Assembly (NCBI RefSeq): GCF_017744555.1
Contig: NZ_JAGIBD010000012.1
Coordinates: 1-64,000 of the forward strand
Reading direction: 5' to 3'
Origin: Cellulomonas sp.
Lineage (GTDB): Bacteria; Actinomycetota; Actinomycetes; Actinomycetales; Cellulomonadaceae
Length of the DNA stretch: 64,000 bases
Shown: in pieces, positions 1 through 64,000 of the stretch
How the letters are laid out: every line of letters starts with the position of its first letter
How positions within the stretch are numbered: the stretch's first letter is position 1
The notes under the pieces: generated by a model
The model's input: only the letters and a program-made list of their open reading frames with translations
What the model was told of the DNA's origin: nothing
Database searches by the model: none
Made by a program: the position numbers and the translations under genes

Positions 1-893
<893 letters not shown>

Positions 894-1206
894 CGGGAGG
901 GCGTCCTCGGTGGTGACGAACAAGTGGTCCCGGACGTCATCGACACGTGGAGCCCACGGCCCCGCACCGATGGGCGGATCGCCCCGGTACGTCAGTCCGT
1001 TTTCACCCGCGCACCCGGCGCCGCGACCACGCGGCGAGCGACGCGTCCCGGTTCCTGAGACGGGCGGGGGTCGTCGGCGTGCCGCGCGGCCCCGCAAAGT
1101 CCGACGAGCCCCCGTCCGTAGGCAGGACGTCCCGACCGCCATCTCACCCAGTAGTGGCAAACTCAGACCGACACCGCCCCACCACCCAACGCAGGAGATG
1201 CTGCAG
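894..1206. other. intergenic region between divergent secreted protein and fba
   Basis: 313 bp separate the two divergent starts, so both promoters should lie here. A GGAG at 1194-1197 serves fba. I see no strong -35/-10 pair, no long palindrome and no convincing small gene. Open frames crossing the interval lack initiation signals and look like shadows. Confidence 0.5.
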
Positions 1207-2229
1207 ATGGCCATCGCCACCCCTGAGGTCTACGCCGAGATGATCGACCGGGCGAAGGCAGGCAAGTTCGCCTACCCCGCCGTGAACATCACGTCCTCCC
1301 AGACCGTCACCGCCGCGCTGCAGGGCTTCGCGGAGGCCGAGTCGGACGGCATCCTGCAGGTCTCGGTCGGCGGCGCGGAGTACGCCTCCGGCTCGACGGT
1401 CAAGGACCGCGTCTCGGGCTCGCTCGCGCTCGCGGCCTACGCGACCGAGGTCGCCAAGGGCTACGGCATCACCGTCGCGCTGCACACCGACCACTGCGTC
1501 AAGAAGAACCTGGACTCGTGGGTCCGCCCGCTGCTCGCGCTCGAGGCCGAGCAGGTCAAGCGCGGTGAGAACCCGACGTTCCAGTCGCACATGTTCGACG
1601 GCTCGGACATCCCGCTGGACGAGAACCTCGTGATCGCGGCGGAGCTCCTCGAGCTCTCGCAGGCGGCCCGCACGATCCTCGAGATCGAGGTCGGCGTCGT
1701 CGGTGGCGAGGAGGACGGCCACGAGGCGGAGATCAACGAGAAGCTCTACACGACGGCCGAGGACGGCCTCGCGACGGTCCGCGCGCTCGGTGCGGGCGAG
1801 AAGGGCCGCTACCTGACGGCCCTCACGTTCGGCAACGTGCACGGCGTGTACAAGCCGGGTGCCGTCAAGCTGCGCCCGTCGATCCTCGCGGACATCCAGA
1901 AGGCCGTCGGCGCCGAGGTCGGCAAGGACTCGCCGTTCGACCTGGTGTTCCACGGTGGCTCGGGCTCGACGGCCGAGGAGATCGCGGAGGCGGTCGACAA
2001 CGGCGTCATCAAGATGAACATCGACACGGACACGCAGTACGCGTTCACGCGTCCCGTGGTGGGCCACATGTTCACCAACTACGACGGCGTCCTGAAGATC
2101 GACGGCGAGGTCGGCAACAAGAAGGCGTACGACCCGCGCGCCTGGGGCAAGCTGGCCGAGGCCGGCATGGCCCAGCGCATCGTCGAGGCCGCCCAGCAGC
2201 TGCGCTCGGCCGGCAACAAGCTCGGCTGA
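1207..2229 (+). CDS. fba: class II fructose-bisphosphate aldolase
   Basis: Zinc-dependent aldolase that interconverts fructose-1,6-bisphosphate with dihydroxyacetone phosphate and glyceraldehyde-3-phosphate in glycolysis and gluconeogenesis (cytoplasm). The 340-residue length fits the actinobacterial class II family. The metal-binding HTDHC is at residues 93-97, and the HGGSGS phosphate-binding loop and NIDTDTQ segment follow in the C-terminal half. ATG 1207 is preferred because GGAG (1194-1197) lies 9 nt upstream; an in-frame ATG at 1198 would abut that site. The gene is monocistronic: a strong hairpin follows and the next gene is on the other strand. Confidence 0.96.
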   Translation: MAIATPEVYAEMIDRAKAGKFAYPAVNITSSQTVTAALQGFAEAESDGILQVSVGGAEYASGSTVKDRVSGSLALAAYATEVAKGYGITVALHTDHCVKKNLDSWVRPLLALEAEQVKRGENPTFQSHMFDGSDIPLDENLVIAAELLELSQAARTILEIEVGVVGGEEDGHEAEINEKLYTTAEDGLATVRALGAGEKGRYLTALTFGNVHGVYKPGAVKLRPSILADIQKAVGAEVGKDSPFDLVFHGGSGSTAEEIAEAVDNGVIKMNIDTDTQYAFTRPVVGHMFTNYDGVLKIDGEVGNKKAYDPRAWGKLAEAGMAQRIVEAAQQLRSAGNKLG

Positions 2230-2243
2230 CCCACCCTGCACGG

Positions 2244-2278
2244 CGAAGGCCCCGCACCGACCAGGTGCGGGGCCTTCG
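2244..2278. terminator. bidirectional hairpin terminator between fba and STAS gene
   Basis: Perfect 15-bp stem (2244-2258 with 2264-2278) and a 5-nt loop, lying between two convergent genes. No U-tract follows, as is usual for high-GC actinobacterial terminators. Confidence 0.8.
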
Positions 2279-2293
2279 TGCGTAGGAGCGGGA

Positions 2294-2740
2294 TCAGGCG
2301 GCGCCGGGGCCCGTGTCGCCGGACGCGGTGTCGCCGACCGGCTGGAACTCCGCCTCGTCGTCCCCGTCGACGACGTCGACGAGCTCGCCGATCCGCGTGA
2401 CCTCGAGCAGGAACCGCACGGTCGGGGGCACGCGCAGGAGGCGGACGCGGTGCTGCGACCGGATGGACAGGCGCGCGAGGAACGCGACGCCCGACGAGTC
2501 CATGAACGTCACGTGGTGCGCGTCGACCTCGATCGGCAGGCCCAGCTGCTCGGCCTCGGCGGTCGCTTCCTGCAGCTCCGGGCCGAGGTCCGCGTCGACC
2601 TCGCCGGAGAGCACGATGCGTGTCCTGTCCGCGCCGACGATCACGTGGACCGCACCCGGTTCGCCGATCACGCCGTTGCTCGGGTCCAGCGCACTGGTGT
2701 CCCCGGGCTCCTCGGGGGTGGTGCTGTTACCGTCGCGCAC
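2294..2740 (-). CDS. STAS-domain anti-sigma factor antagonist
   Basis: 148-residue protein with a single STAS domain at about residues 35-130. The phosphorylatable site is in FMDSSG, the usual D-S-(S/T)-G signature of SpoIIAA/RsbV-type antagonists. By family knowledge, the unphosphorylated form binds an anti-sigma kinase and frees a sigma factor; phosphorylation reverses this. Both tails (about 30 N-terminal and 20 C-terminal residues) are acidic and probably disordered. It is divergent, across 89 bp, from a PP2C/kinase fusion that is the natural candidate for setting its phosphorylation state. No sigma factor gene is adjacent. Confidence 0.88.
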   Translation of the reverse strand: MRDGNSTTPEEPGDTSALDPSNGVIGEPGAVHVIVGADRTRIVLSGEVDADLGPELQEATAEAEQLGLPIEVDAHHVTFMDSSGVAFLARLSIRSQHRVRLLRVPPTVRFLLEVTRIGELVDVVDGDDEAEFQPVGDTASGDTGPGAA

Positions 2741-2829
2741 GGTGCTCCTTCCGTTCCTGTCCCTGGAAGGCGCTGCGCCGTCGATTCGACGTTTCGCCCG
2801 TTCGGCACGCTAGACGATCGGAGGTGGTG

Positions 2830-5022
2830 GTGGTCAACTCCCACACGCATCCGACGTCGGATCATCTGCTCGCCCGGGCCCGTGAGCTCGCCCTGGCGTC
2901 CACCGCCGTGCCGATGGCGCTCCTGGACGCGTCGCAGCCGGACCTGCCCGTCGTGTGGGTCAACGCGGCGTTCGAGGCGGCCACGGGGTACGGGCTGGAA
3001 GGGGCCCGGAGCCGCCGCGCGCAGGTCGTCGAGCGGTCGGCGCTGTGCCCCGCGGAGGCGGACGCGCTGGCGACCGCGGTCCGTGAGGAGCGTGCCGTGT
3101 CGCAGACGCTGACGCTCGAGCGGGCCGACGGCTCCCGCCTGACGTGCCGCGTGCACCTGTCACCCGTGCGCGACGGGGACGGCCCGGCGACGCACTGGGT
3201 CGTCGCGATGCAGGACCTCACGGAGCAGCTCTCGCACGACGCCGAGCAGGCCGCGCTCGTCGAGGCGGAGCGGCGCGAGCGGCGCAGCCTCGGGCTCGTC
3301 GCGCAGGTGTCGGACCTGCTCATGGACGTCGACGACCCGCACGCGCTGCGCGAGATCGCGATGATGCTGCGCCGGGCGGTCGTCGGGTGGGCGGCGTTCT
3401 ACCTGAACGACGGCGGGCTGCGCTCGGCCGACGGGATCGGGTCGGGGCACGCGCCGAGCGGCAAGGGCCACCGCCACGGCGACGGCCATCCCGGCGACCC
3501 ACACCGGTCGGCGCTGCGCGTGACGTCGACCGCGACGGGCGCCATCCCGGTGCTCGGCGGCGCCCCGGCGCGGTTCCCGCGCGACACCGTGCAGCTGCTG
3601 CTCGACGGCGACCGGGACCGGCCCGTCGAGCTCGACCTGGACGGCACCTACGCACCGGGCAGCGCGTCGGCGTGGCTCGCACGGCACGTGGGGGAGGACC
3701 CGGGGCACGACGCGCGCACGACGGGCGACCGGCGGGCGGTCGTCTACCCGGTCCCGGGCCGACGGCGGGTGCTCGGCGTCCTCGTCGTGCTGCCGCGCGA
3801 GGCCGGCGGGCTGGCGGCGATCGAGCCGTCGACGATGACCATCCTCGAGCTGACCGCTCGGCGCGTGGGTCTCGTGGTCGACAACGCACGCCTCTACGAC
3901 CGTGAGCACCGGCTCGCCGAGACGCTCCAGCGGGCGATGCTCCCCGAGCAGGCCGAGGTCGACGGCCTCGACGTGTGGACGTACTACGCGCCGAACTCCG
4001 AGAACGTGCAGGTCGGCGGCGACTGGTACGACGTGCTGCAGATCGCGCCGGACGTGGTCGGTGTGGTCATCGGCGACGTCGTCGGGCACGACGTCGAGGC
4101 CGCCGCAGCGATGGGGCAGCTGCGCTCGGTGGTGCGGTCGTACACGTTCGACATCACGTCGCCCGGCCCGGTGCTGGAACGCGTCGACCAGCTCGTCACG
4201 GGCATGCGGATCCCGCGCTCGGCGGGTCTGGTGCTGTCGACGCTGACCCGGTCGGGCGGCGGGTGGCGTCTCGAGTACTCCCGGGCGGGGCACCTGCCGG
4301 TGCTGCACGTGCGCGAGCGTCGGGCGACCGAGCTCCGGGAGGCCGGAGGCCCGCTCATCGGCTTCGGCGGCCACGGCCGCAGCACGGCCGTGCTGGACCT
4401 GCAGCCGGGCGACTTCCTCGTCTACTACACCGACGGCCTGATCGAGCGGCGCGACCGGGCGCTGCGCGAAGGGCTCGCGGCGCTCGCCGGGGTCGCCGCG
4501 CACGTCACCGCGCTCGACGCGGCAGGGATCGGCGAGGAGCTCCTGTCCCGGCTCGCCGACCACACCGAGGACGACGTCGCGGTCGTCGTGGTGCGCGTGC
4601 CCGACCCGCGCGACCAGCTCGAACGCGCACGCAGCCCGCGGCGGCGGCGGTGGTCGCTGCCGAGCGAGCCCGCGTCGATCGGCCGCGCCCGGCACGCCGT
4701 GGTGCGGACGTGCCAGGCCTGGGACATCCCGGAGGCCGCGAACGCGGAGCTCGTCGTCTCCGAGCTCGTCGCGAACGCCGTCCTGCACGGGTACGGCCAC
4801 GTGTCGCTGCAGCTGTACGACACGGGCGACGGGCTGCGCATCGAGGTCGAGGACGGCAACCCCGCGCCTCCCGTCACCACGGACGGGCACCCCGGGCGGG
4901 TCGGCGGGTTCGGCATGCAGATCGTCGAGCGGCTCGCGGACTGGGGCTGGCGGCAGTCGCGGGGCGGCAAGCTGGTGTGGGCGCGGGTGCGCCCGGGGGT
5001 GCTGCCTCCGGCGGGTCGCTGA
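2830..5022 (+). CDS. PAS-GAF-PP2C phosphatase fused to anti-sigma HATPase kinase
   Basis: About 730 residues. In order: a PAS domain (about 15-125), a GAF-like sensor (about 150-360), an RsbU/SpoIIE-type PP2C phosphatase (about 370-590) with GGDWYD near 396-401, GDVVGHD and YYTDGL metal-site motifs, and a C-terminal RsbW-like histidine-kinase-type ATPase (about 610-725) with an N-box around Asn649 and a GGFGMQIV glycine box. By family, the phosphatase dephosphorylates an STAS antagonist and the kinase phosphorylates it or binds sigma, so one protein carries both opposing activities. Start: three GTG codons are stacked at 2824-2832. GGAGG (2820-2824) favours the third, at 2830, 5 nt downstream. 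STAS genes flank it on both sides, both on the opposite strand. Confidence 0.9.
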   Translation: MVNSHTHPTSDHLLARARELALASTAVPMALLDASQPDLPVVWVNAAFEAATGYGLEGARSRRAQVVERSALCPAEADALATAVREERAVSQTLTLERADGSRLTCRVHLSPVRDGDGPATHWVVAMQDLTEQLSHDAEQAALVEAERRERRSLGLVAQVSDLLMDVDDPHALREIAMMLRRAVVGWAAFYLNDGGLRSADGIGSGHAPSGKGHRHGDGHPGDPHRSALRVTSTATGAIPVLGGAPARFPRDTVQLLLDGDRDRPVELDLDGTYAPGSASAWLARHVGEDPGHDARTTGDRRAVVYPVPGRRRVLGVLVVLPREAGGLAAIEPSTMTILELTARRVGLVVDNARLYDREHRLAETLQRAMLPEQAEVDGLDVWTYYAPNSENVQVGGDWYDVLQIAPDVVGVVIGDVVGHDVEAAAAMGQLRSVVRSYTFDITSPGPVLERVDQLVTGMRIPRSAGLVLSTLTRSGGGWRLEYSRAGHLPVLHVRERRATELREAGGPLIGFGGHGRSTAVLDLQPGDFLVYYTDGLIERRDRALREGLAALAGVAAHVTALDAAGIGEELLSRLADHTEDDVAVVVVRVPDPRDQLERARSPRRRRWSLPSEPASIGRARHAVVRTCQAWDIPEAANAELVVSELVANAVLHGYGHVSLQLYDTGDGLRIEVEDGNPAPPVTTDGHPGRVGGFGMQIVERLADWGWRQSRGGKLVWARVRPGVLPPAGR

Positions 5023-5078
5023 GCGGTCGTCCGCCGGACGAGCGCAGGCGTCGGCGGCCCGGAACCGGTCAGAGCCGC

Positions 5079-5447
5079 TCAGGCGGGTGTGGGCGCCCCG
5101 CTCGGGCGGACGAACCCGGACCCCGTGACCTCGGTGCACCGGTGGTCGGCGTCGACGCGGAACAGCTCGAGGGCACCGCAGATCTCGAGGACGAACAGGT
5201 CGCGCGGGTCCGTGCCGCGCAGCACGGTCGCCCCGCCACGGCGGCGACCGGCGTCGGCCAGCGAGATGAGGAACGCGGCGCCGGTGGAGTCCATGAACGT
5301 CACGCCGCACATGTCGATGACGAGGAGCTGACGGCGCAGGCCGACCACTCGCGCGGCGATCTCGGGGAACTGGTCGCGCTCGGCCAGGTCCAGGTCGCCG
5401 GAGACGACCAGCGTCGTGGTCGTCGAGGACGTGGAGATCTCGATCAT
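5079..5447 (-). CDS. second STAS-domain anti-sigma factor antagonist
   Basis: 122 residues, an almost bare STAS domain. TFMDSTGAAF carries the phosphorylatable Ser in the D-S-T-G signature, preceded by the usual VIDM strand. ATG 5447 has AGGTGACC a few nt upstream on the minus strand; an in-frame GTG three codons earlier overlaps that site and is less likely. It is tail-to-tail with the PAS-GAF-PP2C-HATPase gene, so the locus codes for a second potential substrate of that phosphatase/kinase. It lacks the long acidic tails of the first STAS protein, so the two antagonists probably differ in partner or localisation. Confidence 0.88.
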   Translation of the reverse strand: MIEISTSSTTTTLVVSGDLDLAERDQFPEIAARVVGLRRQLLVIDMCGVTFMDSTGAAFLISLADAGRRRGGATVLRGTDPRDLFVLEICGALELFRVDADHRCTEVTGSGFVRPSGAPTPA

Positions 5448-5630
5448 GGTGGTCACCTGTGTCCGAGGTGCCCAGGGGGGCAGCGGGCGCCGACCGGGGG
5501 TGTCGGCGGCACGACTGTAGTTGCGCTCCCACGGGTCCGCACCCGGAGCGGACACGTGTCCAACCGCGCGAGCGACGCCGCAGGTGAGCGCGCCCGTGGA
5601 CGATCGCGCGGTCTGCGGGAGACTGGCCGC

Positions 5631-6059
5631 ATGAGTCACGAGAACCTCCTGGACGGTCCCGCGCCCACCCTGCTCCCGGCCGACGGCCCCGACGGCGACG
5701 CCCGTGCCGCGCTCACGGCGGGCTCGGCGCCGCGTGACGTGGTGCCCGTCGCGCCCGCGTCGTCGCTCGTCTGGGCGCTGCTCGCGGAGCGCGCGCTGTC
5801 GGACGACGGCGACCCGGTCGCCGCGTACGCGTTCGCCCGCACGGGCTACCACCGTGGTCTCGACGCGCTGCGGCGGGCGGGCTGGCGGGGACGCGGCCCG
5901 ATCCCGGCCGACCACGCGCCGAACCAGGGGTTCCTGCGGGCGCTGCTGGCGCTCGCGGAGGCCGCCGAGGCGATCGGCGAGAGCGACGAGGCGGAGCGGT
6001 GCGCGCAGTTCCTCGTCGACTCGGGGACCTCGTCGGCGGAGGTCGCGGAGCTGCGCTGA
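5631..6059 (+). CDS. DUF3151 family protein
   Basis: 142 residues. The N-terminus (MSHENLL then G-P-x-P-T-L-L-P) and the overall length match the actinobacterial DUF3151 family, whose function is unknown. The C-terminal two-thirds is predicted all-helical and Ala/Glu-rich (residues about 45-140), reminiscent of a small helical-repeat fold. No membrane segment or catalytic motif is visible. It lies directly upstream of purA, but 200 bp and a tandem repeat separate them. No clear Shine-Dalgarno precedes the ATG. Confidence 0.78.
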   Translation: MSHENLLDGPAPTLLPADGPDGDARAALTAGSAPRDVVPVAPASSLVWALLAERALSDDGDPVAAYAFARTGYHRGLDALRRAGWRGRGPIPADHAPNQGFLRALLALAEAAEAIGESDEAERCAQFLVDSGTSSAEVAELR

Positions 6060-6115
6060 GGCGTGCTCGGGGCTGCGCTGACGGCGTGCTCGGGCTGCCC
6101 TGACGGCGTGCTCGG
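6051..6115. repeat. three tandem 21-22-bp units at the 3' end of the DUF3151 gene
   Basis: Near-identical units at 6051-6072, 6073-6094 and 6095-6115. The first contains the last codons and stop of the DUF3151 gene, so the stop-codon region has been duplicated twice into the intergenic space before purA. Differences between units are single bases plus a one-base length change. Confidence 0.85.
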
Positions 6116-6143
6116 CGATGGACCGCCCATGACCGGATGTTGA

Positions 6144-7547
<1,404 letters not shown>

Positions 7548-7569
7548 CGCCGCACACCGCCACACGCAG

Positions 7570-7612
7570 CACGACGGCCGGTCCCGGGAGCTTCCCGGGG
7601 CCGGCCGTCGTG
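7570..7612. terminator. long hairpin terminator between purA and MFS gene
   Basis: About 20 bp of stem (7570-7589 with 7593-7612, one G-T wobble) around a 3-nt loop, shared by the convergent purA and MFS transporter genes. Confidence 0.85.
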
Positions 7613-7620
7613 TCGAGCGG

Positions 7621-8907
7621 TCAGGCCGCCGCGGGCACGGGCTCGTCCGCGTCGGCCGCGGCGGGGGCGACGGCCACGGCGGCCTCCGCCTCGTCGACCA
7701 TCCGCTGCCGCAGCACCACGCAGACGTACAGCGCGGCGAGCAGCGACACCGCGGTCGCGCCGTAGAACACCGTCGGCAGCCCCCACTGCTCGGCGACGGC
7801 CCCGCCGAGCAGCGCGCCGACCGGCATGAGCCCGAACGCGACGGTCCGCGCTGCGCCGCTGGTCCGGCCGAGCATCCCGGCGGGGACGATCCGCTGCCGC
7901 ATGGACTGCCCGATCACGTTGCCGAGCGTGTTGGTCAGCCCGAGCAGTGCCGCGGTGACGCACAGCGCGGGGACGGTCGGGACGAGCACCGGGACGACGA
8001 GCAGCGCCGCGTTGGACAGCCAGCACGCGAGCATCAGCCGGACCTCGGGCACGAACCGTCCGACCGGCTCCGCGAGCACCGACCCGACGACGGCCCCGAC
8101 GGCGAGCACCGTGAGCACCAGCGGGTACGTCTGCGGCGTCATGCCGACCCGCGACCCGTCGCCCACGACCCACAGCACGAACACCGAGAAGTACGCGGTC
8201 GACGCCATGTTCATGAGCCCGCCGCTGATGAGCAGCGGCCGCAGCACGCGGTGGTGCAGCAGGAACGTCACACCCTCGCGGACCTGCGCGCCCACGTGCT
8301 GCGGGCCGTCGGGCGCGGCGTGCTTGTAGGACCCGCGGATGCCGAGCAGCACGAGCGCGACGGCCCCGACGGCGAGCCCGGCGGGCACCCCGAACACCCA
8401 GCCGGACCCGAGGGCGAGCACGGCACCCGCGATGGGTGCGCCGAGGAACGCGTTGGCGACCTGCTCGACGGCGAGCAGCCGCCCGTTGGCCGCCTGCAGC
8501 CGGGTCCGGGGGACGAGGTCGGGGGTGATCGCGCCGCCCGCGAGATCGGCGAACACCTCGGTGATGCCGTACGCCAGCGACAGCGCGACGAGGAACGCCA
8601 TCGTCAGGTGCCCGCTCGCGACGACGACCACGGCGGCGGTGAGGATCGCGGCGCGCGCACCGAGGGCGGTCGCGCGCACGACCCGGCGATCGCGGCGGTC
8701 GACGACCACCCCGGCCATGAGCCCGCCGACGAGCCAGGGGAGCCACGCGGCGGCGGTGAGCAGCGCGATCAGCGCGGGCGACCGGGTGAGCGTGAGGGCG
8801 ACGAGCGGGGCGCCCGTCTGCACCACGCCGTCGCCGAGGTTCGCGAGCCCGGTGGACGTGAGGTGCGCGGTGAAGCGGCGGCCGAGCGGCGCGGTAGTGC
8901 GGGTCAT
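7621..8907 (-). CDS. MFS transporter, exporter-like
   Basis: 428 residues with about 12 hydrophobic helices, in the MFS subgroup that includes EntS-like exporters. Between TM2 and TM3 it has the DRRDRR variant of the MFS loop motif. The Ala/Asp-rich C-terminal tail is cytoplasmic. The ATG at 8907 has GGAGG 8 nt upstream on the minus strand. It is divergent from an ArsR-like regulator across only 79 bp holding four direct repeats, so it is most likely repressed by that regulator and relieved by its own substrate. The substrate cannot be read from sequence; a drug or metabolite efflux role is inferred. Confidence 0.86.
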   Translation of the reverse strand: MTRTTAPLGRRFTAHLTSTGLANLGDGVVQTGAPLVALTLTRSPALIALLTAAAWLPWLVGGLMAGVVVDRRDRRVVRATALGARAAILTAAVVVVASGHLTMAFLVALSLAYGITEVFADLAGGAITPDLVPRTRLQAANGRLLAVEQVANAFLGAPIAGAVLALGSGWVFGVPAGLAVGAVALVLLGIRGSYKHAAPDGPQHVGAQVREGVTFLLHHRVLRPLLISGGLMNMASTAYFSVFVLWVVGDGSRVGMTPQTYPLVLTVLAVGAVVGSVLAEPVGRFVPEVRLMLACWLSNAALLVVPVLVPTVPALCVTAALLGLTNTLGNVIGQSMRQRIVPAGMLGRTSGAARTVAFGLMPVGALLGGAVAEQWGLPTVFYGATAVSLLAALYVCVVLRQRMVDEAEAAVAVAPAAADADEPVPAAA

Positions 8908-8937
8908 GACGTCCTCCGGGCTTACGATCGAGGTAGC

Positions 8938-8985
8938 TCTGCAAAGCATGTTCTGCAAAGAAGACTCTGCAAAGGTATCTCTGCA
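8938..8985. promoter_or_regulatory. four direct repeats (TCTGCAAAG) with exact 14-bp period, likely operator
   Basis: TCTGCAAAG occurs at 8938-8946, 8952-8960 and 8966-8974, and a partial copy TCTGCA at 8980-8985 touches the start codon of the ArsR-like gene. The 14-bp period is exact. The array fills most of the 79-bp divergent promoter region, so occupancy would block both directions. Binding by the adjacent regulator is inferred. Confidence 0.75.
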
Positions 8986-8986
8986 C

Positions 8987-9601
8987 ATGGCTGATGGCAA
9001 GACCCCGCTGTTCTCCGAGCCGCCCATCGGGCCGGAGGCGCTCAAGGTGTTCGCGCACCCGCTGCGCACCGCGATGTACAACCTGCTCGGCGAGCAGGGC
9101 CCGTCGACCGCGACGCAGCTCGGCCGGCAGCTGGGGGAGAGCAGCGGCCAGACGAGCTACCACCTGCGCCAGCTCGAGAAGCACGGGTTCGTCGAGGACG
9201 ACCCCGACCACACGGGCGGCCGCGAGCGGTGGTGGCGCGCGGTCGGGTTCTCGGTCGACGGCCGCGAGATGCTCAAGAACCCCGCGACCGCGCCCGCCGC
9301 ACGAGCCCTGCTGCAGTCGGTCGTCGCCGACCGTGCCGAGGTGCTCACCCGGTGGATGTCCCGCACGGAGGCCGCCCCCGGCTGGGACGACTCCGAGATC
9401 AACGACCGGATCACCACCGACCTCACGCCCGACGAGGCCCACGACCTGATCGCCGAGCTGCAGCGCGTGCTGACCGACCACGTCGAGGCCGCGAAGGCGC
9501 TCAAGAAGGCCGGCGAGACGGCCGGCCGCCGCACGGTCCGGATCTACCTCGACGTGCTGGCGCTGCCGCTCCCGGACGACGGCGACACCGCCGACGCCTG
9601 A
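8987..9601 (+). CDS. ArsR-like winged-helix transcriptional regulator
   Basis: 204 residues. An N-terminal winged-helix domain (about 15-95) includes [16 protein letters not shown] and a recognition-helix region [18 protein letters not shown], typical of the ArsR/HTH_20 family. The C-terminal half is helical and probably holds the dimer or ligand interface. No Cys pair typical of metal-sensing ArsR proteins is present, so a small-molecule ligand is more likely. It is divergent from an MFS exporter and starts inside the four-repeat array, so autoregulation is likely. The ATG at 8987 has no Shine-Dalgarno, and the last repeat ends just before it. Confidence 0.87.
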
Positions 9602-9695
9602 CCCGGCGGGCGACCCGTCCACGCCCGGCGCTCGACGCCCGACCGCCGTGGACGCCGACCGCGGCGCCCGGCACGCCTCGGTAGGCTCGCGCACC

Positions 9696-10955
9696 GTGAA
9701 GATCCTCGTCGTCGGCACCGGTGCCCGTGAGCACGCCCTCGTCCGCGCGCTGTCCCTCGACCCGTCGGTGACCGCGCTGCACGCCGCCCCGGGCAACCCT
9801 GGGATCGGCGCGCTGGCCACGCTGCACCCGGTCGACCAGCTCGACGGCCCGGCCGTCGCCGCGCTCGCCACGGAGCTGGGCGTCGACCTCGTCGTCGTCG
9901 GGCCGGAGGCGCCGCTCGTCGCGGGCGTCGCCGACGCGGTCCGTGCCGCCGGGATCCCGGTGTTCGGCCCGTCCGGCGAGGGTGCCCGTCTGGAGGGCTC
10001 CAAGGCGTTCGCCAAGGAGGTCATGGCCGCCGCGGGCGTGCCGACCGCCGAGCCGCGCGTCGTCACCGACGCCGCCGACGTCGCCGCCGCGCTCGACGCG
10101 TTCGGCGCGCCGTACGTCGTCAAGGAGGACGGGCTCGCCGCCGGCAAGGGCGTCGTCGTGACGTCCGACCGTGCCGAGGCCCTGGCCCACGCGGAGGCGT
10201 GCCTCGCGAAGGAGGGCGGCGCCGTGGTCGTCGAGGAGTACCTCGACGGGCCCGAGGTGTCGCTGTTCGTGCTGTGCGACGGCACCGACGTCGTGCCGCT
10301 CGTCCCGGCGCAGGACTTCAAGCGCGCGCACGACGGCGACGAGGGACCCAACACGGGCGGCATGGGTGCGTACTCGCCGCTGCCGTGGGCGCCGGACGGG
10401 CTGGTCGAGGAGGTCGTCGAGCGTGTCGCGAAGCCCACGGTCGCCGAGATGGCCCGCCGGGGCACGCCGTTCTCGGGCGTCCTGTACTGCGGGCTCGCGC
10501 TCACGTCGAAGGGCGTGCGCGTCGTCGAGTTCAACGCACGGTTCGGCGACCCGGAGACGCAGGTCGTGCTCGCGCGGCTCGCGACCCCGCTGGCGGGTGT
10601 GCTGCTGGCGTCCGCGACCGGCACGCTCGCGGACCTCCCGCCGCTCGAGTGGCGCGACGACGCGGCCGTCACGGTCGTCGTCGCGTCCGAGGGCTACCCC
10701 GCATCGCCGCGCTCGGGCGACCCGATCGAGGGCGTCGACGACGCGGACGCCGTGCCCGGCGTGCACGTGCTGCACGCCGGCACCGCGATCGTGGACGGCG
10801 CGCTCGTCTCCGCCGGCGGGCGCGTGCTGTCCGTCACGGCCACCGGTACCGACCTGGCCGCGGCCCGCACGGCCGCGTACGCGGGCGTCGATCGCATCTC
10901 GCTGGCAGGCTCGCACCACCGGTCGGACATCGCCGCCGCAGCAGCGGCGCACTGA
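9696..10955 (+). CDS. purD: phosphoribosylamine-glycine ligase
   Basis: 419 residues, the normal family length. Ligates glycine to 5-phosphoribosylamine with ATP to give GAR, the second step of de novo purine synthesis. The N-terminal nucleotide-binding start [10 protein letters not shown] is followed by an ATP-grasp region with [13 protein letters not shown] and the [10 protein letters not shown] motif, then [12 protein letters not shown] near residue 280. The GTG start at 9696 lacks a Shine-Dalgarno; TAGGCT at 9682-9687 sits 8 nt upstream, consistent with leaderless transcription. A gene of unknown function follows 30 bp downstream on the same strand. Confidence 0.96.
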
Positions 10956-10985
10956 CGCGGACCGACCCGATCCCAGGAGGAACGC

Positions 10986-11396
10986 ATGGGCGCGTTCGAG
11001 ACGCTCGTCTACGGCGACGGTGAGTGGGGTGGCGATCCAGCCGTGACGCCGAGCCTGTCGATCGACATCCACGACAGCGACATCGCGACCGTCGAGTACC
11101 GCCCTGCCCCCGAGGGCTGCGGGCGGTTCTACCTCGGCTTCCAGCCGCGCGACTACTTCGACGACCCGGCCGAGAGCGACCCCGTGGACCTCGACGCCGA
11201 GGCCGAAGGGTTCGCCGAGTGGGCCGCGCTCGCGGGCACCGACGACGTCGGGGCCAAGCGGGTGCGCAAGCTCCTCGCGGAGGAGCACGTCGACGAGCCC
11301 CAGGACACGTTCGTCGAGGAGACCGTCGAGCGGCTGCTGCGCCTGATCGGCCTGCCCGTGCCGGACGCGCTGACGACGCCGGACGAGCTCGACTGA
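10986..11396 (+). CDS. conserved hypothetical protein, acidic
   Basis: 136 residues, strongly acidic, with a very good ribosome binding site (AGGAGG a few nt before the ATG). I do not recognise the family. The N-terminal 55 residues look like beta strands (FETLVYG, SLSIDIHDSDIATVEYRP, GRFYLGF) and the rest is predicted helical. There is no signal peptide, membrane segment or Cys motif. It lies 30 bp after purD on the same strand and is probably co-transcribed with it. The good codon pattern and Shine-Dalgarno make it a real gene. Confidence 0.75.
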   Translation: MGAFETLVYGDGEWGGDPAVTPSLSIDIHDSDIATVEYRPAPEGCGRFYLGFQPRDYFDDPAESDPVDLDAEAEGFAEWAALAGTDDVGAKRVRKLLAEEHVDEPQDTFVEETVERLLRLIGLPVPDALTTPDELD

Positions 11397-11418
11397 CCTG
11401 CTGGTCCGAGCGGCGCGG

Positions 11419-11946
11419 TCAGCGGGCTCGCGCCACGAGGGCCAGCGCCGCCGCGACCGACTCCTCGACGGTGGCCCCCGCGGTGTCGAGCGCCGCGGCC
11501 GTGGGCCACGCGTCGAGCGTGATGGTCGTCACGGACTCCCACGTCGGCTGCACGTGGCCCGGGATGTCGGCCGTCCGTTCCTCGACGCGCACGCGGTGCA
11601 CGGCGGGGTCGGTGCAGACCACGAGGATCTCGACGACCCCCGCGCCGGTCTCGGCGCCGACCCACCGCCAGCCGTCCTGGCTCGCCGCGACGGGGTTGAC
11701 GCTGTCGGCGACGACGTCGAGCCCCAGCCGCAGGTTGTCGGCGGCGACACCCATCGCGGCGGCGTACCCGGCCTCGGCCACCGCAGCCACCCCGAGCGAC
11801 GAGTGCAGCACCGCCTGCTCGACGGTGTCGACGCGCACGTGCACGGCCCGCAGCGCCCGGGCGACACCCCGCGCGACGGTCGTCTTCCCGCTCCCGGGCA
11901 GACCGCCGAGGACGACGAGGACGGGGCTGTCGGCACCGCCGGTCAT
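11419..11946 (-). CDS. P-loop NTPase, AAA_33-like small-molecule kinase
   Basis: 175 residues. Walker A is GLPGSGKTT near residues 14-22, close to the N-terminus as in nucleoside and sugar kinases. A DNLRLGLDVVADSVNP segment resembles the Walker B and substrate region of the AAA_33/zeta-like kinase group, and RVEERTADIPGH carries the lid arginines. The substrate is unknown. There is no antitoxin-like partner, so a toxin role is unlikely. The ATG at 11946 is preceded by GAGGAGCTTCG. It is convergent with the hypothetical gene downstream of purD and divergent from purC. Confidence 0.82.
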   Translation of the reverse strand: MTGGADSPVLVVLGGLPGSGKTTVARGVARALRAVHVRVDTVEQAVLHSSLGVAAVAEAGYAAAMGVAADNLRLGLDVVADSVNPVAASQDGWRWVGAETGAGVVEILVVCTDPAVHRVRVEERTADIPGHVQPTWESVTTITLDAWPTAAALDTAGATVEESVAAALALVARAR

Positions 11947-12009
11947 CGAAGCTCCTCGCCTGGTGGACGACGTGGACGACCGGGCGGTCGCGCACGTCAC
12001 ACTAGGCCG

Positions 12010-12942
12010 GTGACCCTCGACCTCGGAGCCGACTCGGCCGTCGACCTGCCCGGCTGGGCGCACACCTACTCGGGCAAGGTCCGTGACCTGTACGTCCCCG
12101 ACGACTCGCCGGCGGGCCGGGCCGTGACAGAGGCGTTCGGCGACGTCGTGCTCGTCGTCGCGAGCGACCGGGTGTCCGCGTACGACCACGTGCTGAGCCC
12201 CGGGATCCCCGACAAGGGGATCGTGCTGACGCAGCTGAGCCTGTGGTGGTTCGAGCAGCTCGCCGACCTGGTGCCGAACCACGTGGTGTCCACCGACGTG
12301 CCCGCCGAGGTCAACGGTCGGGCCATGGTGTGCCGACGGCTCGAGATGTTCCCGGTCGAGTGCGTCGCCCGCGGCTACCTCACGGGGTCGGGGCTCGCGG
12401 AGTACCGGGTGTCGGGCGAGGTCACGGGCATCCCGCTGCCGTCGGGGCTCGTCGACGGGTCGCGGCTGCCGGAGCCGATCTTCACGCCAGCGACCAAGGC
12501 GGAGCTCGGCGAGCACGACGAGAACGTGCCCTTCTCGGCGGTCGCCGCCCAGGTCGGCGAGGACGCGGCGGCGACGCTGCGGGACCTCACGCTCGCGGTG
12601 TACGCCCGGGCGGAGGCGATCGCGCGCGAGCGGGGCGTGATCCTCGCGGACACCAAGCTCGAGTTCGGCACCGACCCGGTGACGGGTGCGGTGACGCTCG
12701 GCGACGAGGTGCTCACGCCGGACTCGTCGCGCTTCTGGCCCGCGGACGGCTGGCAGCCGGGCCGCGCGCAGCCGAGCTTCGACAAGCAGTTCGTGCGCGA
12801 CTGGCTGACGTCGGCCGCGAGCGGCTGGGACCGGGAGGGCGAGACCCCGCCGCCGCCCCTGCCCGCAGACGTCGTCGAGCGGACGCGTGCGCGGTACCTG
12901 GAGGCGTTCGAGCGTCTGACGGGGTCGCCGCTGGCCTTGTGA
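12010..12942 (+). CDS. purC: phosphoribosylaminoimidazole-succinocarboxamide synthase
   Basis: 310 residues. Condenses CAIR with aspartate using ATP to form SAICAR in purine synthesis. SGKVRDLY near residues 21-28 is the conserved nucleotide-binding start; ASDRVSAYDHVL, ECVARGYLTGSG and DTKLEFG follow as in actinobacterial PurC. The start is the GTG at 12010. No Shine-Dalgarno is visible, and CACACT at 11998-12003 lies 6 nt upstream as a possible leaderless -10. purC stands alone, divergent from the kinase gene, with the iron-uptake locus 63 bp downstream. Confidence 0.95.
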   Translation: MTLDLGADSAVDLPGWAHTYSGKVRDLYVPDDSPAGRAVTEAFGDVVLVVASDRVSAYDHVLSPGIPDKGIVLTQLSLWWFEQLADLVPNHVVSTDVPAEVNGRAMVCRRLEMFPVECVARGYLTGSGLAEYRVSGEVTGIPLPSGLVDGSRLPEPIFTPATKAELGEHDENVPFSAVAAQVGEDAAATLRDLTLAVYARAEAIARERGVILADTKLEFGTDPVTGAVTLGDEVLTPDSSRFWPADGWQPGRAQPSFDKQFVRDWLTSAASGWDREGETPPPPLPADVVERTRARYLEAFERLTGSPLAL

Positions 12943-12987
12943 GGGCCCGCTCGGGTGTGACGAGGTCGACAGCCGGCGACTCGGAGC

Positions 12988-13006
12988 AGAGGTTAGGCTT
13001 ACCTCA
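12988..13006 (+). promoter_or_regulatory. DtxR/IdeR iron box overlapping a leaderless promoter
   Basis: The 19-bp site matches the DtxR/IdeR consensus at 15 of 19 positions and is centred on GGTTAGGCTTACC. It contains a TAGGCT -10 hexamer (12994-12999) and ends on the first base of the ATG at 13006. Iron-loaded DtxR would cover both the -10 and the transcription start, giving tight repression when iron is sufficient. Confidence 0.85.
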
Positions 13007-14088
13007 TGACCGCAGACGCCAGTCCGGTCGCCGCCGACCCCGATCGGAGCCAGTCCGTGCGCCTCCTGCGCCGCGCCGCCGCCGTCGCCACCGCGACCGC
13101 CGTCGCCCTGTCCCTCGCCGCGTGCAGCGGCTCGTCTGGCTCGTCGGACGGTGCGAGCACGAGCCCCGACGCCACCGGCGACGCCGCGTTCCCCGTGACC
13201 GTCGAGTCGGCGCTCGGCTCGGCGACGATCGAGAAGAAGCCCGAGCGCGTCGTGGCCCTCGGCTGGGGTGCCGCGGACATCGCGCTCGAGCTGGGAACGG
13301 TGCCGGTCGGCGTCGAGGCGGACACGTGGGGCGGCGACGCGGACGGCTACCAGCCGTGGTTCCGCGAGGCCGTCGAGAAGCAGGGCGCCGACCTGCCCAA
13401 GACGATCGCGGGCTACCCGCTCGACGTCGACGCGATCGTCGCGCTCGACCCGGACCTGGTGCTCGCGCCGCAGTCCGGGCTCGACCAGGCGACGTTCGAC
13501 CAGCTCTCGGAGCTCGTCCCGGTCGTCGCGTACCCGGGCGAGCCGTGGCAGACGACGATCCAGGACCAGGTGACGATCGCCGCGAACGCGCTCGGCGTCC
13601 CTGACGAGGCTGCCCCGCTGCTGAAGAAGCGGCAGGACGCGATCGACGCCGCCGCGGCTGCGCACCCCGAGCTCGCCGGCAAGACGTTCGCGTACGTGTA
13701 CGCCGGCACCGAGCCGGGCTCGCTGTCCGTGTACCTGCCGGGCGACCCGCGCGTCGAGCTGCTCACCGGCCTCGGCATGACGCTCGCACCGTCCGTCGCG
13801 AACCTCACCGCGTCGCCCGGCACGTTCACCGCGACGCTCGGCCTGGAGAACGCGGACCAGCTGGACGACGTCCAGGTGCTGCTCACCTGGTTCAACGACG
13901 AGACCGAGCAGGCCGCCACCGAGTCGCAGCCGCTGTTCGCCCAGATCCCCGCGTTCGCCAAGGGTGCGTACGTGCCGATGCTCGACCGCCAGCTCGGCAT
14001 GGCCGTGTCGGTCGCGACACCGCTCAGTGTGCCGTGGGCGCTCGACGCGTACGTGCCGCTCGTCGCGGAGGCCGCGGCCAAGGCCTGA
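13006..14088 (+). CDS. Fe-siderophore ABC transporter substrate-binding lipoprotein
   Basis: 360 residues. A lipoprotein signal peptide has lipobox LAAC at about residues 37-40, preceded by an unusually long N-region with several Arg. The mature part begins with a Ser/Gly-rich tether, then a FecB/FepB-like periplasmic-binding fold (PERVVALGWGAADIALELG, DVDAIVALDPDLVLAPQSG). It would bind a ferric siderophore outside the membrane and deliver it to the two permeases encoded next. No Shine-Dalgarno is visible; the TAGGCT 6 nt before ATG suggests a leaderless mRNA under DtxR/IdeR control. Confidence 0.93.
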   Translation: MTADASPVAADPDRSQSVRLLRRAAAVATATAVALSLAACSGSSGSSDGASTSPDATGDAAFPVTVESALGSATIEKKPERVVALGWGAADIALELGTVPVGVEADTWGGDADGYQPWFREAVEKQGADLPKTIAGYPLDVDAIVALDPDLVLAPQSGLDQATFDQLSELVPVVAYPGEPWQTTIQDQVTIAANALGVPDEAAPLLKKRQDAIDAAAAAHPELAGKTFAYVYAGTEPGSLSVYLPGDPRVELLTGLGMTLAPSVANLTASPGTFTATLGLENADQLDDVQVLLTWFNDETEQAATESQPLFAQIPAFAKGAYVPMLDRQLGMAVSVATPLSVPWALDAYVPLVAEAAAKA

Positions 14089-14129
14089 CGCGGGCGCCTG
14101 ACCTCGGGCACCTTCCGTACCGTGCACCC

Positions 14130-15167
14130 ATGAGCACCACGACGATCCCGCGAGCCCCGCGCGCAGCACGCGCTCGGGGCTCGCGGTCGTCTCTGCTGGC
14201 GGTCGGGCTGCTGGCCGCCGTGGCCCTGCTGCTGATCGCCGTCGGGCTCAGCATCGCGGTCGGCGCGAAGCCTGTGCCCCTGGGGGACGTGTGGTCCGTG
14301 TGGCGGCACCCGGACGGCTCGTACGTCTCGACCGTGGTGCAGTCGCGCATCCCGCGCACGCAGCTCGGCGTGCTCGTCGGTGCGGCGCTGGCGGTCGCGG
14401 GCGTCGTCATCCAGGGGCTCACGCGCAACCCGCTCGGCGACCCCGGGCTGCTCGGGGTCAACGCAGGGGCGTCGGCGTCGGTGGTGGTCGTCGCGGCGAT
14501 CGCCGGTGCGGGCGCGGGCCGTTCGGTCTGGGCGGCCGTCCCGGGTGCGCTGCTCGCGGCGGTCGCCGTGTACCTCGTGGGGTCGGGCGGACGACGGGCG
14601 ACGCCCGTGCGGCTCGTGCTCGCGGGCGCGGCCGTGTCGGCGGTGCTCGTCGCGCTCGTCGAGGCGATCTCGCTCGCCCGGCCCCAGGTGTTCGACTCCT
14701 ACCGCGCGTGGGTCGTCGGCTCGCTCGCCGGACGGCCGCCCGGCACCGTCGGAGAGGTCGCGCCGTTCGTCGTCGCGGGGCTCGTCGCGTGCGTGCTGCT
14801 CGCGCGGCCGCTCAACGCGCTCGCGCTCGGCGACGAGGCCGCCACGTCGCTCGGGCTGCGTGCCGGTCGCACGCGGCTGCTCGGCGCGGCCGTCGCGACG
14901 ATCCTGTGCGCCGCGGCCGTCGCCGCGTGCGGGCCCATCGCGTTCGTCGGGCTCGCGGTGCCGCACGTCGTGCGGTCGTTCACCGGGTCAGACCACCGCT
15001 GGCTGTTGCCGTACTGCGCGCTGCTCGGGCCCGTGCTGCTGCTCGGTGCGGACGTCGTGGGCCGGGTCGTCGCGCGGCCGGGCGAGCTCATGGTCGGGGC
15101 CGTCACCGCCTTCGTCGGCGCGCCGTTCCTGATCGCCGCGGTGCGGCGCGGCCGGGTGGCGCTGTGA
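14130..15167 (+). CDS. FecCD-family iron-siderophore ABC permease 1
   Basis: 345 residues and about nine to ten membrane helices. FecCD signatures are present: QGLTRNPLGDPGLLGVNAGAS after the second helix and ACGPIAFVGLAVPHVVR in the C-terminal half, the latter contacting the ATPase. TACCGT at 14118-14123 lies 6 nt before the ATG with no Shine-Dalgarno, so this gene may have its own leaderless promoter in addition to read-through from the binding protein. I see no DtxR box at this second start. The stop overlaps the GTG of permease 2. Confidence 0.93.
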   Translation: MSTTTIPRAPRAARARGSRSSLLAVGLLAAVALLLIAVGLSIAVGAKPVPLGDVWSVWRHPDGSYVSTVVQSRIPRTQLGVLVGAALAVAGVVIQGLTRNPLGDPGLLGVNAGASASVVVVAAIAGAGAGRSVWAAVPGALLAAVAVYLVGSGGRRATPVRLVLAGAAVSAVLVALVEAISLARPQVFDSYRAWVVGSLAGRPPGTVGEVAPFVVAGLVACVLLARPLNALALGDEAATSLGLRAGRTRLLGAAVATILCAAAVAACGPIAFVGLAVPHVVRSFTGSDHRWLLPYCALLGPVLLLGADVVGRVVARPGELMVGAVTAFVGAPFLIAAVRRGRVAL

Positions 15168-16255
15168 GCACCGCGGTCGAGCCCCGGACGGACGCGGTGC
15201 GCGCGCGAGGTCCGCGGACCGTGCGCGTCGCGAGCGGGCCCGACGGCGACCGCGGTGTCGTGCTCGTCTGGCGCCGGCGGCCGCTCGTGGTGTGCGTCCT
15301 GGCGCTCGTCGTCGTCCTCGTCACCGCGCTCGTCACGATCACCGTCGGCGAGCTGGGCATCCCGCTGTCCGAGCTGCCCGCGGTGGTCGCCGGGCAGGGG
15401 ACACGCATCCAGCACTGGGTGCTCTACACGACCCGCCTGCCGCGCCTGCTGGTCGGGGCCGGTGCCGGTGCGGCGCTCGCGGTGTCCGGAGCGATGTTCC
15501 AGTCGGTGACGCGCAACCCGCTCGGCAGCCCCGACGTGATCGGGCTCGGTGCGGGCGCGGCGGCGGGGGCGGCTGCGGCCGGGCTCGTCTGGCCCGGGGT
15601 CGTGCCCGTGCCCGTCGGTGCGGTGCTCGGCGCGTTCGTCGCGACCGCGGCCGTGTGGTTCGGGTCGGGCAGCGGGTTCTCGCGGCCGCAGCGGCTCGTC
15701 GTCGTCGGCATCGCGGTCGGCGCGATGGCGCTCGCGTTCGTCCAGCTCGCGCTCGCCCGGGCGTCGCGCGAGGACGCGATGGTGATCGCGCAGTGGCTCA
15801 ACGGCAGCCTCGCCGCCCGCACGTGGGCGGACGTGCGGCTGATCGTCGCCGCGCTCGTCGTGCTGCTGCCGCTCGCACTCCTGCTGACCCGGCCGCTGCA
15901 GGTCGTCGAGATGGGCGACGAGGCCGCGACGTCGGTCGGCGTGCGGACCGACCGCACCCGGACGCGGGCCGTGCTCGTCGCGGTGCTGCTGACCGCCGCG
16001 GCCGTGAGCGTGTGCGGGCCGGTCGCGTTCGTCGCGCTGACCGCCCCGCAGATCGCCCGCCGGCTGACCCGGTCGAGCGGACCGGGCATGGTGGCGGCCG
16101 CCTGCACCGGCGCCGCCCTGCTCGTCGTCGCGGACCTCGTCGCGCAGCACGCGATCCCGTCGCAGCAGCTGCCCGTCGGGGTCGTCACGGCCGGGCTCGG
16201 CGGGGTGTACCTGGTGTTCCTGCTGGTCCGCGAGTTCCGAAGGAGTGCGGTGTGA
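15164..16255 (+). CDS. FecCD-family iron-siderophore ABC permease 2
   Basis: 363 residues. About 40 cytoplasmic residues precede the first helix; then nine to ten membrane helices, with FQSVTRNPLGSPDVIGLGAGA and VCGPVAFVALTAPQIAR as FecCD signatures. The GTG start overlaps the TGA of permease 1 in a GTGA, indicating translational coupling. It should pair with permease 1 to form the heterodimeric channel. The longer N-terminus relative to permease 1 is the only unusual point. Confidence 0.93.
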   Translation: MSTAVEPRTDAVRARGPRTVRVASGPDGDRGVVLVWRRRPLVVCVLALVVVLVTALVTITVGELGIPLSELPAVVAGQGTRIQHWVLYTTRLPRLLVGAGAGAALAVSGAMFQSVTRNPLGSPDVIGLGAGAAAGAAAAGLVWPGVVPVPVGAVLGAFVATAAVWFGSGSGFSRPQRLVVVGIAVGAMALAFVQLALARASREDAMVIAQWLNGSLAARTWADVRLIVAALVVLLPLALLLTRPLQVVEMGDEAATSVGVRTDRTRTRAVLVAVLLTAAAVSVCGPVAFVALTAPQIARRLTRSSGPGMVAAACTGAALLVVADLVAQHAIPSQQLPVGVVTAGLGGVYLVFLLVREFRRSAV

Positions 16256-17064
16256 TCGTCGCCGACAGCCCCCTGGTGGCCGACGGGGTCACCCTCGCGT
16301 ACGACCGGCTCGTCGTCGCGCGCGACCTGCACCTCGCGGTCGCGCCCGGGTCGTTCACCGTGATCATCGGGCCCAACGGGTGCGGCAAGTCGACGCTCCT
16401 GCGCGCGCTGGCCCGCACGCTCACGCCGCGCGAGGGCCGGGTGCTGCTCGACGGCGCGCCCATCGACAAGCTGCGCAGCAAGGACGTCGCAAAGCGGCTC
16501 GCGCTGCTGCCGCAGGGGCCGATCGCGCCTGAGGCGATCTCCGTCGGCGACCTCGTCGCGCGCGGCCGCTACCCGCACCAGGGGATCCTGCGGCAGTGGT
16601 CCGCCGCCGACGCGCGTGCGGTCGACGAGGCCCTGCGCGCGACCGAGGTCGAGGACCTGCGCGACCGGTTCGTCTCCGACCTGTCCGGCGGCCAGCGGCA
16701 GCGGGTGTGGCTCGCGATGTCCCTCGCGCAGCAGACCGACCTGCTGCTGCTCGACGAGCCGACCACGTTCCTCGACATCGCCCACCAGGTCGAGGTCATG
16801 GACCTGTGCGCCCGGCTGCACGCCGAGGGTCGCACGCTGGTCGCGGTGCTGCACGACCTCAACCAGGCCGCGCGCTACGCCACGCACCTCGTCGCGATGC
16901 GGGACGGGCGCATCGTCGCGCAGGGTGCGCCGCAGGACGTGGTGACCGCGCCGCTCGTGCGGGAGGTGTTCGGGCTGGCCAGCCGCGTCGTGCCCGACCC
17001 GGAGACCGGGACGCCGATGGTGGTGCCGCTGCGGCGCTCAGTACAGGACGACGTCGTCCGGTGA
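16252..17064 (+). CDS. Fe-siderophore ABC transporter ATP-binding protein
   Basis: 270 residues. Walker A GPNGCGKST, signature LSGGQRQR, Walker B LLLLDEPT and the H-loop in VLHDLNQ are all intact, in the FecE/FhuC subfamily. It powers the importer formed by the binding protein and the two permeases. The GTG start overlaps the upstream stop, and AAGGAG lies about 6 nt before it. Its last 27 bp overlap the 3' end of the convergent endonuclease gene, with no terminator between. Confidence 0.94.
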   Translation: MIVADSPLVADGVTLAYDRLVVARDLHLAVAPGSFTVIIGPNGCGKSTLLRALARTLTPREGRVLLDGAPIDKLRSKDVAKRLALLPQGPIAPEAISVGDLVARGRYPHQGILRQWSAADARAVDEALRATEVEDLRDRFVSDLSGGQRQRVWLAMSLAQQTDLLLLDEPTTFLDIAHQVEVMDLCARLHAEGRTLVAVLHDLNQAARYATHLVAMRDGRIVAQGAPQDVVTAPLVREVFGLASRVVPDPETGTPMVVPLRRSVQDDVVR

Positions 17065-18027
17065 CGTGAGCGTGATCCACGCCTGCCGGCCCTCGGGCGT
17101 CGGCTGGTTCCCGAGCACGTCCGCGGCGACCACCGGGCCGAGGTCGAGGCCGCTGAGCGACGCGACCGTCGACACCGGCACCTGGAACGTGCGGAACGGG
17201 CCCAGCGGCGGGGGAGCGTCCGCCTCACGGGCGACCCGCAGGGCCTCGTCGAGGTCGAGGCCGGCGATCAGCGGCGACTGGTCGAGCACGAACGCGGCGG
17301 CGGCCAGCGCGCGGTGCGTGGTCTCCGTGAAGGGCCGCTCGGTGAACGGGCGGCGGGCGTCCGGGTCCTCGGCGGGATCGGAGTCGGGCTCGTGGTGGGA
17401 GGTCGCGCCGTCGTCGGCGTCAAAGGGGTACTCGCCGGGGTCGGGCGGGTCGGTCGGTGCGGTGCCGGCCGGTGCGTCGTCGGCGTCGACCGCCCACACC
17501 GCGACCTTCCAGAACTGCCGCGGGATCCCGCACCCCCGGTACACCGGGTCGCTGTCGAGCAGCACGGGCCCGGTGAACACGCTCACCCGCTGCCGCCACG
17601 TGCCGGCGTACGTGAGCACGTGGTCCTCGAGGCCGAGCCACAGCTCCTTGCCCTGGTTGAACATCGCCGCCTGCGGGGCGGCGTTCGCGAACGTGAACGT
17701 CTCGACGTTCGCGCGCTGCGCCTCGTCGGGCTCGCCCCATACGGGGTCCTGCCGGCGGACGAGGTGGCCGCGGTCGAGGTCGTTGTGGTCGTAGACGTGT
17801 GGGCCGGTCTGCTCGGACTCGGGCACGCGCGCGTCGAACACCCACCGGTCGGACCGTGGCAGCGAGAGCAGACGGCTGCCGTCGATGTTGACGGCGGTGG
17901 ACGCCGCGAGGCGCCGGACGGGGTCGAGCTGCACGGTGAAGTGCGTCGACGGCAGCACGCGCACCTCGCGCGGCACCACCGGGAGAGGGACGTCGGGTCC
18001 CAGGAAGGACGTGTCGTAGCCGGTCAT
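17038..18027 (-). CDS. DNA/RNA non-specific endonuclease (NUC1 family)
   Basis: 329 residues. DRGHLVRR near residue 100 is the beta-beta-alpha-metal active-site motif, with the catalytic His and an Asn in the downstream NVETFTFANAAPQ segment. No signal peptide is visible, unlike many NUC1 nucleases, so cytoplasmic location or non-classical export is possible. An acidic, Pro-rich insertion (about residues 195-245) interrupts the fold and looks disordered. I see no immunity-protein gene nearby. The gene is divergent from an amidohydrolase (53 bp) and overlaps the ABC ATPase gene tail to tail. Confidence 0.88.
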   Translation of the reverse strand: MTGYDTSFLGPDVPLPVVPREVRVLPSTHFTVQLDPVRRLAASTAVNIDGSRLLSLPRSDRWVFDARVPESEQTGPHVYDHNDLDRGHLVRRQDPVWGEPDEAQRANVETFTFANAAPQAAMFNQGKELWLGLEDHVLTYAGTWRQRVSVFTGPVLLDSDPVYRGCGIPRQFWKVAVWAVDADDAPAGTAPTDPPDPGEYPFDADDGATSHHEPDSDPAEDPDARRPFTERPFTETTHRALAAAAFVLDQSPLIAGLDLDEALRVAREADAPPPLGPFRTFQVPVSTVASLSGLDLGPVVAADVLGNQPTPEGRQAWITLTSPDDVVLY

Positions 18028-18080
18028 CGTGCAGCCCCCTACCGTGCTCTCAGGCAGACGAGGCTAGCGACGACGGAGGT

Positions 18081-19556
18081 GTGAGGAACATCACATTTGC
18101 GACAAATCACCCCCTGGTCCTGACGGGTGCGCGGCGCGTCGGCGAGCCCGAGCCGGTCGACGTGCTCGTGCGCGACGGGCGGGTCTCCGCGATCGGCGCG
18201 TCCCTCGGCGTCGACCCGCGGACGGAGCGCGTCGCGCTCGACGGCCGGTTCGTCGTCCCCGGACTCTGGGACGCGCACACGCACCTCACGCAGTGGGCGC
18301 TCGCCCGCCGTCGGCTCGACGTGTCGGGCGCTCGTTCTGCAGCGGAGGCGGTCGCACTCGTCGCCCGACGGGTGGCCGCCGACCCGCCGCCCGACGGTCT
18401 GCCGCTCGTCGGTGCGGGCTTCCGAGACGCCCTCTGGCCCGACGCGCCGACGGCGGCCCTGCTGGACGAGGTCACCGGGGACGTGCCCGTCGTGCTCGTG
18501 TCCGGCGACCTGCACTGTGCGTGGGCGTCGACCGCCGGCCTGCGGTTCCTCGGCGTCACGCACCCCACCGGGCTGCTGCGCGAGTCCGAGTGGCTCCCGC
18601 TGCAGGGCGTCGTCGACCACGTGCCCGACGACGTCGCCGACGAGCTCGTCGCCGACGCGCTGCACGCCGCCGCCGCGCGGGGAGTCGTCGGTGTCGTCGA
18701 CCTGGAGATCGCCGACAACCTCGCCGTGTGGCGCCGCCGTCCCACCCCGCCCGTCCGGGTGCGCGCCGGTGTCTGGGAGGACTACCTCGACCGCGTCGTC
18801 CGCGAGGACCTGCACACCGGCGACCGGGTCGCCGACCTCGTCGAGCAGGGCCCGTTCAAGGTCATCACCGACGGTTCCCTCAACACGCGCACCGCGTACT
18901 GCCACGACGCCTACCCCGGCACGACGAACCACGGCGTCCTCTCGGTCCCGCCCGAGCGGCTCGTCCCGCTCATGGGGTACGCCCGCGCGCACGGCCTGTC
19001 GTGCGCGATCCACGCGATCGGCGACGCCGCCAACGCGCACGTGCTCGACGCGTTCGCCGCGACGGGCGCGACCGGGTCCGTCGAGCACGCGCAGCTGCTC
19101 ACCGACGCCGACGTCGCCCGGTTCGCCGACCTCGGCGTGGTCGCGAGCGTGCAGCCCGAGCACGCCATGGACGACCGCGACGTCGCCGACCACCACTGGG
19201 CCGGCCGCACGGGACGGGCGTTCGCGTTCGGCGCGCTGCACCGGGCCGGCGTGCGGCTCGCGCTCGGGTCGGACGCACCCGTCGCGCCGCTCGACCCGTG
19301 GGCTGCGATCGACGCCGCCGTGTGGCGGGCGCGCGACGGGCGCGACGCGTGGCATCCCGAGCAGCGGATCGACGTGCTCGCGGCGCTCGCGTCGTCCGTC
19401 GACGGACGGCCGCTCGGCCTGCGAGTGGGGGACCCCGCCGACCTCGCCGTGCTGGACGCGGACCCGCTGGTGCTCGGGGCCTCCGTCGGGGCGCTGCGCG
19501 GGATGCCGGTGTCGGGCACCCTCGTCGCGGGGCGGTGGGCGCACCGGACGCTGTGA
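18081..19556 (+). CDS. amidohydrolase family 3 (YtcJ-like)
   Basis: 491 residues. A small beta-sandwich surrounds a TIM-barrel metal hydrolase; DAHTHL near residue 65 supplies the HxH metal ligands. ITDGSLNTRTAYCHDAY, the HAIGDAAN His and the late GSDAPVAPLDPW Asp are typical of YtcJ/NfdA-type hydrolases. The substrate is unknown; relatives act on amides or N-formyl groups. The GTG at 18081 has CGGAGG just upstream. It runs in the direction of purS but 218 bp separate them. Confidence 0.88.
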   Translation: MRNITFATNHPLVLTGARRVGEPEPVDVLVRDGRVSAIGASLGVDPRTERVALDGRFVVPGLWDAHTHLTQWALARRRLDVSGARSAAEAVALVARRVAADPPPDGLPLVGAGFRDALWPDAPTAALLDEVTGDVPVVLVSGDLHCAWASTAGLRFLGVTHPTGLLRESEWLPLQGVVDHVPDDVADELVADALHAAAARGVVGVVDLEIADNLAVWRRRPTPPVRVRAGVWEDYLDRVVREDLHTGDRVADLVEQGPFKVITDGSLNTRTAYCHDAYPGTTNHGVLSVPPERLVPLMGYARAHGLSCAIHAIGDAANAHVLDAFAATGATGSVEHAQLLTDADVARFADLGVVASVQPEHAMDDRDVADHHWAGRTGRAFAFGALHRAGVRLALGSDAPVAPLDPWAAIDAAVWRARDGRDAWHPEQRIDVLAALASSVDGRPLGLRVGDPADLAVLDADPLVLGASVGALRGMPVSGTLVAGRWAHRTL

Positions 19557-19623
19557 CGAGCCCCGGACGCCCGGCAGGCCCGCCGCCGCCGAGGCCGTTG
19601 CTTCTCGTCGAGACCGTGGCCTG

Positions 19624-19660
19624 CAACCCACGTCCTCGACGACAACCCACGCCCTCGACG
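19624..19660. repeat. two 18-bp direct repeats upstream of purS
   Basis: CAACCCACGYCCTCGACG occurs at 19624-19641 and 19643-19660 (one mismatch, 19-bp period), about 65 bp upstream of a TACACT -10 candidate (19726-19731) for purS. It may be a protein-binding site or a chance short duplication. Confidence 0.6.
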
Positions 19661-19774
19661 GGAACGCCCGACCGGCCGTCGTCGTCGGTCCGCGGACACC
19701 GCCAAGGGCCTCCGTCCCGACTGGCTACACTGACCGCCGACCCCCCACCGCCGCGCGAACACAGGAGCACCCCC

Positions 19775-20035
19775 GTGGGACGAGTCGTCGTCGACGTCAT
19801 GCCGAAGCCCGAGATCCTCGACCCGCAGGGCAAGGCCGTCGCCGGTGCACTGCCGCGGCTGGGCTTCGGCCAGTTCGCCGGGGTGCGCCAGGGCAAGCGG
19901 TTCGAGCTCGAGGTCGACGGGCCGGTGACCGAGGAGATCCTCGCCGCCGCGCGCGCCGCCGGTGAGCAGGTCCTGTCGAACCCGGTGATCGAGGACGTCG
20001 TGGCGGTCTACGAGGACACCGAGGTCTCGGCCTGA
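19775..20035 (+). CDS. purS: phosphoribosylformylglycinamidine synthase subunit PurS
   Basis: 86 residues, the usual size for the small subunit of the three-part FGAM synthase (PurS-PurQ-PurL), which amidates FGAR with glutamine-derived ammonia. The beta-alpha fold is recognisable from [19 protein letters not shown] and the [10 protein letters not shown] strand. GTG 19775 has AGGAG 9 nt upstream. The stop overlaps the purQ ATG. purL, the third subunit, is 22 kb away. Confidence 0.95.
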
Positions 20036-20730
20036 TGGCCCGCATCGGCGTCGTCACGTTCCCCGGCACGCTCGACGACCGGGACGCGGCCCGCGCGGTC
20101 CGGCTCGCCGGTGCCGAGGCGGTCTCCCTCTGGCACGCCGACGCCGACCTGCACGGCGTCGACGCCGTGGTCCTGCCCGGTGGCTTCTCGTACGGCGACT
20201 ATCTGCGCGCCGGCGCGATCAGCCGGTTCGCGCCGGTCATGGGCGAGATCGTCGACGCCGCGCACCGGGGCCTGCCGGTGCTGGGCATCTGCAACGGCTT
20301 CCAGGTCCTCACCGAGGCGCACCTGCTGCCCGGCTCGATGATCAAGAACGACCACCTGCACTTCGTCTGCCGTGAGCAGGTGCTGTCCGTCGAGAACGTC
20401 GACACCGCGTGGACGCGCGACTACACGCAGGGCGAGCGGATCACGGTCCCGCTGAAGAACCAGGACGGCCAGTACGTCGCCGACGAGCGCACGCTCGACG
20501 AGCTCGAGGGTGAGGGCCGGGTCGTCTTCCGGTACCAGGACGTGAACCCCAACGGTTCGCGTCGCGGCATCGCCGGCATCACGAACGCGGCCGGCAACGT
20601 CGTCGGCCTCATGCCGCACCCCGAGCACGCGGTGGAGCCGGGCTTCGGTCCCGACGGTGCTCGCGGCCCCCGCACGGGCACGGACGGCCTGCGGTTCTTC
20701 ACGTCGGTCCTGCACGCGCTCGTCGGCTGA
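20035..20730 (+). CDS. purQ: phosphoribosylformylglycinamidine synthase subunit PurQ
   Basis: 231 residues. Class I glutamine amidotransferase that supplies ammonia to PurL. The nucleophile Cys86 is in GICNGFQVL; the His-Glu partners are in MPHPEH near the C-terminus. The ATG overlaps the purS stop (TGATG), so the two are translationally coupled. A double-GNAT gene follows after 7 bp on the same strand and is probably in the same transcript. Confidence 0.97.
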
Positions 20731-20737
20731 CCGGCGG

Positions 20738-21742
20738 ATGAGCTCGACCACCCGGACCACCGAGCTCGTCGTCGTCGACTGGGACGACCCGGACGCCGCC
20801 CGGTTGCGCACCGCCCAGCAGGCGGAGCTGCGCGCCCGGTACGGTGACGACGACATCGGCCACACCATGACGGGCGAGTCGATCGCGGCGATGGTGCTGC
20901 TGCGGGTCGACGGCGAGCCCGTCGCGTGCGGCGCGATCCGTGACGCGTCGGACGAGCTCGGCGCCGGGACCGGTGAGCTGAAGCGGATGTTCGTGCTGCC
21001 GGAGCGCCGCGGTCAGGGCCACTCCCGCACGGTGCTCGCGGAGCTCGAGCGGATCGCGACCGGCCTCGGCTGGCAGCGCCTCGTCCTCGAGACGGGTGTG
21101 CTGCAGCCCGAGGCGATCGGCCTGTACCTGCGGGCCGGCTACCGGTCGATCGACAACTTCGGCGAGTACGCCGAGGTCATGGACTCGCGCTGCTTCGAGA
21201 AGTCCCTCGCCCCCCAGGCTGCTCGCGTGAGCCGCGCCGAGACGATCGACGAGTCGCGGGTGACCGTCGAGCACGTGACGTGGGACGACGAGGACGCCGC
21301 TGCCCTGCGCCGGGCGATGTGGGCGTGGAACTCCGTCCGGTACCCCGCGTACGTCGCGGAGGTCGAGGACGGCATCGGGTACGACGCCGACGACGCCCAG
21401 CAGGGGATCGGTGTCGTGTCGACGCTGGTCGCCCGCGTGGATGGCCGCCCGGTCGGGACGGCGGCGCTCCGGCTGGCCCGCGACGGCTATCCGGCGGGCT
21501 CGGGCGAGCTGAAGAAGCTCTATGTCGACGACTCGGCCCGTGGCGCCGGGGCGGCGAGGGCGCTCCTCGACGTCATCGAGCAGGACGCCCGCGCGCAGGG
21601 CATGACGAGCATCGTGCTCCAGACGGGCATCCGGCAGCCCGAGGCCGTCGGGCTGTACCTGTCGCTCGGCTACCGCCCGGTCGTGCCGTTCGGCCCGTAC
21701 GGCGCGGACTTCACGTCGCTCTGCTTCGGCAAGCAGCTCTGA
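20738..21742 (+). CDS. tandem two-domain GNAT acetyltransferase
   Basis: 334 residues forming two similar GNAT domains, about 1-155 and 175-334. Each has the acetyl-CoA loop (MFVLPERRGQGHSRTVL, and LYVDDSARGAGAARALL) and a parallel C-terminal strand LQPEAIGLYLRAGYR / RQPEAVGLYLSLGYR. The two halves clearly arose by duplication. The substrate is unknown. It starts 7 bp after purQ, suggesting co-expression with purine synthesis; a mechanistic link cannot be read from sequence. CCGGCGG before the ATG is a weak ribosome site. Confidence 0.88.
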   Translation: MSSTTRTTELVVVDWDDPDAARLRTAQQAELRARYGDDDIGHTMTGESIAAMVLLRVDGEPVACGAIRDASDELGAGTGELKRMFVLPERRGQGHSRTVLAELERIATGLGWQRLVLETGVLQPEAIGLYLRAGYRSIDNFGEYAEVMDSRCFEKSLAPQAARVSRAETIDESRVTVEHVTWDDEDAAALRRAMWAWNSVRYPAYVAEVEDGIGYDADDAQQGIGVVSTLVARVDGRPVGTAALRLARDGYPAGSGELKKLYVDDSARGAGAARALLDVIEQDARAQGMTSIVLQTGIRQPEAVGLYLSLGYRPVVPFGPYGADFTSLCFGKQL

Positions 21743-21846
21743 CCGGGTTCCTCCGGCCCTGACCAGCGGCGCGGCCCGTCTCGGATCGCGGGACGACCGA
21801 CTCCATCCCTAGGCAGGACGGGTCCGCGTACGTACCGTGCGCGCGC

Positions 21847-21936
21847 CCATCCCGAGCGACCGAGAGACCTGGCTCGTCGACGTCGCAGCAACCCCCGACC
21901 TGGTCGGTGCGGGTGCTCCTGCCAGGCCGATGGAGG
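21847..21936 (+). ncRNA. SAM-I-type riboswitch upstream of flavin monooxygenase operon
   Basis: The element shows the conserved S-box-clan core: a GAGAGA region, GCAGCAACC, and GGTGCTCCTGCCAGG before a closing P1. P1 is CCATC (21847-21851) with GATGG (21929-21933). Its 3' strand overlaps the GGAGG Shine-Dalgarno (21932-21936) of the ATG at 21943, so SAM binding should hide the ribosome site directly. A second copy with the same core and P1 exists at 28405-28502 on the other strand. It could be the SAM-I/IV variant class. Confidence 0.85.
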
Positions 21937-21942
21937 AACCGC

Positions 21943-23094
21943 ATGAGTCGCGCACGTCCCTTCCGCCTCGCCGTCGAGCTGTCCGGCGCGGGGGTCCACC
22001 CGGCGGCGTGGCGGCTGCCGCACGCCGACGCCGCCCAGGTGTTCACGGCCCCCTACTGGGTGCGGCTGGCGCAGCACGCCGAGCGGGCGGGCGCGACGCT
22101 CGTCGTGCTCGACGACACCAGCGCCCCTGTCCGCGAGCAGCACGGCGCGCTCGTCGGCGGGCTCGACGCGATCGGTGTCGCGTCGCTGCTCGGCCCGGTG
22201 ACGAGCCGCGCGGGCCTCGCCCCGGTGGTCCCGGTGACGTACCTGGAGCCGTTCCACGTCGGCAAGGCCGTGCAGACGGTCGACCACGTGAGCCTCGGCC
22301 GCGGCGCGGTGCAGGTCGGCATCGCAGCGGCGGACGGGACGCCAGGCGCGGACGACGAGGCCCGCCGGTACGACGAGCGCACGCCGCGCGACGTCGACGC
22401 GGCGTGGCGGGAGGCCGACGACGTCATCGAGGTCGCCACCCGGCTGTGGGACTCGTGGGAGGACGACGCCATCGTGCTCGACGAGGTCGCCGACCGGTAC
22501 ATCGACCGGGACCGCGTGCACGCGATCGAGTTCAGCGGCGAGTTCTTCTCCGTGCACGGTGCGTCGATCACGCCGCGCTCACCGCAGGGTCGCCCGGTGC
22601 TGGTGCTCCGCGGTGACGACCCGCGCGCGCTGGCGGTCGCGGCCCGGCGCGCGGACGTGGTGCGGGTCGCGCTGGACGACGCGACGCCCGCCCGCGTGGA
22701 CGCCGTGCGTGCCGCCGTGGCCGACGCGGGCCGCGACCCCGCCACCGTCACGGTGCTGGTGGACGTCGAGGTGCTGCTCGGCGCGGTCGACTCCGAGGCG
22801 GGTGCCCGGCTGCGGACGCTCGACGACCTGACGCGCCGCCGCCCGGCGGCGAACGAGCTGGTCGGTGGGGTCCTCGGCGTCGCCGACGGCCTCGTGGACC
22901 TCGTCGCGCGCACCGGCGCGGACGGCGCCACCGTCCGGTCGCTCGCGCACGCGACCGACCTCCCGCTGCTCGCCGACGGCGTCGCGCCGCTGCTCCGCGA
23001 CCGCGGCCTGCTCGTCGAGCCCACCCCCGGCGGCACGCTGCGCGACGTGCTCGGCCTGGCCCGCCCCGCCAGCCGGTACGCGACCGCCCGCTGA
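21943..23094 (+). CDS. LLM-class flavin-dependent oxidoreductase
   Basis: 383 residues, a bacterial luciferase-like TIM barrel of the group containing alkanesulfonate and nitrilotriacetate monooxygenases. VASLLGPVTSRAGLAPVVP and the TVDHVSLGRGAVQVGI strand are typical. The middle, about 210-330, is shorter and more divergent than in classical members. ATG 21943 has GGAGG overlapping the riboswitch P1. Control by SAM and the following DszA/NtaA-like gene suggest release of sulfur from an organosulfur compound; the substrate is unknown. Confidence 0.85.
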   Translation: MSRARPFRLAVELSGAGVHPAAWRLPHADAAQVFTAPYWVRLAQHAERAGATLVVLDDTSAPVREQHGALVGGLDAIGVASLLGPVTSRAGLAPVVPVTYLEPFHVGKAVQTVDHVSLGRGAVQVGIAAADGTPGADDEARRYDERTPRDVDAAWREADDVIEVATRLWDSWEDDAIVLDEVADRYIDRDRVHAIEFSGEFFSVHGASITPRSPQGRPVLVLRGDDPRALAVAARRADVVRVALDDATPARVDAVRAAVADAGRDPATVTVLVDVEVLLGAVDSEAGARLRTLDDLTRRRPAANELVGGVLGVADGLVDLVARTGADGATVRSLAHATDLPLLADGVAPLLRDRGLLVEPTPGGTLRDVLGLARPASRYATAR

Positions 23095-23134
23095 GCCCGC
23101 CCGCGACCACGCACGAGACCCCGAGAGCGACCCC

Positions 23135-24514
23135 ATGCCGAAGAAGCAGATCCACCTCGCCGCCCACTTCCCGGGCGTCAACCACCACACCGTCTGGACC
23201 GACCCGTCCCACCGCCCCGAGACGCAGTCGTCGTTCGCGTCCTTCCAGCACCTCGCCGCGACCGCCGAGCGCGGGCTGTTCGACTTCGTCTTCCTCGCCG
23301 AGGGTCTGCGGCTGCGTGAGCACCGCGGGCAGCTCGTCGACCAGGACGTGGTCGGCCGCCCGGACACGTACGCGGTGCTCGCCGCGCTCGCGGGCGTCAC
23401 GACACACGTCGGTCTCGCGGGCACCATCAACGCGACGTTCAACGACCCGTACGAGCTCGCGCGGCAGTTCGCGACGCTCGACCACCTGTCGGCGGGCCGG
23501 GCGGCGTGGAACGTCGTGACGTCGTCGGACGCGTTCCACGGTGCGAACTTCCGGCGAGGCGGCTACCTCGCGTACGAGGACCGGTACGAGCGGGCGCGCG
23601 AGGTCGTCGAGGCGGCGCGTGCGCTGTGGGACGCGTGGGCGCCGGATGCCGTGGTCGCCGACGCCACGACGGGCGACTTCGTCCGGCCCGGTGCGCTCGG
23701 CACCGTGCGGACCGGTGGACGGCTCGTCGACATCGAGGCCGTCCCGTCGCTGCCGCGCCCCCCTCAGGGCCACCCGGTCATCATCCAGGCGGGCGACTCG
23801 GACGGCGGCCGCGAGCTCGCCGCCCAGGTCGCCGACGCGGTGTTCTCGCGGCACAGCGAGCTCGCCGACGGTCAGGCGTTCTACGCGGACGTCAAGGGCC
23901 GCCTGGCCCGGTACGGCCGCCGGCCCGACGACCTCAAGATCCTCCCGGGCGCGTCGTTCGTGCTCGGCGACACGGCCGCGGAGGCCGAGGAGCGGCTGCG
24001 CGAGATCCAGCACCAGCAGGTCCGGCCCAGCGTCGCGCGCGCGTTCGTCGAGCAGGTGTGGAACCAGGACCTGTCCGCGTACGACGTCGACGGTCCGCTC
24101 CCGGACGTCGACCCCGTGACGGACGCGCCGTCGGTCACGCAAGGCAAGGCCGGATTCTTCCGCGACCCGCTCGTGGTGGCGAAGCAGTGGCGCGAGCTGT
24201 CCGAGGCGAAGGGCCTGTCGATCCGCGAGCTCGTCATCCAGGTGATCGGCCGGCACTCGTTCGTCGGCACGCCCGCGCACGTCGCCGCCGAGATCGACCG
24301 GTACGTGCAGGAGGACGCGTCCGACGGGTTCATCCTCGTCCCGCACCTCACGCCGCACGGGCTCGACGAGTTCGTCGACCGCGTCGTGCCGCTGCTGCAG
24401 GAGCGCGGCTCGTTCCGCACGTCCTACGAGGGGACCACCCTGCGCGGCCACCTGGGTCTCCCGCCGGCCGACGCGTTCGGCCGCACCGCCGACGCCCTGG
24501 CCACCGTCTCCTGA
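23135..24514 (+). CDS. NtaA/SnaA/DszA-family FMN-dependent monooxygenase
   Basis: 459 residues, the usual length of the family. It has the N-terminal IHLAAHFPGVNHHTVW, TINATFNDPYELARQFATLDHLS, AAWNVVTSSD and the ASDGFILVPHLTPHGLDEFV C-terminal signatures. These enzymes use FMNH2 from a partner reductase and oxygen to oxidise organosulfur or related substrates. It lies 40 bp after the first luciferase-like gene, in one operon behind the SAM riboswitch. No flavin reductase gene is nearby. The TTVWTDP region near the active site is conserved, so activity is expected. Confidence 0.9.
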   Translation: MPKKQIHLAAHFPGVNHHTVWTDPSHRPETQSSFASFQHLAATAERGLFDFVFLAEGLRLREHRGQLVDQDVVGRPDTYAVLAALAGVTTHVGLAGTINATFNDPYELARQFATLDHLSAGRAAWNVVTSSDAFHGANFRRGGYLAYEDRYERAREVVEAARALWDAWAPDAVVADATTGDFVRPGALGTVRTGGRLVDIEAVPSLPRPPQGHPVIIQAGDSDGGRELAAQVADAVFSRHSELADGQAFYADVKGRLARYGRRPDDLKILPGASFVLGDTAAEAEERLREIQHQQVRPSVARAFVEQVWNQDLSAYDVDGPLPDVDPVTDAPSVTQGKAGFFRDPLVVAKQWRELSEAKGLSIRELVIQVIGRHSFVGTPAHVAAEIDRYVQEDASDGFILVPHLTPHGLDEFVDRVVPLLQERGSFRTSYEGTTLRGHLGLPPADAFGRTADALATVS

Positions 24515-24542
24515 CCGTCCGGACCGCACCGAGGAGGACCGC

Positions 24543-25346
24543 ATGACCACCACGACCGACACCGACACGTTCGTCGCCGACTGGCAGGCCTGGCACGACG
24601 CGCGCGAGGCCTACTACCGCGACCCGCACGGCTGGGTCGCGATCACCGCGATCCACTGGCTCACGGCCGAGCCGGTCACGCTCGACGGCGTCCCCGGCCG
24701 CTGGTCGGCGCCGGTCGGCGGCGTCCTGCGCCTCGAGGCCGCGGACACCGACGGCCTCACGCTCGCCGACGGCACGGTCGTCGACGGCACGGCCGAGCTC
24801 GACCCGGTCGAGGGCGCCCCCGGCCTGCACGTCCGCTCGGGCGACCTGCTGCTCGAGGTCGCCCGTCGCACGGGCCACGTGATCGTGCGCGTGCACGACC
24901 CGCTGGCCCCGCAGCTCGCCGCGTTCGAGGGCATCCCGACGTACGCGCCCGACGAGCGGTGGGTCGTGACCGGCCGGCTCGAACGGTTCGACGAGCCGCG
25001 CCGCGTGACGACCGGCGGTGTCGTCGAGGGCCTCGAGCACCACCACCGGGCGGTCGGTGTCGTGCGGTTCGCGATCGACGGCATCGACCAGGCGCTCACC
25101 GTGTTCGACCAGGGGGCCCGCGGGCTCGGCGTGCTGTTCCGCGACGCGACGAGCGGTGTCACGACCTACCCGGCGTCCCGCACGCTCACGCTCGGCCCGG
25201 TCGCCGAGGACGGCACGGTGACGCTCGACCTCAACCGCGCAGCCAACCTGCCGTGCGGTCTGACGCAGTTCGCGACGTGCCCCGTGCCGCCGCCCGAGAA
25301 CGTGCTCACGGTCTCGGTCGAGGCGGGGGAGAAGTGGGTGCGCTGA
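24543..25346 (+). CDS. DUF1684 family protein
   Basis: 267 residues. The family's hallmark C-terminus is present: NLPCGLTQFATCPVPPPEN, with two conserved Cys, after a beta-rich body. DUF1684 proteins have no settled biochemical role. No signal peptide or membrane segment is seen. It lies 28 bp after the DszA-like monooxygenase with GAGGAGG before the ATG, so it is the third gene of the SAM-riboswitch operon. That context is a useful hint that this member serves sulfur metabolism. Confidence 0.87.
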   Translation: MTTTTDTDTFVADWQAWHDAREAYYRDPHGWVAITAIHWLTAEPVTLDGVPGRWSAPVGGVLRLEAADTDGLTLADGTVVDGTAELDPVEGAPGLHVRSGDLLLEVARRTGHVIVRVHDPLAPQLAAFEGIPTYAPDERWVVTGRLERFDEPRRVTTGGVVEGLEHHHRAVGVVRFAIDGIDQALTVFDQGARGLGVLFRDATSGVTTYPASRTLTLGPVAEDGTVTLDLNRAANLPCGLTQFATCPVPPPENVLTVSVEAGEKWVR

Positions 25347-25452
25347 CCCTCGGAGAACAGCCGGGTCCGGGTGCGGTCGGGGCACGGTCGACCTACCGTG
25401 GCTCGACCGCCTCCGGCCGTCTCCGCGCCGGAGGCCCGACGAGGAGGTCGCG

Positions 25453-25974
25453 ATGGCGCAGGACGACGTGCGGGAGCGCGAGACGCAGGACGACGACGTC
25501 GAGTCGCGCGTGGCCAAGGTCGCCGAGCTCATCAAGGACGCCCGCATCGCGATGCTCACCACGGTCGCGGCGGACGGCAGCCTCGTGAGCCGGCCGATGG
25601 GCGTGCAGGACGTGGACTTCGACGGCGACCTGTGGTTCTTCGCCGACGCCGACAGCCACAAGGTGGACGAGATCGAGCACGGCAGCCCCGCGAACGCCGC
25701 GTTCGCCGACCGCTCGTCGTGGGTCTCCGTCTCGGGGCCGGCCGAGGTGGTCCGCGACACGGCGAAGGCCCGCGAGCTGTGGGGACCGACCGCCCAGGCC
25801 TGGTACCCCGACGGCCCGGAGACGCCCGGCCTCGTGCTGGTGGTGCTGCACGGGCAGACGGCCGAGTACTGGGACTCCGCAGGCGGCCGGCTCGCCACCG
25901 CCCTGAGCCTCGTCAAGGCCGCGGTGAAGCACGAGCGGTACGACGGCGGCGAGAACGAGACCGTCCGGCTCTGA
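25453..25974 (+). CDS. pyridoxamine 5'-phosphate oxidase-like (general stress protein 26 type)
   Basis: 173 residues, split-barrel flavin-binding fold of the GSP26/PNPOx-like group. Signatures are ARIAMLTTVAADGSLVSRPM, DGDLWFFADADSHKVDEI and SVSGPAEVV. Members bind FMN, FAD or F420 and are mostly of unknown substrate; true pyridoxamine oxidase activity is unlikely. The ATG is preceded by GAGGAGGTCGCG. It is a single gene, convergent with a DUF1345 membrane protein with only 5 bp between stops. Confidence 0.87.
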   Translation: MAQDDVRERETQDDDVESRVAKVAELIKDARIAMLTTVAADGSLVSRPMGVQDVDFDGDLWFFADADSHKVDEIEHGSPANAAFADRSSWVSVSGPAEVVRDTAKARELWGPTAQAWYPDGPETPGLVLVVLHGQTAEYWDSAGGRLATALSLVKAAVKHERYDGGENETVRL

Positions 25975-25979
25975 GCCGT

Positions 25980-26621
25980 TCAGAGGCCGCCGACGAGGTT
26001 GACGACAAGCGCGATGATCACGGTCCCGAACATGTAGGACAGCAGTGCGTGGGCCAACGCCGTCCGGCGGAACGCCGAGGACTCCAGGTCCGTGTCGGAG
26101 ATCGCGAAGCTCATCCCGATCGTCACGGCGACGTACGCGAAGTCCGTGTACCGCGGCGGCTCGTCCTGGTGGAAGTCGATGCCGCCCGGCGTCCCGCCGA
26201 AGTACATGCGCGCGTACCGCAGGGCGAACACCGTGTGGATCGCCGCCCACGACGCGACGACGCTCGCGACCACCGCGAGCGTCGGCAGCGCCTTGCCGTC
26301 GTCGGGACCGACGAGCACGACGGTGACGCCGGCCAGGCTGACGATCGCCCCCGCGATCACGACGAGGTGCGCGCCGGTCCGGGTCGGCTCCTCGCGGACC
26401 GCGTGCGCCGCCGTCTGGCGCGGGTCCATCGGTCCGACGACGGCCCACGTGGTGACGCAGAACAGCACCCCGGTCGTCGCCCACCCGGCGAGCACCGCGA
26501 CGACCGGCGAGGTCCACCGGACGACGAGCGCCACCACGACCCCCACGAGGACGCCGACGCCGAGGCGCGCGACGGGAGCGACGCCGTGGGTCGGACGTCG
26601 CGCGGGCGGGGTGACGGTCAC
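25980..26621 (-). CDS. DUF1345 membrane protein
   Basis: 213 residues with five predicted membrane helices, and the DUF1345 signature YARMYFGG...GIDFHQDEPPRYTDFAYVAVTIG near residues 140-170. The function is unknown. The GTG at 26621 starts the frame with no obvious Shine-Dalgarno. It stands alone between convergent neighbours on one side and metZ, transcribed the same way, on the other; about 90 bp separate it from the metZ stop. Confidence 0.85.
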   Translation of the reverse strand: MTVTPPARRPTHGVAPVARLGVGVLVGVVVALVVRWTSPVVAVLAGWATTGVLFCVTTWAVVGPMDPRQTAAHAVREEPTRTGAHLVVIAGAIVSLAGVTVVLVGPDDGKALPTLAVVASVVASWAAIHTVFALRYARMYFGGTPGGIDFHQDEPPRYTDFAYVAVTIGMSFAISDTDLESSAFRRTALAHALLSYMFGTVIIALVVNLVGGL

Positions 26622-26712
26622 CGGCCCAGTGAACCGCGCACCGGAGGCGTGGGGCCACGGTCAGCGTGTCCGGGTCGGGCGCAGGACCTCGGCACCACGC
26701 AGCCCTCCGCCG

Positions 26713-27984
26713 TCAGTCGGGCAGCCGGTCCAGCGCCTGCGCGAGGTCGGCGATCAGGTCGTCGGCGTCCTCGAGCCCCACGGACAGCCGCACGGTCGAC
26801 TCGGCGATCCCCACCTTCGCGCGCCCCTCGGCACCGAGCTTGCGGTGCGTGGTCGTCGCGGGGTGCGTCACCATCGACTTCGCGTCGCCCAGGTTGTTCG
26901 AGATGTCGAGGATCCGCAACGAGTCGAGCACGCCGAACGTGGCCTTCTTCGCGACGTCGGCCGACGCGCCCTCGGGCACGCGCAGGTTGAACGTCACGAC
27001 CGTCCCGCCGCCGGACTGCTGCGCGAGCGCGAGCGCGTGCTGCGGGTGCGACGCCAGGTACGGGTACCGGACGAGCGAGACGCCCGGCTGCTGCTCGAGC
27101 CACGTCGCCAGCCGCAGGGCCGACGCCGTCTGGTGCCGCACGCGCAGCGACAGGGTCTCGAGACCCTTGAGCAGCACCCACGCGTTGAACGCGGACAGCG
27201 ACGGCCCGGTGTTGCGGATGAGCGTCTGGACGGGCCCGCGGACGTACTCCTCGCTGCCGAGGATCGCCCCGCCGAGCACCCGCCCCTGCCCGTCGATGTG
27301 CTTGGTCGCCGAGTAGACGACGACGTCCGCCCCGAGGTCGAGCGGCCGGGACAGCACGGGCGTCGCGAACACGTTGTCGACGATGACGAGCGCCCCTGCG
27401 GCGTGCCCGAGCCGGCTCACGGCGGCGATGTCGACGAGGTCCTGCATGGGGTTCGACGGCGTCTCGAAGAACACGACGTCCGCGGGCGTCGACAGCGCCT
27501 CCTCCCACTGGGAGAGGACGTGCCCGTCGACGTAGTCGGTGCGCACGCCCCACTTGGCGAGGATCTCGTCGAAGATCACCACGGACGACCCGAACAGCGC
27601 GCGGGCGGCGACGACGCGCGACCCCTGCTGCAGGACGGCGGCGAGCGCGGTGAACACGGCCGACATGCCGGTCGCGGTGGCGTACGCGGCATCGGCGCCC
27701 TCGAGCAGGCGGAGCCGCTCCTCGAACGTCGAGACGGTCGGGTTGTTGTACCGGGAGTACAGGAACCGGTCCCGCTCGCCCGCGAACGCCGCCTCGGCCT
27801 CGGCCGCCGAGTCGTACGTGTAGGCCTGCGTGAGATAGATCGCCTCGGACACCTCGTGGAACTCGGAGCGCACGAGGCCGCCGCGCACGGCGAGCGTGTC
27901 GGGTCGCAGGCTGTCGCGGGAGGCGCGACGGTCGTCCCAGTCGAGCGGACCGGGGACCCGGACGCCGTCCGGCCGGGCGCTCAC
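26713..27984 (-). CDS. metZ: O-succinylhomoserine sulfhydrylase
   Basis: 423 residues. PLP-dependent Cys/Met-metabolism enzyme that replaces the succinyl (or acetyl) group of activated homoserine with sulfide to form homocysteine for methionine synthesis. The PLP lysine is in YSATKHIDGQGR. SRYNNPTVSTFEERL and FETPSNPMQDLVDI are typical of MetZ in actinobacteria. The GTG at 27984 overlaps the rhodanese TGA in a GTGA. The operon starts at a SAM-type riboswitch, giving the expected end-product feedback. Confidence 0.93.
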   Translation of the reverse strand: MSARPDGVRVPGPLDWDDRRASRDSLRPDTLAVRGGLVRSEFHEVSEAIYLTQAYTYDSAAEAEAAFAGERDRFLYSRYNNPTVSTFEERLRLLEGADAAYATATGMSAVFTALAAVLQQGSRVVAARALFGSSVVIFDEILAKWGVRTDYVDGHVLSQWEEALSTPADVVFFETPSNPMQDLVDIAAVSRLGHAAGALVIVDNVFATPVLSRPLDLGADVVVYSATKHIDGQGRVLGGAILGSEEYVRGPVQTLIRNTGPSLSAFNAWVLLKGLETLSLRVRHQTASALRLATWLEQQPGVSLVRYPYLASHPQHALALAQQSGGGTVVTFNLRVPEGASADVAKKATFGVLDSLRILDISNNLGDAKSMVTHPATTTHRKLGAEGRAKVGIAESTVRLSVGLEDADDLIADLAQALDRLPD

Positions 27985-28400
27985 CGCTGCCGCCACGGCA
28001 GGCCGGCGGCGCGCCAGCCCTCGTGCCCGCGCTGCCCGTCGGGCCCGATGCCGCCCTCGAAGCCGTCGAGCACGTTGTACGCCGGGCCGAGCCCGGCCGC
28101 CGTCGCCGCCTGCGCGGCCGCGACGGACCGCACGCCGGACCGGCACAGGAACACGACGGGCCGCTCGTCGCCGGGGGCGAGGCCCGCCTCGGCGAGCTGC
28201 GTGAGGAACTGCGGGTTCTGGCGGCCCGACGGCGCCTGCACCCACTCGACGAACGCGGCGCGCCCTCCGAGCGCGTCCGCGTCGGGGATGCCGATCTGCG
28301 TCCACTCGCCGTCGGTGCGCACGTCGACCAGCAGCGCGCGCTCGTCAGTCGTGACCAGGTCGAACGCCTCTTGCGGGGTCAGGTCGCCTGCGTAGCTCAT
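27981..28400 (-). CDS. single-domain rhodanese
   Basis: 139 residues, one rhodanese domain. The active-site Cys is in FLCRSGVRS; the CRSGxRS loop is that of small sulfurtransferases. Ahead of it, LLVDVRTDGEWTQIG is the CH2A-like signature. It likely delivers or carries persulfide for the coupled metZ product. The ATG at 28400 has GGAGG (minus strand 28409-28405) overlapping the P1 helix of the upstream riboswitch. It is the first gene of the rhodanese-metZ pair. Confidence 0.92.
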   Translation of the reverse strand: MSYAGDLTPQEAFDLVTTDERALLVDVRTDGEWTQIGIPDADALGGRAAFVEWVQAPSGRQNPQFLTQLAEAGLAPGDERPVVFLCRSGVRSVAAAQAATAAGLGPAYNVLDGFEGGIGPDGQRGHEGWRAAGLPWRQR

Positions 28401-28404
28401 CTCG

Positions 28405-28502
28405 CCTCCATCGGTCCTGGCGGTAGCACCCTCGGCCGGGCACGTGGTGCCCGCGGGTTGCTGCGGCGTCGTCGAGCCAGATCTCTCGGCCGCTCTGGAT
28501 GG
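28405..28502 (-). ncRNA. SAM-I-type riboswitch upstream of rhodanese-metZ
   Basis: Read on the minus strand it repeats the core seen at 21847: GAGAGA, CGCAGCAACC, and GGTGCTACCGCCAGG. P1 is closed by CCATC (28502-28498) with GATGG (28412-28408). The Shine-Dalgarno GGAGG (28409-28405) overlaps P1, pointing to translational repression by SAM. Paired changes such as CTGG/CCAG being retained in both copies while flanks differ support the fold. Confidence 0.85.
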
Positions 28503-28621
28503 TGGGGCGATGCTACGCGGACGCGCCGACGCCCTCCAAGTGCTGGACACGGTGTCCCGTCATCCGAGACGCGCGGGGCGTCCCGTTGACACGACCAGGC
28601 GACCTTGGCGACCCTCTTTCC

Positions 28622-28742
28622 AGGTCATGAGCGCCAGCGCGAAGCCCCGGCTCGCTGGCCGGCAACCCTCCTCCGCGGCGGGGTGCCCCGGGTGACGACC
28701 TGGCTGGTCGCCGTCCGGCGTCCGGCAAGCGCGGGGTCCACC
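28622..28742 (+). ncRNA. SAM-IV riboswitch upstream of class V aminotransferase
   Basis: The sequence follows the actinomycete SAM-IV layout closely: GGTCATGAGCGCCAGCG, then GCCCCGG, GGCCGGCAACCCTCC, GGGGTGCCCCGGGTGACGACC, and the 3' module ending CCGGCAAGCGCGGGG. P1 is closed by GGTC (28623-28626) with GACC (28697-28700). Downstream, TCCACC-AGGC (28737-28746) can pair with GCCT-G-TGGA (28762-28770), which would cover part of the GGAGG at 28768-28772. Confidence 0.9.
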
Positions 28743-28778
28743 AGGCACGGTGTCCCCCCGAGCCTGTGGAGGACCACC

Positions 28779-30188
28779 ATGACCGTCATCGCCGAGCGCG
28801 AGTCCTGTGCCGACGTCGCGACCGCGACGCTCCCGCACGTCGGCCCGCTGCTGCCCGTCGTCGGCGCCGACACCACGGTGCCCCTCGTCGACGGCACCCA
28901 GCGCGTCTACGCCAACCTCGACTACGCCGCGAGCGCCCCGGCCCTCGAGGCCGTCGCCGCCCGCGTCACCGAGGTGCTGCCGCTGTACGCGTCGGTGCAC
29001 CGCGGCGCCGGGTACCTGTCGCAGGTCTCGACCGCGCTGTACGAGTCGTCCCGGCAGGCCATCGCCCGGTTCGTCGACGCGCGGCCCGACGACGTCGCGA
29101 TCATCACGCGCAACACCACCGACTCGCTCAACCTGCTCGCCGGCGTGGTGCCCGCCGGTGGCCGTGTGCTCGTCCTCGACGTCGAGCACCACGCGAACCT
29201 GCTGCCCTGGGTGCACTCGGGCGGCCGGCACGGCAACACCACGACGATCCTGCCCATCGAGAAGACCGTCGCCGAGACGCTCGGCTCGCTGCGCGCCGAG
29301 CTGGCCCGCCTGCCGTACGCCCTGGTCACCGTCACGGGCGCGTCCAACGTGACGGGCGAGTCGCTCCCGGTCGACGAGGTCGTCGCGATCGCGCACGCGG
29401 CAGGTGCCCGGGTCGCCGTCGACGGCGCCCAGCTCGTGCCGCACCGCGGGTTCTCGCTGGCCGCGACCGACGCCGATTACGTCGCGTTCTCCGGTCACAA
29501 GACGTACGCGCCGTTCGGTGCGGGCGCGCTCGTGGGCCGCCGCGACTGGCTCGACACGGGCACGCCGTACCTCGCAGGGGGAGGTGCGGTGCGCGACGTC
29601 CGCTCCGACCGGACGATCTGGCAGCCTGCGCCCGCGCGTCACGAGGCCGGCTCGCCGAACGTCCTCGGCGCGATCGCGCTCGCCGAGGCGTGCGACCAGC
29701 TCGCGGCGCTCCCGGCCGGCGCGCTCACGGCGCACGAGGAGGCCCTGCGCGGCCGTCTCGTCGAGGGCCTGTCGACCGTCGAGGGGGTCGAGATCGCGCG
29801 CATCTGGCCCGACTCAGCCGACCCGGTCGGTGTCCTCACGTTCACCGTCCCCGGCCACGACGCCGGCCTGGTCGCCGCCTACCTCGCGGCCGAGCACGGC
29901 ATCGGCGTGCGCGATGGTCGGTTCTGCGCGCACCCCCTGCTCGCCCACCTCGGGGCGACGGGTGGCGCGATCCGCGCGTCGGTGGGCGTCGGGACGACGA
30001 GCGAGGCCGTGGACCGCCTGGTCGACGCGCTCCGCACCTACCTCACGGACGGGCCGTCGTCGCGGTACGAGGTCGTCGACGCGTGCTGGGCGGTCGTGGA
30101 CGACACGCGGCCGCTCGTCGAGGTGCACGGCCTCGACCACCTCGCCGCCACCGCCGCCGCCGCGTGCGGCCCCGCCCTCGACGACTGA
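28779..30188 (+). CDS. class V aminotransferase, cysteine desulfurase-like
   Basis: 469 residues. The PLP lysine is in AFSGHKTYAPFG. SuFS/NifS-fold signatures are present: NLDYAASAPAL near residue 46, SVHRGAGYLSQ, and the late GRFCAHPLL carrying a Cys. It lies behind a SAM-IV riboswitch, so it belongs to sulfur amino-acid metabolism; cysteine desulfuration or a related C-S lyase reaction is likely. There is an extra C-terminal segment of about 40 residues after the fold. GGAGG is 6 nt before the ATG. It is divergent from rhodanese-metZ. Confidence 0.86.
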   Translation: MTVIAERESCADVATATLPHVGPLLPVVGADTTVPLVDGTQRVYANLDYAASAPALEAVAARVTEVLPLYASVHRGAGYLSQVSTALYESSRQAIARFVDARPDDVAIITRNTTDSLNLLAGVVPAGGRVLVLDVEHHANLLPWVHSGGRHGNTTTILPIEKTVAETLGSLRAELARLPYALVTVTGASNVTGESLPVDEVVAIAHAAGARVAVDGAQLVPHRGFSLAATDADYVAFSGHKTYAPFGAGALVGRRDWLDTGTPYLAGGGAVRDVRSDRTIWQPAPARHEAGSPNVLGAIALAEACDQLAALPAGALTAHEEALRGRLVEGLSTVEGVEIARIWPDSADPVGVLTFTVPGHDAGLVAAYLAAEHGIGVRDGRFCAHPLLAHLGATGGAIRASVGVGTTSEAVDRLVDALRTYLTDGPSSRYEVVDACWAVVDDTRPLVEVHGLDHLAATAAAACGPALDD

Positions 30189-30261
30189 CGCCCCGGGTTC
30201 GCGCGGGCGACGGATCGGCGTCCGGCTGAAGTCGGCGCGGTGACGTGCCGATACGACGCGT

Positions 30262-30984
30262 GTGAGCACCGCGTCCGGCCAGGCCGAGAGCACGCCCGTC
30301 GCCGGGTGGTACCCGGATCCGCACGCCCCTGGTGCCCACCGGTGGTGGGACGGCAGCCGCTGGACGGAGCACACCCACGCGGGGTCCGCGGAACCGGCGG
30401 CGGGCGGCACCTCGGCCACCGGCGCCGTCCCGGGGTACCCGTCGCCGGCGGTCGGCGGCGTTCCCGGCTACCCGTCTGCCACGGCCGACGCAGGGGGCTT
30501 CGCGACGCCGTACCCGAGCACGACGTCGTACCCGGGCGCGGCCACGTACCCGAGCACGACGACGTACCCGAGCAGCGCCACCTACCCGAGCACGACGACG
30601 TACCCGAGCACGACGACGTACCCGAGCGCTGCCACGTACCCGGGCGGCGCCACGTACCCGGGCGCGGCCCCGACCTACCCCGGTGCGCCGTCCCCCTCCG
30701 GCACCTGGTCCGCGTCGGGTGCGTTCACGATGGACAAGCCGAAGAACGGCCTGGCCACGGGTGCGCTCGTCGCCGGGATCGCCGTGGTCCTCATCCTGCT
30801 GTTCACGGACTACGCGATCGCGTCGGGTCTGGCGATCTGGCTGGGGGTCAAGGCCGTCAGCAAGGCCCGCGCCATCCGAGCCGAGGGTTACCCGAAGGCA
30901 GTCGGGATGGGACGAGCCGTCACCGGCCTGGTCCTGTCGGGCATCTGTGCGGTGCTGCTCGTCCTGTCGTACGTGGTGAGCTGA
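30262..30984 (+). CDS. DUF2510/DUF4190-type membrane protein with Tyr-Pro repeats
   Basis: 240 residues. An N-terminal DUF2510 domain (GWYPDPHAPGAHRWWDG near residues 14-30) is followed by a low-complexity linker of Tyr-Pro-Ser/Gly-Thr hexapeptides (about 84-137) and two membrane helices with DUF4190 character (GLATGALVAGI, MGRAVTGLVLSGI). The function is unknown; such proteins are small membrane proteins of actinobacteria. The GTG at 30262 lacks a clear Shine-Dalgarno. The repeat is an exact 18-bp DNA repeat and should vary in copy number. Confidence 0.85.
   Translation: MSTASGQAESTPVAGWYPDPHAPGAHRWWDGSRWTEHTHAGSAEPAAGGTSATGAVPGYPSPAVGGVPGYPSATADAGGFATPYPSTTSYPGAATYPSTTTYPSSATYPSTTTYPSTTTYPSAATYPGGATYPGAAPTYPGAPSPSGTWSASGAFTMDKPKNGLATGALVAGIAVVLILLFTDYAIASGLAIWLGVKAVSKARAIRAEGYPKAVGMGRAVTGLVLSGICAVLLVLSYVVS
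30511..30672 (+). repeat. nine in-frame 18-bp tandem repeats
   Basis: Nine consecutive 18-bp units starting TACCCG, each coding for Tyr-Pro-(Ser/Gly) plus three residues. Units 3, 5 and 6 (30547, 30583, 30601) are identical. The frame is preserved for any copy number. Confidence 0.9.
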
Positions 30985-31030
30985 CCGGGCGCGCGGAATC
31001 GGCCTTGTGCGGCTGTGGCACCATCGCCGC

Positions 31031-31618
31031 ATGCTGCACGACCTGACCCTCGAGGGCTTCGGCACCCGCCTCGTCCCGCTGCACGCGTCGCACGCGCCCG
31101 AGCTCGCGGCGTTCATCGACGACGACCTGTGGCGCGGCATGACGTCGCCGGTCCCGGTGGGGACGGCCGGCGTGGAGGCGACGATCGATGCGGCGACGGC
31201 GACCCCGGGCCGGCTCGCGTTCGCGGTGCTCGACGCGGCGACGGGCGAGGTCCGCGGCAGCACGTCGTTCTACGACTGGGAGCCGCGCATGGCGCGCGTC
31301 GAGATCGGTCACACGTACTACGCGCCGCGCTGGTGGGGCACGTCGAACAACCCGGCGTGCAAGCTCCTCATGCTGCGGCACGCGTTCGAGACGTGGGGGT
31401 GCGTGCGGGTGGCGCTGCGCGCCGACGCCCGCAACTCCCGGTCGATCGCCGCGATCACCCGCCTCGGCGCGACGCCGGAGGGGGTGCTGCGCAGCCACCG
31501 GGTCGCGCCCGACGGCTCCCGCGGCGACACCGCGTACTTCTCGATCCTGTCGGACGAGTGGCCCGCGGTCCGCGACGGGCTGCTCGCCCGGCTGACCCCG
31601 GCCCCAGCCGACGCCTGA
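31031..31618 (+). CDS. GNAT-family N-acetyltransferase (RimJ-like)
   Basis: 195 residues, the RimJ/RimL-type GNAT fold: GTRLVPLHASHAPEL, GSTSFYDWEPRMARVEIGHTYY, and an acetyl-CoA region WGTSNNPACKLLMLRHAFE with the usual late RLGATPEGVLRSHR. These proteins often acetylate small molecules or protein N-termini; the substrate is unknown. No Shine-Dalgarno is present; CACCAT (31019-31024) is 6 nt before the ATG. It is convergent with a MaoC-like gene only 3 bp away, without a terminator between. Confidence 0.88.
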   Translation: MLHDLTLEGFGTRLVPLHASHAPELAAFIDDDLWRGMTSPVPVGTAGVEATIDAATATPGRLAFAVLDAATGEVRGSTSFYDWEPRMARVEIGHTYYAPRWWGTSNNPACKLLMLRHAFETWGCVRVALRADARNSRSIAAITRLGATPEGVLRSHRVAPDGSRGDTAYFSILSDEWPAVRDGLLARLTPAPADA

Positions 31619-31621
31619 CCG

Positions 31622-32551
31622 TCAGCCGCCGTACGGCACCACGGTGCCGGTGAGGTACGGCTTGCCCGAGCGGGCGTCCCACCCGGCGAACGTGAAGCCG
31701 TCGGCGTCGTCGTGCGCGACACGCACGGTGACGGTCCCGGGGAGCAGGACGGGCTTCGCGAAGTCGACGGACCACACGAACGCGTCGCCGCGGGCGGCGC
31801 CCACGTCGGCGAGGGCCCGGGCGGCGGTGTACATGCCGTGCGCGATGGCGCGCGGGAAGCCGAGGGCCTTCGCGGACAGCGCGGTCAGGTGGATGGGGTT
31901 GCGGTCGCCGGACACGGCGGCGTAGCGGCGACCCGTGTCGGCGGCGAGACGCCAGCGTCCGGTCGGCGTGGGCGGCACGAACTCGTCTCGGTCCTCGTCG
32001 GGAGCGGCACCGTCGACCCCGAGCCGGACGCCCCGAGCCAGGTAGGTGGAGACGCCTCGCCACACCAGCGAGGGGCCGACGCGCACCTCGGTCACGAGGT
32101 CCACCTGCGTCCCGCTCCGGTGCGCGCGCAGCCCTTCGGCCCAGGCCCGGACGTCGAGCGCGTCGTGCAGGAGGACGGGCGCACGCTGCTCGACCCGGTT
32201 GCTCAGGTGCACGAGCCCGGCGAGCGGCAGCGGGAAGTCGGTGCGCGCCATGAGGGCGGTCGCCACGGGGAACGCGAGCACGTGCACGAACCCGGCGGGC
32301 AGCCGGTCGGACGCGGGCTCGCCGAGCAGGTGCTGGTACTCGGTCAGCCGCGACGCGTCCGCGCGCACACCGTCCACGGCGTACACGACGGGCGGAAGCG
32401 CGGACGGCGCACGGCCGAGGCGGCGCGCGACGGCCAGCCGCCCGGACGCCCCGGCCCCGCGGGCGTAGACCCCCGCGAGCCCGGGGACGTCCGGCAGGAC
32501 GACGGTCGAGGTCACGGCATCAGCGGGCGCCATGGGCTCACCGGACGTCAC
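31622..32551 (-). CDS. MaoC-like hotdog dehydratase (HtdX-like)
   Basis: 309 residues from a GTG overlapping the fabG stop; an ATG at 32533 would give 303. The C-terminal hotdog has RRYAAVSGDRNPIHLTALSAKALG with the catalytic Asp/His pair and AIAHGMYTAARAL, typical of MaoC hydratase 2 enzymes. The N-terminal half is a second, degenerate hotdog. It would hydrate or dehydrate acyl-CoA or acyl-ACP substrates. The fadA2-fabG4-htdX gene order resembles the corresponding Mycobacterium tuberculosis lipid genes. Confidence 0.86.
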   Translation of the reverse strand: MTSGEPMAPADAVTSTVVLPDVPGLAGVYARGAGASGRLAVARRLGRAPSALPPVVYAVDGVRADASRLTEYQHLLGEPASDRLPAGFVHVLAFPVATALMARTDFPLPLAGLVHLSNRVEQRAPVLLHDALDVRAWAEGLRAHRSGTQVDLVTEVRVGPSLVWRGVSTYLARGVRLGVDGAAPDEDRDEFVPPTPTGRWRLAADTGRRYAAVSGDRNPIHLTALSAKALGFPRAIAHGMYTAARALADVGAARGDAFVWSVDFAKPVLLPGTVTVRVAHDDADGFTFAGWDARSGKPYLTGTVVPYGG

Positions 32552-33903
32552 TGGCCCACCATGTTCTGCCCGCAGACCCGCAGCACGCGCCCGACGACGC
32601 CGCCGGCGGCGGGTGACGCGAGGAACGCGACGGTCTCGGCGACGTCGACGGGCAGCCCGCCCTGCTGGAGCGAGTTGAGCCGCCGGGCGACCTGCCGCGT
32701 GAGGGCCGGGATCCGGGCCGTCATGTCGGTCTCGATGAACCCGGGGGCCACCGCGTTGGCGGTGCCGCCGAACGCGGTGAGCAGGGGAGCCGTCGCACGG
32801 ACCATGCCGATGACGCCACCCTTCGACGCCGCGTAGTTCGTCTGCCCGCGGTTCCCCGCGATGCCCGACGTCGACGCGAGCGACACGATCCGCGGCGCGT
32901 CGGTGAAGTCGCCGGACGTCAGGAGCGCCTCGTTGATCTTCAGCTGCGAGGCGATGTTGACCGCGAGCACGGAGTCCCACTTGTCGGGCGTCATGTTGGC
33001 GAGCAGCTTGTCGCGCGTGATGCCGGCGTTGTGGACCACGATGTCGAGCCGCCCGTGCCGCTGCAGCGCGTGCTCGAGGATCCGGGCGCCCGCGTCGTCG
33101 GCGGTGACGTCGAGCTGCAGCGCGGTGCCGCGCACGCGGTTGGCGACGGCCGCGAGCTGTTCGCCGGCAGCGGGCACGTCCACCGCCACGACGGTCGCGC
33201 CGTCGCGCGCGAGCGTGTCGGCGATCGACGCGCCAATGCCTCGGGCGGCCCCGGTGACGACCGCGACCCGCCCGGCGAGCGGCCGGTCCCAGTCCTCGGG
33301 CAGCGACCCGGCCGACGAGTCGACCGCGAGCAGCTGCCCGTCGACGAACGCGGACCGCGCCGACAGGAAGAACCGCAGCGCGCCGACGACCGACGGGGCG
33401 TCGACCGGCACGTCGCCCCCGAGCACGATCCCGTTGCCGGTCGCTCCGCCGCGCAGCTCCTTGGCGAGCGACCGCAGCAGCCCGTCGACCCCCTGACGAG
33501 CGGCGGCCACGGCGGGTGCGTCGTCGGCCGTGGCCTCGCGCGACACCGTGACCACGCGACCGCCGCGCGCGAGCTTCTTGAGCACGGCAGCGGCGGCGAG
33601 CACGTGCTCGCCGAGCGCGGTCGGGTGCACGACCTCGGTGAGGACGAGCACGACGGCGGCGTACCGGGTCTCCGGCACGGCGTGCCGGTGCACGTCGAGG
33701 TCCCAGCCGGTGCCCGGCCCGCCGGACAGCAGTGCGGCGACCGCGTCCGCGTCGGCACCCGGCCCGAGCACGAGCGCAGGCCCGTCGAGCAGCGGCTGCC
33801 CCGCGCGGAACCGGCGCAGGGGAGCAGGCTGGGGCAGCCCGAGCTGCTGCGCGAGCTTCTTCGTGACCCCGCTGTTGACGAGGGTGAGGTACGTGTCGGT
33901 CAT
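32548..33903 (-). CDS. fabG4: high-molecular-weight 3-oxoacyl-ACP/CoA reductase
   Basis: 451 residues, close to the FabG4 type (about 450 residues) rather than ordinary 250-residue FabG. The N-terminal half is a flavodoxin-like non-catalytic domain (about 1-205); the C-terminal half (about 215-450) is a canonical SDR with TGAARGIG, NNAG-like VVHNAGIT, and the Ser-Tyr-Lys active site in SLASTSG / NYAASKGG. It reduces beta-ketoacyl-CoA or -ACP. It is 4 bp after fadA2 and overlaps the htdX start, so one operon. Confidence 0.92.
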   Translation of the reverse strand: MTDTYLTLVNSGVTKKLAQQLGLPQPAPLRRFRAGQPLLDGPALVLGPGADADAVAALLSGGPGTGWDLDVHRHAVPETRYAAVVLVLTEVVHPTALGEHVLAAAAVLKKLARGGRVVTVSREATADDAPAVAAARQGVDGLLRSLAKELRGGATGNGIVLGGDVPVDAPSVVGALRFFLSARSAFVDGQLLAVDSSAGSLPEDWDRPLAGRVAVVTGAARGIGASIADTLARDGATVVAVDVPAAGEQLAAVANRVRGTALQLDVTADDAGARILEHALQRHGRLDIVVHNAGITRDKLLANMTPDKWDSVLAVNIASQLKINEALLTSGDFTDAPRIVSLASTSGIAGNRGQTNYAASKGGVIGMVRATAPLLTAFGGTANAVAPGFIETDMTARIPALTRQVARRLNSLQQGGLPVDVAETVAFLASPAAGGVVGRVLRVCGQNMVGQ

Positions 33904-33907
33904 GGGG

Positions 33908-35254
33908 TCAGGCCGCCTCGAGGATCGCGGTGAGGCCCAGCCCGCCGGCTGCGCACACGGACACGAGCGCCCGCGGGGTGCCGCCCTCGGCGGCCTTCCG
34001 GCGGTGCAGCTCCTTGCTGATGGTCGCGACGATCCGTCCGCCCGTCGCGGCGAACGGGTGCCCCGCCGCGAGCGACGACCCGTGCACGTTGAGCCGCGCC
34101 CGGTCGACCTTCCCGAACGCCCCCGACAGCCCGAGCCGCTCGCGGCCGAACTCCTCGGACTCCCACGCGGCGAGCGTCGTGAGCACGGTCGACGCGAACG
34201 CCTCGTGGATCTCGACGTACTCGAAGTCGTCGAGCGTGAGCCCGTTGCGGGCGAGCAGCCGCGGCACGGCGAACGCGGGGGCCATGAGCAGCCCGTCGAC
34301 GCCGTGCACGAAGTCGACGGCCCCTGCTTCGGCGTCGACGACGACCGCGAGCGGCGTGAGGTCGTGCGCGGCGGCCCACTCGTCGGACCCGAGCAGCACG
34401 GTCGACGCGCCGTCGGTGAGCGGCGTCGAGTTCCCGGCCGTCATCGTGGCGGGCGTGTCGAGCGACAGGCCGAACGCGGGCTTGAGCTTGGCGAGCTTCT
34501 CCATCGACGTGTCCGCGCGCAGGTTCGCGTCGCGGACCAGCCCGCGGAACGGCGTGACGAGGTCGTCGAAGAACCCGGCGTCCCATGCGGCGGCGAGCCG
34601 CTGGTGGCTGAGCAGCGCGACCTCGTCCTGCGCCTCGCGCGTGATGCCCCACTGCGCGGTGGTGAGCGCCTGGTGCTCGCCCATGGACAGGCCCGTGCGG
34701 GGCTCGTCGGTCCGCGGGGCGGCCGGCGCGAGGTCCTTGGGGCGGATCCGGGCGGCGGCGGCGAGCTTCTGCCCGGTCGTCTTGGCGTGCGACAGGTCGA
34801 GCAGCACCCGGCGCAGGCGGTCGGAGACGGCGATCGGCGCGTCGGACGTCGAGTCGACCCCGCCGGCGATCGCGGACTCGAGCTGGCCGAGGCGGATCTT
34901 GTTCGTCAGCGAGATGACCGTCTCGAGCCCGGTCGCGCACGCCTGCTGCAGGTCGTACGCGGGCGTCTCGGGGGACAGGGCCGAGCCGAGCACCGACTCG
35001 CGCGTGAGGTTGAAGTCCCGGCTGTGCTTGAGCACGGCGCCGGCGGCCACCTCGCCGATGCGCTCGCCCTGCAGGCCGTACCGGGCGACGAGCCCGTCGA
35101 GCGCGGCCGTGAGCATGTCCTGGTTGCTCGCGTGGGCGTACGCGCCTCCGGCGCGTGCGAACGGGATCCGGTTGCCGCCGAGCACCAGGGCGCGACGCGC
35201 GCCGGTAGCAGCGGCGGCTGCGCCGGTGTGGGACTTCGGGGTGGAGGCTGCCAT
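33908..35254 (-). CDS. fadA2: acetyl-CoA acetyltransferase / thiolase (FadA2-like)
   Basis: 448 residues. The nucleophile Cys is in LQQACATGLE; HGSSLAAGHPFAATGGR and VCAAGGLG supply the catalytic His and second Cys. This is the thiolase II form, which cleaves or condenses beta-ketoacyl-CoA. ATG 35254 has GAGAGGAA 8-9 nt upstream; an in-frame ATG at 35272 overlaps that site. It heads the fadA2-fabG4-htdX operon, divergent from a TetR gene over a shared palindrome. Confidence 0.93.
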   Translation of the reverse strand: MAASTPKSHTGAAAAATGARRALVLGGNRIPFARAGGAYAHASNQDMLTAALDGLVARYGLQGERIGEVAAGAVLKHSRDFNLTRESVLGSALSPETPAYDLQQACATGLETVISLTNKIRLGQLESAIAGGVDSTSDAPIAVSDRLRRVLLDLSHAKTTGQKLAAAARIRPKDLAPAAPRTDEPRTGLSMGEHQALTTAQWGITREAQDEVALLSHQRLAAAWDAGFFDDLVTPFRGLVRDANLRADTSMEKLAKLKPAFGLSLDTPATMTAGNSTPLTDGASTVLLGSDEWAAAHDLTPLAVVVDAEAGAVDFVHGVDGLLMAPAFAVPRLLARNGLTLDDFEYVEIHEAFASTVLTTLAAWESEEFGRERLGLSGAFGKVDRARLNVHGSSLAAGHPFAATGGRIVATISKELHRRKAAEGGTPRALVSVCAAGGLGLTAILEAA

Positions 35255-35315
35255 CAGGCGTTCCTCTCGCATCGTCAGTGATGGAAGGGACGTAAGTCCC
35301 GGGTGTTGTGTCCAG

Positions 35316-35342
35316 GACCGACAGTACCTGATACCTTCGGTC
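35316..35342. promoter_or_regulatory. 27-bp near-palindrome, likely TetR operator
   Basis: GACCGA (35316-35321) and TCGGTC (35337-35342) are the outer arms of a palindrome centred on 35329, with 10 of 13 positions symmetric. It overlaps a TACCTT -10 (35332-35337) of the TetR gene, whose GTG is 7 nt downstream, and lies about 60 bp from the fadA2 start. Confidence 0.75.
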
Positions 35343-35344
35343 TC

Positions 35345-36265
35345 GTGAGCCCTGTCACACCGGGCCCGGCGACGACGCCGGCCCTCACCCTGCTGAGCAG
35401 CGACGCCCCGGCCCCCGGTCGGGGCGCTCGACCGAACCCCCCGCGCGCGGCGCCACCGACCGACCAGTTCGCCGTCGACGGCCGCTCCACCCGCTGGGCC
35501 GACCACCGCGAGGCCCGCCGCGCGGAGCTCGTCCGGATCGCCCGCCGCACCGTCCACCACCAGGGCGCCGACGTCTCCATGGAGGAGATCGCCGCCGCCG
35601 CGGGCACGTCGAAGTCGATCGTCTACCGGTACTTCGCCGACAAGACTGGCCTGCAGATCGCCGTCGCCGAAGCCGTCGTGCTGCAGATCCAGGGCGCCCT
35701 CGAGGGCGTGCTGCGGGTCGCGCCCACGCCGCGCGACGGCCTGCGGGCGATGGTCGCCGTCTACCTCGAGATGATCGAGTCCTCGCCGAACGTGTACGCG
35801 TTCGTCACCCGCAACGGCTCGGTCGAGTCCGGCGGGCCGCTGGGCCACTTCCTCGACTCCGTCACCGCGCTCGTCGCGGCGCCGTTCGCACGCGGGCTCA
35901 CGGAGGACGCGGGCGACGGTCGCCGCACCGCTCGCCGTCCGGAGGCCGAGGCCGACGAGGACGACGAGACCGCGCTGCGCGCCCGCGTGGCCCTCGCCGA
36001 GTCCTGGGCCGCCGGCGCCGTCGGGTTCGTGCGGGGCGCCGGCGAGTGGTGGCTGGCCCACCGCGACGAACCCGGCAGCCCCGACCGCGAGACCATCACC
36101 GCCCAGGTCGCCGCCTGGCTCTGGGCCGGCCCCGTGGGCCTGCTCGCCCGCGACCGCGGCCGTGCGCACCCAGAGGACCCGACCGCAGCCGACCACACCT
36201 CGCTGGACCTGTCGCACCCGCTCGCCGACGCACTCCCGGCCGATCCCACGCAGGAGAACCGATGA
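35345..36265 (+). CDS. TetR-family transcriptional regulator
   Basis: 306 residues, long for the family because of a disordered Pro-rich N-terminus (about 1-45) and a variable C-terminus. The TetR HTH is at about 75-110 (SMEEIAAAAGTSKSIVYRYFADKTGL); the rest is helical ligand-binding domain. No Shine-Dalgarno: GTG 35345 follows TACCTT by 7 nt, so it is probably leaderless, and the overlapping palindrome suggests autorepression. It should control the divergent fadA2-fabG4-htdX operon and the downstream acyl-CoA oxidase, with an acyl-CoA as the likely ligand. Confidence 0.88.
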   Translation: MSPVTPGPATTPALTLLSSDAPAPGRGARPNPPRAAPPTDQFAVDGRSTRWADHREARRAELVRIARRTVHHQGADVSMEEIAAAAGTSKSIVYRYFADKTGLQIAVAEAVVLQIQGALEGVLRVAPTPRDGLRAMVAVYLEMIESSPNVYAFVTRNGSVESGGPLGHFLDSVTALVAAPFARGLTEDAGDGRRTARRPEAEADEDDETALRARVALAESWAAGAVGFVRGAGEWWLAHRDEPGSPDRETITAQVAAWLWAGPVGLLARDRGRAHPEDPTAADHTSLDLSHPLADALPADPTQENR

Positions 36266-38340
36266 CCACCACCGCACCTCGTACGCCGTCCGCGGTCGAG
36301 CCCACCGACCTCGACGCCGAGCTCGCCGGCGTCGACGTCGAGCACCTGCAGCACGTCCTGCTCGGCCACTACCCGGAGCTGCGGCTCGCGGCCCGCCGGC
36401 TGATGAGCGACGAGCGGTTCCACCAGGTCCCCGGGCAGACGCTCGCGGAGCACCGGGAGCGCGTGCTCGGCCAGCTGCGGCTGCTCGCGGCCGAGGGCGA
36501 CGTGCACCGGTCGTTCCCGGTGAAGTTCGGCGGTGCCGAGGACCACGGCGGCTTCCTCGCCCGGTTCGAGGAGCTCACGCACGCCGACCCGTCGCTGCAG
36601 ATCAAGTCGGGCGTGCAGTGGGGGCTGTTCGCGTCGGCGATCTACCACCTGGGCACCGAGCGCAACCACGACGAGTTCCTCGCCGACGCGCTGTCGATCG
36701 CGGTGCCGGGCGCGTTCGCGATGACGGAGACGGGCCACGGCTCGGACGTCGCCGCGATCGGCACGACCGCGACGTACGACCCGCAGACGCAGGAGATCGT
36801 GGTCCACACGCCGTTCCGGGCCGCGTGGAAGGACTACCTCGGCAACGCGGGCGTGCACGGCACCGCGGCGGTCGTGTTCGCGCGGCTCATCACGGCGCCT
36901 CCCGGCGGCAAGCCCGTCGACCACGGCGTGCACGCGGTGTACGTGCCGATCCGCGATCCGCAGACCATGGAGTTCCTGCCGGGCGTCGGCGGCGAGGACG
37001 ACGGGCTCAAGGGCGGGCTCAACGGCATCGACAACGGGCGGCTGTGGTTCGACCACGTGCGCGTGCCGCGGACCAACCTGCTCAACCGGTACGGCGACAT
37101 CGCGGAGGACGGCACGTACTCGTCGCCCATCGCGAGCCCGGGCCGTCGGTTCTTCACGATGCTCGGCACGCTCGTGCAGGGCCGCGTCTCGCTCGACGGC
37201 GCGGCGGTCACCGCGTCGCGGCTCGGCCTGACGATCGCGATCACGTACGGCAACCAGCGCCGCCAGTTCGCGTCGGCCTCGCCGACCGAGGAGGTCGTGC
37301 TCCTCGACTACGCCGAGCACCAGCGCCGCCTGCTGCCGCTGCTCGCCGAGACGTACGCCGCCGGGTTCGCGCACGAGGACCTGCTGGCTGCGTTCGACGA
37401 CGTGTTCAGCGGCCGCAACGACACCCCTGAGACCCGCGAGGACCTCGAGACGCTCGCGGCGGCGCTCAAGCCGGCGTCGACCTGGCACGCGCTGCGGACG
37501 CTGCAGACGTGCCGCGAGGCCTGCGGCGGCGCCGGGTTCCTCGCCGAGAACCGGCTCACGGGCCTGCGGGCCGACATGGACGTGTACGCGACGTTCGAGG
37601 GCGACAACACCGTGCTGCTGCAGCTCGTCGGCAAGCGGCTGCTCACCGACTACGGCAAGTCGTTCAAGCACCTCGACGCCGTCAAGGTCGCCCGCCTCGT
37701 CGCCGAGCGGGCCGCCGACGCCGCCCGGTTCCGCACGCCGCTGCACCGCGCCGTCCAGACGATCGCCGACGTGGGCGACGCGCGCCGCTCGGCCGGCCAG
37801 CTGCGCGAGACCGCCACGCAGCGCGCGCTGCTCGTCGACCGCGTCGAGACGATGGTCGCCGAGATCGCACAGGCCCTGCGGCCGGCCCAGAAGGCCGACC
37901 CCGCGACCGCCGCGTCGCTGTTCAACCAGCACCAGCACGAGCTCGTCGAGGCGGCCCGCGCGCACGCCGAGCTCGTCCAGTGGGAGTCGTTCACGGCGGC
38001 GCTCGAGCGCGTCACCGACCCGGGCACCCGCCAGGTGCTCACGTGGGTGCGGGACCTGTTCGGCCTGACGCTCGTCGAGCGGCACCTCGCGTGGTACCTC
38101 GTCAACGGTCGCCTGTCGGCCGGGCGGGCGCGGACCGTGACGTCGTACATCGACCGGCTGCTCGTCAGGCTGCGACCGCACGCGCAGGACCTCGTCGACG
38201 CGTTCGGCTACGGCCAGGAGCACCTGCGGGCGCCGATCGCGTCCGGTGCCGAGGCCGAGCGGCAGGACGAGGCCCGCGCCTACCTCAAGGCGCAGCGGGC
38301 GTCCGGCGACGCCCCGGTGCCGGAGAAGCACGTGCGCTGA
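36262..38340 (+). CDS. acyl-CoA dehydrogenase/oxidase family protein
   Basis: 692 residues, long and of the acyl-CoA oxidase type rather than the 380-residue dehydrogenase. AMTETGHGSDV is the FAD/substrate motif; the catalytic Glu is in ATFEGDNTVLLQ. A helical C-terminal extension (about 480-690) matches oxidase-like domains. It introduces the first double bond in fatty-acid beta-oxidation. ATG 36262 overlaps the TetR stop, with CAGGAG upstream. With TetR and the divergent thiolase operon it makes up a complete degradation set. Confidence 0.9.
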   Translation: MTTTAPRTPSAVEPTDLDAELAGVDVEHLQHVLLGHYPELRLAARRLMSDERFHQVPGQTLAEHRERVLGQLRLLAAEGDVHRSFPVKFGGAEDHGGFLARFEELTHADPSLQIKSGVQWGLFASAIYHLGTERNHDEFLADALSIAVPGAFAMTETGHGSDVAAIGTTATYDPQTQEIVVHTPFRAAWKDYLGNAGVHGTAAVVFARLITAPPGGKPVDHGVHAVYVPIRDPQTMEFLPGVGGEDDGLKGGLNGIDNGRLWFDHVRVPRTNLLNRYGDIAEDGTYSSPIASPGRRFFTMLGTLVQGRVSLDGAAVTASRLGLTIAITYGNQRRQFASASPTEEVVLLDYAEHQRRLLPLLAETYAAGFAHEDLLAAFDDVFSGRNDTPETREDLETLAAALKPASTWHALRTLQTCREACGGAGFLAENRLTGLRADMDVYATFEGDNTVLLQLVGKRLLTDYGKSFKHLDAVKVARLVAERAADAARFRTPLHRAVQTIADVGDARRSAGQLRETATQRALLVDRVETMVAEIAQALRPAQKADPATAASLFNQHQHELVEAARAHAELVQWESFTAALERVTDPGTRQVLTWVRDLFGLTLVERHLAWYLVNGRLSAGRARTVTSYIDRLLVRLRPHAQDLVDAFGYGQEHLRAPIASGAEAERQDEARAYLKAQRASGDAPVPEKHVR

Positions 38341-38375
38341 CCCGGCGCACGACGGCGCGCACCACGAGGCGCGAC

Positions 38376-38421
38376 ACGACGACGCCCGCCCCGGAGACCT
38401 CCCGGCGGCGGGCGTCGTCGT
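38376..38421. terminator. bidirectional terminator hairpin
   Basis: 15-bp perfect stem (38376-38390 with 38407-38421) and 16-nt loop between the convergent acyl-CoA oxidase and zinc-finger genes. Confidence 0.8.
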
Positions 38422-38440
38422 GCTGCCGGGCAACGGCGCG

Positions 38441-38749
38441 TCAGAAGTCGAACAGGTCGCCCAGCCACGACTCCTTCTTCTTGCGACGCGGGTCCGACCC
38501 GCGGGAGCGGTCGTCGTACCGGCTGTCGTACGAGCGCCGGTCGTCGTAGCCGCGCCGGTCGTCGTCGTAGCGCCGGTCGTCCTGCGGGCGCGCCGCGGGG
38601 GCGGGAGCAGCCGGCGCGGCGGCGCGGTCGAGGATCTTGTCCAGCTCGCCGCGGTCGAGCCAGATGCCGCGGCACGTCGGGCAGTAGTCGATCTCCACGC
38701 CCTGTCGCTCGGACATGACGAGCTCGGCCTGGTCCACGGGGCATCGCAT
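38441..38749 (-). CDS. zf-TFIIB-type zinc-finger protein
   Basis: 102 residues. The N-terminal 45 residues form a TFIIB-like zinc ribbon (MRCPVD then CPTCRGIWLDRGELDKI), followed by an Asp/Arg/Tyr-rich low-complexity tail with several DDRR-type units ending in a KKKESWLGDLFDF cap. The function is unknown; related proteins are small soluble regulators or chaperone-like factors. The ATG at 38749 has GGAGG 7 nt upstream. The charged, repetitive tail probably folds only on binding. Confidence 0.85.
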   Translation of the reverse strand: MRCPVDQAELVMSERQGVEIDYCPTCRGIWLDRGELDKILDRAAAPAAPAPAARPQDDRRYDDDRRGYDDRRSYDSRYDDRSRGSDPRRKKKESWLGDLFDF

Positions 38750-38823
38750 GGGGTGTCCTCCGGTCGGTGGTCGGTCGTGTGGGGTGAACGACCGGTGCGA
38801 CCGGGAAGTTGCAGCGCGACCCG

Positions 38824-39459
38824 TCAGACGCCGCGGTCCGGCTGGGTCATGTCGCCGGTGGCCGGGTCGGCGCCCGTCGGGCCGTAGCGCAGCATGACGG
38901 CGCCCGACGGCCCCGCGACGGGCGGCTCGAGCAGCGTGAGGCCGGACGCGCGGGCACCGTCGGGGAACACCTTCTTCCCCTGCCCGAGCACCACCGGGTA
39001 CATCCACAGCGTCAGCACGTCGAACACGCGCTCGGCGAGCAACGTCTGGCACAGGTCCACGCTGCCGATGACGTGGATGCTCTCGTGCCGGTCCTTGAGC
39101 GCCCGCACCTCGGCGACGAGGTCGGGTCCGAGCTGCGTGCTGCCGGCCCAGGGGAGGTCGGGCGTCCCGCGGCTCGCGACGTACTTCGGCACGGCGTTGA
39201 GGCGCAGCGCGACGGTCGCGTCCTCGCCCTGCTCCTGCTGCGGCCAGTACGACGCGAAGATGTCGTACGTCCGGCGGCCGAGCAGCAGCGCGTCCATCTG
39301 CTCGATGCCGGCGACGACCTTGCGGTCGACGACGTCGTCCCACAGCGGCGCCTGCCACCCGCCGAACGGGAAGCCGCCCGCGGTGTCCTCCTCCGGGCCG
39401 CCGGGCGCCTGCGCGACGCCGTCGAGCGTGACGAACAGGTCGATGTGCAGACGTCCCAC
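38824..39459 (-). CDS. dihydrofolate reductase family / RibD C-terminal domain protein
   Basis: 211 residues. The fold is the RibD C-terminal reductase: IDLFVTLDGVAQAPGG at the start, LLLGRRTYDIFASYWP in the centre, and HVIGSVDLCQTLL / YPVVLGQGKKVF near the end. Such stand-alone proteins use NADPH and have unknown substrates. GTG 39459 is preceded by GAAGGAGCACGCC. It lies 60 bp before the stop of an SDR gene transcribed the same way, so the two may be co-transcribed. Confidence 0.86.
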   Translation of the reverse strand: MGRLHIDLFVTLDGVAQAPGGPEEDTAGGFPFGGWQAPLWDDVVDRKVVAGIEQMDALLLGRRTYDIFASYWPQQEQGEDATVALRLNAVPKYVASRGTPDLPWAGSTQLGPDLVAEVRALKDRHESIHVIGSVDLCQTLLAERVFDVLTLWMYPVVLGQGKKVFPDGARASGLTLLEPPVAGPSGAVMLRYGPTGADPATGDMTQPDRGV

Positions 39460-39518
39460 GGCGTGCTCCTTCGCTCCGGGTGGATCCTGTCGACGCTAGC
39501 GGTCGACGCGACCGAGGG

Positions 39519-40274
39519 TCACGCCTTCGGGCCGCCCGCGACGTAGAGCACCTGGCCGGACACGTACCCGGCACCCTCCGAGCAGAAGAACGCGACGGTG
39601 GCGGCGACGTCGTCGGGCGTCCCGGCGCGACGGGCGGGCACGTCGCGCGCGGCGGCCGCGAAGTACTCCTCGGCCGTGATGCCGAGCCGCGCGGCCGCCG
39701 CCCGGGTCATCTCGGTGTCGACGACGCCCGGAGCGACCGCGTTGGCGGTCACGCCGAACGGCCCCAGCTCGATCGCGAGCGTCTTGGTGAACCCCTGCAT
39801 CCCGGCCTTCGCGGCCGCGTAGTTCGCCTGGCCGCGGTTGCCGAGCGCCGACGTGCTCGACAGGTTGACGATCCGTCCCCACCGGGCGGCGACCATGTGC
39901 TGCTGCACGGCCCGGCTCACGAGGAACGCGCCGCGCAGGTGCACCGACAGCACCGCGTCCCAGTCGTCCGTCGTCATCTTGAACAGCAGGTTGTCGCGCA
40001 GGATCCCGGCGTTGTTGACGAGCACGGTCGGCGCCCCGAGCTCGTCGACGACCCGGCCGACCGCGTCGCGCACGGCGTTCTCGTCGGCGACGTCCGCCCC
40101 GACCGCGATCGCGCTGCCGCCGTCCGCGACGATCGCGTCGGCGGTGCCCCGGGCGTCGGCCTCGTGCAGGTCGAGCACCGCGACCCGGAGGCCGTCGGCG
40201 GCGAGCCGGCGGGCGGTCGCGGCGCCGATACCGCGGGCGGCGCCCGTCACGAGTGCGGTGCGGGGGTCGGTCAC
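39519..40274 (-). CDS. SDR-family oxidoreductase (FabG-like)
   Basis: 251 residues, classical SDR of FabG length. TGAARGIGAATARRL binds NADP(H), LVNNAGIL is the NNAG structural motif, and the catalytic Ser-Tyr-Lys is in NLSSTSAL and NYAAAKAGM. It resembles 3-oxoacyl-ACP reductase, but a fatty-acid role is not shown by context. GTG 40274 starts it; no clear Shine-Dalgarno. It is the second FabG-like gene in the window and lacks the N-terminal domain of the fabG4 copy. Confidence 0.88.
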   Translation of the reverse strand: MTDPRTALVTGAARGIGAATARRLAADGLRVAVLDLHEADARGTADAIVADGGSAIAVGADVADENAVRDAVGRVVDELGAPTVLVNNAGILRDNLLFKMTTDDWDAVLSVHLRGAFLVSRAVQQHMVAARWGRIVNLSSTSALGNRGQANYAAAKAGMQGFTKTLAIELGPFGVTANAVAPGVVDTEMTRAAAARLGITAEEYFAAAARDVPARRAGTPDDVAATVAFFCSEGAGYVSGQVLYVAGGPKA

Positions 40275-40365
40275 GGTCGGTCCTCTCGTCGTCGAGCGTG
40301 GGTCGCAGCGTCGGGATCAGCTCAGCCTCGGGCCAGCGTCGCAGCGTCGGCCCGCGGCCGCAGCG

Positions 40366-41166
40366 TCAGGGGTTGCAGCGCGCCGCGAGCATGTCGAGCG
40401 GGCCGACGTCCGGCCGCCACGGCTCGAGGTTCCACGTCGCCTTGTCGGGTGCGCCGAGCTCGTGGCACGCGAGCTGCGCCTGCATCGTCGGCGTCCCCGC
40501 CTCGGGCTCGAGCGACACGAGCTGCTCGCGCACGGCCGCCTCGGCAGCCAGGCCGCCGGCGCGCGCCCACGCGCTCGGCGTGACCGCGAGGGACCTGCCG
40601 CCCTCTCGCTCACCCCAGTCGGCGTCCTCGACGGCGACGGTCGCGACCCACAGCTCCACCCCGGTCGCGCCGGGATCCGGGACGACGAGCGCGGCCACCT
40701 CGTCGTCGACCGGCTGCAGCCGCCCGCCGGTGGGCGTGACCCCGGCGAGCAGCGTGCCCGCGGCGTCGCGCACCACGGCGGTGCCGTCGGACAGCACGTC
40801 CCACACGGCGCCCTCGGGGGCGGCGACCACGGCGACGGTCCTGTCCTGCGGCGGCACGGCCGGGAACGTCGCACGGACCGAGCCGTCGTCCTGCGGGACC
40901 GGGATCACCGTGCCGGGCGGCGTCGCGCGGACCGTGAGCGTCACGGCTTCGGACGTCACGGGCGTGCCGTCGCGCCGGACGGCCGCCGCGGAGTCGTCGG
41001 GCGCGGGCGCGGGCGACGGCGTCGGCGACGGCGTGACCGTGGACGCCCGGGGCGTGGTCGGTGCGGGGTCCGGGGCTGCCTCCGAGCACGCGGCGAGCAA
41101 CGCCACCAGCAGCGCGGACACGGGGGCGACGAGCCACCCACGGGTGCGCAGGGGCGGTCGCGGCAT
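40366..41166 (-). CDS. DUF2599 lipoprotein
   Basis: 266 residues. The lipoprotein signal peptide ends in LLAAC near residue 25, followed by a Pro/Thr/Ser-rich stalk (about 30-60). The mature part has several beta-rich stretches, and a C-terminal DUF2599 domain ([21 protein letters not shown], about 232-266) with two Cys. It is probably surface-anchored; the function is unknown. TACCGT lies 7 nt before the ATG on the minus strand with no Shine-Dalgarno, a leaderless signature. Confidence 0.87.
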
Positions 41167-41210
41167 GCGGCCGACGGTACCGGGAACGGCGGCCCGCCCG
41201 GCTGCCGGAG

Positions 41211-42350
41211 CTACGCCGACGCGGTCGCGGGCACGTCGGCGTCGGGCGTGGGCGGTGCCTCGACGGCCGTGGCCGGGGCAGCCCGGTTGACGAGCCGCAG
41301 CACGAGCCAGCCGACGAGCCCGACGATCCACCCGTACATCAGCCCCCAGCCCGACGCCTGCCACGCGGACGAGCCGATGTAGAGCGACAGCACCCCGAAC
41401 GGGTCGCCCATGTCCGCACCCTGCAGATGGGTGCCCGCCTCCGCCGCCGCGACGGCCGTCGCGACCATGCCGCCGACCACGGACGCCCACCACGCCGCGA
41501 GCACGACGAGGCCGCCTCCGCGCGCCGGCACCGTCCCGCGCGCAGCGAGCACGACCGCCGCGGCGACGACGACCCCGAGCAGCCCGGCACCGAGCACGTA
41601 CGCCCGGACGTAGGGCGCACCGAACCAGGCGAGGTCCGGACCGGCGCTGTTCGGGAGCAGGGCGAGCGCCCACTGCGTGACCTGCCAGCGGGCTTCGGTC
41701 CGCGTGCCGACCTCGGTCATCACGCGCTCGAGGAGCCAGCCCGACGTCGCCCACCCCGCGGACGCGACGAGGCCGGCGACGACGGCGGCGGCCACGGCGC
41801 TCGGGCGGACGTCCCCCCGTCGGGCCACGCCGCCACGCCGGAGTGCGAGCAGCACCACGACCCCGACGACCCAGCCCCACACGACACCCCACGTCGCTCC
41901 CTGGGAGACGACCCACCGCCACGTGACGACGGCGCCGAGCTGTGCCCCGACCTGCGTGGTGGTCACGGCGGCCCCGGCGACGCCCGCGAGGCAGGCGGCG
42001 AGCCAGCCGGACAGCACCACGGCGCTCGCGGACACGGTGCCGCGGCGGGCCGCCCGGGCGATGCCCGCGGTGACCAGCGCACCGACGACGGCGACGACCA
42101 GGGTCGACACGGCGACCGGGCCGGGTCGCGGCCCCAGCGGCATCGGCAGGAGGGCGGCGGTGAGACGGGCCGCGACGCGGACCGGGACGAGCCCCTCCGA
42201 GTACGCCCACAGCAGGCCCGCGGACAGGAGCCACGCACCGGCGGCGGCGAGCGCCCCGAGCGCGGCGACCGACCAGGTGCCGAGCGGCGGTGGCGGGACG
42301 ACGTCCCGCGTCGTGGGGGGCGTCGGCACGGTGGTCGGGTCGTCGGGCAT
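41211..42350 (-). CDS. polytopic membrane protein of unknown function
   Basis: 379 residues with about nine to ten hydrophobic helices. A Pro/Thr-rich N-terminal stretch of about 25 residues precedes the first helix, and the C-terminal tail is short. Three similar helix-pair units with a Trp-Gly-Trp-type loop ([20 protein letters not shown]) suggest internal duplication. No enzyme or transporter motif is recognised. TACGGT (42363-42358, minus strand) lies 7 nt before the ATG; no Shine-Dalgarno. It is divergent from purL across 225 bp. Confidence 0.75.
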
Positions 42351-42575
42351 GCGGGCGACCGTAGCAACGGCCGGGGACACCCCGTGGCCGGTTCGTCGCC
42401 TTCGTCACCAGGTCGTCACCGACCCGTGACACGGTCGTGCCGGAGCGTGCGCCGCCCCGCGGACAGCACCCCGACCCCGTCCGGCACGCCGGTACCCTGG
42501 TCCACGTCTGCCGACCCGCGCGCGGACCAGGAGCGGCCTGCCGGCCCCCGGTCCCTGCCCCCACCGAGGGAATCG

Positions 42576-44942
42576 ATGACCACCGCTGCACCGCGCACCG
42601 CCCCCCAGACCGACACCGTCGAGCACGCCGCCGCGACGCCCGACCAGGAGCAGCCGTTCGCCGAGCTGGGGCTCAAGCCCGACGAGTACCAGCGCATCCG
42701 CGACATCCTCGGCCGTCGCCCCACCGCCGCCGAGCTCGCCATGTACTCGGTGATGTGGTCCGAGCACTGCTCGTACAAGTCGAGCAAGACGCACCTGCGC
42801 CAGTTCGGCGACAAGACGACCGACGCGATGAAGGAGCACCTGCTCGTCGGGATCGGCGAGAACGCGGGCGTCGTCGACATCGGCGACGGCTGGGCGGTGA
42901 CGTTCAAGGTCGAGTCGCACAACCACCCGTCCTACGTCGAGCCCTACCAGGGCGCGGCGACGGGCGTCGGCGGCATCGTGCGCGACATCATCTCGATGGG
43001 TGCCCGCCCGGTCGCGGTCATGGACCAGCTGCGGTTCGGCGCGGTCGACCACCCCGACACGGCTCGGGTCGTGCACGGCGTGGTCAGCGGGGTCGGCGGC
43101 TACGGCAACAGCCTCGGCCTGCCGAACATCGGCGGCGAGCTCGTGTTCGACGCGTCGTACCAGGGCAACCCGCTCGTCAACGCGCTGTGCCTCGGGGTGC
43201 TGCGGCACGAGGACATCCACCTGGCCAACGCGTCCGGCACGGGCAACAAGATCGTGCTGTTCGGTGCCCGCACGGGCGGCGACGGCATCGGTGGCGCGAG
43301 CATCCTGGCGAGCGAGACGTTCGACGACACCAAGCCGTCGAAGCGCCCGTCCGTGCAGGTCGGCGACCCGTTCATGGAGAAGGTGCTCATCGAGTGCTGC
43401 CTCGAGCTGTACGCGGCACAGGTCGTCGAGGGCATCCAGGACCTGGGCGCGGCGGGCATCAGCTGCGCGACGAGCGAGCTCGCGTCGAACGGCGACGGCG
43501 GCATGCACGTCGACCTCGAGAACGTGCTGCTGCGCGACCCCACCCTGACGGCCGGCGAGATCCTCATGTCGGAGTCGCAGGAGCGCATGATGGCGGTCGT
43601 CGCGCCGGACAAGCTCGACGAGTTCCTGGCGATCACCACCAAGTGGGACGTCGAGACAGCCGTGATCGGCGAGGTCACCGGCACGGGCCGCCTCACGATC
43701 GACCACCACGGCAGCCGCATCGTCGACGTCGACCCGAAGACGGTCGCGCACGAGGGCCCGGTCTACGACCGCCCGTACGCGCGCCCGGCGTGGCAGGACG
43801 GCCTCAACGCCGACACGGCGGCGGGCCTGGCGCGGCCCGGCACGCCGGACGAGATCCGCGCGACGGTCCTGGCGCTCCTGGCCAGCCCGAACCTGGCCGA
43901 CAAGTCGTGGGTGACGAACCAGTACGACCGCTTCGTGCAGGGCAACACCGCGCTCGCGCAGCCCGACGACGGCGGCGTCGTCCGTGTCGACGAGCAGACC
44001 GGGCTGGGCGTCGCGCTCGCGACGGACGCGAACGGCCGCTACGGCAAGCTCGACCCGTACACGGGTGCGCAGCTCGCGCTCGCGGAGGCGTACCGGAACG
44101 TGGCGACGACGGGCGCGCGCCCGCTCGCGGTCACGGACTGCCTCAACTTCGGCAGCCCCGAGCACCCCGACTCGATGTGGCAGCTCGTGGAGGCCATCCG
44201 CGGACTCGCCGACGCGTGCCAGGAGCTCGAGGTCCCGGTCACGGGCGGCAATGTGTCGCTCTACAACGGCACGGGCGAGCCCGGCAAGATCGACTCCGCG
44301 ATCCACCCGACCCCGGTGGTCGGCGTGCTCGGCGTGCTCGACGACGTCGCGTCCGCGACCCGGTCGGGCTGGTCCGCCCCGGGCCAGGCCGTGTACCTGC
44401 TCGGCACGACGCGCGCCGAGCTCGACGGGTCGGCGTGGGCGGACGTCGTGCACCACCACCTCGGCGGCCTGCCGCCGCAGGTCGACCTCGCGGCCGAGCG
44501 TCGTCTGGCGACCGTCCTGCAGCGGGCGAGCCGCGACGGCCTCGTCGACGCCGCGCACGACCTGTCCGAGGGCGGCCTCGCGCAGGCCCTCGTCGAGTCG
44601 AGCCTGCGCTACGGCGTGGGCGCGCAGGTGTCGCTCGACGCGCTGTGCGAGCGCGACGGCGTGACGCCGTTCGAGGCCCTGTTCTCCGAGTCCACGGCCC
44701 GCGCGCTCGTCGCCGTGCCGCGCTCGGAGGAGGTCCGGTTCGCGGACCTGTGCACCGCCCGCGGTGTGCCTGTGCTGCGCCTCGGTGAGACGGCCGAGTC
44801 GTGCACGCCGGGTGCCGGCGCGCCGGTCGACGACGCCGACCACGAGCACGGTCCCGCGGTCGAGGTCGCGGGCCTGTTCACGCTGCCGCTGACGGAGGCC
44901 CGTGCCGCGTGGGAGGACACCCTGCCCCGCTGGTTCGCCTGA
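42576..44942 (+). CDS. purL: phosphoribosylformylglycinamidine synthase subunit PurL
   Basis: 788 residues, the small-type PurL that acts with separate PurS and PurQ. It catalyses the ATP-dependent amidation of [14 protein letters not shown] near residues 61-70 carries the active-site His; [20 protein letters not shown] and the second AIRS-like half complete it. GAGGG is 8 nt before the ATG. CGGTACCCT at 42490-42498, identical to the purA upstream element, marks a likely -10 region. purS and purQ lie 22 kb away. Confidence 0.97.
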
Positions 44943-44955
44943 TCACGAGGTGAGA

Positions 44956-44989
44956 GACGCGCCGGGCGGGGACTCCTGCCCGGCGCGTC
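44956..44989 (+). terminator. purL terminator hairpin
   Basis: 12-bp perfect stem (44956-44967 with 44978-44989) and a 10-nt loop, just after purL and before a convergent membrane-protein gene. Confidence 0.8.
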
Positions 44990-45011
44990 CGTCTGTCCGG
45001 CCGCGCCCGCG

Positions 45012-45626
45012 TCAGAGGCTGACGAGGGCGACCTGGTACAGGCCGGCCAGCGCGAGCCCGCCCAGCGGGGCGCCGACCGCGACCTGCGCGACCGTGTGCT
45101 CCCGCAGCTCGACGCGCGCCCAGCAGATCAGCACGACCAGCGGCGCGAGGACCAGCGCGAGCCACGGGCCGAGCTCGGCGGCGAGGATCAGCGCGATCCC
45201 GGCGGACACCCCCGCGTGGAAGCTGATCTTCCAGCCGAGGTTGACGACGAACAGCAGCGCCTGGGTGCCGATCGCGGCGACGACGAACGCGGCGATCTCG
45301 TCCGGCGCACCGGTCGCGCGTGCGACGGCGAGGCCGACCAGCGCACACACGATGTTCGACAGGATCGGCACGATCCGCTGGCGGCGGGTCGTCAGCATCC
45401 GGTCGTTCCACCGCCCGGCGAGGACGCCCGCGATCACGACGGCGTACGGGATGCCCGTTACGAACAGTGCGGCGACCGCGCCGTCGACCAGGCCGGCGGA
45501 CCCGGTGGCGTTCCAGCCCAGCAGCAGCAGGGTCGCGGCCCCGAGGCACGGCGGTGCGAGGACCTCGGTCACGGCACGCGCGAGGCGGTGCTGCGCGGTA
45601 GCCGGCGGGTCGAGCGTGTCGGTCAC
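45012..45626 (-). CDS. PAP2-like membrane protein
   Basis: 204 residues with five to six membrane helices. WKISFHAGVSAG and CWARVELREHTVAQV resemble the PSGH and SRxxxxxH motifs of the PAP2 phosphatase family, though the first Pro/Gly positions differ. A phosphatase acting on a lipid or isoprenoid phosphate is the best guess; activity is uncertain. GTG 45626 has no clear Shine-Dalgarno. It is divergent from the protease gene; the 161-bp gap holds an inverted repeat. Confidence 0.7.
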   Translation of the reverse strand: MTDTLDPPATAQHRLARAVTEVLAPPCLGAATLLLLGWNATGSAGLVDGAVAALFVTGIPYAVVIAGVLAGRWNDRMLTTRRQRIVPILSNIVCALVGLAVARATGAPDEIAAFVVAAIGTQALLFVVNLGWKISFHAGVSAGIALILAAELGPWLALVLAPLVVLICWARVELREHTVAQVAVGAPLGGLALAGLYQVALVSL

Positions 45627-45727
45627 AGGGTGCTTCCCGGGTCGCGGACGTCGCGATCTCTCGCGCGGCGCGATGGTAGCGGGAGCGGCGCGAGCGGCGC
45701 CGGAGGCTGGCGTATCTGGACAAATCG

Positions 45728-45747
45728 CACCAGGCTCCTCCCTGGTG
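45728..45747. promoter_or_regulatory. inverted repeat upstream of protease gene
   Basis: CACCAGG (45728-45734) and CCTGGTG (45741-45747) form a perfect 7-bp inverted repeat around CTCCTC, 40 bp before the protease ATG. It could be an operator or an RNA hairpin; nothing else in the window repeats it. Confidence 0.45.
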
Positions 45748-45787
45748 GCGCGGCAGGGGGACTGTCGTCGACCGTCAGGGAGCAGCG

Positions 45788-47362
45788 ATGCCATCGACGA
45801 AGAAGCCGGCGAACGCCGGTCTCGACAACGGTCTGTACCCGCCCCGGCTCGACAAGCTGGTCCTCCCCGAGGACCGGATGGCGGGTGCAGGCCCCGACTA
45901 CGGCGCGATCCTCGAGACCATCTGCGGGGCGACCGACGACTCGCAGCCCGTCGAGCAGTACGACGGCACCCTCGGCGTGACGGTCGCGTTCGTGAACGCC
46001 CACGAGCGCCCGGCCGTGCAGGTGCAGTGGAACAGCAACCTCGCCGCGGTGTTCACCAACCCGGGCGACGTCTCGGGCGTGCGGTGGGGCAGCGGCACGA
46101 TGATCGGCCCCGACCTGTTCCTCACGTGCGGCCACCTGTTCGACCAGGACCCCAACGGCTGGACGATCCCGCGGCAGAACGGCACGTCGAACGCGATCAC
46201 CCCGCAGCAGGCCGCGCTGCAGATGCACCTCAACTTCAACTACCAGGTGGACGCGGGCGGCGTGCTGCAGACCGAGGTGAGCTACCCGATCACGCAGCTG
46301 CTCGAGTACCGGCTCGGCGGTCTCGACATGGCGCTGTGCCGGATCGGCGGCAGCCCGGGCAACACCTACGGCTGGACCGAGTTCGCGACCAGCAACGCGG
46401 CCGTGGGGGACATGCTCGCGATCATCGGGCACCCCGCGGGCCAGCCGAAGCGCATCGAGGCGGGCCCGGCCACGAGCATCGTCGGCTCGACGATCGGCTA
46501 CAACGACATCGACACCCTGGGCGGCAACTCGGGCTCCGGCATCCTGCAGGCGTCGACCGGCCGGGTCGTGGGAGTGCACACCAACGGCGGCTGCAACCCC
46601 CAGGGCACGGGCCAGAACACGGGCACGGCGATCGCGGCGATCTACGCGGCGTCCCCGACGCTGCAGGCGACGACGCCGAGCTCGAGCACGGGTCTGGGCC
46701 TCGACTTCACGGGCACCCCGCTGGCGGTCGACATCGGCGGCACGCTCCTCGGCCAGGACACCGCGAACGCGACGGACACCGGCGTCCAGGACGTCGCGAC
46801 GCCGCTCGCGCAGGACATCCACGCGACGATCACGGCCGCGGACGTCGGCGGCACGCTCAAGGCCGCCGACTCGCACACGCTGCAGGACGTCACGTTCACG
46901 CCGCTGGCCCAGGACCTGCACGGCACCCCGCTCGCCCTGGACACGGGGTTCGCGGCCGACATCGGCACGATCAAGGCCGTCGACAGCCAGACCGCCGCGG
47001 ACGTCGGGACGCCCGTCGCGCTCGACACCCCGCTGTCGGTCGACACGGTCGGCACGGTCGTCGAGCAGGACCAGGGGCCGGGCGGCACACCGATCACCGC
47101 GGACGACCCGTTCACCGGCCTCCCGGGCGGGATCGACCCGCGCGTGCTCGCGGGGCTGGGCGGCGGGTTCGCGGGGCTCTCGGGTGCGCTCGCCGGCGGT
47201 CAGCGCCCGTTCGTCCAGGCCGGTCCGTTCATCCCCGTCGACGAGGTCCAGGCCCAGGTCAGCCCGGTCCTGGCCGAGCTGCAGGCGCTCATCGCGACGC
47301 AGACGCAGGTGCTCGCGTCGCTGCAGGCGCTGTACGCGCTGCTGTCCGCCGACGGGCAGTGA
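45788..47362 (+). CDS. trypsin-like serine protease with Thr-x4-Asp repeat tail (candidate graspetide-type substrate)
   Basis: 524 residues. The protease domain (about 55-290) has a complete triad: His116 in LTCGHLF, Asp180 in GGLDMAL, Ser248 in GGNSGSG. The N-terminus is hydrophilic, with no signal peptide or membrane segment visible. Residues 308-428 hold 13 Thr/Asp pairs separated by exactly four residues (for example TPLAVD, TLKAAD, TPLALD), mostly as T-[P/L/I]-x-A-x-D. A Gly-rich stretch and an amphipathic helix (about 484-520) close the protein. The next gene, 7 bp downstream, is a graspetide-type ATP-grasp ligase, so I infer the Thr and Asp side chains are cross-linked. A beta-helical repeat with no modification is the alternative. 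GGGAGC is upstream of the ATG. Confidence 0.85.
   Translation: MPSTKKPANAGLDNGLYPPRLDKLVLPEDRMAGAGPDYGAILETICGATDDSQPVEQYDGTLGVTVAFVNAHERPAVQVQWNSNLAAVFTNPGDVSGVRWGSGTMIGPDLFLTCGHLFDQDPNGWTIPRQNGTSNAITPQQAALQMHLNFNYQVDAGGVLQTEVSYPITQLLEYRLGGLDMALCRIGGSPGNTYGWTEFATSNAAVGDMLAIIGHPAGQPKRIEAGPATSIVGSTIGYNDIDTLGGNSGSGILQASTGRVVGVHTNGGCNPQGTGQNTGTAIAAIYAASPTLQATTPSSSTGLGLDFTGTPLAVDIGGTLLGQDTANATDTGVQDVATPLAQDIHATITAADVGGTLKAADSHTLQDVTFTPLAQDLHGTPLALDTGFAADIGTIKAVDSQTAADVGTPVALDTPLSVDTVGTVVEQDQGPGGTPITADDPFTGLPGGIDPRVLAGLGGGFAGLSGALAGGQRPFVQAGPFIPVDEVQAQVSPVLAELQALIATQTQVLASLQALYALLSADGQ
46709..47071 (+). repeat. coding repeat array, 13 Thr-x4-Asp units
   Basis: Codes for residues 308-428 of the protease. 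Thr/Asp pairs are at 310/315, 319/324, 325/330, 338/343, 347/352, 356/361, 371/376, 380/385, 386/391, 394/399, 408/413, 414/419 and 423/428. Spacing between units is mostly 9 residues, with 6- and 8-residue steps. At the DNA level the repeats are diverged, so conservation is at the protein level. Confidence 0.85.
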
Positions 47363-47369
47363 GCCGGCG

Positions 47370-48338
47370 ATGATCGGCATCGTGTCGCACGACGCCGACC
47401 TGCACACGCAGGAGGTGACCCGGCACCTGGACCGCCTCGGCGCCGGGCACCTGCTGCTGGACACGTCGCACGTGCCGACCCGGACCACGCTGACGACCCG
47501 CCAGCACCCGGACGCCACGTGGGAGGCCCGCTGGGGCGAACGGGACCTGTCCGACGTGCACGCCGTGTGGTGGCGCCGCCCGCAGCCGTTCGTGCTGCAC
47601 GACGCGGTGACCCGCCCGCAGGACCGCGGGTTCGCGCTCGGCGAGTGCGCGGCGATGGTCGCGGGCATCTGGGCGTGCCTCGACGCGGAGTGGGTCAACG
47701 AGCCGGACCGCGACGAGGCCGCGTCACGCAAGATGTGGCAGCTCCAGGTCGCGTCCCGCGCGGGCCTGCGGGTGCCGCGCACGCTCATGACGCACGACCC
47801 GGCGGCCGCCCGCGACTTCCTCGCCGCCGAGCCGGGCGGCGCGATCTACAAGTCGTTCTCCGCGACTCCCGCGACGTGGCGCGAGACCCGTCCGGTCCGC
47901 GACGTCGAGGTGGGGATGCTCGACCAGGTCCGGTACGCGCCGGTCATCTTCCAGGAGCTCGTGCCGGGCGGCCGGGACGTGCGCGCCACGGTGGTCGGCG
48001 ACCGGGTGTTCGCGGCCGAGATCCGGGCGGACCGGTCGGCGTACGAGTTCGACTTCCGCATCGACTCGGCGCACGCGCCCATCACCGAGCACCGGCTGCC
48101 GGACGACGTCGAACGCCGGCTGCTGGACGTCATGGCCCGCCTCGGCCTGCGGTACGGCGCCGCCGACTTCCGGGTGGCCCCCGACGGCGCGCACGTGTTC
48201 CTCGAGGTCAACCCGGCGGGGCAGTGGCTGTTCGTCGAGTACGCCACCGGCCAGCCGATCGCGGCGGCGCTCGCGGAGCTGCTCGTCCGGCTCGACCGCG
48301 AGAGGGCCGGGGCGCGGGCGGACGCGTTATTCGCGTGA
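47370..48338 (+). CDS. MvdD-like ATP-grasp peptide ligase (graspetide maturase family)
   Basis: 322 residues. An N-terminal pre-ATP-grasp part includes WWRRP at 67-71; then NEPDRDEAASRKMWQLQVA, a VIFQELVPGGRDVRATVVG lid region, and the metal/ATP loop LEVNPAGQW at 278-286 followed by a TGQPI end. This is the pattern of MvdD/MvdC-type ligases that form macrolactones or lactams between side chains of ribosomal peptides. The ATG at 47370 is 7 bp after the protease stop, so they are co-transcribed. The expected short precursor gene is absent; the protease's own repeat tail is the best candidate substrate. Confidence 0.87.
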   Translation: MIGIVSHDADLHTQEVTRHLDRLGAGHLLLDTSHVPTRTTLTTRQHPDATWEARWGERDLSDVHAVWWRRPQPFVLHDAVTRPQDRGFALGECAAMVAGIWACLDAEWVNEPDRDEAASRKMWQLQVASRAGLRVPRTLMTHDPAAARDFLAAEPGGAIYKSFSATPATWRETRPVRDVEVGMLDQVRYAPVIFQELVPGGRDVRATVVGDRVFAAEIRADRSAYEFDFRIDSAHAPITEHRLPDDVERRLLDVMARLGLRYGAADFRVAPDGAHVFLEVNPAGQWLFVEYATGQPIAAALAELLVRLDRERAGARADALFA

Positions 48339-48369
48339 GGCGCCGGGGACGTCGGCCTACCGTCGGGGC

Positions 48370-49437
48370 GTGCTCGACGATCCCGGCGTCCCCGACGCCG
48401 TCCGTGTGGTCCGCGCCGACAAGGGTGCGGTCCTCGTGCTGCCCGCGCACAGGCTTGCGCCGCACGACGAGACCGCGGACGCCGCCGACGAGCCCCCGCG
48501 CCGCGTCCCGCTCGACCGCGACGGCCTGGTCCCTGTGCCCGACGGCGAGCGCACGGCTCCCACGGTCGGCGACTGGCTGCTGGTCGACGAGACCCCGGAC
48601 GGCCCCCGGGTCCGCTCGCTCGTCCCACGTCGCACGGCCCTGGTCCGCGACACGGCCGGGAAGACGTCGCTGACCCAGGCGCTCGCCGCGAACGTCGACG
48701 TCGTGCTCGTCGTCGAGCACCTCGACCCCGACCCGGACCTGGGCCGCGTGGAGCGGCTCCTGACGCTCGCGTGGCGGTCCGGCGCGCGGCCCGTCGTGGT
48801 GCTCACCAAGGCGGATCTCGTGCCCGATCCCGACGGCATGACGTCCGAGGTGGCCGACGTGGCGCTCGCGGTCGACGTGCACACGGTCGCGGTCCCCACC
48901 GGCACGGGGCTCGACGGCGTGCGCGCGCTGCTCGCGCCGGGCGTGACGCTCGTCGTGGTGGGCCCGTCGGGAGCGGGGAAGTCGACGCTGGTCAACGCGC
49001 TCGCGGGCCGCGAGGTCATGCAGACGGGCGACCGGCGGGCCGACGGGCGCGGGCGGCACACGACCACGCACCGCGAGCTCGTGCCGCTGGCCGGGGGAGC
49101 GGTGCTCATCGACACCCCGGGCATCCGTGGGGTCGGTCTGGTGGCGGACGCCGACGCGCTCGACACGACGTTCGCGGACGTCGCGGAGCTCGCGGCGCGG
49201 TGCCGGTTCGGCGACTGCCGGCACGCGGGCGAGCCGGGGTGCGCCGTGCAGGAGGCGCTCGACGCCGGCGAGCTGGCACCGCGTCGGCTCGACTCGTGGC
49301 GGCGGCTCGAGCGCGAGGCGGCGTACCAGGCGCGACGGGCCGACGTCCGGCTGGCGGCGCTCGAGCGGGACCGCTGGAAGCGGATCACCAAGGACATGCA
49401 CCGGGGCCTGCGCGGTCCGGGGCAGACGCGGCCCTGA
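48370..49437 (+). CDS. rsgA: ribosome small subunit-dependent GTPase A
   Basis: 355 residues. A circularly permuted GTPase: G4 (LTKAD) precedes G1 (GPSGAGKST) and G3 (DTPG). An N-terminal OB domain and a C-terminal zinc finger CRFGDCRHAGEPGC complete it. It helps mature the 30S subunit. GTG 48370 lacks a Shine-Dalgarno; TACCGT (48358-48363) is 6 nt upstream, so it has its own leaderless promoter and is not part of the protease-ligase operon. Confidence 0.94.
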   Translation: MLDDPGVPDAVRVVRADKGAVLVLPAHRLAPHDETADAADEPPRRVPLDRDGLVPVPDGERTAPTVGDWLLVDETPDGPRVRSLVPRRTALVRDTAGKTSLTQALAANVDVVLVVEHLDPDPDLGRVERLLTLAWRSGARPVVVLTKADLVPDPDGMTSEVADVALAVDVHTVAVPTGTGLDGVRALLAPGVTLVVVGPSGAGKSTLVNALAGREVMQTGDRRADGRGRHTTTHRELVPLAGGAVLIDTPGIRGVGLVADADALDTTFADVAELAARCRFGDCRHAGEPGCAVQEALDAGELAPRRLDSWRRLEREAAYQARRADVRLAALERDRWKRITKDMHRGLRGPGQTRP

Positions 49438-49710
49438 GCCCGTCGGCGCCGCCGACGACCGTCGCGGAAGCGCATCGACGACCACAGTCGGGCAGCAAAT
49501 CGTTTAGGTAGCCCCGAACTCCTCGCCTTCCCCACCGCCTGTCGGGTTTCCTCGTCGGGTCCGGGTCGCGCCTGCGGCTTCCCGACGTCCCCGCCGGTCA
49601 CGGACGACCCTGCGGGTGCGACGGCCCCGGACGCCGTCCTGAGCACACCCGGCACCGACCGACCCGGCGTCGCGCCCCCGGCGCCGCGCCGACCACCGAG
49701 GAGAGCCCTC

Positions 49711-51072
49711 ATGTCCACCCGTAGAACCGTCGCCGCGCTGATCTCGGCCGCCGCCGTCGCCGTGGCCGGCCTCACCGCCGCCGCCGGCGCCGCGCAGGCC
49801 GCCCCCGGCTGCAAGATCGACTACTCGATCACCAACCAGTGGAGCCCCGGCTTCGGCGCCAACGTGAACATCACCAACCTGGGCGACCCCATCTCGTCGT
49901 GGAAGGTCGAGTGGACGTTCGGCGCCGGCCAGACGGTCACGCAGCTCTGGAACGGCTCCGTGACGTCGAGCGGCTCGAAGGTGACCGTGACCAACGCGTC
50001 GTGGAACGGGTCGCTCGGCAAGAACGCGTCCACCAGCTTCGGGTTCAACGGCACCTGGAGCGGGTCCAACCCGGTCCCGACGTCGTTCAGCCTCAACGGC
50101 ACCACCTGCACCGGCGTGGTCACCACGCCGACCAGCACGCCGACGCCCACCCAGACCCCCACGCCGACGGTGACCCCGACCGTGACCCCCACGCCCACAC
50201 CGACGCCGACCCCTACCCCGACGCCGACCACCGCGTCGAGCTTCTACGTCGACACCAAGACCCAGGCGTACGCGGCCTGGCAGTCCGCGACCGGCACCAA
50301 CAAGGACCTGCTCGCGAAGATCGCGCTCAACCCGGCGTCGTACTGGGTCGGCAACTGGGCGGACGCGAGCCACGCGCAGCAGGAGGTCGCCGACTACACG
50401 AGCCGCGCGCAGGCCGCCGGCAAGACGGGCATCATCACCGTCTACGCCATCCCGGGCCGTGACTGCGGCTCGTACTCCGGCGGTGGCGTCTCCACGAGCG
50501 AGTACGCGCAGTGGATCGACACCATCGCGCGCGGCATCAAGGGCAACCCGTACGTCATCCTCGAGCCCGACGCCCTCGCCCAGCTCGGCGACTGCAGCGG
50601 TCAGGGCGACCGGGTCGGCTTCCTGCAGTACGCCGCGAAGTCGCTGACGCTCGCGGGCGGCCGCGTGTTCATCGACGCGGGCCACTCGTCGTGGCTCTCG
50701 GTCGACACTGCCGTCAACCGGCTCAACCAGGTCGGCTTCCAGTACGCCGTGGGCTTCGCGCTCAACACGTCGAACTACCAGACGACCGAGGCCAGCAAGT
50801 CCTACGGCCAGCAGATCAGCCAGCGGCTCGGCGGCAAGAAGTTCGTCATCGACACGTCGCGCAACGGCAACGGCTCGAACGGCGAGTGGTGCAACCCGCG
50901 GGGTCGCGCGCTCGGTGAGCGGTCCACGGTCGTGAACGACGGCTCCGGCCTCGAGGCCCTCCTGTGGGTCAAGCTGCCCGGCGAGTCGGACGGCACCTGC
51001 AATGGCGGCCCGGCCGCCGGCCAGTGGTACAACGACATCGCCCTGGAGCTCGCGCGCAACGCGAAGTGGTGA
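49711..51072 (+). CDS. GH6 endoglucanase with N-terminal CBM2 (CenA-like)
   Basis: 453 residues. A signal peptide (cleaved near 30-31, AQAA), a CBM2 cellulose-binding module (about 34-133, closed by Cys34-Cys133, with surface Trp44, Trp64 and Trp80), a Pro-Thr linker (about 138-174), and a GH6 catalytic domain (about 176-453). Asp251 in GRDCGSYSGGG and Asp287 in LEPDAL are the expected catalytic residues. It inverts and cleaves beta-1,4-glucan outside the cell. The layout and length match Cellulomonas CenA. GAGGAGAGCCCTC precedes the ATG. I find no CebR-type palindrome in the 273-bp upstream region; an AT-rich patch at 49496-49510 stands out. Confidence 0.95.
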   Translation: MSTRRTVAALISAAAVAVAGLTAAAGAAQAAPGCKIDYSITNQWSPGFGANVNITNLGDPISSWKVEWTFGAGQTVTQLWNGSVTSSGSKVTVTNASWNGSLGKNASTSFGFNGTWSGSNPVPTSFSLNGTTCTGVVTTPTSTPTPTQTPTPTVTPTVTPTPTPTPTPTPTPTTASSFYVDTKTQAYAAWQSATGTNKDLLAKIALNPASYWVGNWADASHAQQEVADYTSRAQAAGKTGIITVYAIPGRDCGSYSGGGVSTSEYAQWIDTIARGIKGNPYVILEPDALAQLGDCSGQGDRVGFLQYAAKSLTLAGGRVFIDAGHSSWLSVDTAVNRLNQVGFQYAVGFALNTSNYQTTEASKSYGQQISQRLGGKKFVIDTSRNGNGSNGEWCNPRGRALGERSTVVNDGSGLEALLWVKLPGESDGTCNGGPAAGQWYNDIALELARNAKW

Positions 51073-51097
51073 CACCACCCCTCTAGGGCCCCGACTG

Positions 51098-51142
51098 CCG
51101 CGGGCCCGCGGACGAGCCACGACGCCGTCCGCGGGCCTGCGG
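51098..51142 (+). terminator. endoglucanase terminator hairpin
   Basis: A 12-bp perfect core (51103-51114 with 51126-51137), extended to about 17 bp with one wobble, and an 11-nt loop, 26 bp after the stop. Confidence 0.8.
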
Positions 51143-51273
51143 TCTCCATGTCCGCCGACCTGTCCGACCACCCGCTCCGAACCACCGCGTCCGGAGCACC
51201 CGGTCTGACGGCTGCACGCACGACCAGCCCCGTGCGTGCCGGTGACGGGTGGACGCGCCGACACAATGGGGGC

Positions 51274-51654
51274 ATGCCCCCACGTCGTCGCACCGAGCCG
51301 TCCGACGGGCGCGCCGCGCTGAGCACCTGGCGCGCCGCGCCCGACGACGTCCCCGTCCCCGCTCGTCGCACGGCCGTCCGCTTCACGCTCGAGGAGCTCG
51401 CCGAGGTCGCCCCCGGCAACGCGGTCGAGGTCCGGGTCCCGCCCGACGGTGCCGTCCAGGCCGTCGAGGGCCCTCGTCACACCCGCGGCACCCCGCCCAA
51501 CGTCGTCGAGACCGACCCGCAGACGTGGCTCCTGCTCGCGACCGGCGGCCTGACGTGGGACGACGCGGTGGCCGCCGGCCGGGTCCGCGCCTCAGGGGAG
51601 CGCGCCGACCTGCGCCACTGGCTGCCCCTGCAGGCCGCCAGGCCGCGCCCCTGA
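51274..51654 (+). CDS. sterol carrier family-like small protein
   Basis: 126 residues. An Arg-rich start is followed by a domain with [23 protein letters not shown] and a [20 protein letters not shown] helix, as in the small SCP2-like proteins encoded beside purF in actinobacteria (for example the gene next to purF in Mycobacterium tuberculosis). The function is unknown. CACAAT (51262-51267) lies 6 nt before the ATG, no Shine-Dalgarno. It precedes the membrane protein and purF. Confidence 0.75.
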
Positions 51655-51701
51655 CGCCCCGCCCGGCGAGGGCGTCGCGGCGGCTGACCTAGGATCACGG
51701 G

Positions 51702-52094
51702 GTGTCGTCGACCGAGCCCACCACGCCCGCCCAGCCGGACGAGCCCCCCGCGCCGGCCGACACCCCCGTGCCGGCCGACACCCCCGTGCCGTCGGAGTCG
51801 GAGCTCATCCGAGAGGCGCGGCCGGCCACGGTCCGGCACGCCCCGAAGTTCGGCGCCTTCATCACGGCGGGCGCGATCGTCGGCATCGTCGTCGCGCTCG
51901 TCCTGACGCAGGCGATCCAGCCGGACGTGCCGCGCGTCGCCGACGGGTCGGGCTTCCTGCCGTTCCTCGACGGCGAGAACGCCGTCCGCACGGTCATGGC
52001 GGTCACGGGCGCGGTGCTCGGCGGCTTCGTGGGCGGGCTCCTGGCCGTCGTCGCGGACCGTCGCAGCGTGCGCCGTGCCCGTCGCGCGGGCTGA
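51702..52094 (+). CDS. small membrane protein, Pro/Ala-rich N-terminus
   Basis: 130 residues. A Pro/Ala-rich disordered N-terminus contains a near-exact repeated PADTPVP unit; two membrane helices follow (about 50-70 and 95-118), then a basic tail RRSVRRARRAG facing the cytoplasm. No known motif. GTG 51702 follows TAGGAT (51690-51695) by 6 nt with no Shine-Dalgarno, a leaderless signature. It lies upstream of purF on the same strand. Confidence 0.75.
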   Translation: MSSTEPTTPAQPDEPPAPADTPVPADTPVPSESELIREARPATVRHAPKFGAFITAGAIVGIVVALVLTQAIQPDVPRVADGSGFLPFLDGENAVRTVMAVTGAVLGGFVGGLLAVVADRRSVRRARRAG

Positions 52095-52202
52095 CCGCCC
52101 GCCCGCCGGCCGACCGCCGGGTTCGTCCCGCTGCGCGCGGGGCGGTGTCCGGACCTCGGGCCGCCCACGGGTGGCACCCGGGCCGTGTGCGACCATAGGC
52201 AC

Positions 52203-53750
52203 GTGGCACCCCGCGCAGACGGACGTCTGAACCACGATCTCCTTCCGAACGAAAAGGGCCCCCAGGACGCCTGTGGCGTCTTCGGTGTGTGGGCTCCCGG
52301 CGAGGAAGTCGCCAAGCTCGCGTACTTCGGCCTCTACGCCCTGCAGCACCGCGGGCAGGAGTCGGCGGGTATCGCGACGTCCAACGGCCAGCAGCTCCTG
52401 GTCTACAAGGACATGGGCCTCGTGTCGCAGGTCTTCGACGAGACCGCGCTCAACGCCCTGCAGGGCCACATCGCCATCGGCCACGCCCGCTACTCGACCA
52501 CCGGCGGGTCCACCTGGGAGAACGCGCAGCCGACGCTCGGCCCCACGGCCGCCGGCACCGTCGCGCTCGGCCACAACGGCAACCTCACCAACACGGCCGA
52601 GCTCGTCGACCTCGTCGCCGAGCGGTACGGCAGCCAGCGTCGCGGCGAGCTCGCGCGCGGCAACACCACGGACACCGCGCTCGTCACCGCGCTGCTCGCG
52701 GGCGACCCCGACCACACGCTCGAGGCCACGGCGCTCGAGGTCCTGCCGCGCCTGCGCGGCGCGTTCAGCCTCGTCTTCATGGACGAGACCACCCTGTACG
52801 CCGCCCGCGACCCGCAGGGTGTGCGGCCGCTGGTCCTCGGCCGGCTCGAGCGCGGCTGGGTCGTGGCGAGCGAGACGCCCGCGCTCGACATCGTCGGTGC
52901 GTCGTTCGTCCGCGAGATCGAGCCGGGCGAGTTCATCGCGATCGACGCCGACGGCCTGCGGTCCACGCGGTTCGCCGAGGTCGACCGCGCCGGGTGCATC
53001 TTCGAGTACGTCTACCTGGCCCGCCCGGACACCACGATCGCCGGTCGCTCGGTGCACGCCGCGCGCGTCGCGATGGGCCGCCGGCTGGCGATCGAGCACC
53101 CGGTCGAGGCCGACCTCGTCATCCCCGTGCCGGAGTCGGGCACGCCCGCGGCCGTCGGGTACGCCGCGGAGTCCGGCATCCCGTTCGGCCAGGGCCTGAC
53201 CAAGAACGCGTACGTCGGCCGCACGTTCATCCAGCCGTCGCAGACGCTGCGCCAGCTCGGCATCCGGCTCAAGCTCAACCCCCTGCGCGAGGTCATCCGC
53301 GGCCAGCGGCTCGTGGTCGTCGACGACTCGATCGTCCGCGGCAACACGCAGCGCGCGCTCATCCGGATGCTGCGCGAGGCGGGCGCCGCCGAGGTGCACG
53401 TGCGGATCAGCTCGCCGCCCGTGAAGTGGCCCTGCTTCTACGGCATCGACTTCGCCTCGCGCGCCGAGCTCATCGCGAACGGGCTGTCGGCGGACGAGAT
53501 CGCCGCGTCGCTCGGCGCCGACTCGCTGGGCTACATCTCGGAGGAGGGCCTCATCGAGGCCACCGAGCAGCCCGCGTCCCAGCTGTGCACGGCGTGCTTC
53601 TCCGGCCGCTACCCCATCGAGCTGCCGCCCGCCGACCGGCTCGGCAAGCACCTCCTCGAGCAGAACGAGCTGCCGCTCGGCGCGCCCGAGGACGGCCTCC
53701 TGACCATCGCCTCGACCCCCGGCGGCGCGACCGCCCTGGAGCACCCGTGA
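52203..53750 (+). CDS. purF: amidophosphoribosyltransferase
   Basis: 515 residues. First committed purine enzyme: PRPP plus glutamine to phosphoribosylamine. A 23-residue propeptide precedes Cys24 (DACGVFGVW), which becomes the N-terminal nucleophile after cleavage. RYSTTGGSTWEN and GHNGNLTN belong to the amidotransferase; VVVDDSIVRGNT binds PRPP. Cys in CIFEYVYLARPD, KWPCFYGID and CTACFSG indicate an Fe-S form. The start is GTG 52203 with a TAGGCA just upstream; an in-frame GTG at 52185 would add six residues. Its stop overlaps purM. Confidence 0.96.
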   Translation: MAPRADGRLNHDLLPNEKGPQDACGVFGVWAPGEEVAKLAYFGLYALQHRGQESAGIATSNGQQLLVYKDMGLVSQVFDETALNALQGHIAIGHARYSTTGGSTWENAQPTLGPTAAGTVALGHNGNLTNTAELVDLVAERYGSQRRGELARGNTTDTALVTALLAGDPDHTLEATALEVLPRLRGAFSLVFMDETTLYAARDPQGVRPLVLGRLERGWVVASETPALDIVGASFVREIEPGEFIAIDADGLRSTRFAEVDRAGCIFEYVYLARPDTTIAGRSVHAARVAMGRRLAIEHPVEADLVIPVPESGTPAAVGYAAESGIPFGQGLTKNAYVGRTFIQPSQTLRQLGIRLKLNPLREVIRGQRLVVVDDSIVRGNTQRALIRMLREAGAAEVHVRISSPPVKWPCFYGIDFASRAELIANGLSADEIAASLGADSLGYISEEGLIEATEQPASQLCTACFSGRYPIELPPADRLGKHLLEQNELPLGAPEDGLLTIASTPGGATALEHP

Positions 53751-54868
53751 CCGACGCGCAGATCACGTACGCCACCGCGGGCGTCGACACCGAGGCGGGC
53801 GACAAGGCCGTCGAGCTCATGAAGGACGCGGTACGTGCGACGCACGGGCCGCAGGTGCTCGGCGGGGTCGGCGGGTTCGCCGGCCTGTACGACGCGACCG
53901 AGCTGACCCGCTTCCGCCGCCCGCTGCTCGCGACGTCGACCGACGGCGTCGGCACCAAGGTCGCCATCGCGCAGGCCCTCGACATCCACCGCACCATCGG
54001 GTTCGACCTGGTGGGCATGGTCGTCGACGACATCGTCGTGGTCGGCGCCCGCCCGCTGTTCATGACCGACTACATCGCGTGCGGCCGGGTGGTGCCCGAG
54101 CGGATCGCGGACGTCGTGCGCGGCATCGCCGCGGCCTGCTCGGTCGCCGGCACGGCGCTCGTCGGCGGCGAGACCGCCGAGCACCCCGGCCTGCTCGGGC
54201 CCGACGAGTACGACGTGGCCGGTGCCGCGACGGGCGTCGTCGAGGCCGACGAGCTGCTGGGGCCGGACCGCGTCCGCGCCGGCGACGTGCTCGTGGCGCT
54301 CGGGTCGAGCGGCCTGCACTCGAACGGCTACTCGCTCGTGCGTGCCGTCGTCCGGTCGGCGGGCTGGGGCCTCGACCGGCACGTCGACGAGCTCGGCCGC
54401 ACCCTTGGCGAGGAGCTCCTGGAGCCGACCCGCGTGTATGCGAGCGACGTCCTCGCCCTCGTCGAGCGCGCCGGTGTCGACCGCATCCACGCGTTCAGCC
54501 ACGTGACCGGCGGGGGCCTTGCGTCGAACGTCGCGCGTGTGCTGCCCACCGGACTCGTCGCCGACGTCGACCGCGGCGGGTGGCAGCTGCCGCCCGTGTT
54601 CTCGCTCGTCCAGGGCCTCGGTCAGGTGCCGTGGAACGACCTCGAGGGCACGCTCAACCTCGGCGTGGGCATGGTCGCGATCGTCGCCGCCGACGCCGTC
54701 GACGGGGTCCTCGCGCACGCCGCCGAGCTCGGGCTGCCCGCCTGGGTGCTCGGCCAGGTCCGGGACAGCGACCCGACGACCGATGTGGTCGGTGCACCGG
54801 GGTTCGTCGCCGGGACCAAGGGCGTCCACGGGGGAGCGGTGCAGCTCACCGGCACGTACCGCGTCTGA
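53747..54868 (+). CDS. purM: phosphoribosylformylglycinamidine cyclo-ligase
   Basis: 373 residues. AIR synthetase, which closes the imidazole ring from FGAM with ATP. TSTDGVGTKVAIAQ, VDDIVVVGARPLFMTDY, LVGGETAEHPG and AFSHVTGGGLASNVARVL are the family motifs. GTG 53747 overlaps the purF TGA in a GTGA, so coupled translation. A DUF3073 gene lies convergently downstream, the same order as around purM in other actinobacteria. Confidence 0.96.
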   Translation: MTDAQITYATAGVDTEAGDKAVELMKDAVRATHGPQVLGGVGGFAGLYDATELTRFRRPLLATSTDGVGTKVAIAQALDIHRTIGFDLVGMVVDDIVVVGARPLFMTDYIACGRVVPERIADVVRGIAAACSVAGTALVGGETAEHPGLLGPDEYDVAGAATGVVEADELLGPDRVRAGDVLVALGSSGLHSNGYSLVRAVVRSAGWGLDRHVDELGRTLGEELLEPTRVYASDVLALVERAGVDRIHAFSHVTGGGLASNVARVLPTGLVADVDRGGWQLPPVFSLVQGLGQVPWNDLEGTLNLGVGMVAIVAADAVDGVLAHAAELGLPAWVLGQVRDSDPTTDVVGAPGFVAGTKGVHGGAVQLTGTYRV

Positions 54869-55096
54869 CCGGCGTCACCGGGGCACCCGACGCGCGCGTC
54901 ATCGAGGTCGCCGGCGCCGGGCGCGTCCGACCGGGGACGACATCGACGCCCGTCGCCCGCCTGAGCGGCGGCGGCGGGCGTCGGTCGGTGCACGAGCGGC
55001 TCAGCGCAGACGAACGGCGATGAGATGCCCGGGCCGACGGTCCGGACCGTGGCCGGCCGGTCCGCGCAGCGGAACGGTCAGCGCGCGACGGACGGG

Positions 55097-55303
55097 TCAG
55101 TCGTCGTCGGACCAGCGACGGTAGTCGTCGTCCTCGTCGTCGGTGTCCACCGCAGCGCCTCCACGGCGGCTGTCGGTACCGAGGTCGTTGTGGCCATGCG
55201 ACCCGAGCTCCTGCTCCAGGGCTCGGTAGTTGGTCTCCGGGCTGAAGTACTTCAGCTCCCGGGCCACCTTCGTCTGCTTAGCCTTCTGACGGCCGCGCCC
55301 CAT
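55097..55303 (-). CDS. DUF3073 family protein
   Basis: 68 residues. MGRGRQKAKQTKVARELKYF is the highly conserved DUF3073 N-terminus; the C-terminal third is acidic (TDDEDDDYRRWSDD). The function is unknown, but the gene is almost always next to purM in actinobacteria. The ATG lies at the start of a 455-bp gap. TACCGT on the minus strand (55396-55391) is a possible -10. Confidence 0.9.
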   Translation of the reverse strand: MGRGRQKAKQTKVARELKYFSPETNYRALEQELGSHGHNDLGTDSRRGGAAVDTDDEDDDYRRWSDDD

Positions 55304-55758
55304 GGCATCGACCCCCTCTTACGTGGATGCGGGGCGGCTCCGTGCTGACACGTGCGGCCCCGGGGTGCTGAATCGTCTCTTCGCGGTGCAACGGTACATG
55401 GTCCTCCGGCATTCCGACCACTTGCGCCTCCGCGACTCTCGTCACGGTCCGACCTCACCGAGATCGTGTCGCGGGGGGCGACCAGAACCATTTGTCGGGT
55501 TTAGGCTGACAGTGCGGTCAGGGACTCGCGGCAGACATGGGCCCGGTGGACGTCATGTGAAGGTTCACTCGGGACGTCGTGTCCTGGAATGCGGCTTCTG
55601 TTCCGTTCGTTCATGCTAGGTGCCTGACACAGGAGTAGACGGCACGACGTCCTCAGCATCACCCGCTCGACCCAGGTTCCACCCGCTCCAGTCGTGGTCG
55701 GAGCGTCCCGACAGAAGCTCGGGCTCTCTCGGCCGCACGCTCGCCAGGAGGCAAGCTG
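55304..55758. other. 455-bp intergenic region between DUF3073 and bldC
   Basis: Divergent region without a convincing gene. A minus-strand TACCGT (55396-55391) may serve DUF3073. A TTTAGGCT (55500-55507) and a TAGGTG (55619-55624) are weak -10 candidates for bldC. GGAGG at 55747-55751 is the bldC ribosome site. The region is less GC-rich than its surroundings. I see no palindrome long enough to call an operator. Confidence 0.45.
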
Positions 55759-55971
55759 ATGACTACGCATCCCGCAGAGTCCGAGACCCTGCTCACGCCG
55801 TCCGAGGTCGCGACGCTCTTCCGCGTCGACCCCAAGACCGTCACCCGTTGGGCGAAGGCCGGCAAGCTGTCGTCGATCAGGACGCTCGGAGGGCATCGCC
55901 GCTACCGCGAGTCCGAGGTGCGGGATCTGCTGAACGGCGTCCCGCAGCCGCAGCGTCCCGCGGACGACTGA
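55759..55971 (+). CDS. bldC: BldC-type MerR-like DNA-binding protein
   Basis: 70 residues, the length of actinobacterial BldC. LLTPSEVATLFRVDPKTVTRWAKAGKL is the winged helix-turn-helix, followed by SIRTLGGHRRYRESEV that forms the wing. BldC proteins bind direct repeats and control development in Streptomyces; in non-sporulating actinobacteria the role is less clear. GGAGG is 7 nt before the ATG. A terminator follows. Confidence 0.93.
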   Translation: MTTHPAESETLLTPSEVATLFRVDPKTVTRWAKAGKLSSIRTLGGHRRYRESEVRDLLNGVPQPQRPADD

Positions 55972-56005
55972 CCTTCACCTTCTCGCGGTTCCCTGGCCGC
56001 GTGCA

Positions 56006-56032
56006 GAACGCCGGTGCCCGCCACCGGCGTTC
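56006..56032 (+). terminator. bldC terminator hairpin
   Basis: 11-bp stem (56006-56016 with 56022-56032) and 5-nt loop, 35 bp after the bldC stop, followed by a short TTG run. Confidence 0.75.
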
Positions 56033-56131
56033 TTGCGTGCCTGCGCAAGGACGCGCCGGCACGCGGCCCCCGCGACGCTGCCGGGGCCGGTGAGCCGCCG
56101 ACGGCGGTGAGGCCTGCGCGGGGCTCGGGGG

Positions 56132-56461
56132 TCAGTCGCGCGACCGGAGCCGGGCGGCCACGAGCACGGCGACGACGGCGACGGCGGCACCGAGGACCAT
56201 GCGCGCGCGCGTCCGCGCCTTCGGGTCGGCGTCGGAGCTCACGGCGTCCTTGAAGAGCTGCTTGCCGCTGTCGACCGCCCTTGAGGCCTGCACGCGTGGG
56301 TCGAGCGCGTCCGTGAGCTCGTCCACCGTCGCTGCGAGCCGTGCCCGGGTCGCGGCCACCTCCGCCTCGATCTCGAGGATCCGCGGGGTGGTGAACGGGG
56401 GCGGCGACGGCTTCTCGTCCGCGGCCTTGCCCTGGGTGTCCTGCGGCTTGTCGGCGCTCAT
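56132..56461 (-). CDS. DUF3618 family protein
   Basis: 109 residues. RILEIEAEVAATRARLAATVDEL is the DUF3618 signature (about 28-52), a soluble helix that probably pairs as a coiled coil, and one C-terminal membrane helix (about 86-104) ends the protein. The ATG overlaps the stop of the upstream holin-like gene in an ATGA. The set of holin-like plus DUF3618 genes is common in actinobacteria and thought to be envelope-related; the function is unknown. Confidence 0.85.
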   Translation of the reverse strand: MSADKPQDTQGKAADEKPSPPPFTTPRILEIEAEVAATRARLAATVDELTDALDPRVQASRAVDSGKQLFKDAVSSDADPKARTRARMVLGAAVAVVAVLVAARLRSRD

Positions 56462-56868
56462 GACGTGATCCCTGCCTTCACGGCGTCGATGTCCTGCTGC
56501 ACGTTCTCGATCGCGCGCGCCGGCTTGGGCGGCGACCCCTTCTTCAGCCGGTTCACGCCGACCAGTGCGAGCACCACGACGACGAGCAGCAGCACGCCCG
56601 TGACGACCAGCGCGGCGAGCCACGGCGCCCACACGGTGCACAGCGCGAGGATGGCGGTGGCGATGACGGCGGCGAGCAGGTAGAGCGACAGGAGGCCTGC
56701 CGCGCCGAGCAGCCCGGCGCCGAGACCCAGCTGCTGCGCCCGTCCGGTGATCTCCTCCTTGGCCAGGTCGATCTCGGCGCGCACGAGTCGTGAGGTCAGC
56801 TCACTGACCTCGCTCACCAGCTCGCCTACTGACCTGCCGCCGCCGGGTGGCGTGGACTGCGTCGACAT
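56458..56868 (-). CDS. phage-holin-superfamily-like membrane protein (DUF1469)
   Basis: 136 residues. An N-terminal helix GELVSEVSELTSRLVRAEIDLAKEEI precedes two membrane helices (about 50-105), as in the DUF1469/YqjE family. Despite the family name it has no phage context here. The ATG at 56868 is preferred over GTG 56874: GGGG (56877-56880) sits at a proper 8-nt distance from the ATG and too close to the GTG. Coupled to DUF3618 by an ATGA overlap. Confidence 0.83.
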   Translation of the reverse strand: MSTQSTPPGGGRSVGELVSEVSELTSRLVRAEIDLAKEEITGRAQQLGLGAGLLGAAGLLSLYLLAAVIATAILALCTVWAPWLAALVVTGVLLLVVVVLALVGVNRLKKGSPPKPARAIENVQQDIDAVKAGITS

Positions 56869-57021
56869 CGTCACGACCCCTTCGCTCGTCGCTCGGACTC
56901 TCAGTCTGCTGGTGGGGTGGGGCGGACGCGATCCGAGTGCGGGTGAGTGTGCCGCGCGGACGACGGCCCGCGCCGCGTCCGGCGGCAGGCTGCGCGGCGT
57001 GTCACCGGTACCGGGCGGGCG

Positions 57022-57465
57022 TCAGTCGGCCCAGGGGTGGACCTGCTCGCCGGCGGGGTGGACGGGCTCACGCGCACGGACGACGGACATCGGCGTCGGC
57101 TCGGGCAGGTGGTTGCGGCCCCAGGCGGCCAGCCCGCCGGCGACGAGGATGAGCGCGGCGCCCACGAGGAGGGCCGAGAGCCACGGCTCCAGGACGTGCG
57201 ACAGGCCGAGCACGGCGGCCGTGGTGAACAGCCCGAGACCGAAGACGGTGAGCAGCAGCGCGGCCGCGAACGCGATCGCGGACGGGCGGATCTCGACGGC
57301 GCGCCTGCGGACGCTCGCCCCCACCGCGTCGATCTCCGCCTGGACGGCTTCGCGGACCCGGTCCTCGGCGTTCTCGATCTTCTCGCGCGCGAGCTCGGCG
57401 ATCGGCTCGGTGAAGCGGTCGAAGAAGCGGTGGCGCGGGCGATCGGGCCCGGACGAGCTGCTCAC
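57022..57465 (-). CDS. second holin-superfamily-like membrane protein
   Basis: 147 residues. A basic N-terminus, a long amphipathic helix (about 20-55: EPIAELAREKIENAEDRV), then two membrane helices (about 65-115). It resembles the DUF1469 neighbour but is separately encoded, 154 bp upstream on the same strand. GTG 57465 has GGAGG 7 nt upstream. An earlier TTG at 57492 is in frame and has no ribosome site, so it is not chosen. Confidence 0.78.
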   Translation of the reverse strand: MSSSSGPDRPRHRFFDRFTEPIAELAREKIENAEDRVREAVQAEIDAVGASVRRRAVEIRPSAIAFAAALLLTVFGLGLFTTAAVLGLSHVLEPWLSALLVGAALILVAGGLAAWGRNHLPEPTPMSVVRAREPVHPAGEQVHPWAD

Positions 57466-57551
57466 GGGAGGTCCTCCGTCGGCTGGCGACAAGTGCGGTG
57501 CGACCAGCCTAGGCGTCCTGGTGGGGGCTCCGTGGCCCCTCCGGAAACGGA

Positions 57552-57579
57552 AAGAACCCCCGGTCTCCCGGGGGTTCTT
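57552..57579 (-). terminator. tRNA operon terminator
   Basis: 12-bp perfect stem (57552-57563 with 57568-57579) and a 4-nt loop, just beyond the 3' end of tRNA-Phe. On the minus strand it is followed by TTTCC, a weak U-run. Confidence 0.85.
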
Positions 57580-57586
57580 CCTGCGG

Positions 57587-57659
57587 TGGCTCCGACCGGT
57601 GTCGATCCGGTGACCTCACGATTTTCAGTCGTGCGCTCTACCAACTGAGCTACAGAGCC
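57587..57659 (-). tRNA. tRNA-Phe (GAA)
   Basis: 73 nt. The acceptor GGCTCTG pairs with CGGAGCC. The D-loop AGCTCAGTTGGTAGAGC and the T-arm around GGATCGACACC fold normally. The anticodon loop reads CTGAAAA with anticodon GAA. The 3' CCA is not encoded (ACCG follows). It lies last in a minus-strand Glu-Asp-Phe series. Confidence 0.97.
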
Positions 57660-57671
57660 TTGGAACGAGAA

Positions 57672-57691
57672 CGCCGGTCCGAAGACCGGCG
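57672..57691 (-). terminator. hairpin between tRNA-Asp and tRNA-Phe
   Basis: 8-bp stem (57672-57679 with 57684-57691) closing a TTCG tetraloop on the minus strand, followed by TTCTCGTT. It may be a partial terminator or processing signal. Confidence 0.6.
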
Positions 57692-57698
57692 CTTCGAG

Positions 57699-57772
57699 CG
57701 ACCCCGACGGGACTTGAACCCGCGACCTCCGCCGTGACAGGGCGGCGCGCTAACCAACTGCGCTACGGGGCC
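57699..57772 (-). tRNA. tRNA-Asp (GTC)
   Basis: 74 nt. The acceptor GGCCCCG pairs with CGGGGTC (one G-T). The anticodon loop CTGTCAC gives GTC, and the T-arm GGGTTCAAGTCCC is canonical. No CCA is encoded. It is the middle of the three-tRNA series. Confidence 0.97.
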
Positions 57773-57847
57773 TCGTGTACTGCTGCACTGCGAGACCGTG
57801 GTGCTGAACTGCTGCCTTGCTCGTCCTTCTTACTGCTGAACTGCTCG

Positions 57848-57920
57848 TACCCCCAACGGGATTCGAACCCGTGCTACCGCCGTGAAAGGGCGGGGTCCTA
57901 GGCCGCTAGACGATGGGGGC
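57848..57920 (-). tRNA. tRNA-Glu (TTC)
   Basis: 73 nt. The acceptor GCCCCCA pairs with TGGGGGT (first pair G-T). The anticodon loop CTTTCAC gives TTC; the T-arm GGGTTCGAATCCC is canonical. No CCA is encoded. First gene of the series; its promoter lies just upstream on the minus strand. Confidence 0.97.
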
Positions 57921-57962
57921 GAGTCCCGCCCCTGACGTCGAGGCGCCGGATGACCGGTGACG

Positions 57963-57992
57963 AGCATACGGGGTGACGGGCCCGATCTCCAA
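57963..57992 (-). promoter_or_regulatory. tRNA operon promoter
   Basis: On the minus strand, TTGGAG (57992-57987) and TATGCT (57968-57963) are 18 bp apart, a good -35/-10 pair. Transcription would start near 57956, about 36 nt before tRNA-Glu. Confidence 0.7.
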
Positions 57993-58056
57993 AGTGAGGG
58001 TCTGTGGGCCGGCGCACACCGATGAAACCTGGGCCGTGAGCAGGCAGGATGGTCGC

Positions 58057-58410
58057 GTGGTCGACATGACGAGGGCCGAGTTCGAGGACGCGGTGCGCGA
58101 CGCGCTCGACGAGATCCCGGCCGAGCTCGCCGCGATGATGGACAACGTCGTGGTGCTGGTCGAGGACGAGGTCCCGCCGGGCGAGGAGGAGCTCCTCGGG
58201 CTGTACGAGGGGACGCCGCTCACGGAGCGGGGGGAGTTCTGGGCGGCCGGGTCGCTGCCCGACCGCATCACGATCTTCCGCAAGCCGACGCTCGCGATCT
58301 GCGACGACCGGGACGACGTCGTCGAGGAGGTCGCGGTCACCGTGGTGCACGAGATCGCGCACCACTTCGGCATCGACGACGCCCGCCTGCACGAGCTCGG
58401 CTGGGGCTGA
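58057..58410 (+). CDS. minimal zinc metallopeptidase family protein (DUF1025-like)
   Basis: 117 residues. HEIAHHFGID near the C-terminus is the zinc-binding HExxH motif with a downstream Asp, as in the small zincin-like family. The N-terminal half (FEDAVRDALDEIPAELAAMMDNVVVLVED) is conserved in the group, whose substrates are unknown. GTG 58057 follows a CAGGAT by 6 nt; ATG 58066 is a less likely start. Soluble, no signal peptide. Confidence 0.87.
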   Translation: MVDMTRAEFEDAVRDALDEIPAELAAMMDNVVVLVEDEVPPGEEELLGLYEGTPLTERGEFWAAGSLPDRITIFRKPTLAICDDRDDVVEEVAVTVVHEIAHHFGIDDARLHELGWG

Positions 58411-58458
58411 GCGGCCGGTCGCGCGAGAGCGTCGGAGGGGCGCGTTAGGGTCGGCCGC

Positions 58459-59379
58459 ATGGTTGCCGTCGGCGTCGTGCTGCTGCCCGAGGATCGCTGG
58501 TCGCAGGCGCGTGCGCGCTGGCAGCAGGTCGAGGAGTGGGGGTTCGACCACGCCTGGACCTACGACCACCTCGCGTGGCGGACGCTCGCGGACGGGCCGT
58601 GGTTCGCGACCGTCCCGCTGCTCGCCGCGGCGGCGGCTGTGACCGAGCGGATCGGGCTCGGCACGTTCGTGGCGTCGCCCAACTTCCGGCACCCGGTGCC
58701 GTTCGCCAAGGACGTCATGGGTCTCGACGACGTGAGCGAGGGGCGGTTCCTGCTGGGCATCGGCGCAGGCGGAGAGGGGTTCGACGCGTCCGTGACCGGT
58801 CCGGCCCCGACGCGCGGCGAGCGGACGCGGCGGTTCGAGGAGTTCGTGCAGCTGCTGGACGAGCTGCTCACCCAGTCAGCCACGACGCGGCGTGGCGAGT
58901 TCTACACGGCCGACGACGCGCGGATGATCCCCGGCACGGTCGCCCGTCCCCGGCCGCCGTTCCTCGTCGCCGCGGCCGGTCCGCGCACCATGCGCCTGGC
59001 GGCCCGGCTCGGGCAGGGGTGGGTCACCTACGGGCCCAGCTACGCGACCGAGGACGTCCCGGCCGACCCGACGGTCGCCCAGGAGCAGTGGTGGACGGGG
59101 CTGGCCGAGGAGTCCGAGCGGATGGACGCGGCCGAGGCGGCTGCCGGGCGGACCGAGCCGCTGCGCCGCGTCCTCAGCCTCGACGGCGCACCGATCTTCT
59201 CGCTGGCGTCGCTCGACCTCGCGGTGGAGGGGGTCGAGCGTGCGGCGGCGCTCGGGTTCACCGACGTCGTGGTCCACTGGCCTCGCCCGGACGGGATCTA
59301 CGCCGGGCGGGAGTCCGTGCTCGAGGCGTTCGCCGGACGGCTCGCGGAGCTTCAGGCGCTGCCGGTCGCCACGCGCTGA
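58459..59379 (+). CDS. LLM-class F420-dependent oxidoreductase
   Basis: 306 residues, luciferase-like TIM barrel of the F420-dependent group: WGFDHAWTYDHLAWR, RIGLGTFVASPNFRHPVPFAKD and LGIGAGGEG are typical. The cofactor F420H2 would reduce a small substrate; the target is unknown. It differs from the two FMN monooxygenases at 21.9-24.5 kb in length and N-terminus. ATG 58459 follows TAGGGT (58446-58451) by 7 nt, with no Shine-Dalgarno. Confidence 0.87.
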   Translation: MVAVGVVLLPEDRWSQARARWQQVEEWGFDHAWTYDHLAWRTLADGPWFATVPLLAAAAAVTERIGLGTFVASPNFRHPVPFAKDVMGLDDVSEGRFLLGIGAGGEGFDASVTGPAPTRGERTRRFEEFVQLLDELLTQSATTRRGEFYTADDARMIPGTVARPRPPFLVAAAGPRTMRLAARLGQGWVTYGPSYATEDVPADPTVAQEQWWTGLAEESERMDAAEAAAGRTEPLRRVLSLDGAPIFSLASLDLAVEGVERAAALGFTDVVVHWPRPDGIYAGRESVLEAFAGRLAELQALPVATR

Positions 59380-59464
59380 GACCGGCTCGGCGGGCGCCCC
59401 GTCTCCTGGCACCGTCGACGAGGCGCGCACAGGTCAGGCCGCGCCCGTGGGCCGCGCCGGGACG

Positions 59465-60424
59465 TCAGTGGGCCCCGCGGGCCTGCCAGGCCGTGGTGAC
59501 CATCTCGTCGAGCGAGTACGTCATGCGCCACCCCAGGTCGCGTGCGGCGAGCTCGCCGGACGCGACGATGCGTGCCGGGTCGCCGGGACGCCGCGGGGCG
59601 ATCTCGGGCTCGAACGCGATCCCGGTGGCTCCGGCCATGGCCGTCATGATCTGCCGGACCGAGACGCCGTCGCCCGAGCCGAGGTTGTACACGGGCTCGA
59701 GCCGTCCGCCGTCGGCGAGCACGCGCGCCGCGGCCACGTGGGCGTCCGCGAGGTCGGCGACGTGGATGTAGTCGCGGACGCACGTGCCGTCGGGCGTCGG
59801 GTAGTCGGTGCCGTTGATGCGCGGCGTGCGGCCCTCCGCGAGCGCGTCGAGCACCAGCGGGAAGAGGTTGTGCGGGCTCGTGTCGTACAGCTCGGGGGTG
59901 CCTGAGCCGACGACGTTGAAGTACCGCAGCGACGTGTGACGCAGACCGGCCGCACGGCCCTGGTCCCGCAGCAGCCACTCGCCGATGAGCTTGGACTCGC
60001 CGTAGGGCGACTCGGGGCGCGTGGCGGTGGTCTCGGTGACCAGGTCCACGTCCGGCGTGCCGTAGACGGCCGCGGACGACGAGAAGACGATCGCGTCGAC
60101 GCCCTGCGAGGCCATGGCCTCGAGCAGGTGCGCGGTGCCGGTGACGTTCTGGTCGTACGTGTGCAGCGGCCGGTCGACCGAGACGCCCGCGTACTTGAAT
60201 CCCGCGAGGTGCACGACCCCGACGACGCCGTGCGTCGCGAGGGTGTCCGCGACGAGGTCGGTGTCGAGGATCGAGCCCTCGACGAGGGGGACGTCCGCCG
60301 GGACGAACTCCTTGTGGCCGCTCGACAGGTCGTCGAGGACGACCGTCGGCAGACCGACCTGCCCGAACGCCCGCACCACGTGCGACCCGATGTACCCCGC
60401 CCCGCCAGTGACCAGCCACGTCAT
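59465..60424 (-). CDS. galE: UDP-glucose 4-epimerase
   Basis: 319 residues. NAD-binding GGAGYIGSHV at the start, and the Ser-Tyr-Lys active site in FSSSAAVYG and SPYGESKLIGE. RYFNVVGSG and YNLGSGDGVSVRQI are typical. It interconverts UDP-glucose and UDP-galactose for cell-wall sugars. The start overlaps the surE stop in an ATGA, so they can be coupled, but TAGGCT (60437-60432, minus strand) 7 nt upstream also suggests a separate leaderless transcript. Confidence 0.95.
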   Translation of the reverse strand: MTWLVTGGAGYIGSHVVRAFGQVGLPTVVLDDLSSGHKEFVPADVPLVEGSILDTDLVADTLATHGVVGVVHLAGFKYAGVSVDRPLHTYDQNVTGTAHLLEAMASQGVDAIVFSSSAAVYGTPDVDLVTETTATRPESPYGESKLIGEWLLRDQGRAAGLRHTSLRYFNVVGSGTPELYDTSPHNLFPLVLDALAEGRTPRINGTDYPTPDGTCVRDYIHVADLADAHVAAARVLADGGRLEPVYNLGSGDGVSVRQIMTAMAGATGIAFEPEIAPRRPGDPARIVASGELAARDLGWRMTYSLDEMVTTAWQARGAH

Positions 60425-61224
60425 GGTGCCGAGCCTACCGACGCCTCCGCGGTGCTCTGGTCGGCGCCCGGGGACGGCAGCTCGGGGAGGGTGGCGTCCG
60501 CGTCGAAGCACGGTGCGCGCAGCTGCGTGAGGGTCGCCCAGCCGCGGGCGAGCAGGCCCGCGTCAGTGTCGGGCTCGCGCGTGATCTCGACGTCGGCGTA
60601 GGTGAGCTGCAGGTCGCCGTGCTCGAGCTCGTGGACGCGGGCCTGCACGGCGCCGAACGACGCGAGCGGGGCCTTGCGCAGGCCGCGGACCTCGTCGGCC
60701 GGCCGGTCGGGGACGTTGAGGTTGAGCACCCGGTGGCGTTCGCCGTGGGCGACGAGCCAGTCGAGCACCGGACGGGCGAACCAGCCGGCGGTCTCCCAGT
60801 GGCGCGGGTCCTGCTCGGCGATCGAGACGGCCAGGCCGGGGATGTCGTGCGTCGCCGCCGACAGGGCTGCGCCGACCGTGCCGGAGTGCAGCACCGCGTG
60901 GCCCGTGTTCGCCCCGCGGTTGACGCCCGACAGGACGACGTCGGGCTTCGGGCCGAACCCGCCGTAGGCCGCGACGAACGCGATGAGCCCCGGTGCGGCG
61001 CGCACCGCGAACGACGGGACGCCGTCGGGCAGCCCGGGCGAGGGGCGCGCCTCGACCATGAGGCGGCCGTCCTTCTCGGCCCCGAGCAGCGAGGCGCTCG
61101 CGCCGGACGACTCGCGCTGCGGGGCGGCGACGACCACGTCGTGACCTGCGTCGAGCGCGACCCGGGCGAGCACGGTCAGGCCGGGGGAGTCGATGCCGTC
61201 GTCGTTCGTCACGAGCACACGCAT
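60421..61224 (-). CDS. surE: 5'/3'-nucleotidase SurE
   Basis: 267 residues. VTNDDGIDSPGL is the metal-binding signature at the N-terminus; VLSGVNRGANTG and GTVGAALSAA line the active site. It dephosphorylates nucleoside monophosphates. ATG 61224 has GGATGGG upstream. A C-terminal extension of about 20 residues (Pro/Ser-rich) is not typical of the core. galE overlaps its end. Confidence 0.93.
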   Translation of the reverse strand: MRVLVTNDDGIDSPGLTVLARVALDAGHDVVVAAPQRESSGASASLLGAEKDGRLMVEARPSPGLPDGVPSFAVRAAPGLIAFVAAYGGFGPKPDVVLSGVNRGANTGHAVLHSGTVGAALSAATHDIPGLAVSIAEQDPRHWETAGWFARPVLDWLVAHGERHRVLNLNVPDRPADEVRGLRKAPLASFGAVQARVHELEHGDLQLTYADVEITREPDTDAGLLARGWATLTQLRAPCFDADATLPELPSPGADQSTAEASVGSAP

Positions 61225-61270
61225 GGACCCATCCGACCGTCCGTGCCGCGCGGCCGCCACCCGAGGGGCC

Positions 61271-62323
61271 TCAGCCGGACGCGTCCTCCAGCGACCGCAC
61301 GACGACCCGGCGGGCGAAGCGCTCGATCTGCTCCCGCCGGCCCGTCCCGAGGCCCCGACGGGTCACGTTGAGGGCACCCGCGGCCGCGCCGAGCCGGACC
61401 GACTCCTCGAGCGGGAGTCCGCGTCCGAGGCCGACCGCGATGCCCGCCGTCATCGAGTCCCCGGCGCCCCGGTGGTCGACGACCGTGATCGGCGGGGGAT
61501 GCACCGTGCGGACGTCGTCGGAGGTCACGATGAGGCCCGCGTCGCCGGCACGCGACACGACGACCGAGCCCAGGCAGCCGCCCGGCCCGTCGGCGGACGC
61601 GCCCGCGAGGTCCGCGCGGCTGCGGTCGAGGAGCGCCCGCGCCCCGCGCACCAGGTCGGCGGTGGTGTCGCCCGCGACGAAGCCGCCCTCGACGAGCTCC
61701 TCGTGGCTGATCTTGAGCACGGTGCCGCCGGCCTGCGCGAACGCGGCGGCCGCCCTGCCCGACAGGTCGCCGACCACCGTGCGGCCCGCGGCGCGCAGGT
61801 CGCGCGCGAGGCGGCCGAGCACGGCCGCGGGCAGGACCGACGGCGGGTCGGCTCCTGTCAGCACCGTGACATCGGCGTCCATCGCCTCGACGAGGACCGT
61901 GCCGTACAGGTCGTCGAGCTCGTGGCGGTCGAGGGAGTGCGGCGGCGTCTGGGCGATCTCCCGGCGGTCACCCTCACGCCGGTCGTGGACGTAGGCGCCG
62001 TTGCCGCCCGAGTACTGGGTAGGCCGCACCCGGAGCCGCTCGACCTCGGCGAGGTGCGCCAGGACCGTGCCGATCTCGCCGCCGAACGGCCCGCACACCA
62101 CGACCTCGGCGCCGAGCGAGACCGCCATCCGGCCGACCCACAGGCCCTGGCCGCCCGCGTGCACGTGCACCTCGGGGTGCGAGTCCTCGCTGCTCGGCGC
62201 CTCGATCGTGACGGTCAGCCAGGGCGTCGCGGCGAGGACGCACACGCGCGGGGAGCGGCCCTCGTCGGGCGTGCCCGGTGTCGTGGCCGGGGCGGTGTCG
62301 GGCGTCGTCGGCGCGGCCGGCAT
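61271..62323 (-). CDS. PfkB-family carbohydrate kinase
   Basis: 350 residues. The PfkB C-terminal signature DHRGAGDSMTAGIAVGL carries the catalytic Asp; the N-terminal HVHAGGQGLWVGRMA is the substrate motif in a form closer to fructose-1-phosphate/tagatose-6-phosphate kinases. A Pro/Thr-rich N-terminal stretch of about 25 residues is extra. CACACT (62335-62330, minus strand) is 6 nt before the ATG, no Shine-Dalgarno. The substrate is not determined; no PTS or sugar gene is adjacent. Confidence 0.85.
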   Translation of the reverse strand: MPAAPTTPDTAPATTPGTPDEGRSPRVCVLAATPWLTVTIEAPSSEDSHPEVHVHAGGQGLWVGRMAVSLGAEVVVCGPFGGEIGTVLAHLAEVERLRVRPTQYSGGNGAYVHDRREGDRREIAQTPPHSLDRHELDDLYGTVLVEAMDADVTVLTGADPPSVLPAAVLGRLARDLRAAGRTVVGDLSGRAAAAFAQAGGTVLKISHEELVEGGFVAGDTTADLVRGARALLDRSRADLAGASADGPGGCLGSVVVSRAGDAGLIVTSDDVRTVHPPPITVVDHRGAGDSMTAGIAVGLGRGLPLEESVRLGAAAGALNVTRRGLGTGRREQIERFARRVVVRSLEDASG

Positions 62324-62373
62324 GCGTCGAGTGTGAGGCCCGGCGAGGCCCGCCGCGCGGCGGACGGACGAGC

Positions 62374-62415
62374 GACGGCCGCGGGCGCCCGATCAGGGAG
62401 GCGCCCGCGGCCGTC
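62374..62415. terminator. hairpin terminator
   Basis: 16-bp perfect stem (62374-62389 with 62400-62415) and a 10-nt loop, 9 bp beyond the end of the ABC ATPase gene on the minus strand and before the PfkB promoter. Confidence 0.85.
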
Positions 62416-62424
62416 AGTCCGGGG

Positions 62425-64000
62425 TCAGCTGCTGCGCAGCTGGTTCCACGCCTCCCGGCGGGCGGCCTGCTCCACCGGGTCGGGGACGGGCAGCGACGCG
62501 AGCAGCCGCTGCGTGTACGGGTGCTGCGGTGCGCCGAGCACCTGGTCGCCCGTGCCCTCCTCGACGAGCACGCCGCGATGCAGCACCGCGATGCGGTCGG
62601 CGAGCAGGTCGACGACCGCGAGGTCGTGGCTGATGAACAGGCACGCGAAGCCGAGCTCGGCCTGCAGCCGCGCGAACAGGTCGAGCACGCGCGCCTGCAC
62701 CGACACGTCCAGGGCCGACGTCGGCTCGTCGGCGATGAGCAGCTCCGGGTCGAGCGCGAGCGCCCGGGCGAGCGACGCGCGCTGGCGCTGACCGCCGGAC
62801 AGCTCGTGCGGGAACCGGTCGCCGTACGCGGCGGGCAGCTGGACGGCCTCCATGAGCTCGTCGACGCGGGCTCGGGCGTCGTGCGGGTCGGCCGCGACGC
62901 CGTGGACGACGAGCGGCTCGGCGACGCACTGCGCGATCGTGAGCAGCGGGTTGAAGCTCGTCGCCGGGTCCTGGAACACGAACCCGATGCGCTTGCGCAC
63001 CGGCCGGAACGTCCGCTCCTTGACGCCGCGCATCTCGACGCCGAGCACCTGCAGCGATCCGTCGGTGATCGGCGTGAGACCGGCGATGGCCCGGCCGATC
63101 GTCGTCTTGCCGCTGCCCGACTCCCCGACCAGGCCGAGGACCTCGCCGGGCCGGATCACGAGGTCGACGCCGTCGACCGCCGTGAACCCGGGCTGCCGGA
63201 GGCGACCGGGGTACACGATCCGCAGGTCCTTCGCCTCGACCACCGGGGTGGCCGTCGGGTCGACCGCGGGCGTCGCGAACGCGGCGCTCGTGCCGTCCAC
63301 GTCGAGCGGCTCGTGCGTGCGCAGCCGGGTGCCGCCGACGCGCGGGACCGCGTCGAGCAGCGCGCGCGTGTACGGGTGCTCCGGGGACTCGAAGAGCGTG
63401 CGGACGTCCGCCTGCTCGACGATCTCGCCGTCGTACATGACGGCCACCCGGTCGGCCAGGTCGGCCACGACGCCCATGTTGTGGGTGATGATCACGACCG
63501 ACGAGCCGAACTCCTGCGGCAGGCGCCGCAGCAGCTCGAGGATCTCGGCCTGGACCGTGACGTCGAGGGCCGTGGTCGGCTCGTCCGCGATGATCAGGCC
63601 GGGGTTGAGCGAGACCGCCTGCGCGATGACGATGCGCTGCTTCTGCCCTCCCGAGAACTGGTGCGGGTAGTAGTCGACGCGGTGCTCGGCGTCGGGGATC
63701 CCGACCCGGCGCAGCACGTCGACCGCCTTCGCCTTGGCCTCGGCGCGCGACATCCGCGTGTGCGACCGCAGGCCCTCGATGATCTGCCAGCCCACCGGGA
63801 ACACCGGGTTGAGCACGCTCGACGGCTCCTGGAACACCATCGCGGCGTCCCGCCCGCGCACGTCGCGCAGGGCCGAGCCCTTGAGCTTCGTGACGTCGAG
63901 CTGCTCCGAGCCGTCCCGGTGCGAGAGCAGCACGGCGCCCTCGGTCGTCGCGGTCGACGGGAGCAGGCCGAGGATCGTGCGGGCCGTGACCGTCTTGCCG
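62425..64000 (-). CDS. oligopeptide ABC transporter ATP-binding protein, DppD-DppF fused (partial, 5' end cut by window)
   Basis: 525 codons seen, open to the window edge; the visible frame begins inside the Walker A of the first ATPase (GKT). The first domain retains HQFSGGQKQR and LIIADEPTTALD, the second has a full GESGSGKTT, ELSGGQRQR and LLIADEPTSALD. The HPYTRALL and HPYTQRLL ends mark each half as an oligopeptide/nickel-type ATPase. It would power a peptide importer whose permease and binding protein are outside the window. Confidence 0.93.
   Translation of the reverse strand, partial: GKTVTARTILGLLPSTATTEGAVLLSHRDGSEQLDVTKLKGSALRDVRGRDAAMVFQEPSSVLNPVFPVGWQIIEGLRSHTRMSRAEAKAKAVDVLRRVGIPDAEHRVDYYPHQFSGGQKQRIVIAQAVSLNPGLIIADEPTTALDVTVQAEILELLRRLPQEFGSSVVIITHNMGVVADLADRVAVMYDGEIVEQADVRTLFESPEHPYTRALLDAVPRVGGTRLRTHEPLDVDGTSAAFATPAVDPTATPVVEAKDLRIVYPGRLRQPGFTAVDGVDLVIRPGEVLGLVGESGSGKTTIGRAIAGLTPITDGSLQVLGVEMRGVKERTFRPVRKRIGFVFQDPATSFNPLLTIAQCVAEPLVVHGVAADPHDARARVDELMEAVQLPAAYGDRFPHELSGGQRQRASLARALALDPELLIADEPTSALDVSVQARVLDLFARLQAELGFACLFISHDLAVVDLLADRIAVLHRGVLVEEGTGDQVLGAPQHPYTQRLLASLPVPDPVEQAARREAWNQLRSS

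Follow-up and report, generated by a model that had tools for sequence, protein, structure and literature searches.

In the window analyzed here, a stretch of 64,000 nucleotides of Cellulomonas sp. DNA, a serine protease gene is followed directly by the gene of a graspetide-type ATP-grasp ligase, and the protease itself is probably the precursor that this ligase modifies. Our case is comparative: it is built on the pairing of the two genes, the fixed spacing of Thr and Asp in a repeat tail, the conservation of these two residues, a motif near the C-terminus, and the joint presence or absence of tail and ligase. In the proposed mechanism, the ligase (a relative of the graspetide synthetases) would dock on a PF motif near the protease C-terminus, a natural "follower" replacing the usual N-terminal leader. 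ATP-driven joining of the Thr and Asp side chains inside each T-x4-D unit would then form small ester rings, as many as about 15, along the tail, which would remain attached to the protease. Where Lys-type tails are found elsewhere, Lys-Asp/Glu amide rings would be formed instead.

We begin by considering the locus, for which all coordinates refer to the forward strand. The protease/precursor gene occupies 45788..47362 (524 aa; ATG at 45788, stop at 47360-47362) and the ligase gene 47370..48338 (322 aa; ATG at 47370, stop at 48336-48338), with a gap of 7 bp between them (47363..47369), just as a sequence-only reading of this DNA had placed them. From N- to C-terminus the protease consists of an N-terminal region, an S1-type domain, the repeat tail, a Gly-rich linker, the PF motif and a C-terminal segment (residues 477-524, 47216..47359, helical by eye). 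The sequence-only reading had seen no short precursor peptide near the pair. In a scan of ATG starts, counting the longest frame of each, we find no ORF of 15-150 aa with at least three T-x4-D or K-x3-[DE] spacings up to 3 kb away. No second ligase is found in the source draft genome (89.9% complete as given), and PADLOC gives no match for either the protease or the ligase.

The ligase begins with an MvdD pre-ATP-grasp domain (residues 3-113, 47376..47708) that includes WWRRP and matches PF21068 at 36.2 bits, above the cutoff of 27. It is followed by a RimK-like ATP-grasp region (residues 124-303, 47739..48278) with K161 and FLEVNPAGQW, assigned from a match to PF08443 (18.2 bits, under the cutoff of 21), conservation in a six-row alignment and the solved relatives. 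Both motifs that had suggested an MvdD-like enzyme, WWRRP and LEVNPAGQW, are present. The best NCBIfam model is TIGR04187, at 242.5 bits, short of that model's cutoff of 350. The solved relatives include AMdnB, CdnC and the "ATP grasp ligase" of 5ig8/5ig9; the graspetide-kind ligases (AMdnB, CdnC) are matched with E down to 1.6e-38 and the RimK types at about 1e-5. In the ligase tree the peptidase-linked ligases do not form one clade (one change, support 61/9); with the long branches removed there are two changes. A single clade is not rejected (p 0.415).

The S1 (chymotrypsin-fold) domain of the protease covers approximately residues 78-292 (46019..46663). While no Pfam family scores above its cutoff for the window protease, Trypsin_2 is matched by both homologues scanned (2/2), and a nine-row protease profile finds the glutamyl endopeptidases among solved structures (E 2.8e-7). 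The catalytic residues are presumed, being assigned by motif: His116 (46133..46135), Asp180 (46325..46327) and Ser248 in GGNSGSG (46529..46531), unchanged in all 23 aligned S1 rows. Like the V8-like glutamyl endopeptidases, its best profile match among solved structures, the protein has a presumed triad of the chymotrypsin type; it differs from them in lacking an evident signal peptide and in its extra repeat tail and predicted docking motif. The signal peptide was judged by eye, and its apparent absence is the sole basis for calling the protease cytoplasmic. No phage match is found for the protease. Ahead of the domain, the alignments reveal a conserved segment, CGATDDSQ-x-VEQYDGTLGV (residues 46-64, 45923..45979), and both patterns with which we collect the S1 homologues from genome contigs lie within it.

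The repeat tail (residues 301-439, 46688..47104) holds 15 T-x4-D units, the predicted cross-linking sites, out of 17 in the whole protease; the repeat tail reported earlier is real, and its 13 units were a slight undercount. Scored alone, the window tail has 14 T-x4-D against 2.6 expected, which ranks first of 4000 residue-pair/spacing combinations and is reached in 0/1000 shuffles. T-x4-D is also first of 4000 in nine actinobacterial lineages (94 against 17.1 expected, z 19.3) and in a set of four divergent tails that shares three members with the nine (37 against 6.3, z 11.7). Across eight ortholog pairs, some sharing members, the Thr of the units is kept in 85/90 cases (94%) and the Asp in 87/88 (99%), the residues between them in 199/350 (57%) and the rest of the tail in 293/487. 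A DNA-level tandem-repeat search returns only two short rows, so the repeat is one of spacing in the protein and not of DNA.

Among the 22 ligase-linked S1 tails, 17 are enriched in T-x4-D, their counts reached in 0/1000 shuffles. The remaining five are of a Lys type, K-x3-[DE], with 0, 0, 2, 4 and 31 of 1000 shuffles reaching the count; the value of 31 belongs to the short tail of L061, for which the evidence is weak. The Lys spacings were chosen after inspection of the tails, and in four S1 tails of this type adjacent K-F and N-K pairs rank above K-x3-D.

The next question is "does the tail occur without the ligase?" In genome contigs we find 28 S1 homologues, of which 22 have the repeat tail and a ligase directly downstream, five have other tails and no ligase, and one (L074) is left out as its sequence stops at a contig edge. 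Five further homologues on plasmids have neither tail (0/5) nor ligase (0/5). A ligase is thus directly downstream in 22/22 homologues with the repeat tail and in 0/10 of those lacking it. The same tail without a ligase, the result that would speak against a large protein whose tail is the substrate of the adjoining ligase, is found in 0/32 usable S1 homologues, and the comparison as a whole lends that idea strong support. Many rows are close relatives, and the counts are not independent events.

Within the genus, the protease occurs in 9/81 genomes with the ligase adjoining in 9/9; at least three of these nine loci are also counted among the 28 homologues. Ligase-linked loci outside Actinomycetota include four S1 loci from metagenome bins (L061, L063, L065, L067) and, besides, an archaeal isolate (L073) and a plasmid (L104). 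In 12 loci viewed by eye with a crude ORF caller, only the protease and ligase recur side by side; an ABC-ATPase pair lies downstream in L052 alone. At class level the ligase has 116 matches besides its own, and of the 29 loci inspected two have a tail peptidase while the other 27 have, by eye, no tail-peptidase ORF ending within 300 nt upstream. Close ligases number 1/398 in a Pseudomonadota sample, 1/296 in a Bacteroidota sample and 1/145 (at E 1e-40) in the class of Halorubrum, nothing beyond the starting genome in each; the empty answer from the phylum of Sorangium (0/207 at E 1e-45) carries no weight. With matches this sparse, the protease-ligase unit looks rare in the sampled groups.

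The predicted docking (follower) motif is RPFV (residues 473-476, 47204..47215). Its P474 and F475 are invariant in 23/23 aligned S1 proteins, and a similar PF motif is found in astacin and M43 proteins. A loose PF pattern is matched by 38/39 ligase-linked peptidase rows, a count in which L062 and L121 have an identical tail and in which presence of the pattern also decided the choice among upstream ORFs; the exception is L076, an astacin partner. The motif lies C-terminal to the repeats, 50-94 aa before the protein end, whereas a leader would place it N-terminal to the core. There is a precedent for such a role, as RPFG is described as a key recognition sequence for the graspetide synthetase ThfB, with which a leader relocated to the C-terminus remains functional (PMC13003496). 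The sequence-only reading contained neither this motif nor the wider distribution.

Related ligases also pair with peptidases unrelated to S1, namely astacin (PF01400, 8e-51) and M43 (PF05572, 8e-16) peptidases, with tails of the T-x4-D, K-x3-D or K-x4-[DE] kind. Six of the ten astacin tails are enriched in K-x3-D (0/2000 shuffles) and the other four in K-x4-[DE] (0 or 1 of 2000). In one M43 protein T-x4-D is narrowly first of 4000 (z 4.6, runner-up pair 4.5). For the sister-type tails, in which K adjoining D/E is the top pair and K-x3-[DE] is weaker, we claim less because a charged helix would give the same K-D/E pattern. Two genomes of the genus, G015 and G016, have an astacin at the same place, and G015 is without the 1523 bp that carry both tail and ligase.

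We now weigh other explanations of the pair. For ATP-grasp branches 7 and 8, Makarova et al. see the peptidases as suppliers of peptides derived from other proteins of the cell (PMC8939145); applied here, the protease would be a processing enzyme, the true precursor would be encoded elsewhere, and the tail would be a low-complexity linker. Tail-less S1 homologues without a ligase do exist, but against this reading the Thr and Asp of the units are kept while the rest drifts, and the tail appears with the ligase in 22/22 cases, is missing with it in 10/10 and is absent jointly with it at the single locus of G015; the crude by-eye survey of 12 loci, where only these two genes recur adjacent, speaks the same way, and we regard this explanation as improbable. 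Still less probable is a RimK-like reaction in which the ligase would attach glutamate or other amino acids to carboxylates of the tail and close no rings. The ligase has a weak similarity to RimK-type enzymes, but it carries the MvdD pre-ATP-grasp domain, its best solved relatives are far closer on the graspetide side, and glutamylation does not require a nucleophile and a carboxylate at fixed spacing. Carter et al. suggest self-resistance for graspetide group 9, more than half of which comes with a serine proteinase (PMC13097080); that the window protease duplicates, for self-resistance, the target of some graspetide produced elsewhere is very improbable, as proteases of several unrelated families are involved and they bear core-like repeats of their own.

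Two further explanations accept the rings and differ in their use. The ringed tail could be an inhibitor array under which its own protease stays latent until the array is cleaved or hydrolyzed. All graspetides characterized up to 2022 are protease inhibitors according to PMC8939145, and a ligase-dependent latch would render an unsecreted protease safe; the residues inside the predicted rings drift, however, and T-x4-D tails occur on a serine and a zinc peptidase alike, which leaves latency a possibility that we doubt. Somewhat less plausible, and in our opinion unlikely, is self-cleavage of the tail by the protease, with multi-ring peptides set free as the product, an inhibitor or a signal. 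The microviridins (PMC5934393) and plesiocin/thuringinin (PMC12291112) are precedents for a single chain with repeated cores, but we see by eye no evident cleavage site between the units, and in the 12 loci the pair has no recurrent transporter gene beside it. The sequence-only reading suggested that the protease perhaps cuts or regulates itself; because similar tails occur on serine and zinc peptidases that are unrelated, a tail matched to the active site of its own protease is less likely. We lean slightly towards a stiffened tail or stalk over an inhibitor tailored to a single active site: the rings may stiffen the tail, make it resistant to cleavage and let the protease tolerate its own long flexible tail.

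With the protease taken as the precursor, the pair can be compared with known systems. The graspetides (omega-ester/omega-amide RiPPs such as microviridin, plesiocin and fuscimiditide) have in common with it the ATP-grasp ligase with an MvdD-type pre-domain, a fixed spacing between Thr/Lys and Asp/Glu, a short recognition motif that contains PF and a ligase adjoining its substrate gene. Here, in contrast, a peptidase of 524 aa would be the precursor, with its cores placed after the enzyme and before the predicted C-terminal docking motif, and we find nearby no short peptide that has an N-terminal leader. There are precedents for the chemistry: ThfB cyclizes chains of up to 258 aa (PMC12291112), and corallotide (CorA/CorB, graspetide group 15) has a large precursor of about 22 kDa with repeated single-ring units. 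The K-x3-D isopeptide of CorA has the spacing of the related astacin and Lys-type S1 tails, whereas the window units are T-x4-D; CorA is not reported as a peptidase and its cluster contains an oxygenase and a beta-lactamase (PMC13097080). The engineered ThfA variants share the order of core repeats followed by an RPFG-bearing leader and are modified by the synthetase, but they are laboratory-made (PMC13003496), while the arrangement here is natural and on a protease.

The likeness to branches 7 and 8 is one of description: multi-family peptidase loci with no recognized precursor in Makarova et al. (PMC8939145), who have the peptidases act on other proteins. In L041 and L125-L130 a small second gene resembles the truncated second ATP-grasp described there for branch 8. 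Taking the peptidases as precursors may account for both of these peptidase-rich, precursor-less branches. We are inclined to go further and to see a widespread, unrecognized modification, in which graspetide-type ligases would act on the tails of whole enzymes and not on small peptides; the targets, in bacteria and a haloarchaeon, would above all be peptidases from no fewer than three unrelated families (S1, M12A and M43) and probably from five, with M6 and Nal1-like as the likely additions. A C-terminal follower motif would steer the ligase, and the peptidases would themselves be the "missing precursors" of branches 7 and 8. In the literature searched, much of it available in part and with the 2021 survey (Ramesh et al.) outside its coverage, we find no protease-fused graspetide precursor.

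Two published surveys explain the ligase-adjoining peptidases as helpers (PMC8939145) or suggest self-resistance for one group (PMC13097080). Should the proteases themselves be the substrates, the precursor gap of two ligase branches becomes directly testable, and a C-terminal graspetide leader, presented as an engineering step, would occur in nature. The pair would then include an enzyme that furnishes a folded protein with a tail of many covalent rings, which would be useful for protein engineering, and would represent a new means of controlling or protecting proteases.

We consider the pair formed by a trypsin-like (S1) protease of 524 aa (45788-47362, forward strand) and an MvdD-type ATP-grasp ligase of 322 aa (47370-48338, forward strand), with the proposal that the protease itself is a graspetide-like precursor, and that the ligase would dock at a C-terminal PF motif and close rings in the tail. 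The sequence-only reading had placed the two genes 7 bp apart, and both are found with this gap. Its assignment of the ligase to the MvdD-like enzymes agrees with the MvdD pre-ATP-grasp domain found by Pfam, and the closest solved relatives are an 'ATP grasp ligase' (5ig8, E 1.6e-38), AMdnB and CdnC. The window protease, whose protease domain is divergent, has no match to a Pfam family; its profile matches glutamyl endopeptidases and two of its homologues match Trypsin_2. The cassette is flanked by an ORF on the opposite strand (45012-45794) that we take, by eye, to be membrane-phosphatase-like, and by a presumed RsgA-like GTPase ORF (48370-49437, forward strand, named in the same way); neither looks like a cassette member.

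The repeat tail (residues 301-439) is present as claimed, with 15 T-x4-D units instead of the 13 counted earlier, out of 17 in the whole protein. At the DNA level TRF gives two short tandem-repeat rows only. In the window tail alone, T-x4-D (14 against 2.6 in shuffles) ranks first among 4000 ordered residue pairs and spacings. It is likewise the top combination in nine actinobacterial lineages of the S1 protease (94 observed, 17.1 expected, z 19.3). Four divergent tails, of which three also belong to the nine lineages, give the same result (37 observed, 6.3 expected, z 11.7), as does, by a narrow margin, an M43 protein (8 observed, 1.5 expected, z 4.6; z 4.5 for the next pair). K-x3-D leads in seven lineages of astacins (41 observed, 8.6 expected, z 11.4) and comes third, after K-F and N-K adjacency, in four Lys-type S1 tails. 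Merging D and E puts K-x4 ahead of K-x3 in the astacin tails, because these are of two sorts: six of the ten have a K-x3-D excess (0 of 2000 shuffles each), and the other four (L037, L075, L123 and L124) are enriched in K-x4-[DE] (0 or 1 of 2000 shuffles) and not in K-x3-D. In eight pairs of S1 orthologs with partly overlapping membership, compared with gapped columns left out, the unit T is retained in 85/90 cases and the D in 87/88, against 199/350 for the four intervening residues and 293/487 for other tail positions.

The S1 protease occurs in 9 of the 81 genomes of the genus, and the ligase lies directly downstream in all nine. A contig scan gives 28 S1 loci, distributed over Actinomycetota, Bacteroidota, Pseudomonadota, a Phycisphaerae MAG, Sorangium and Halorubrum: 22 have both the downstream ligase and a repeat tail, five have neither, and one (L074) is cut off by the contig edge and left out of the counts. 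Seventeen of the 22 tails have a T-x4-D excess (reached by 0/1000 shuffles), and five are Lys-type with a K-x3-[DE] excess; the count is reached by 0 of 1000 shuffles in L068 and L073, 2 in L065, 4 in L063 and 31 in L061, which makes the last case weak. The five homologues without the repeat tail also lack a PF[VAIL] motif in that region, and a close ligase sought in their genomes was found in none (three yield no match, a fourth yields one at E 8e-4, and the Sorangium genome holds a distant pair at another place). By eye, three of these five (L066, L069, L071) have the S1 domain fused to propeller-like WWNG/IWHKYYDGG repeats, so that a C-terminal repeat of one sort or another seems a frequent addition to the S1 domain. 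Neither tail nor ligase is present in any of five plasmid-borne S1 homologues checked for both.

Pooling these homologues, the ligase accompanies 22/22 proteins with a repeat tail and 0/10 without, which are not 32 independent events, because rows are related, the sets overlap (at least three of the 22 loci are also counted in the genus search) and, beyond Actinomycetota, the S1 cases with a ligase come from four metagenome bins and a single archaeal isolate. The database search suggested by the sequence-only reading yields 22 S1 pairs, 17 of them T-x4-D-rich, and the counterexample it had named, the same tail never beside an ATP-grasp gene, did not turn up among the 32 S1 homologues. On rhizobial plasmids, the tail-less S1 homologues L134 (3884-6992) and L135 (3893-6833) adjoin S8 peptidases without a ligase. 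L058, a record titled Sphaerisporangium cinnabarinum, seems to be mislabelled, since its protease is nearly identical to the one in Cellulosimicrobium funkei (L057). The tailed protease of an Alphaproteobacteria MAG (L067, 80-3809) is preceded by a fragment of an animal-type haem peroxidase and by a second Trypsin_2 protein, which is hydrolase-linked.

The association extends to other peptidase families. A ligase search of the genus gives 27 matches in 20 of the 81 genomes: nine by the S1 protease, eight of a second type, seven of a sister type, one (G006) adjoining short ORFs, and two fragments. Six of the eight second-type ligases have an intact astacin-like peptidase directly upstream; that of G035 begins at a contig edge, and in G050 (L038, 2445-3896) the upstream astacin ORF comes into frame only at the tail, because of either a frameshift or a sequencing error. 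At the order level (356 genomes, E 1e-50), all six matches, including the window's own, adjoin a tailed peptidase, and on a Burkholderia stagnalis plasmid (L104) the ligase accompanies an M43 peptidase whose tail is of the T-x4-D kind. Pfam identifies astacin in both proteins scanned (L032, 8e-51; L037, 1e-46) and M43 in L104 (8e-16), the remaining astacins being named from their HExxH motif. One further astacin, in G015, is 76% identical to that of G017, has an intact zinc motif and sits where G016 has one; compared with G016, 1523 bp with the tail and the ligase are absent, and 136 bp stand in their place before the same downstream gene. This joint absence is one locus, the G015 astacin being the only one given by a search of 28 genus genomes. 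By eye, an astacin cassette (L031, 86-1226, one Cellulomonas genome) and an S1 cassette (L060, 2691-3754, Austwickia) both lie near efp-like and nusB-like genes, perhaps a common insertion site for different cassettes.

The window protease carries its predicted docking motif, RPFV, at residues 473-476. Among 23 aligned S1 proteins P474 and F475 are invariant and R473 nearly so. A match to the loose pattern xP[FLY] is present, 50-94 aa before the C-terminus, in 38 of the 39 peptidase rows linked to a ligase, whether the peptidase is S1, astacin or M43; the row without it is L076, and L036 has PL instead of PF. By eye, similar motifs (RPYGMRF, VPFGVRH and RPWGLRR, among others) precede the presumed core of short candidate precursors by ordinary ligases of the class. 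PMC13003496 names RPFG as a key recognition sequence for the graspetide synthetase ThfB and shows that a leader shifted to the C-terminus stays functional, tandem cores included; the window protein has naturally the core-then-motif order of those engineered variants.

The sister type comprises eight loci, in seven genus genomes and Pseudarthrobacter, in which a more distant ligase comes after a peptidase whose tail is rich in Lys and Glu and which has [LQ]RP[DE]L near its C-terminus. The peptidases are M6 in L040 and L130 (Pfam 5e-22, 4e-21) and trypsin/Nal1-like in L041 and L125, where the matches stay below Pfam cutoffs; L126-L129 are placed with these two by similarity. A small second gene stands between peptidase and ligase, related to that of L130 in 7/8 loci and without detectable relation in L040. 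The L130 gene matches neither Pfam nor its own neighbouring ligase; that of L125 matches the L130 ligase (E 1.4e-6), and from this match and its looks the small gene may be a truncated ATP-grasp. The setting fits branch 8 of the ATP-grasp enzymes as described in PMC8939145. The spacing signal is weaker here, and a charged helix could be its cause. On contig 55 of Pseudarthrobacter G484 (L130, 108-9995, and L068), an M6 cassette and an S1 Lys-type cassette are about 7 kb apart; a DUF7363-CHAT-caspase protein lies between them and another caspase-domain protein after, neighbours that hint at a conflict or cell-death setting.

On the ligase tree, peptidase-linked and ordinary ligases separate far better than shuffled labels. 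This stops short of demonstrating a single clade of peptidase-linked ligases: one tree needs one change (support 61/9), whereas the tree from which five long or distant rows were left out needs two, with one clade not rejected (p 0.415). The peptidase families are intermixed (5 and 4 changes; single origins not rejected, p 0.139 and 0.245), which makes it likely that peptidases have been swapped between ligases.

Published readings assign such peptidases other roles. For branches 7 and 8, PMC8939145 reports no precursors and regards other proteins as the probable targets of the peptidases; PMC13097080 reports a serine proteinase in more than half of group 9, interpreted as possible self-resistance, and also describes precursors that are long and built with repeated motifs (groups 34 and 35), and K-x3-D isopeptides in corallotide. 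Our literature search, in which subscription journals are sparsely covered, found no paper treating the peptidase as the precursor. The earlier idea of a large protein modified at its own tail gains from the co-occurrence of tail and ligase, and we hold it likely, short of settled, that the window ligase modifies the protease tail. Our best guess for the chemistry is Thr-Asp ester rings, and a stiff, cleavage-resistant tail is tentatively preferred over latency and over cargo release as its function. We read these cassettes as a variant on the graspetide theme, and there is a real chance that they represent a broader class of enzyme-tail modification.
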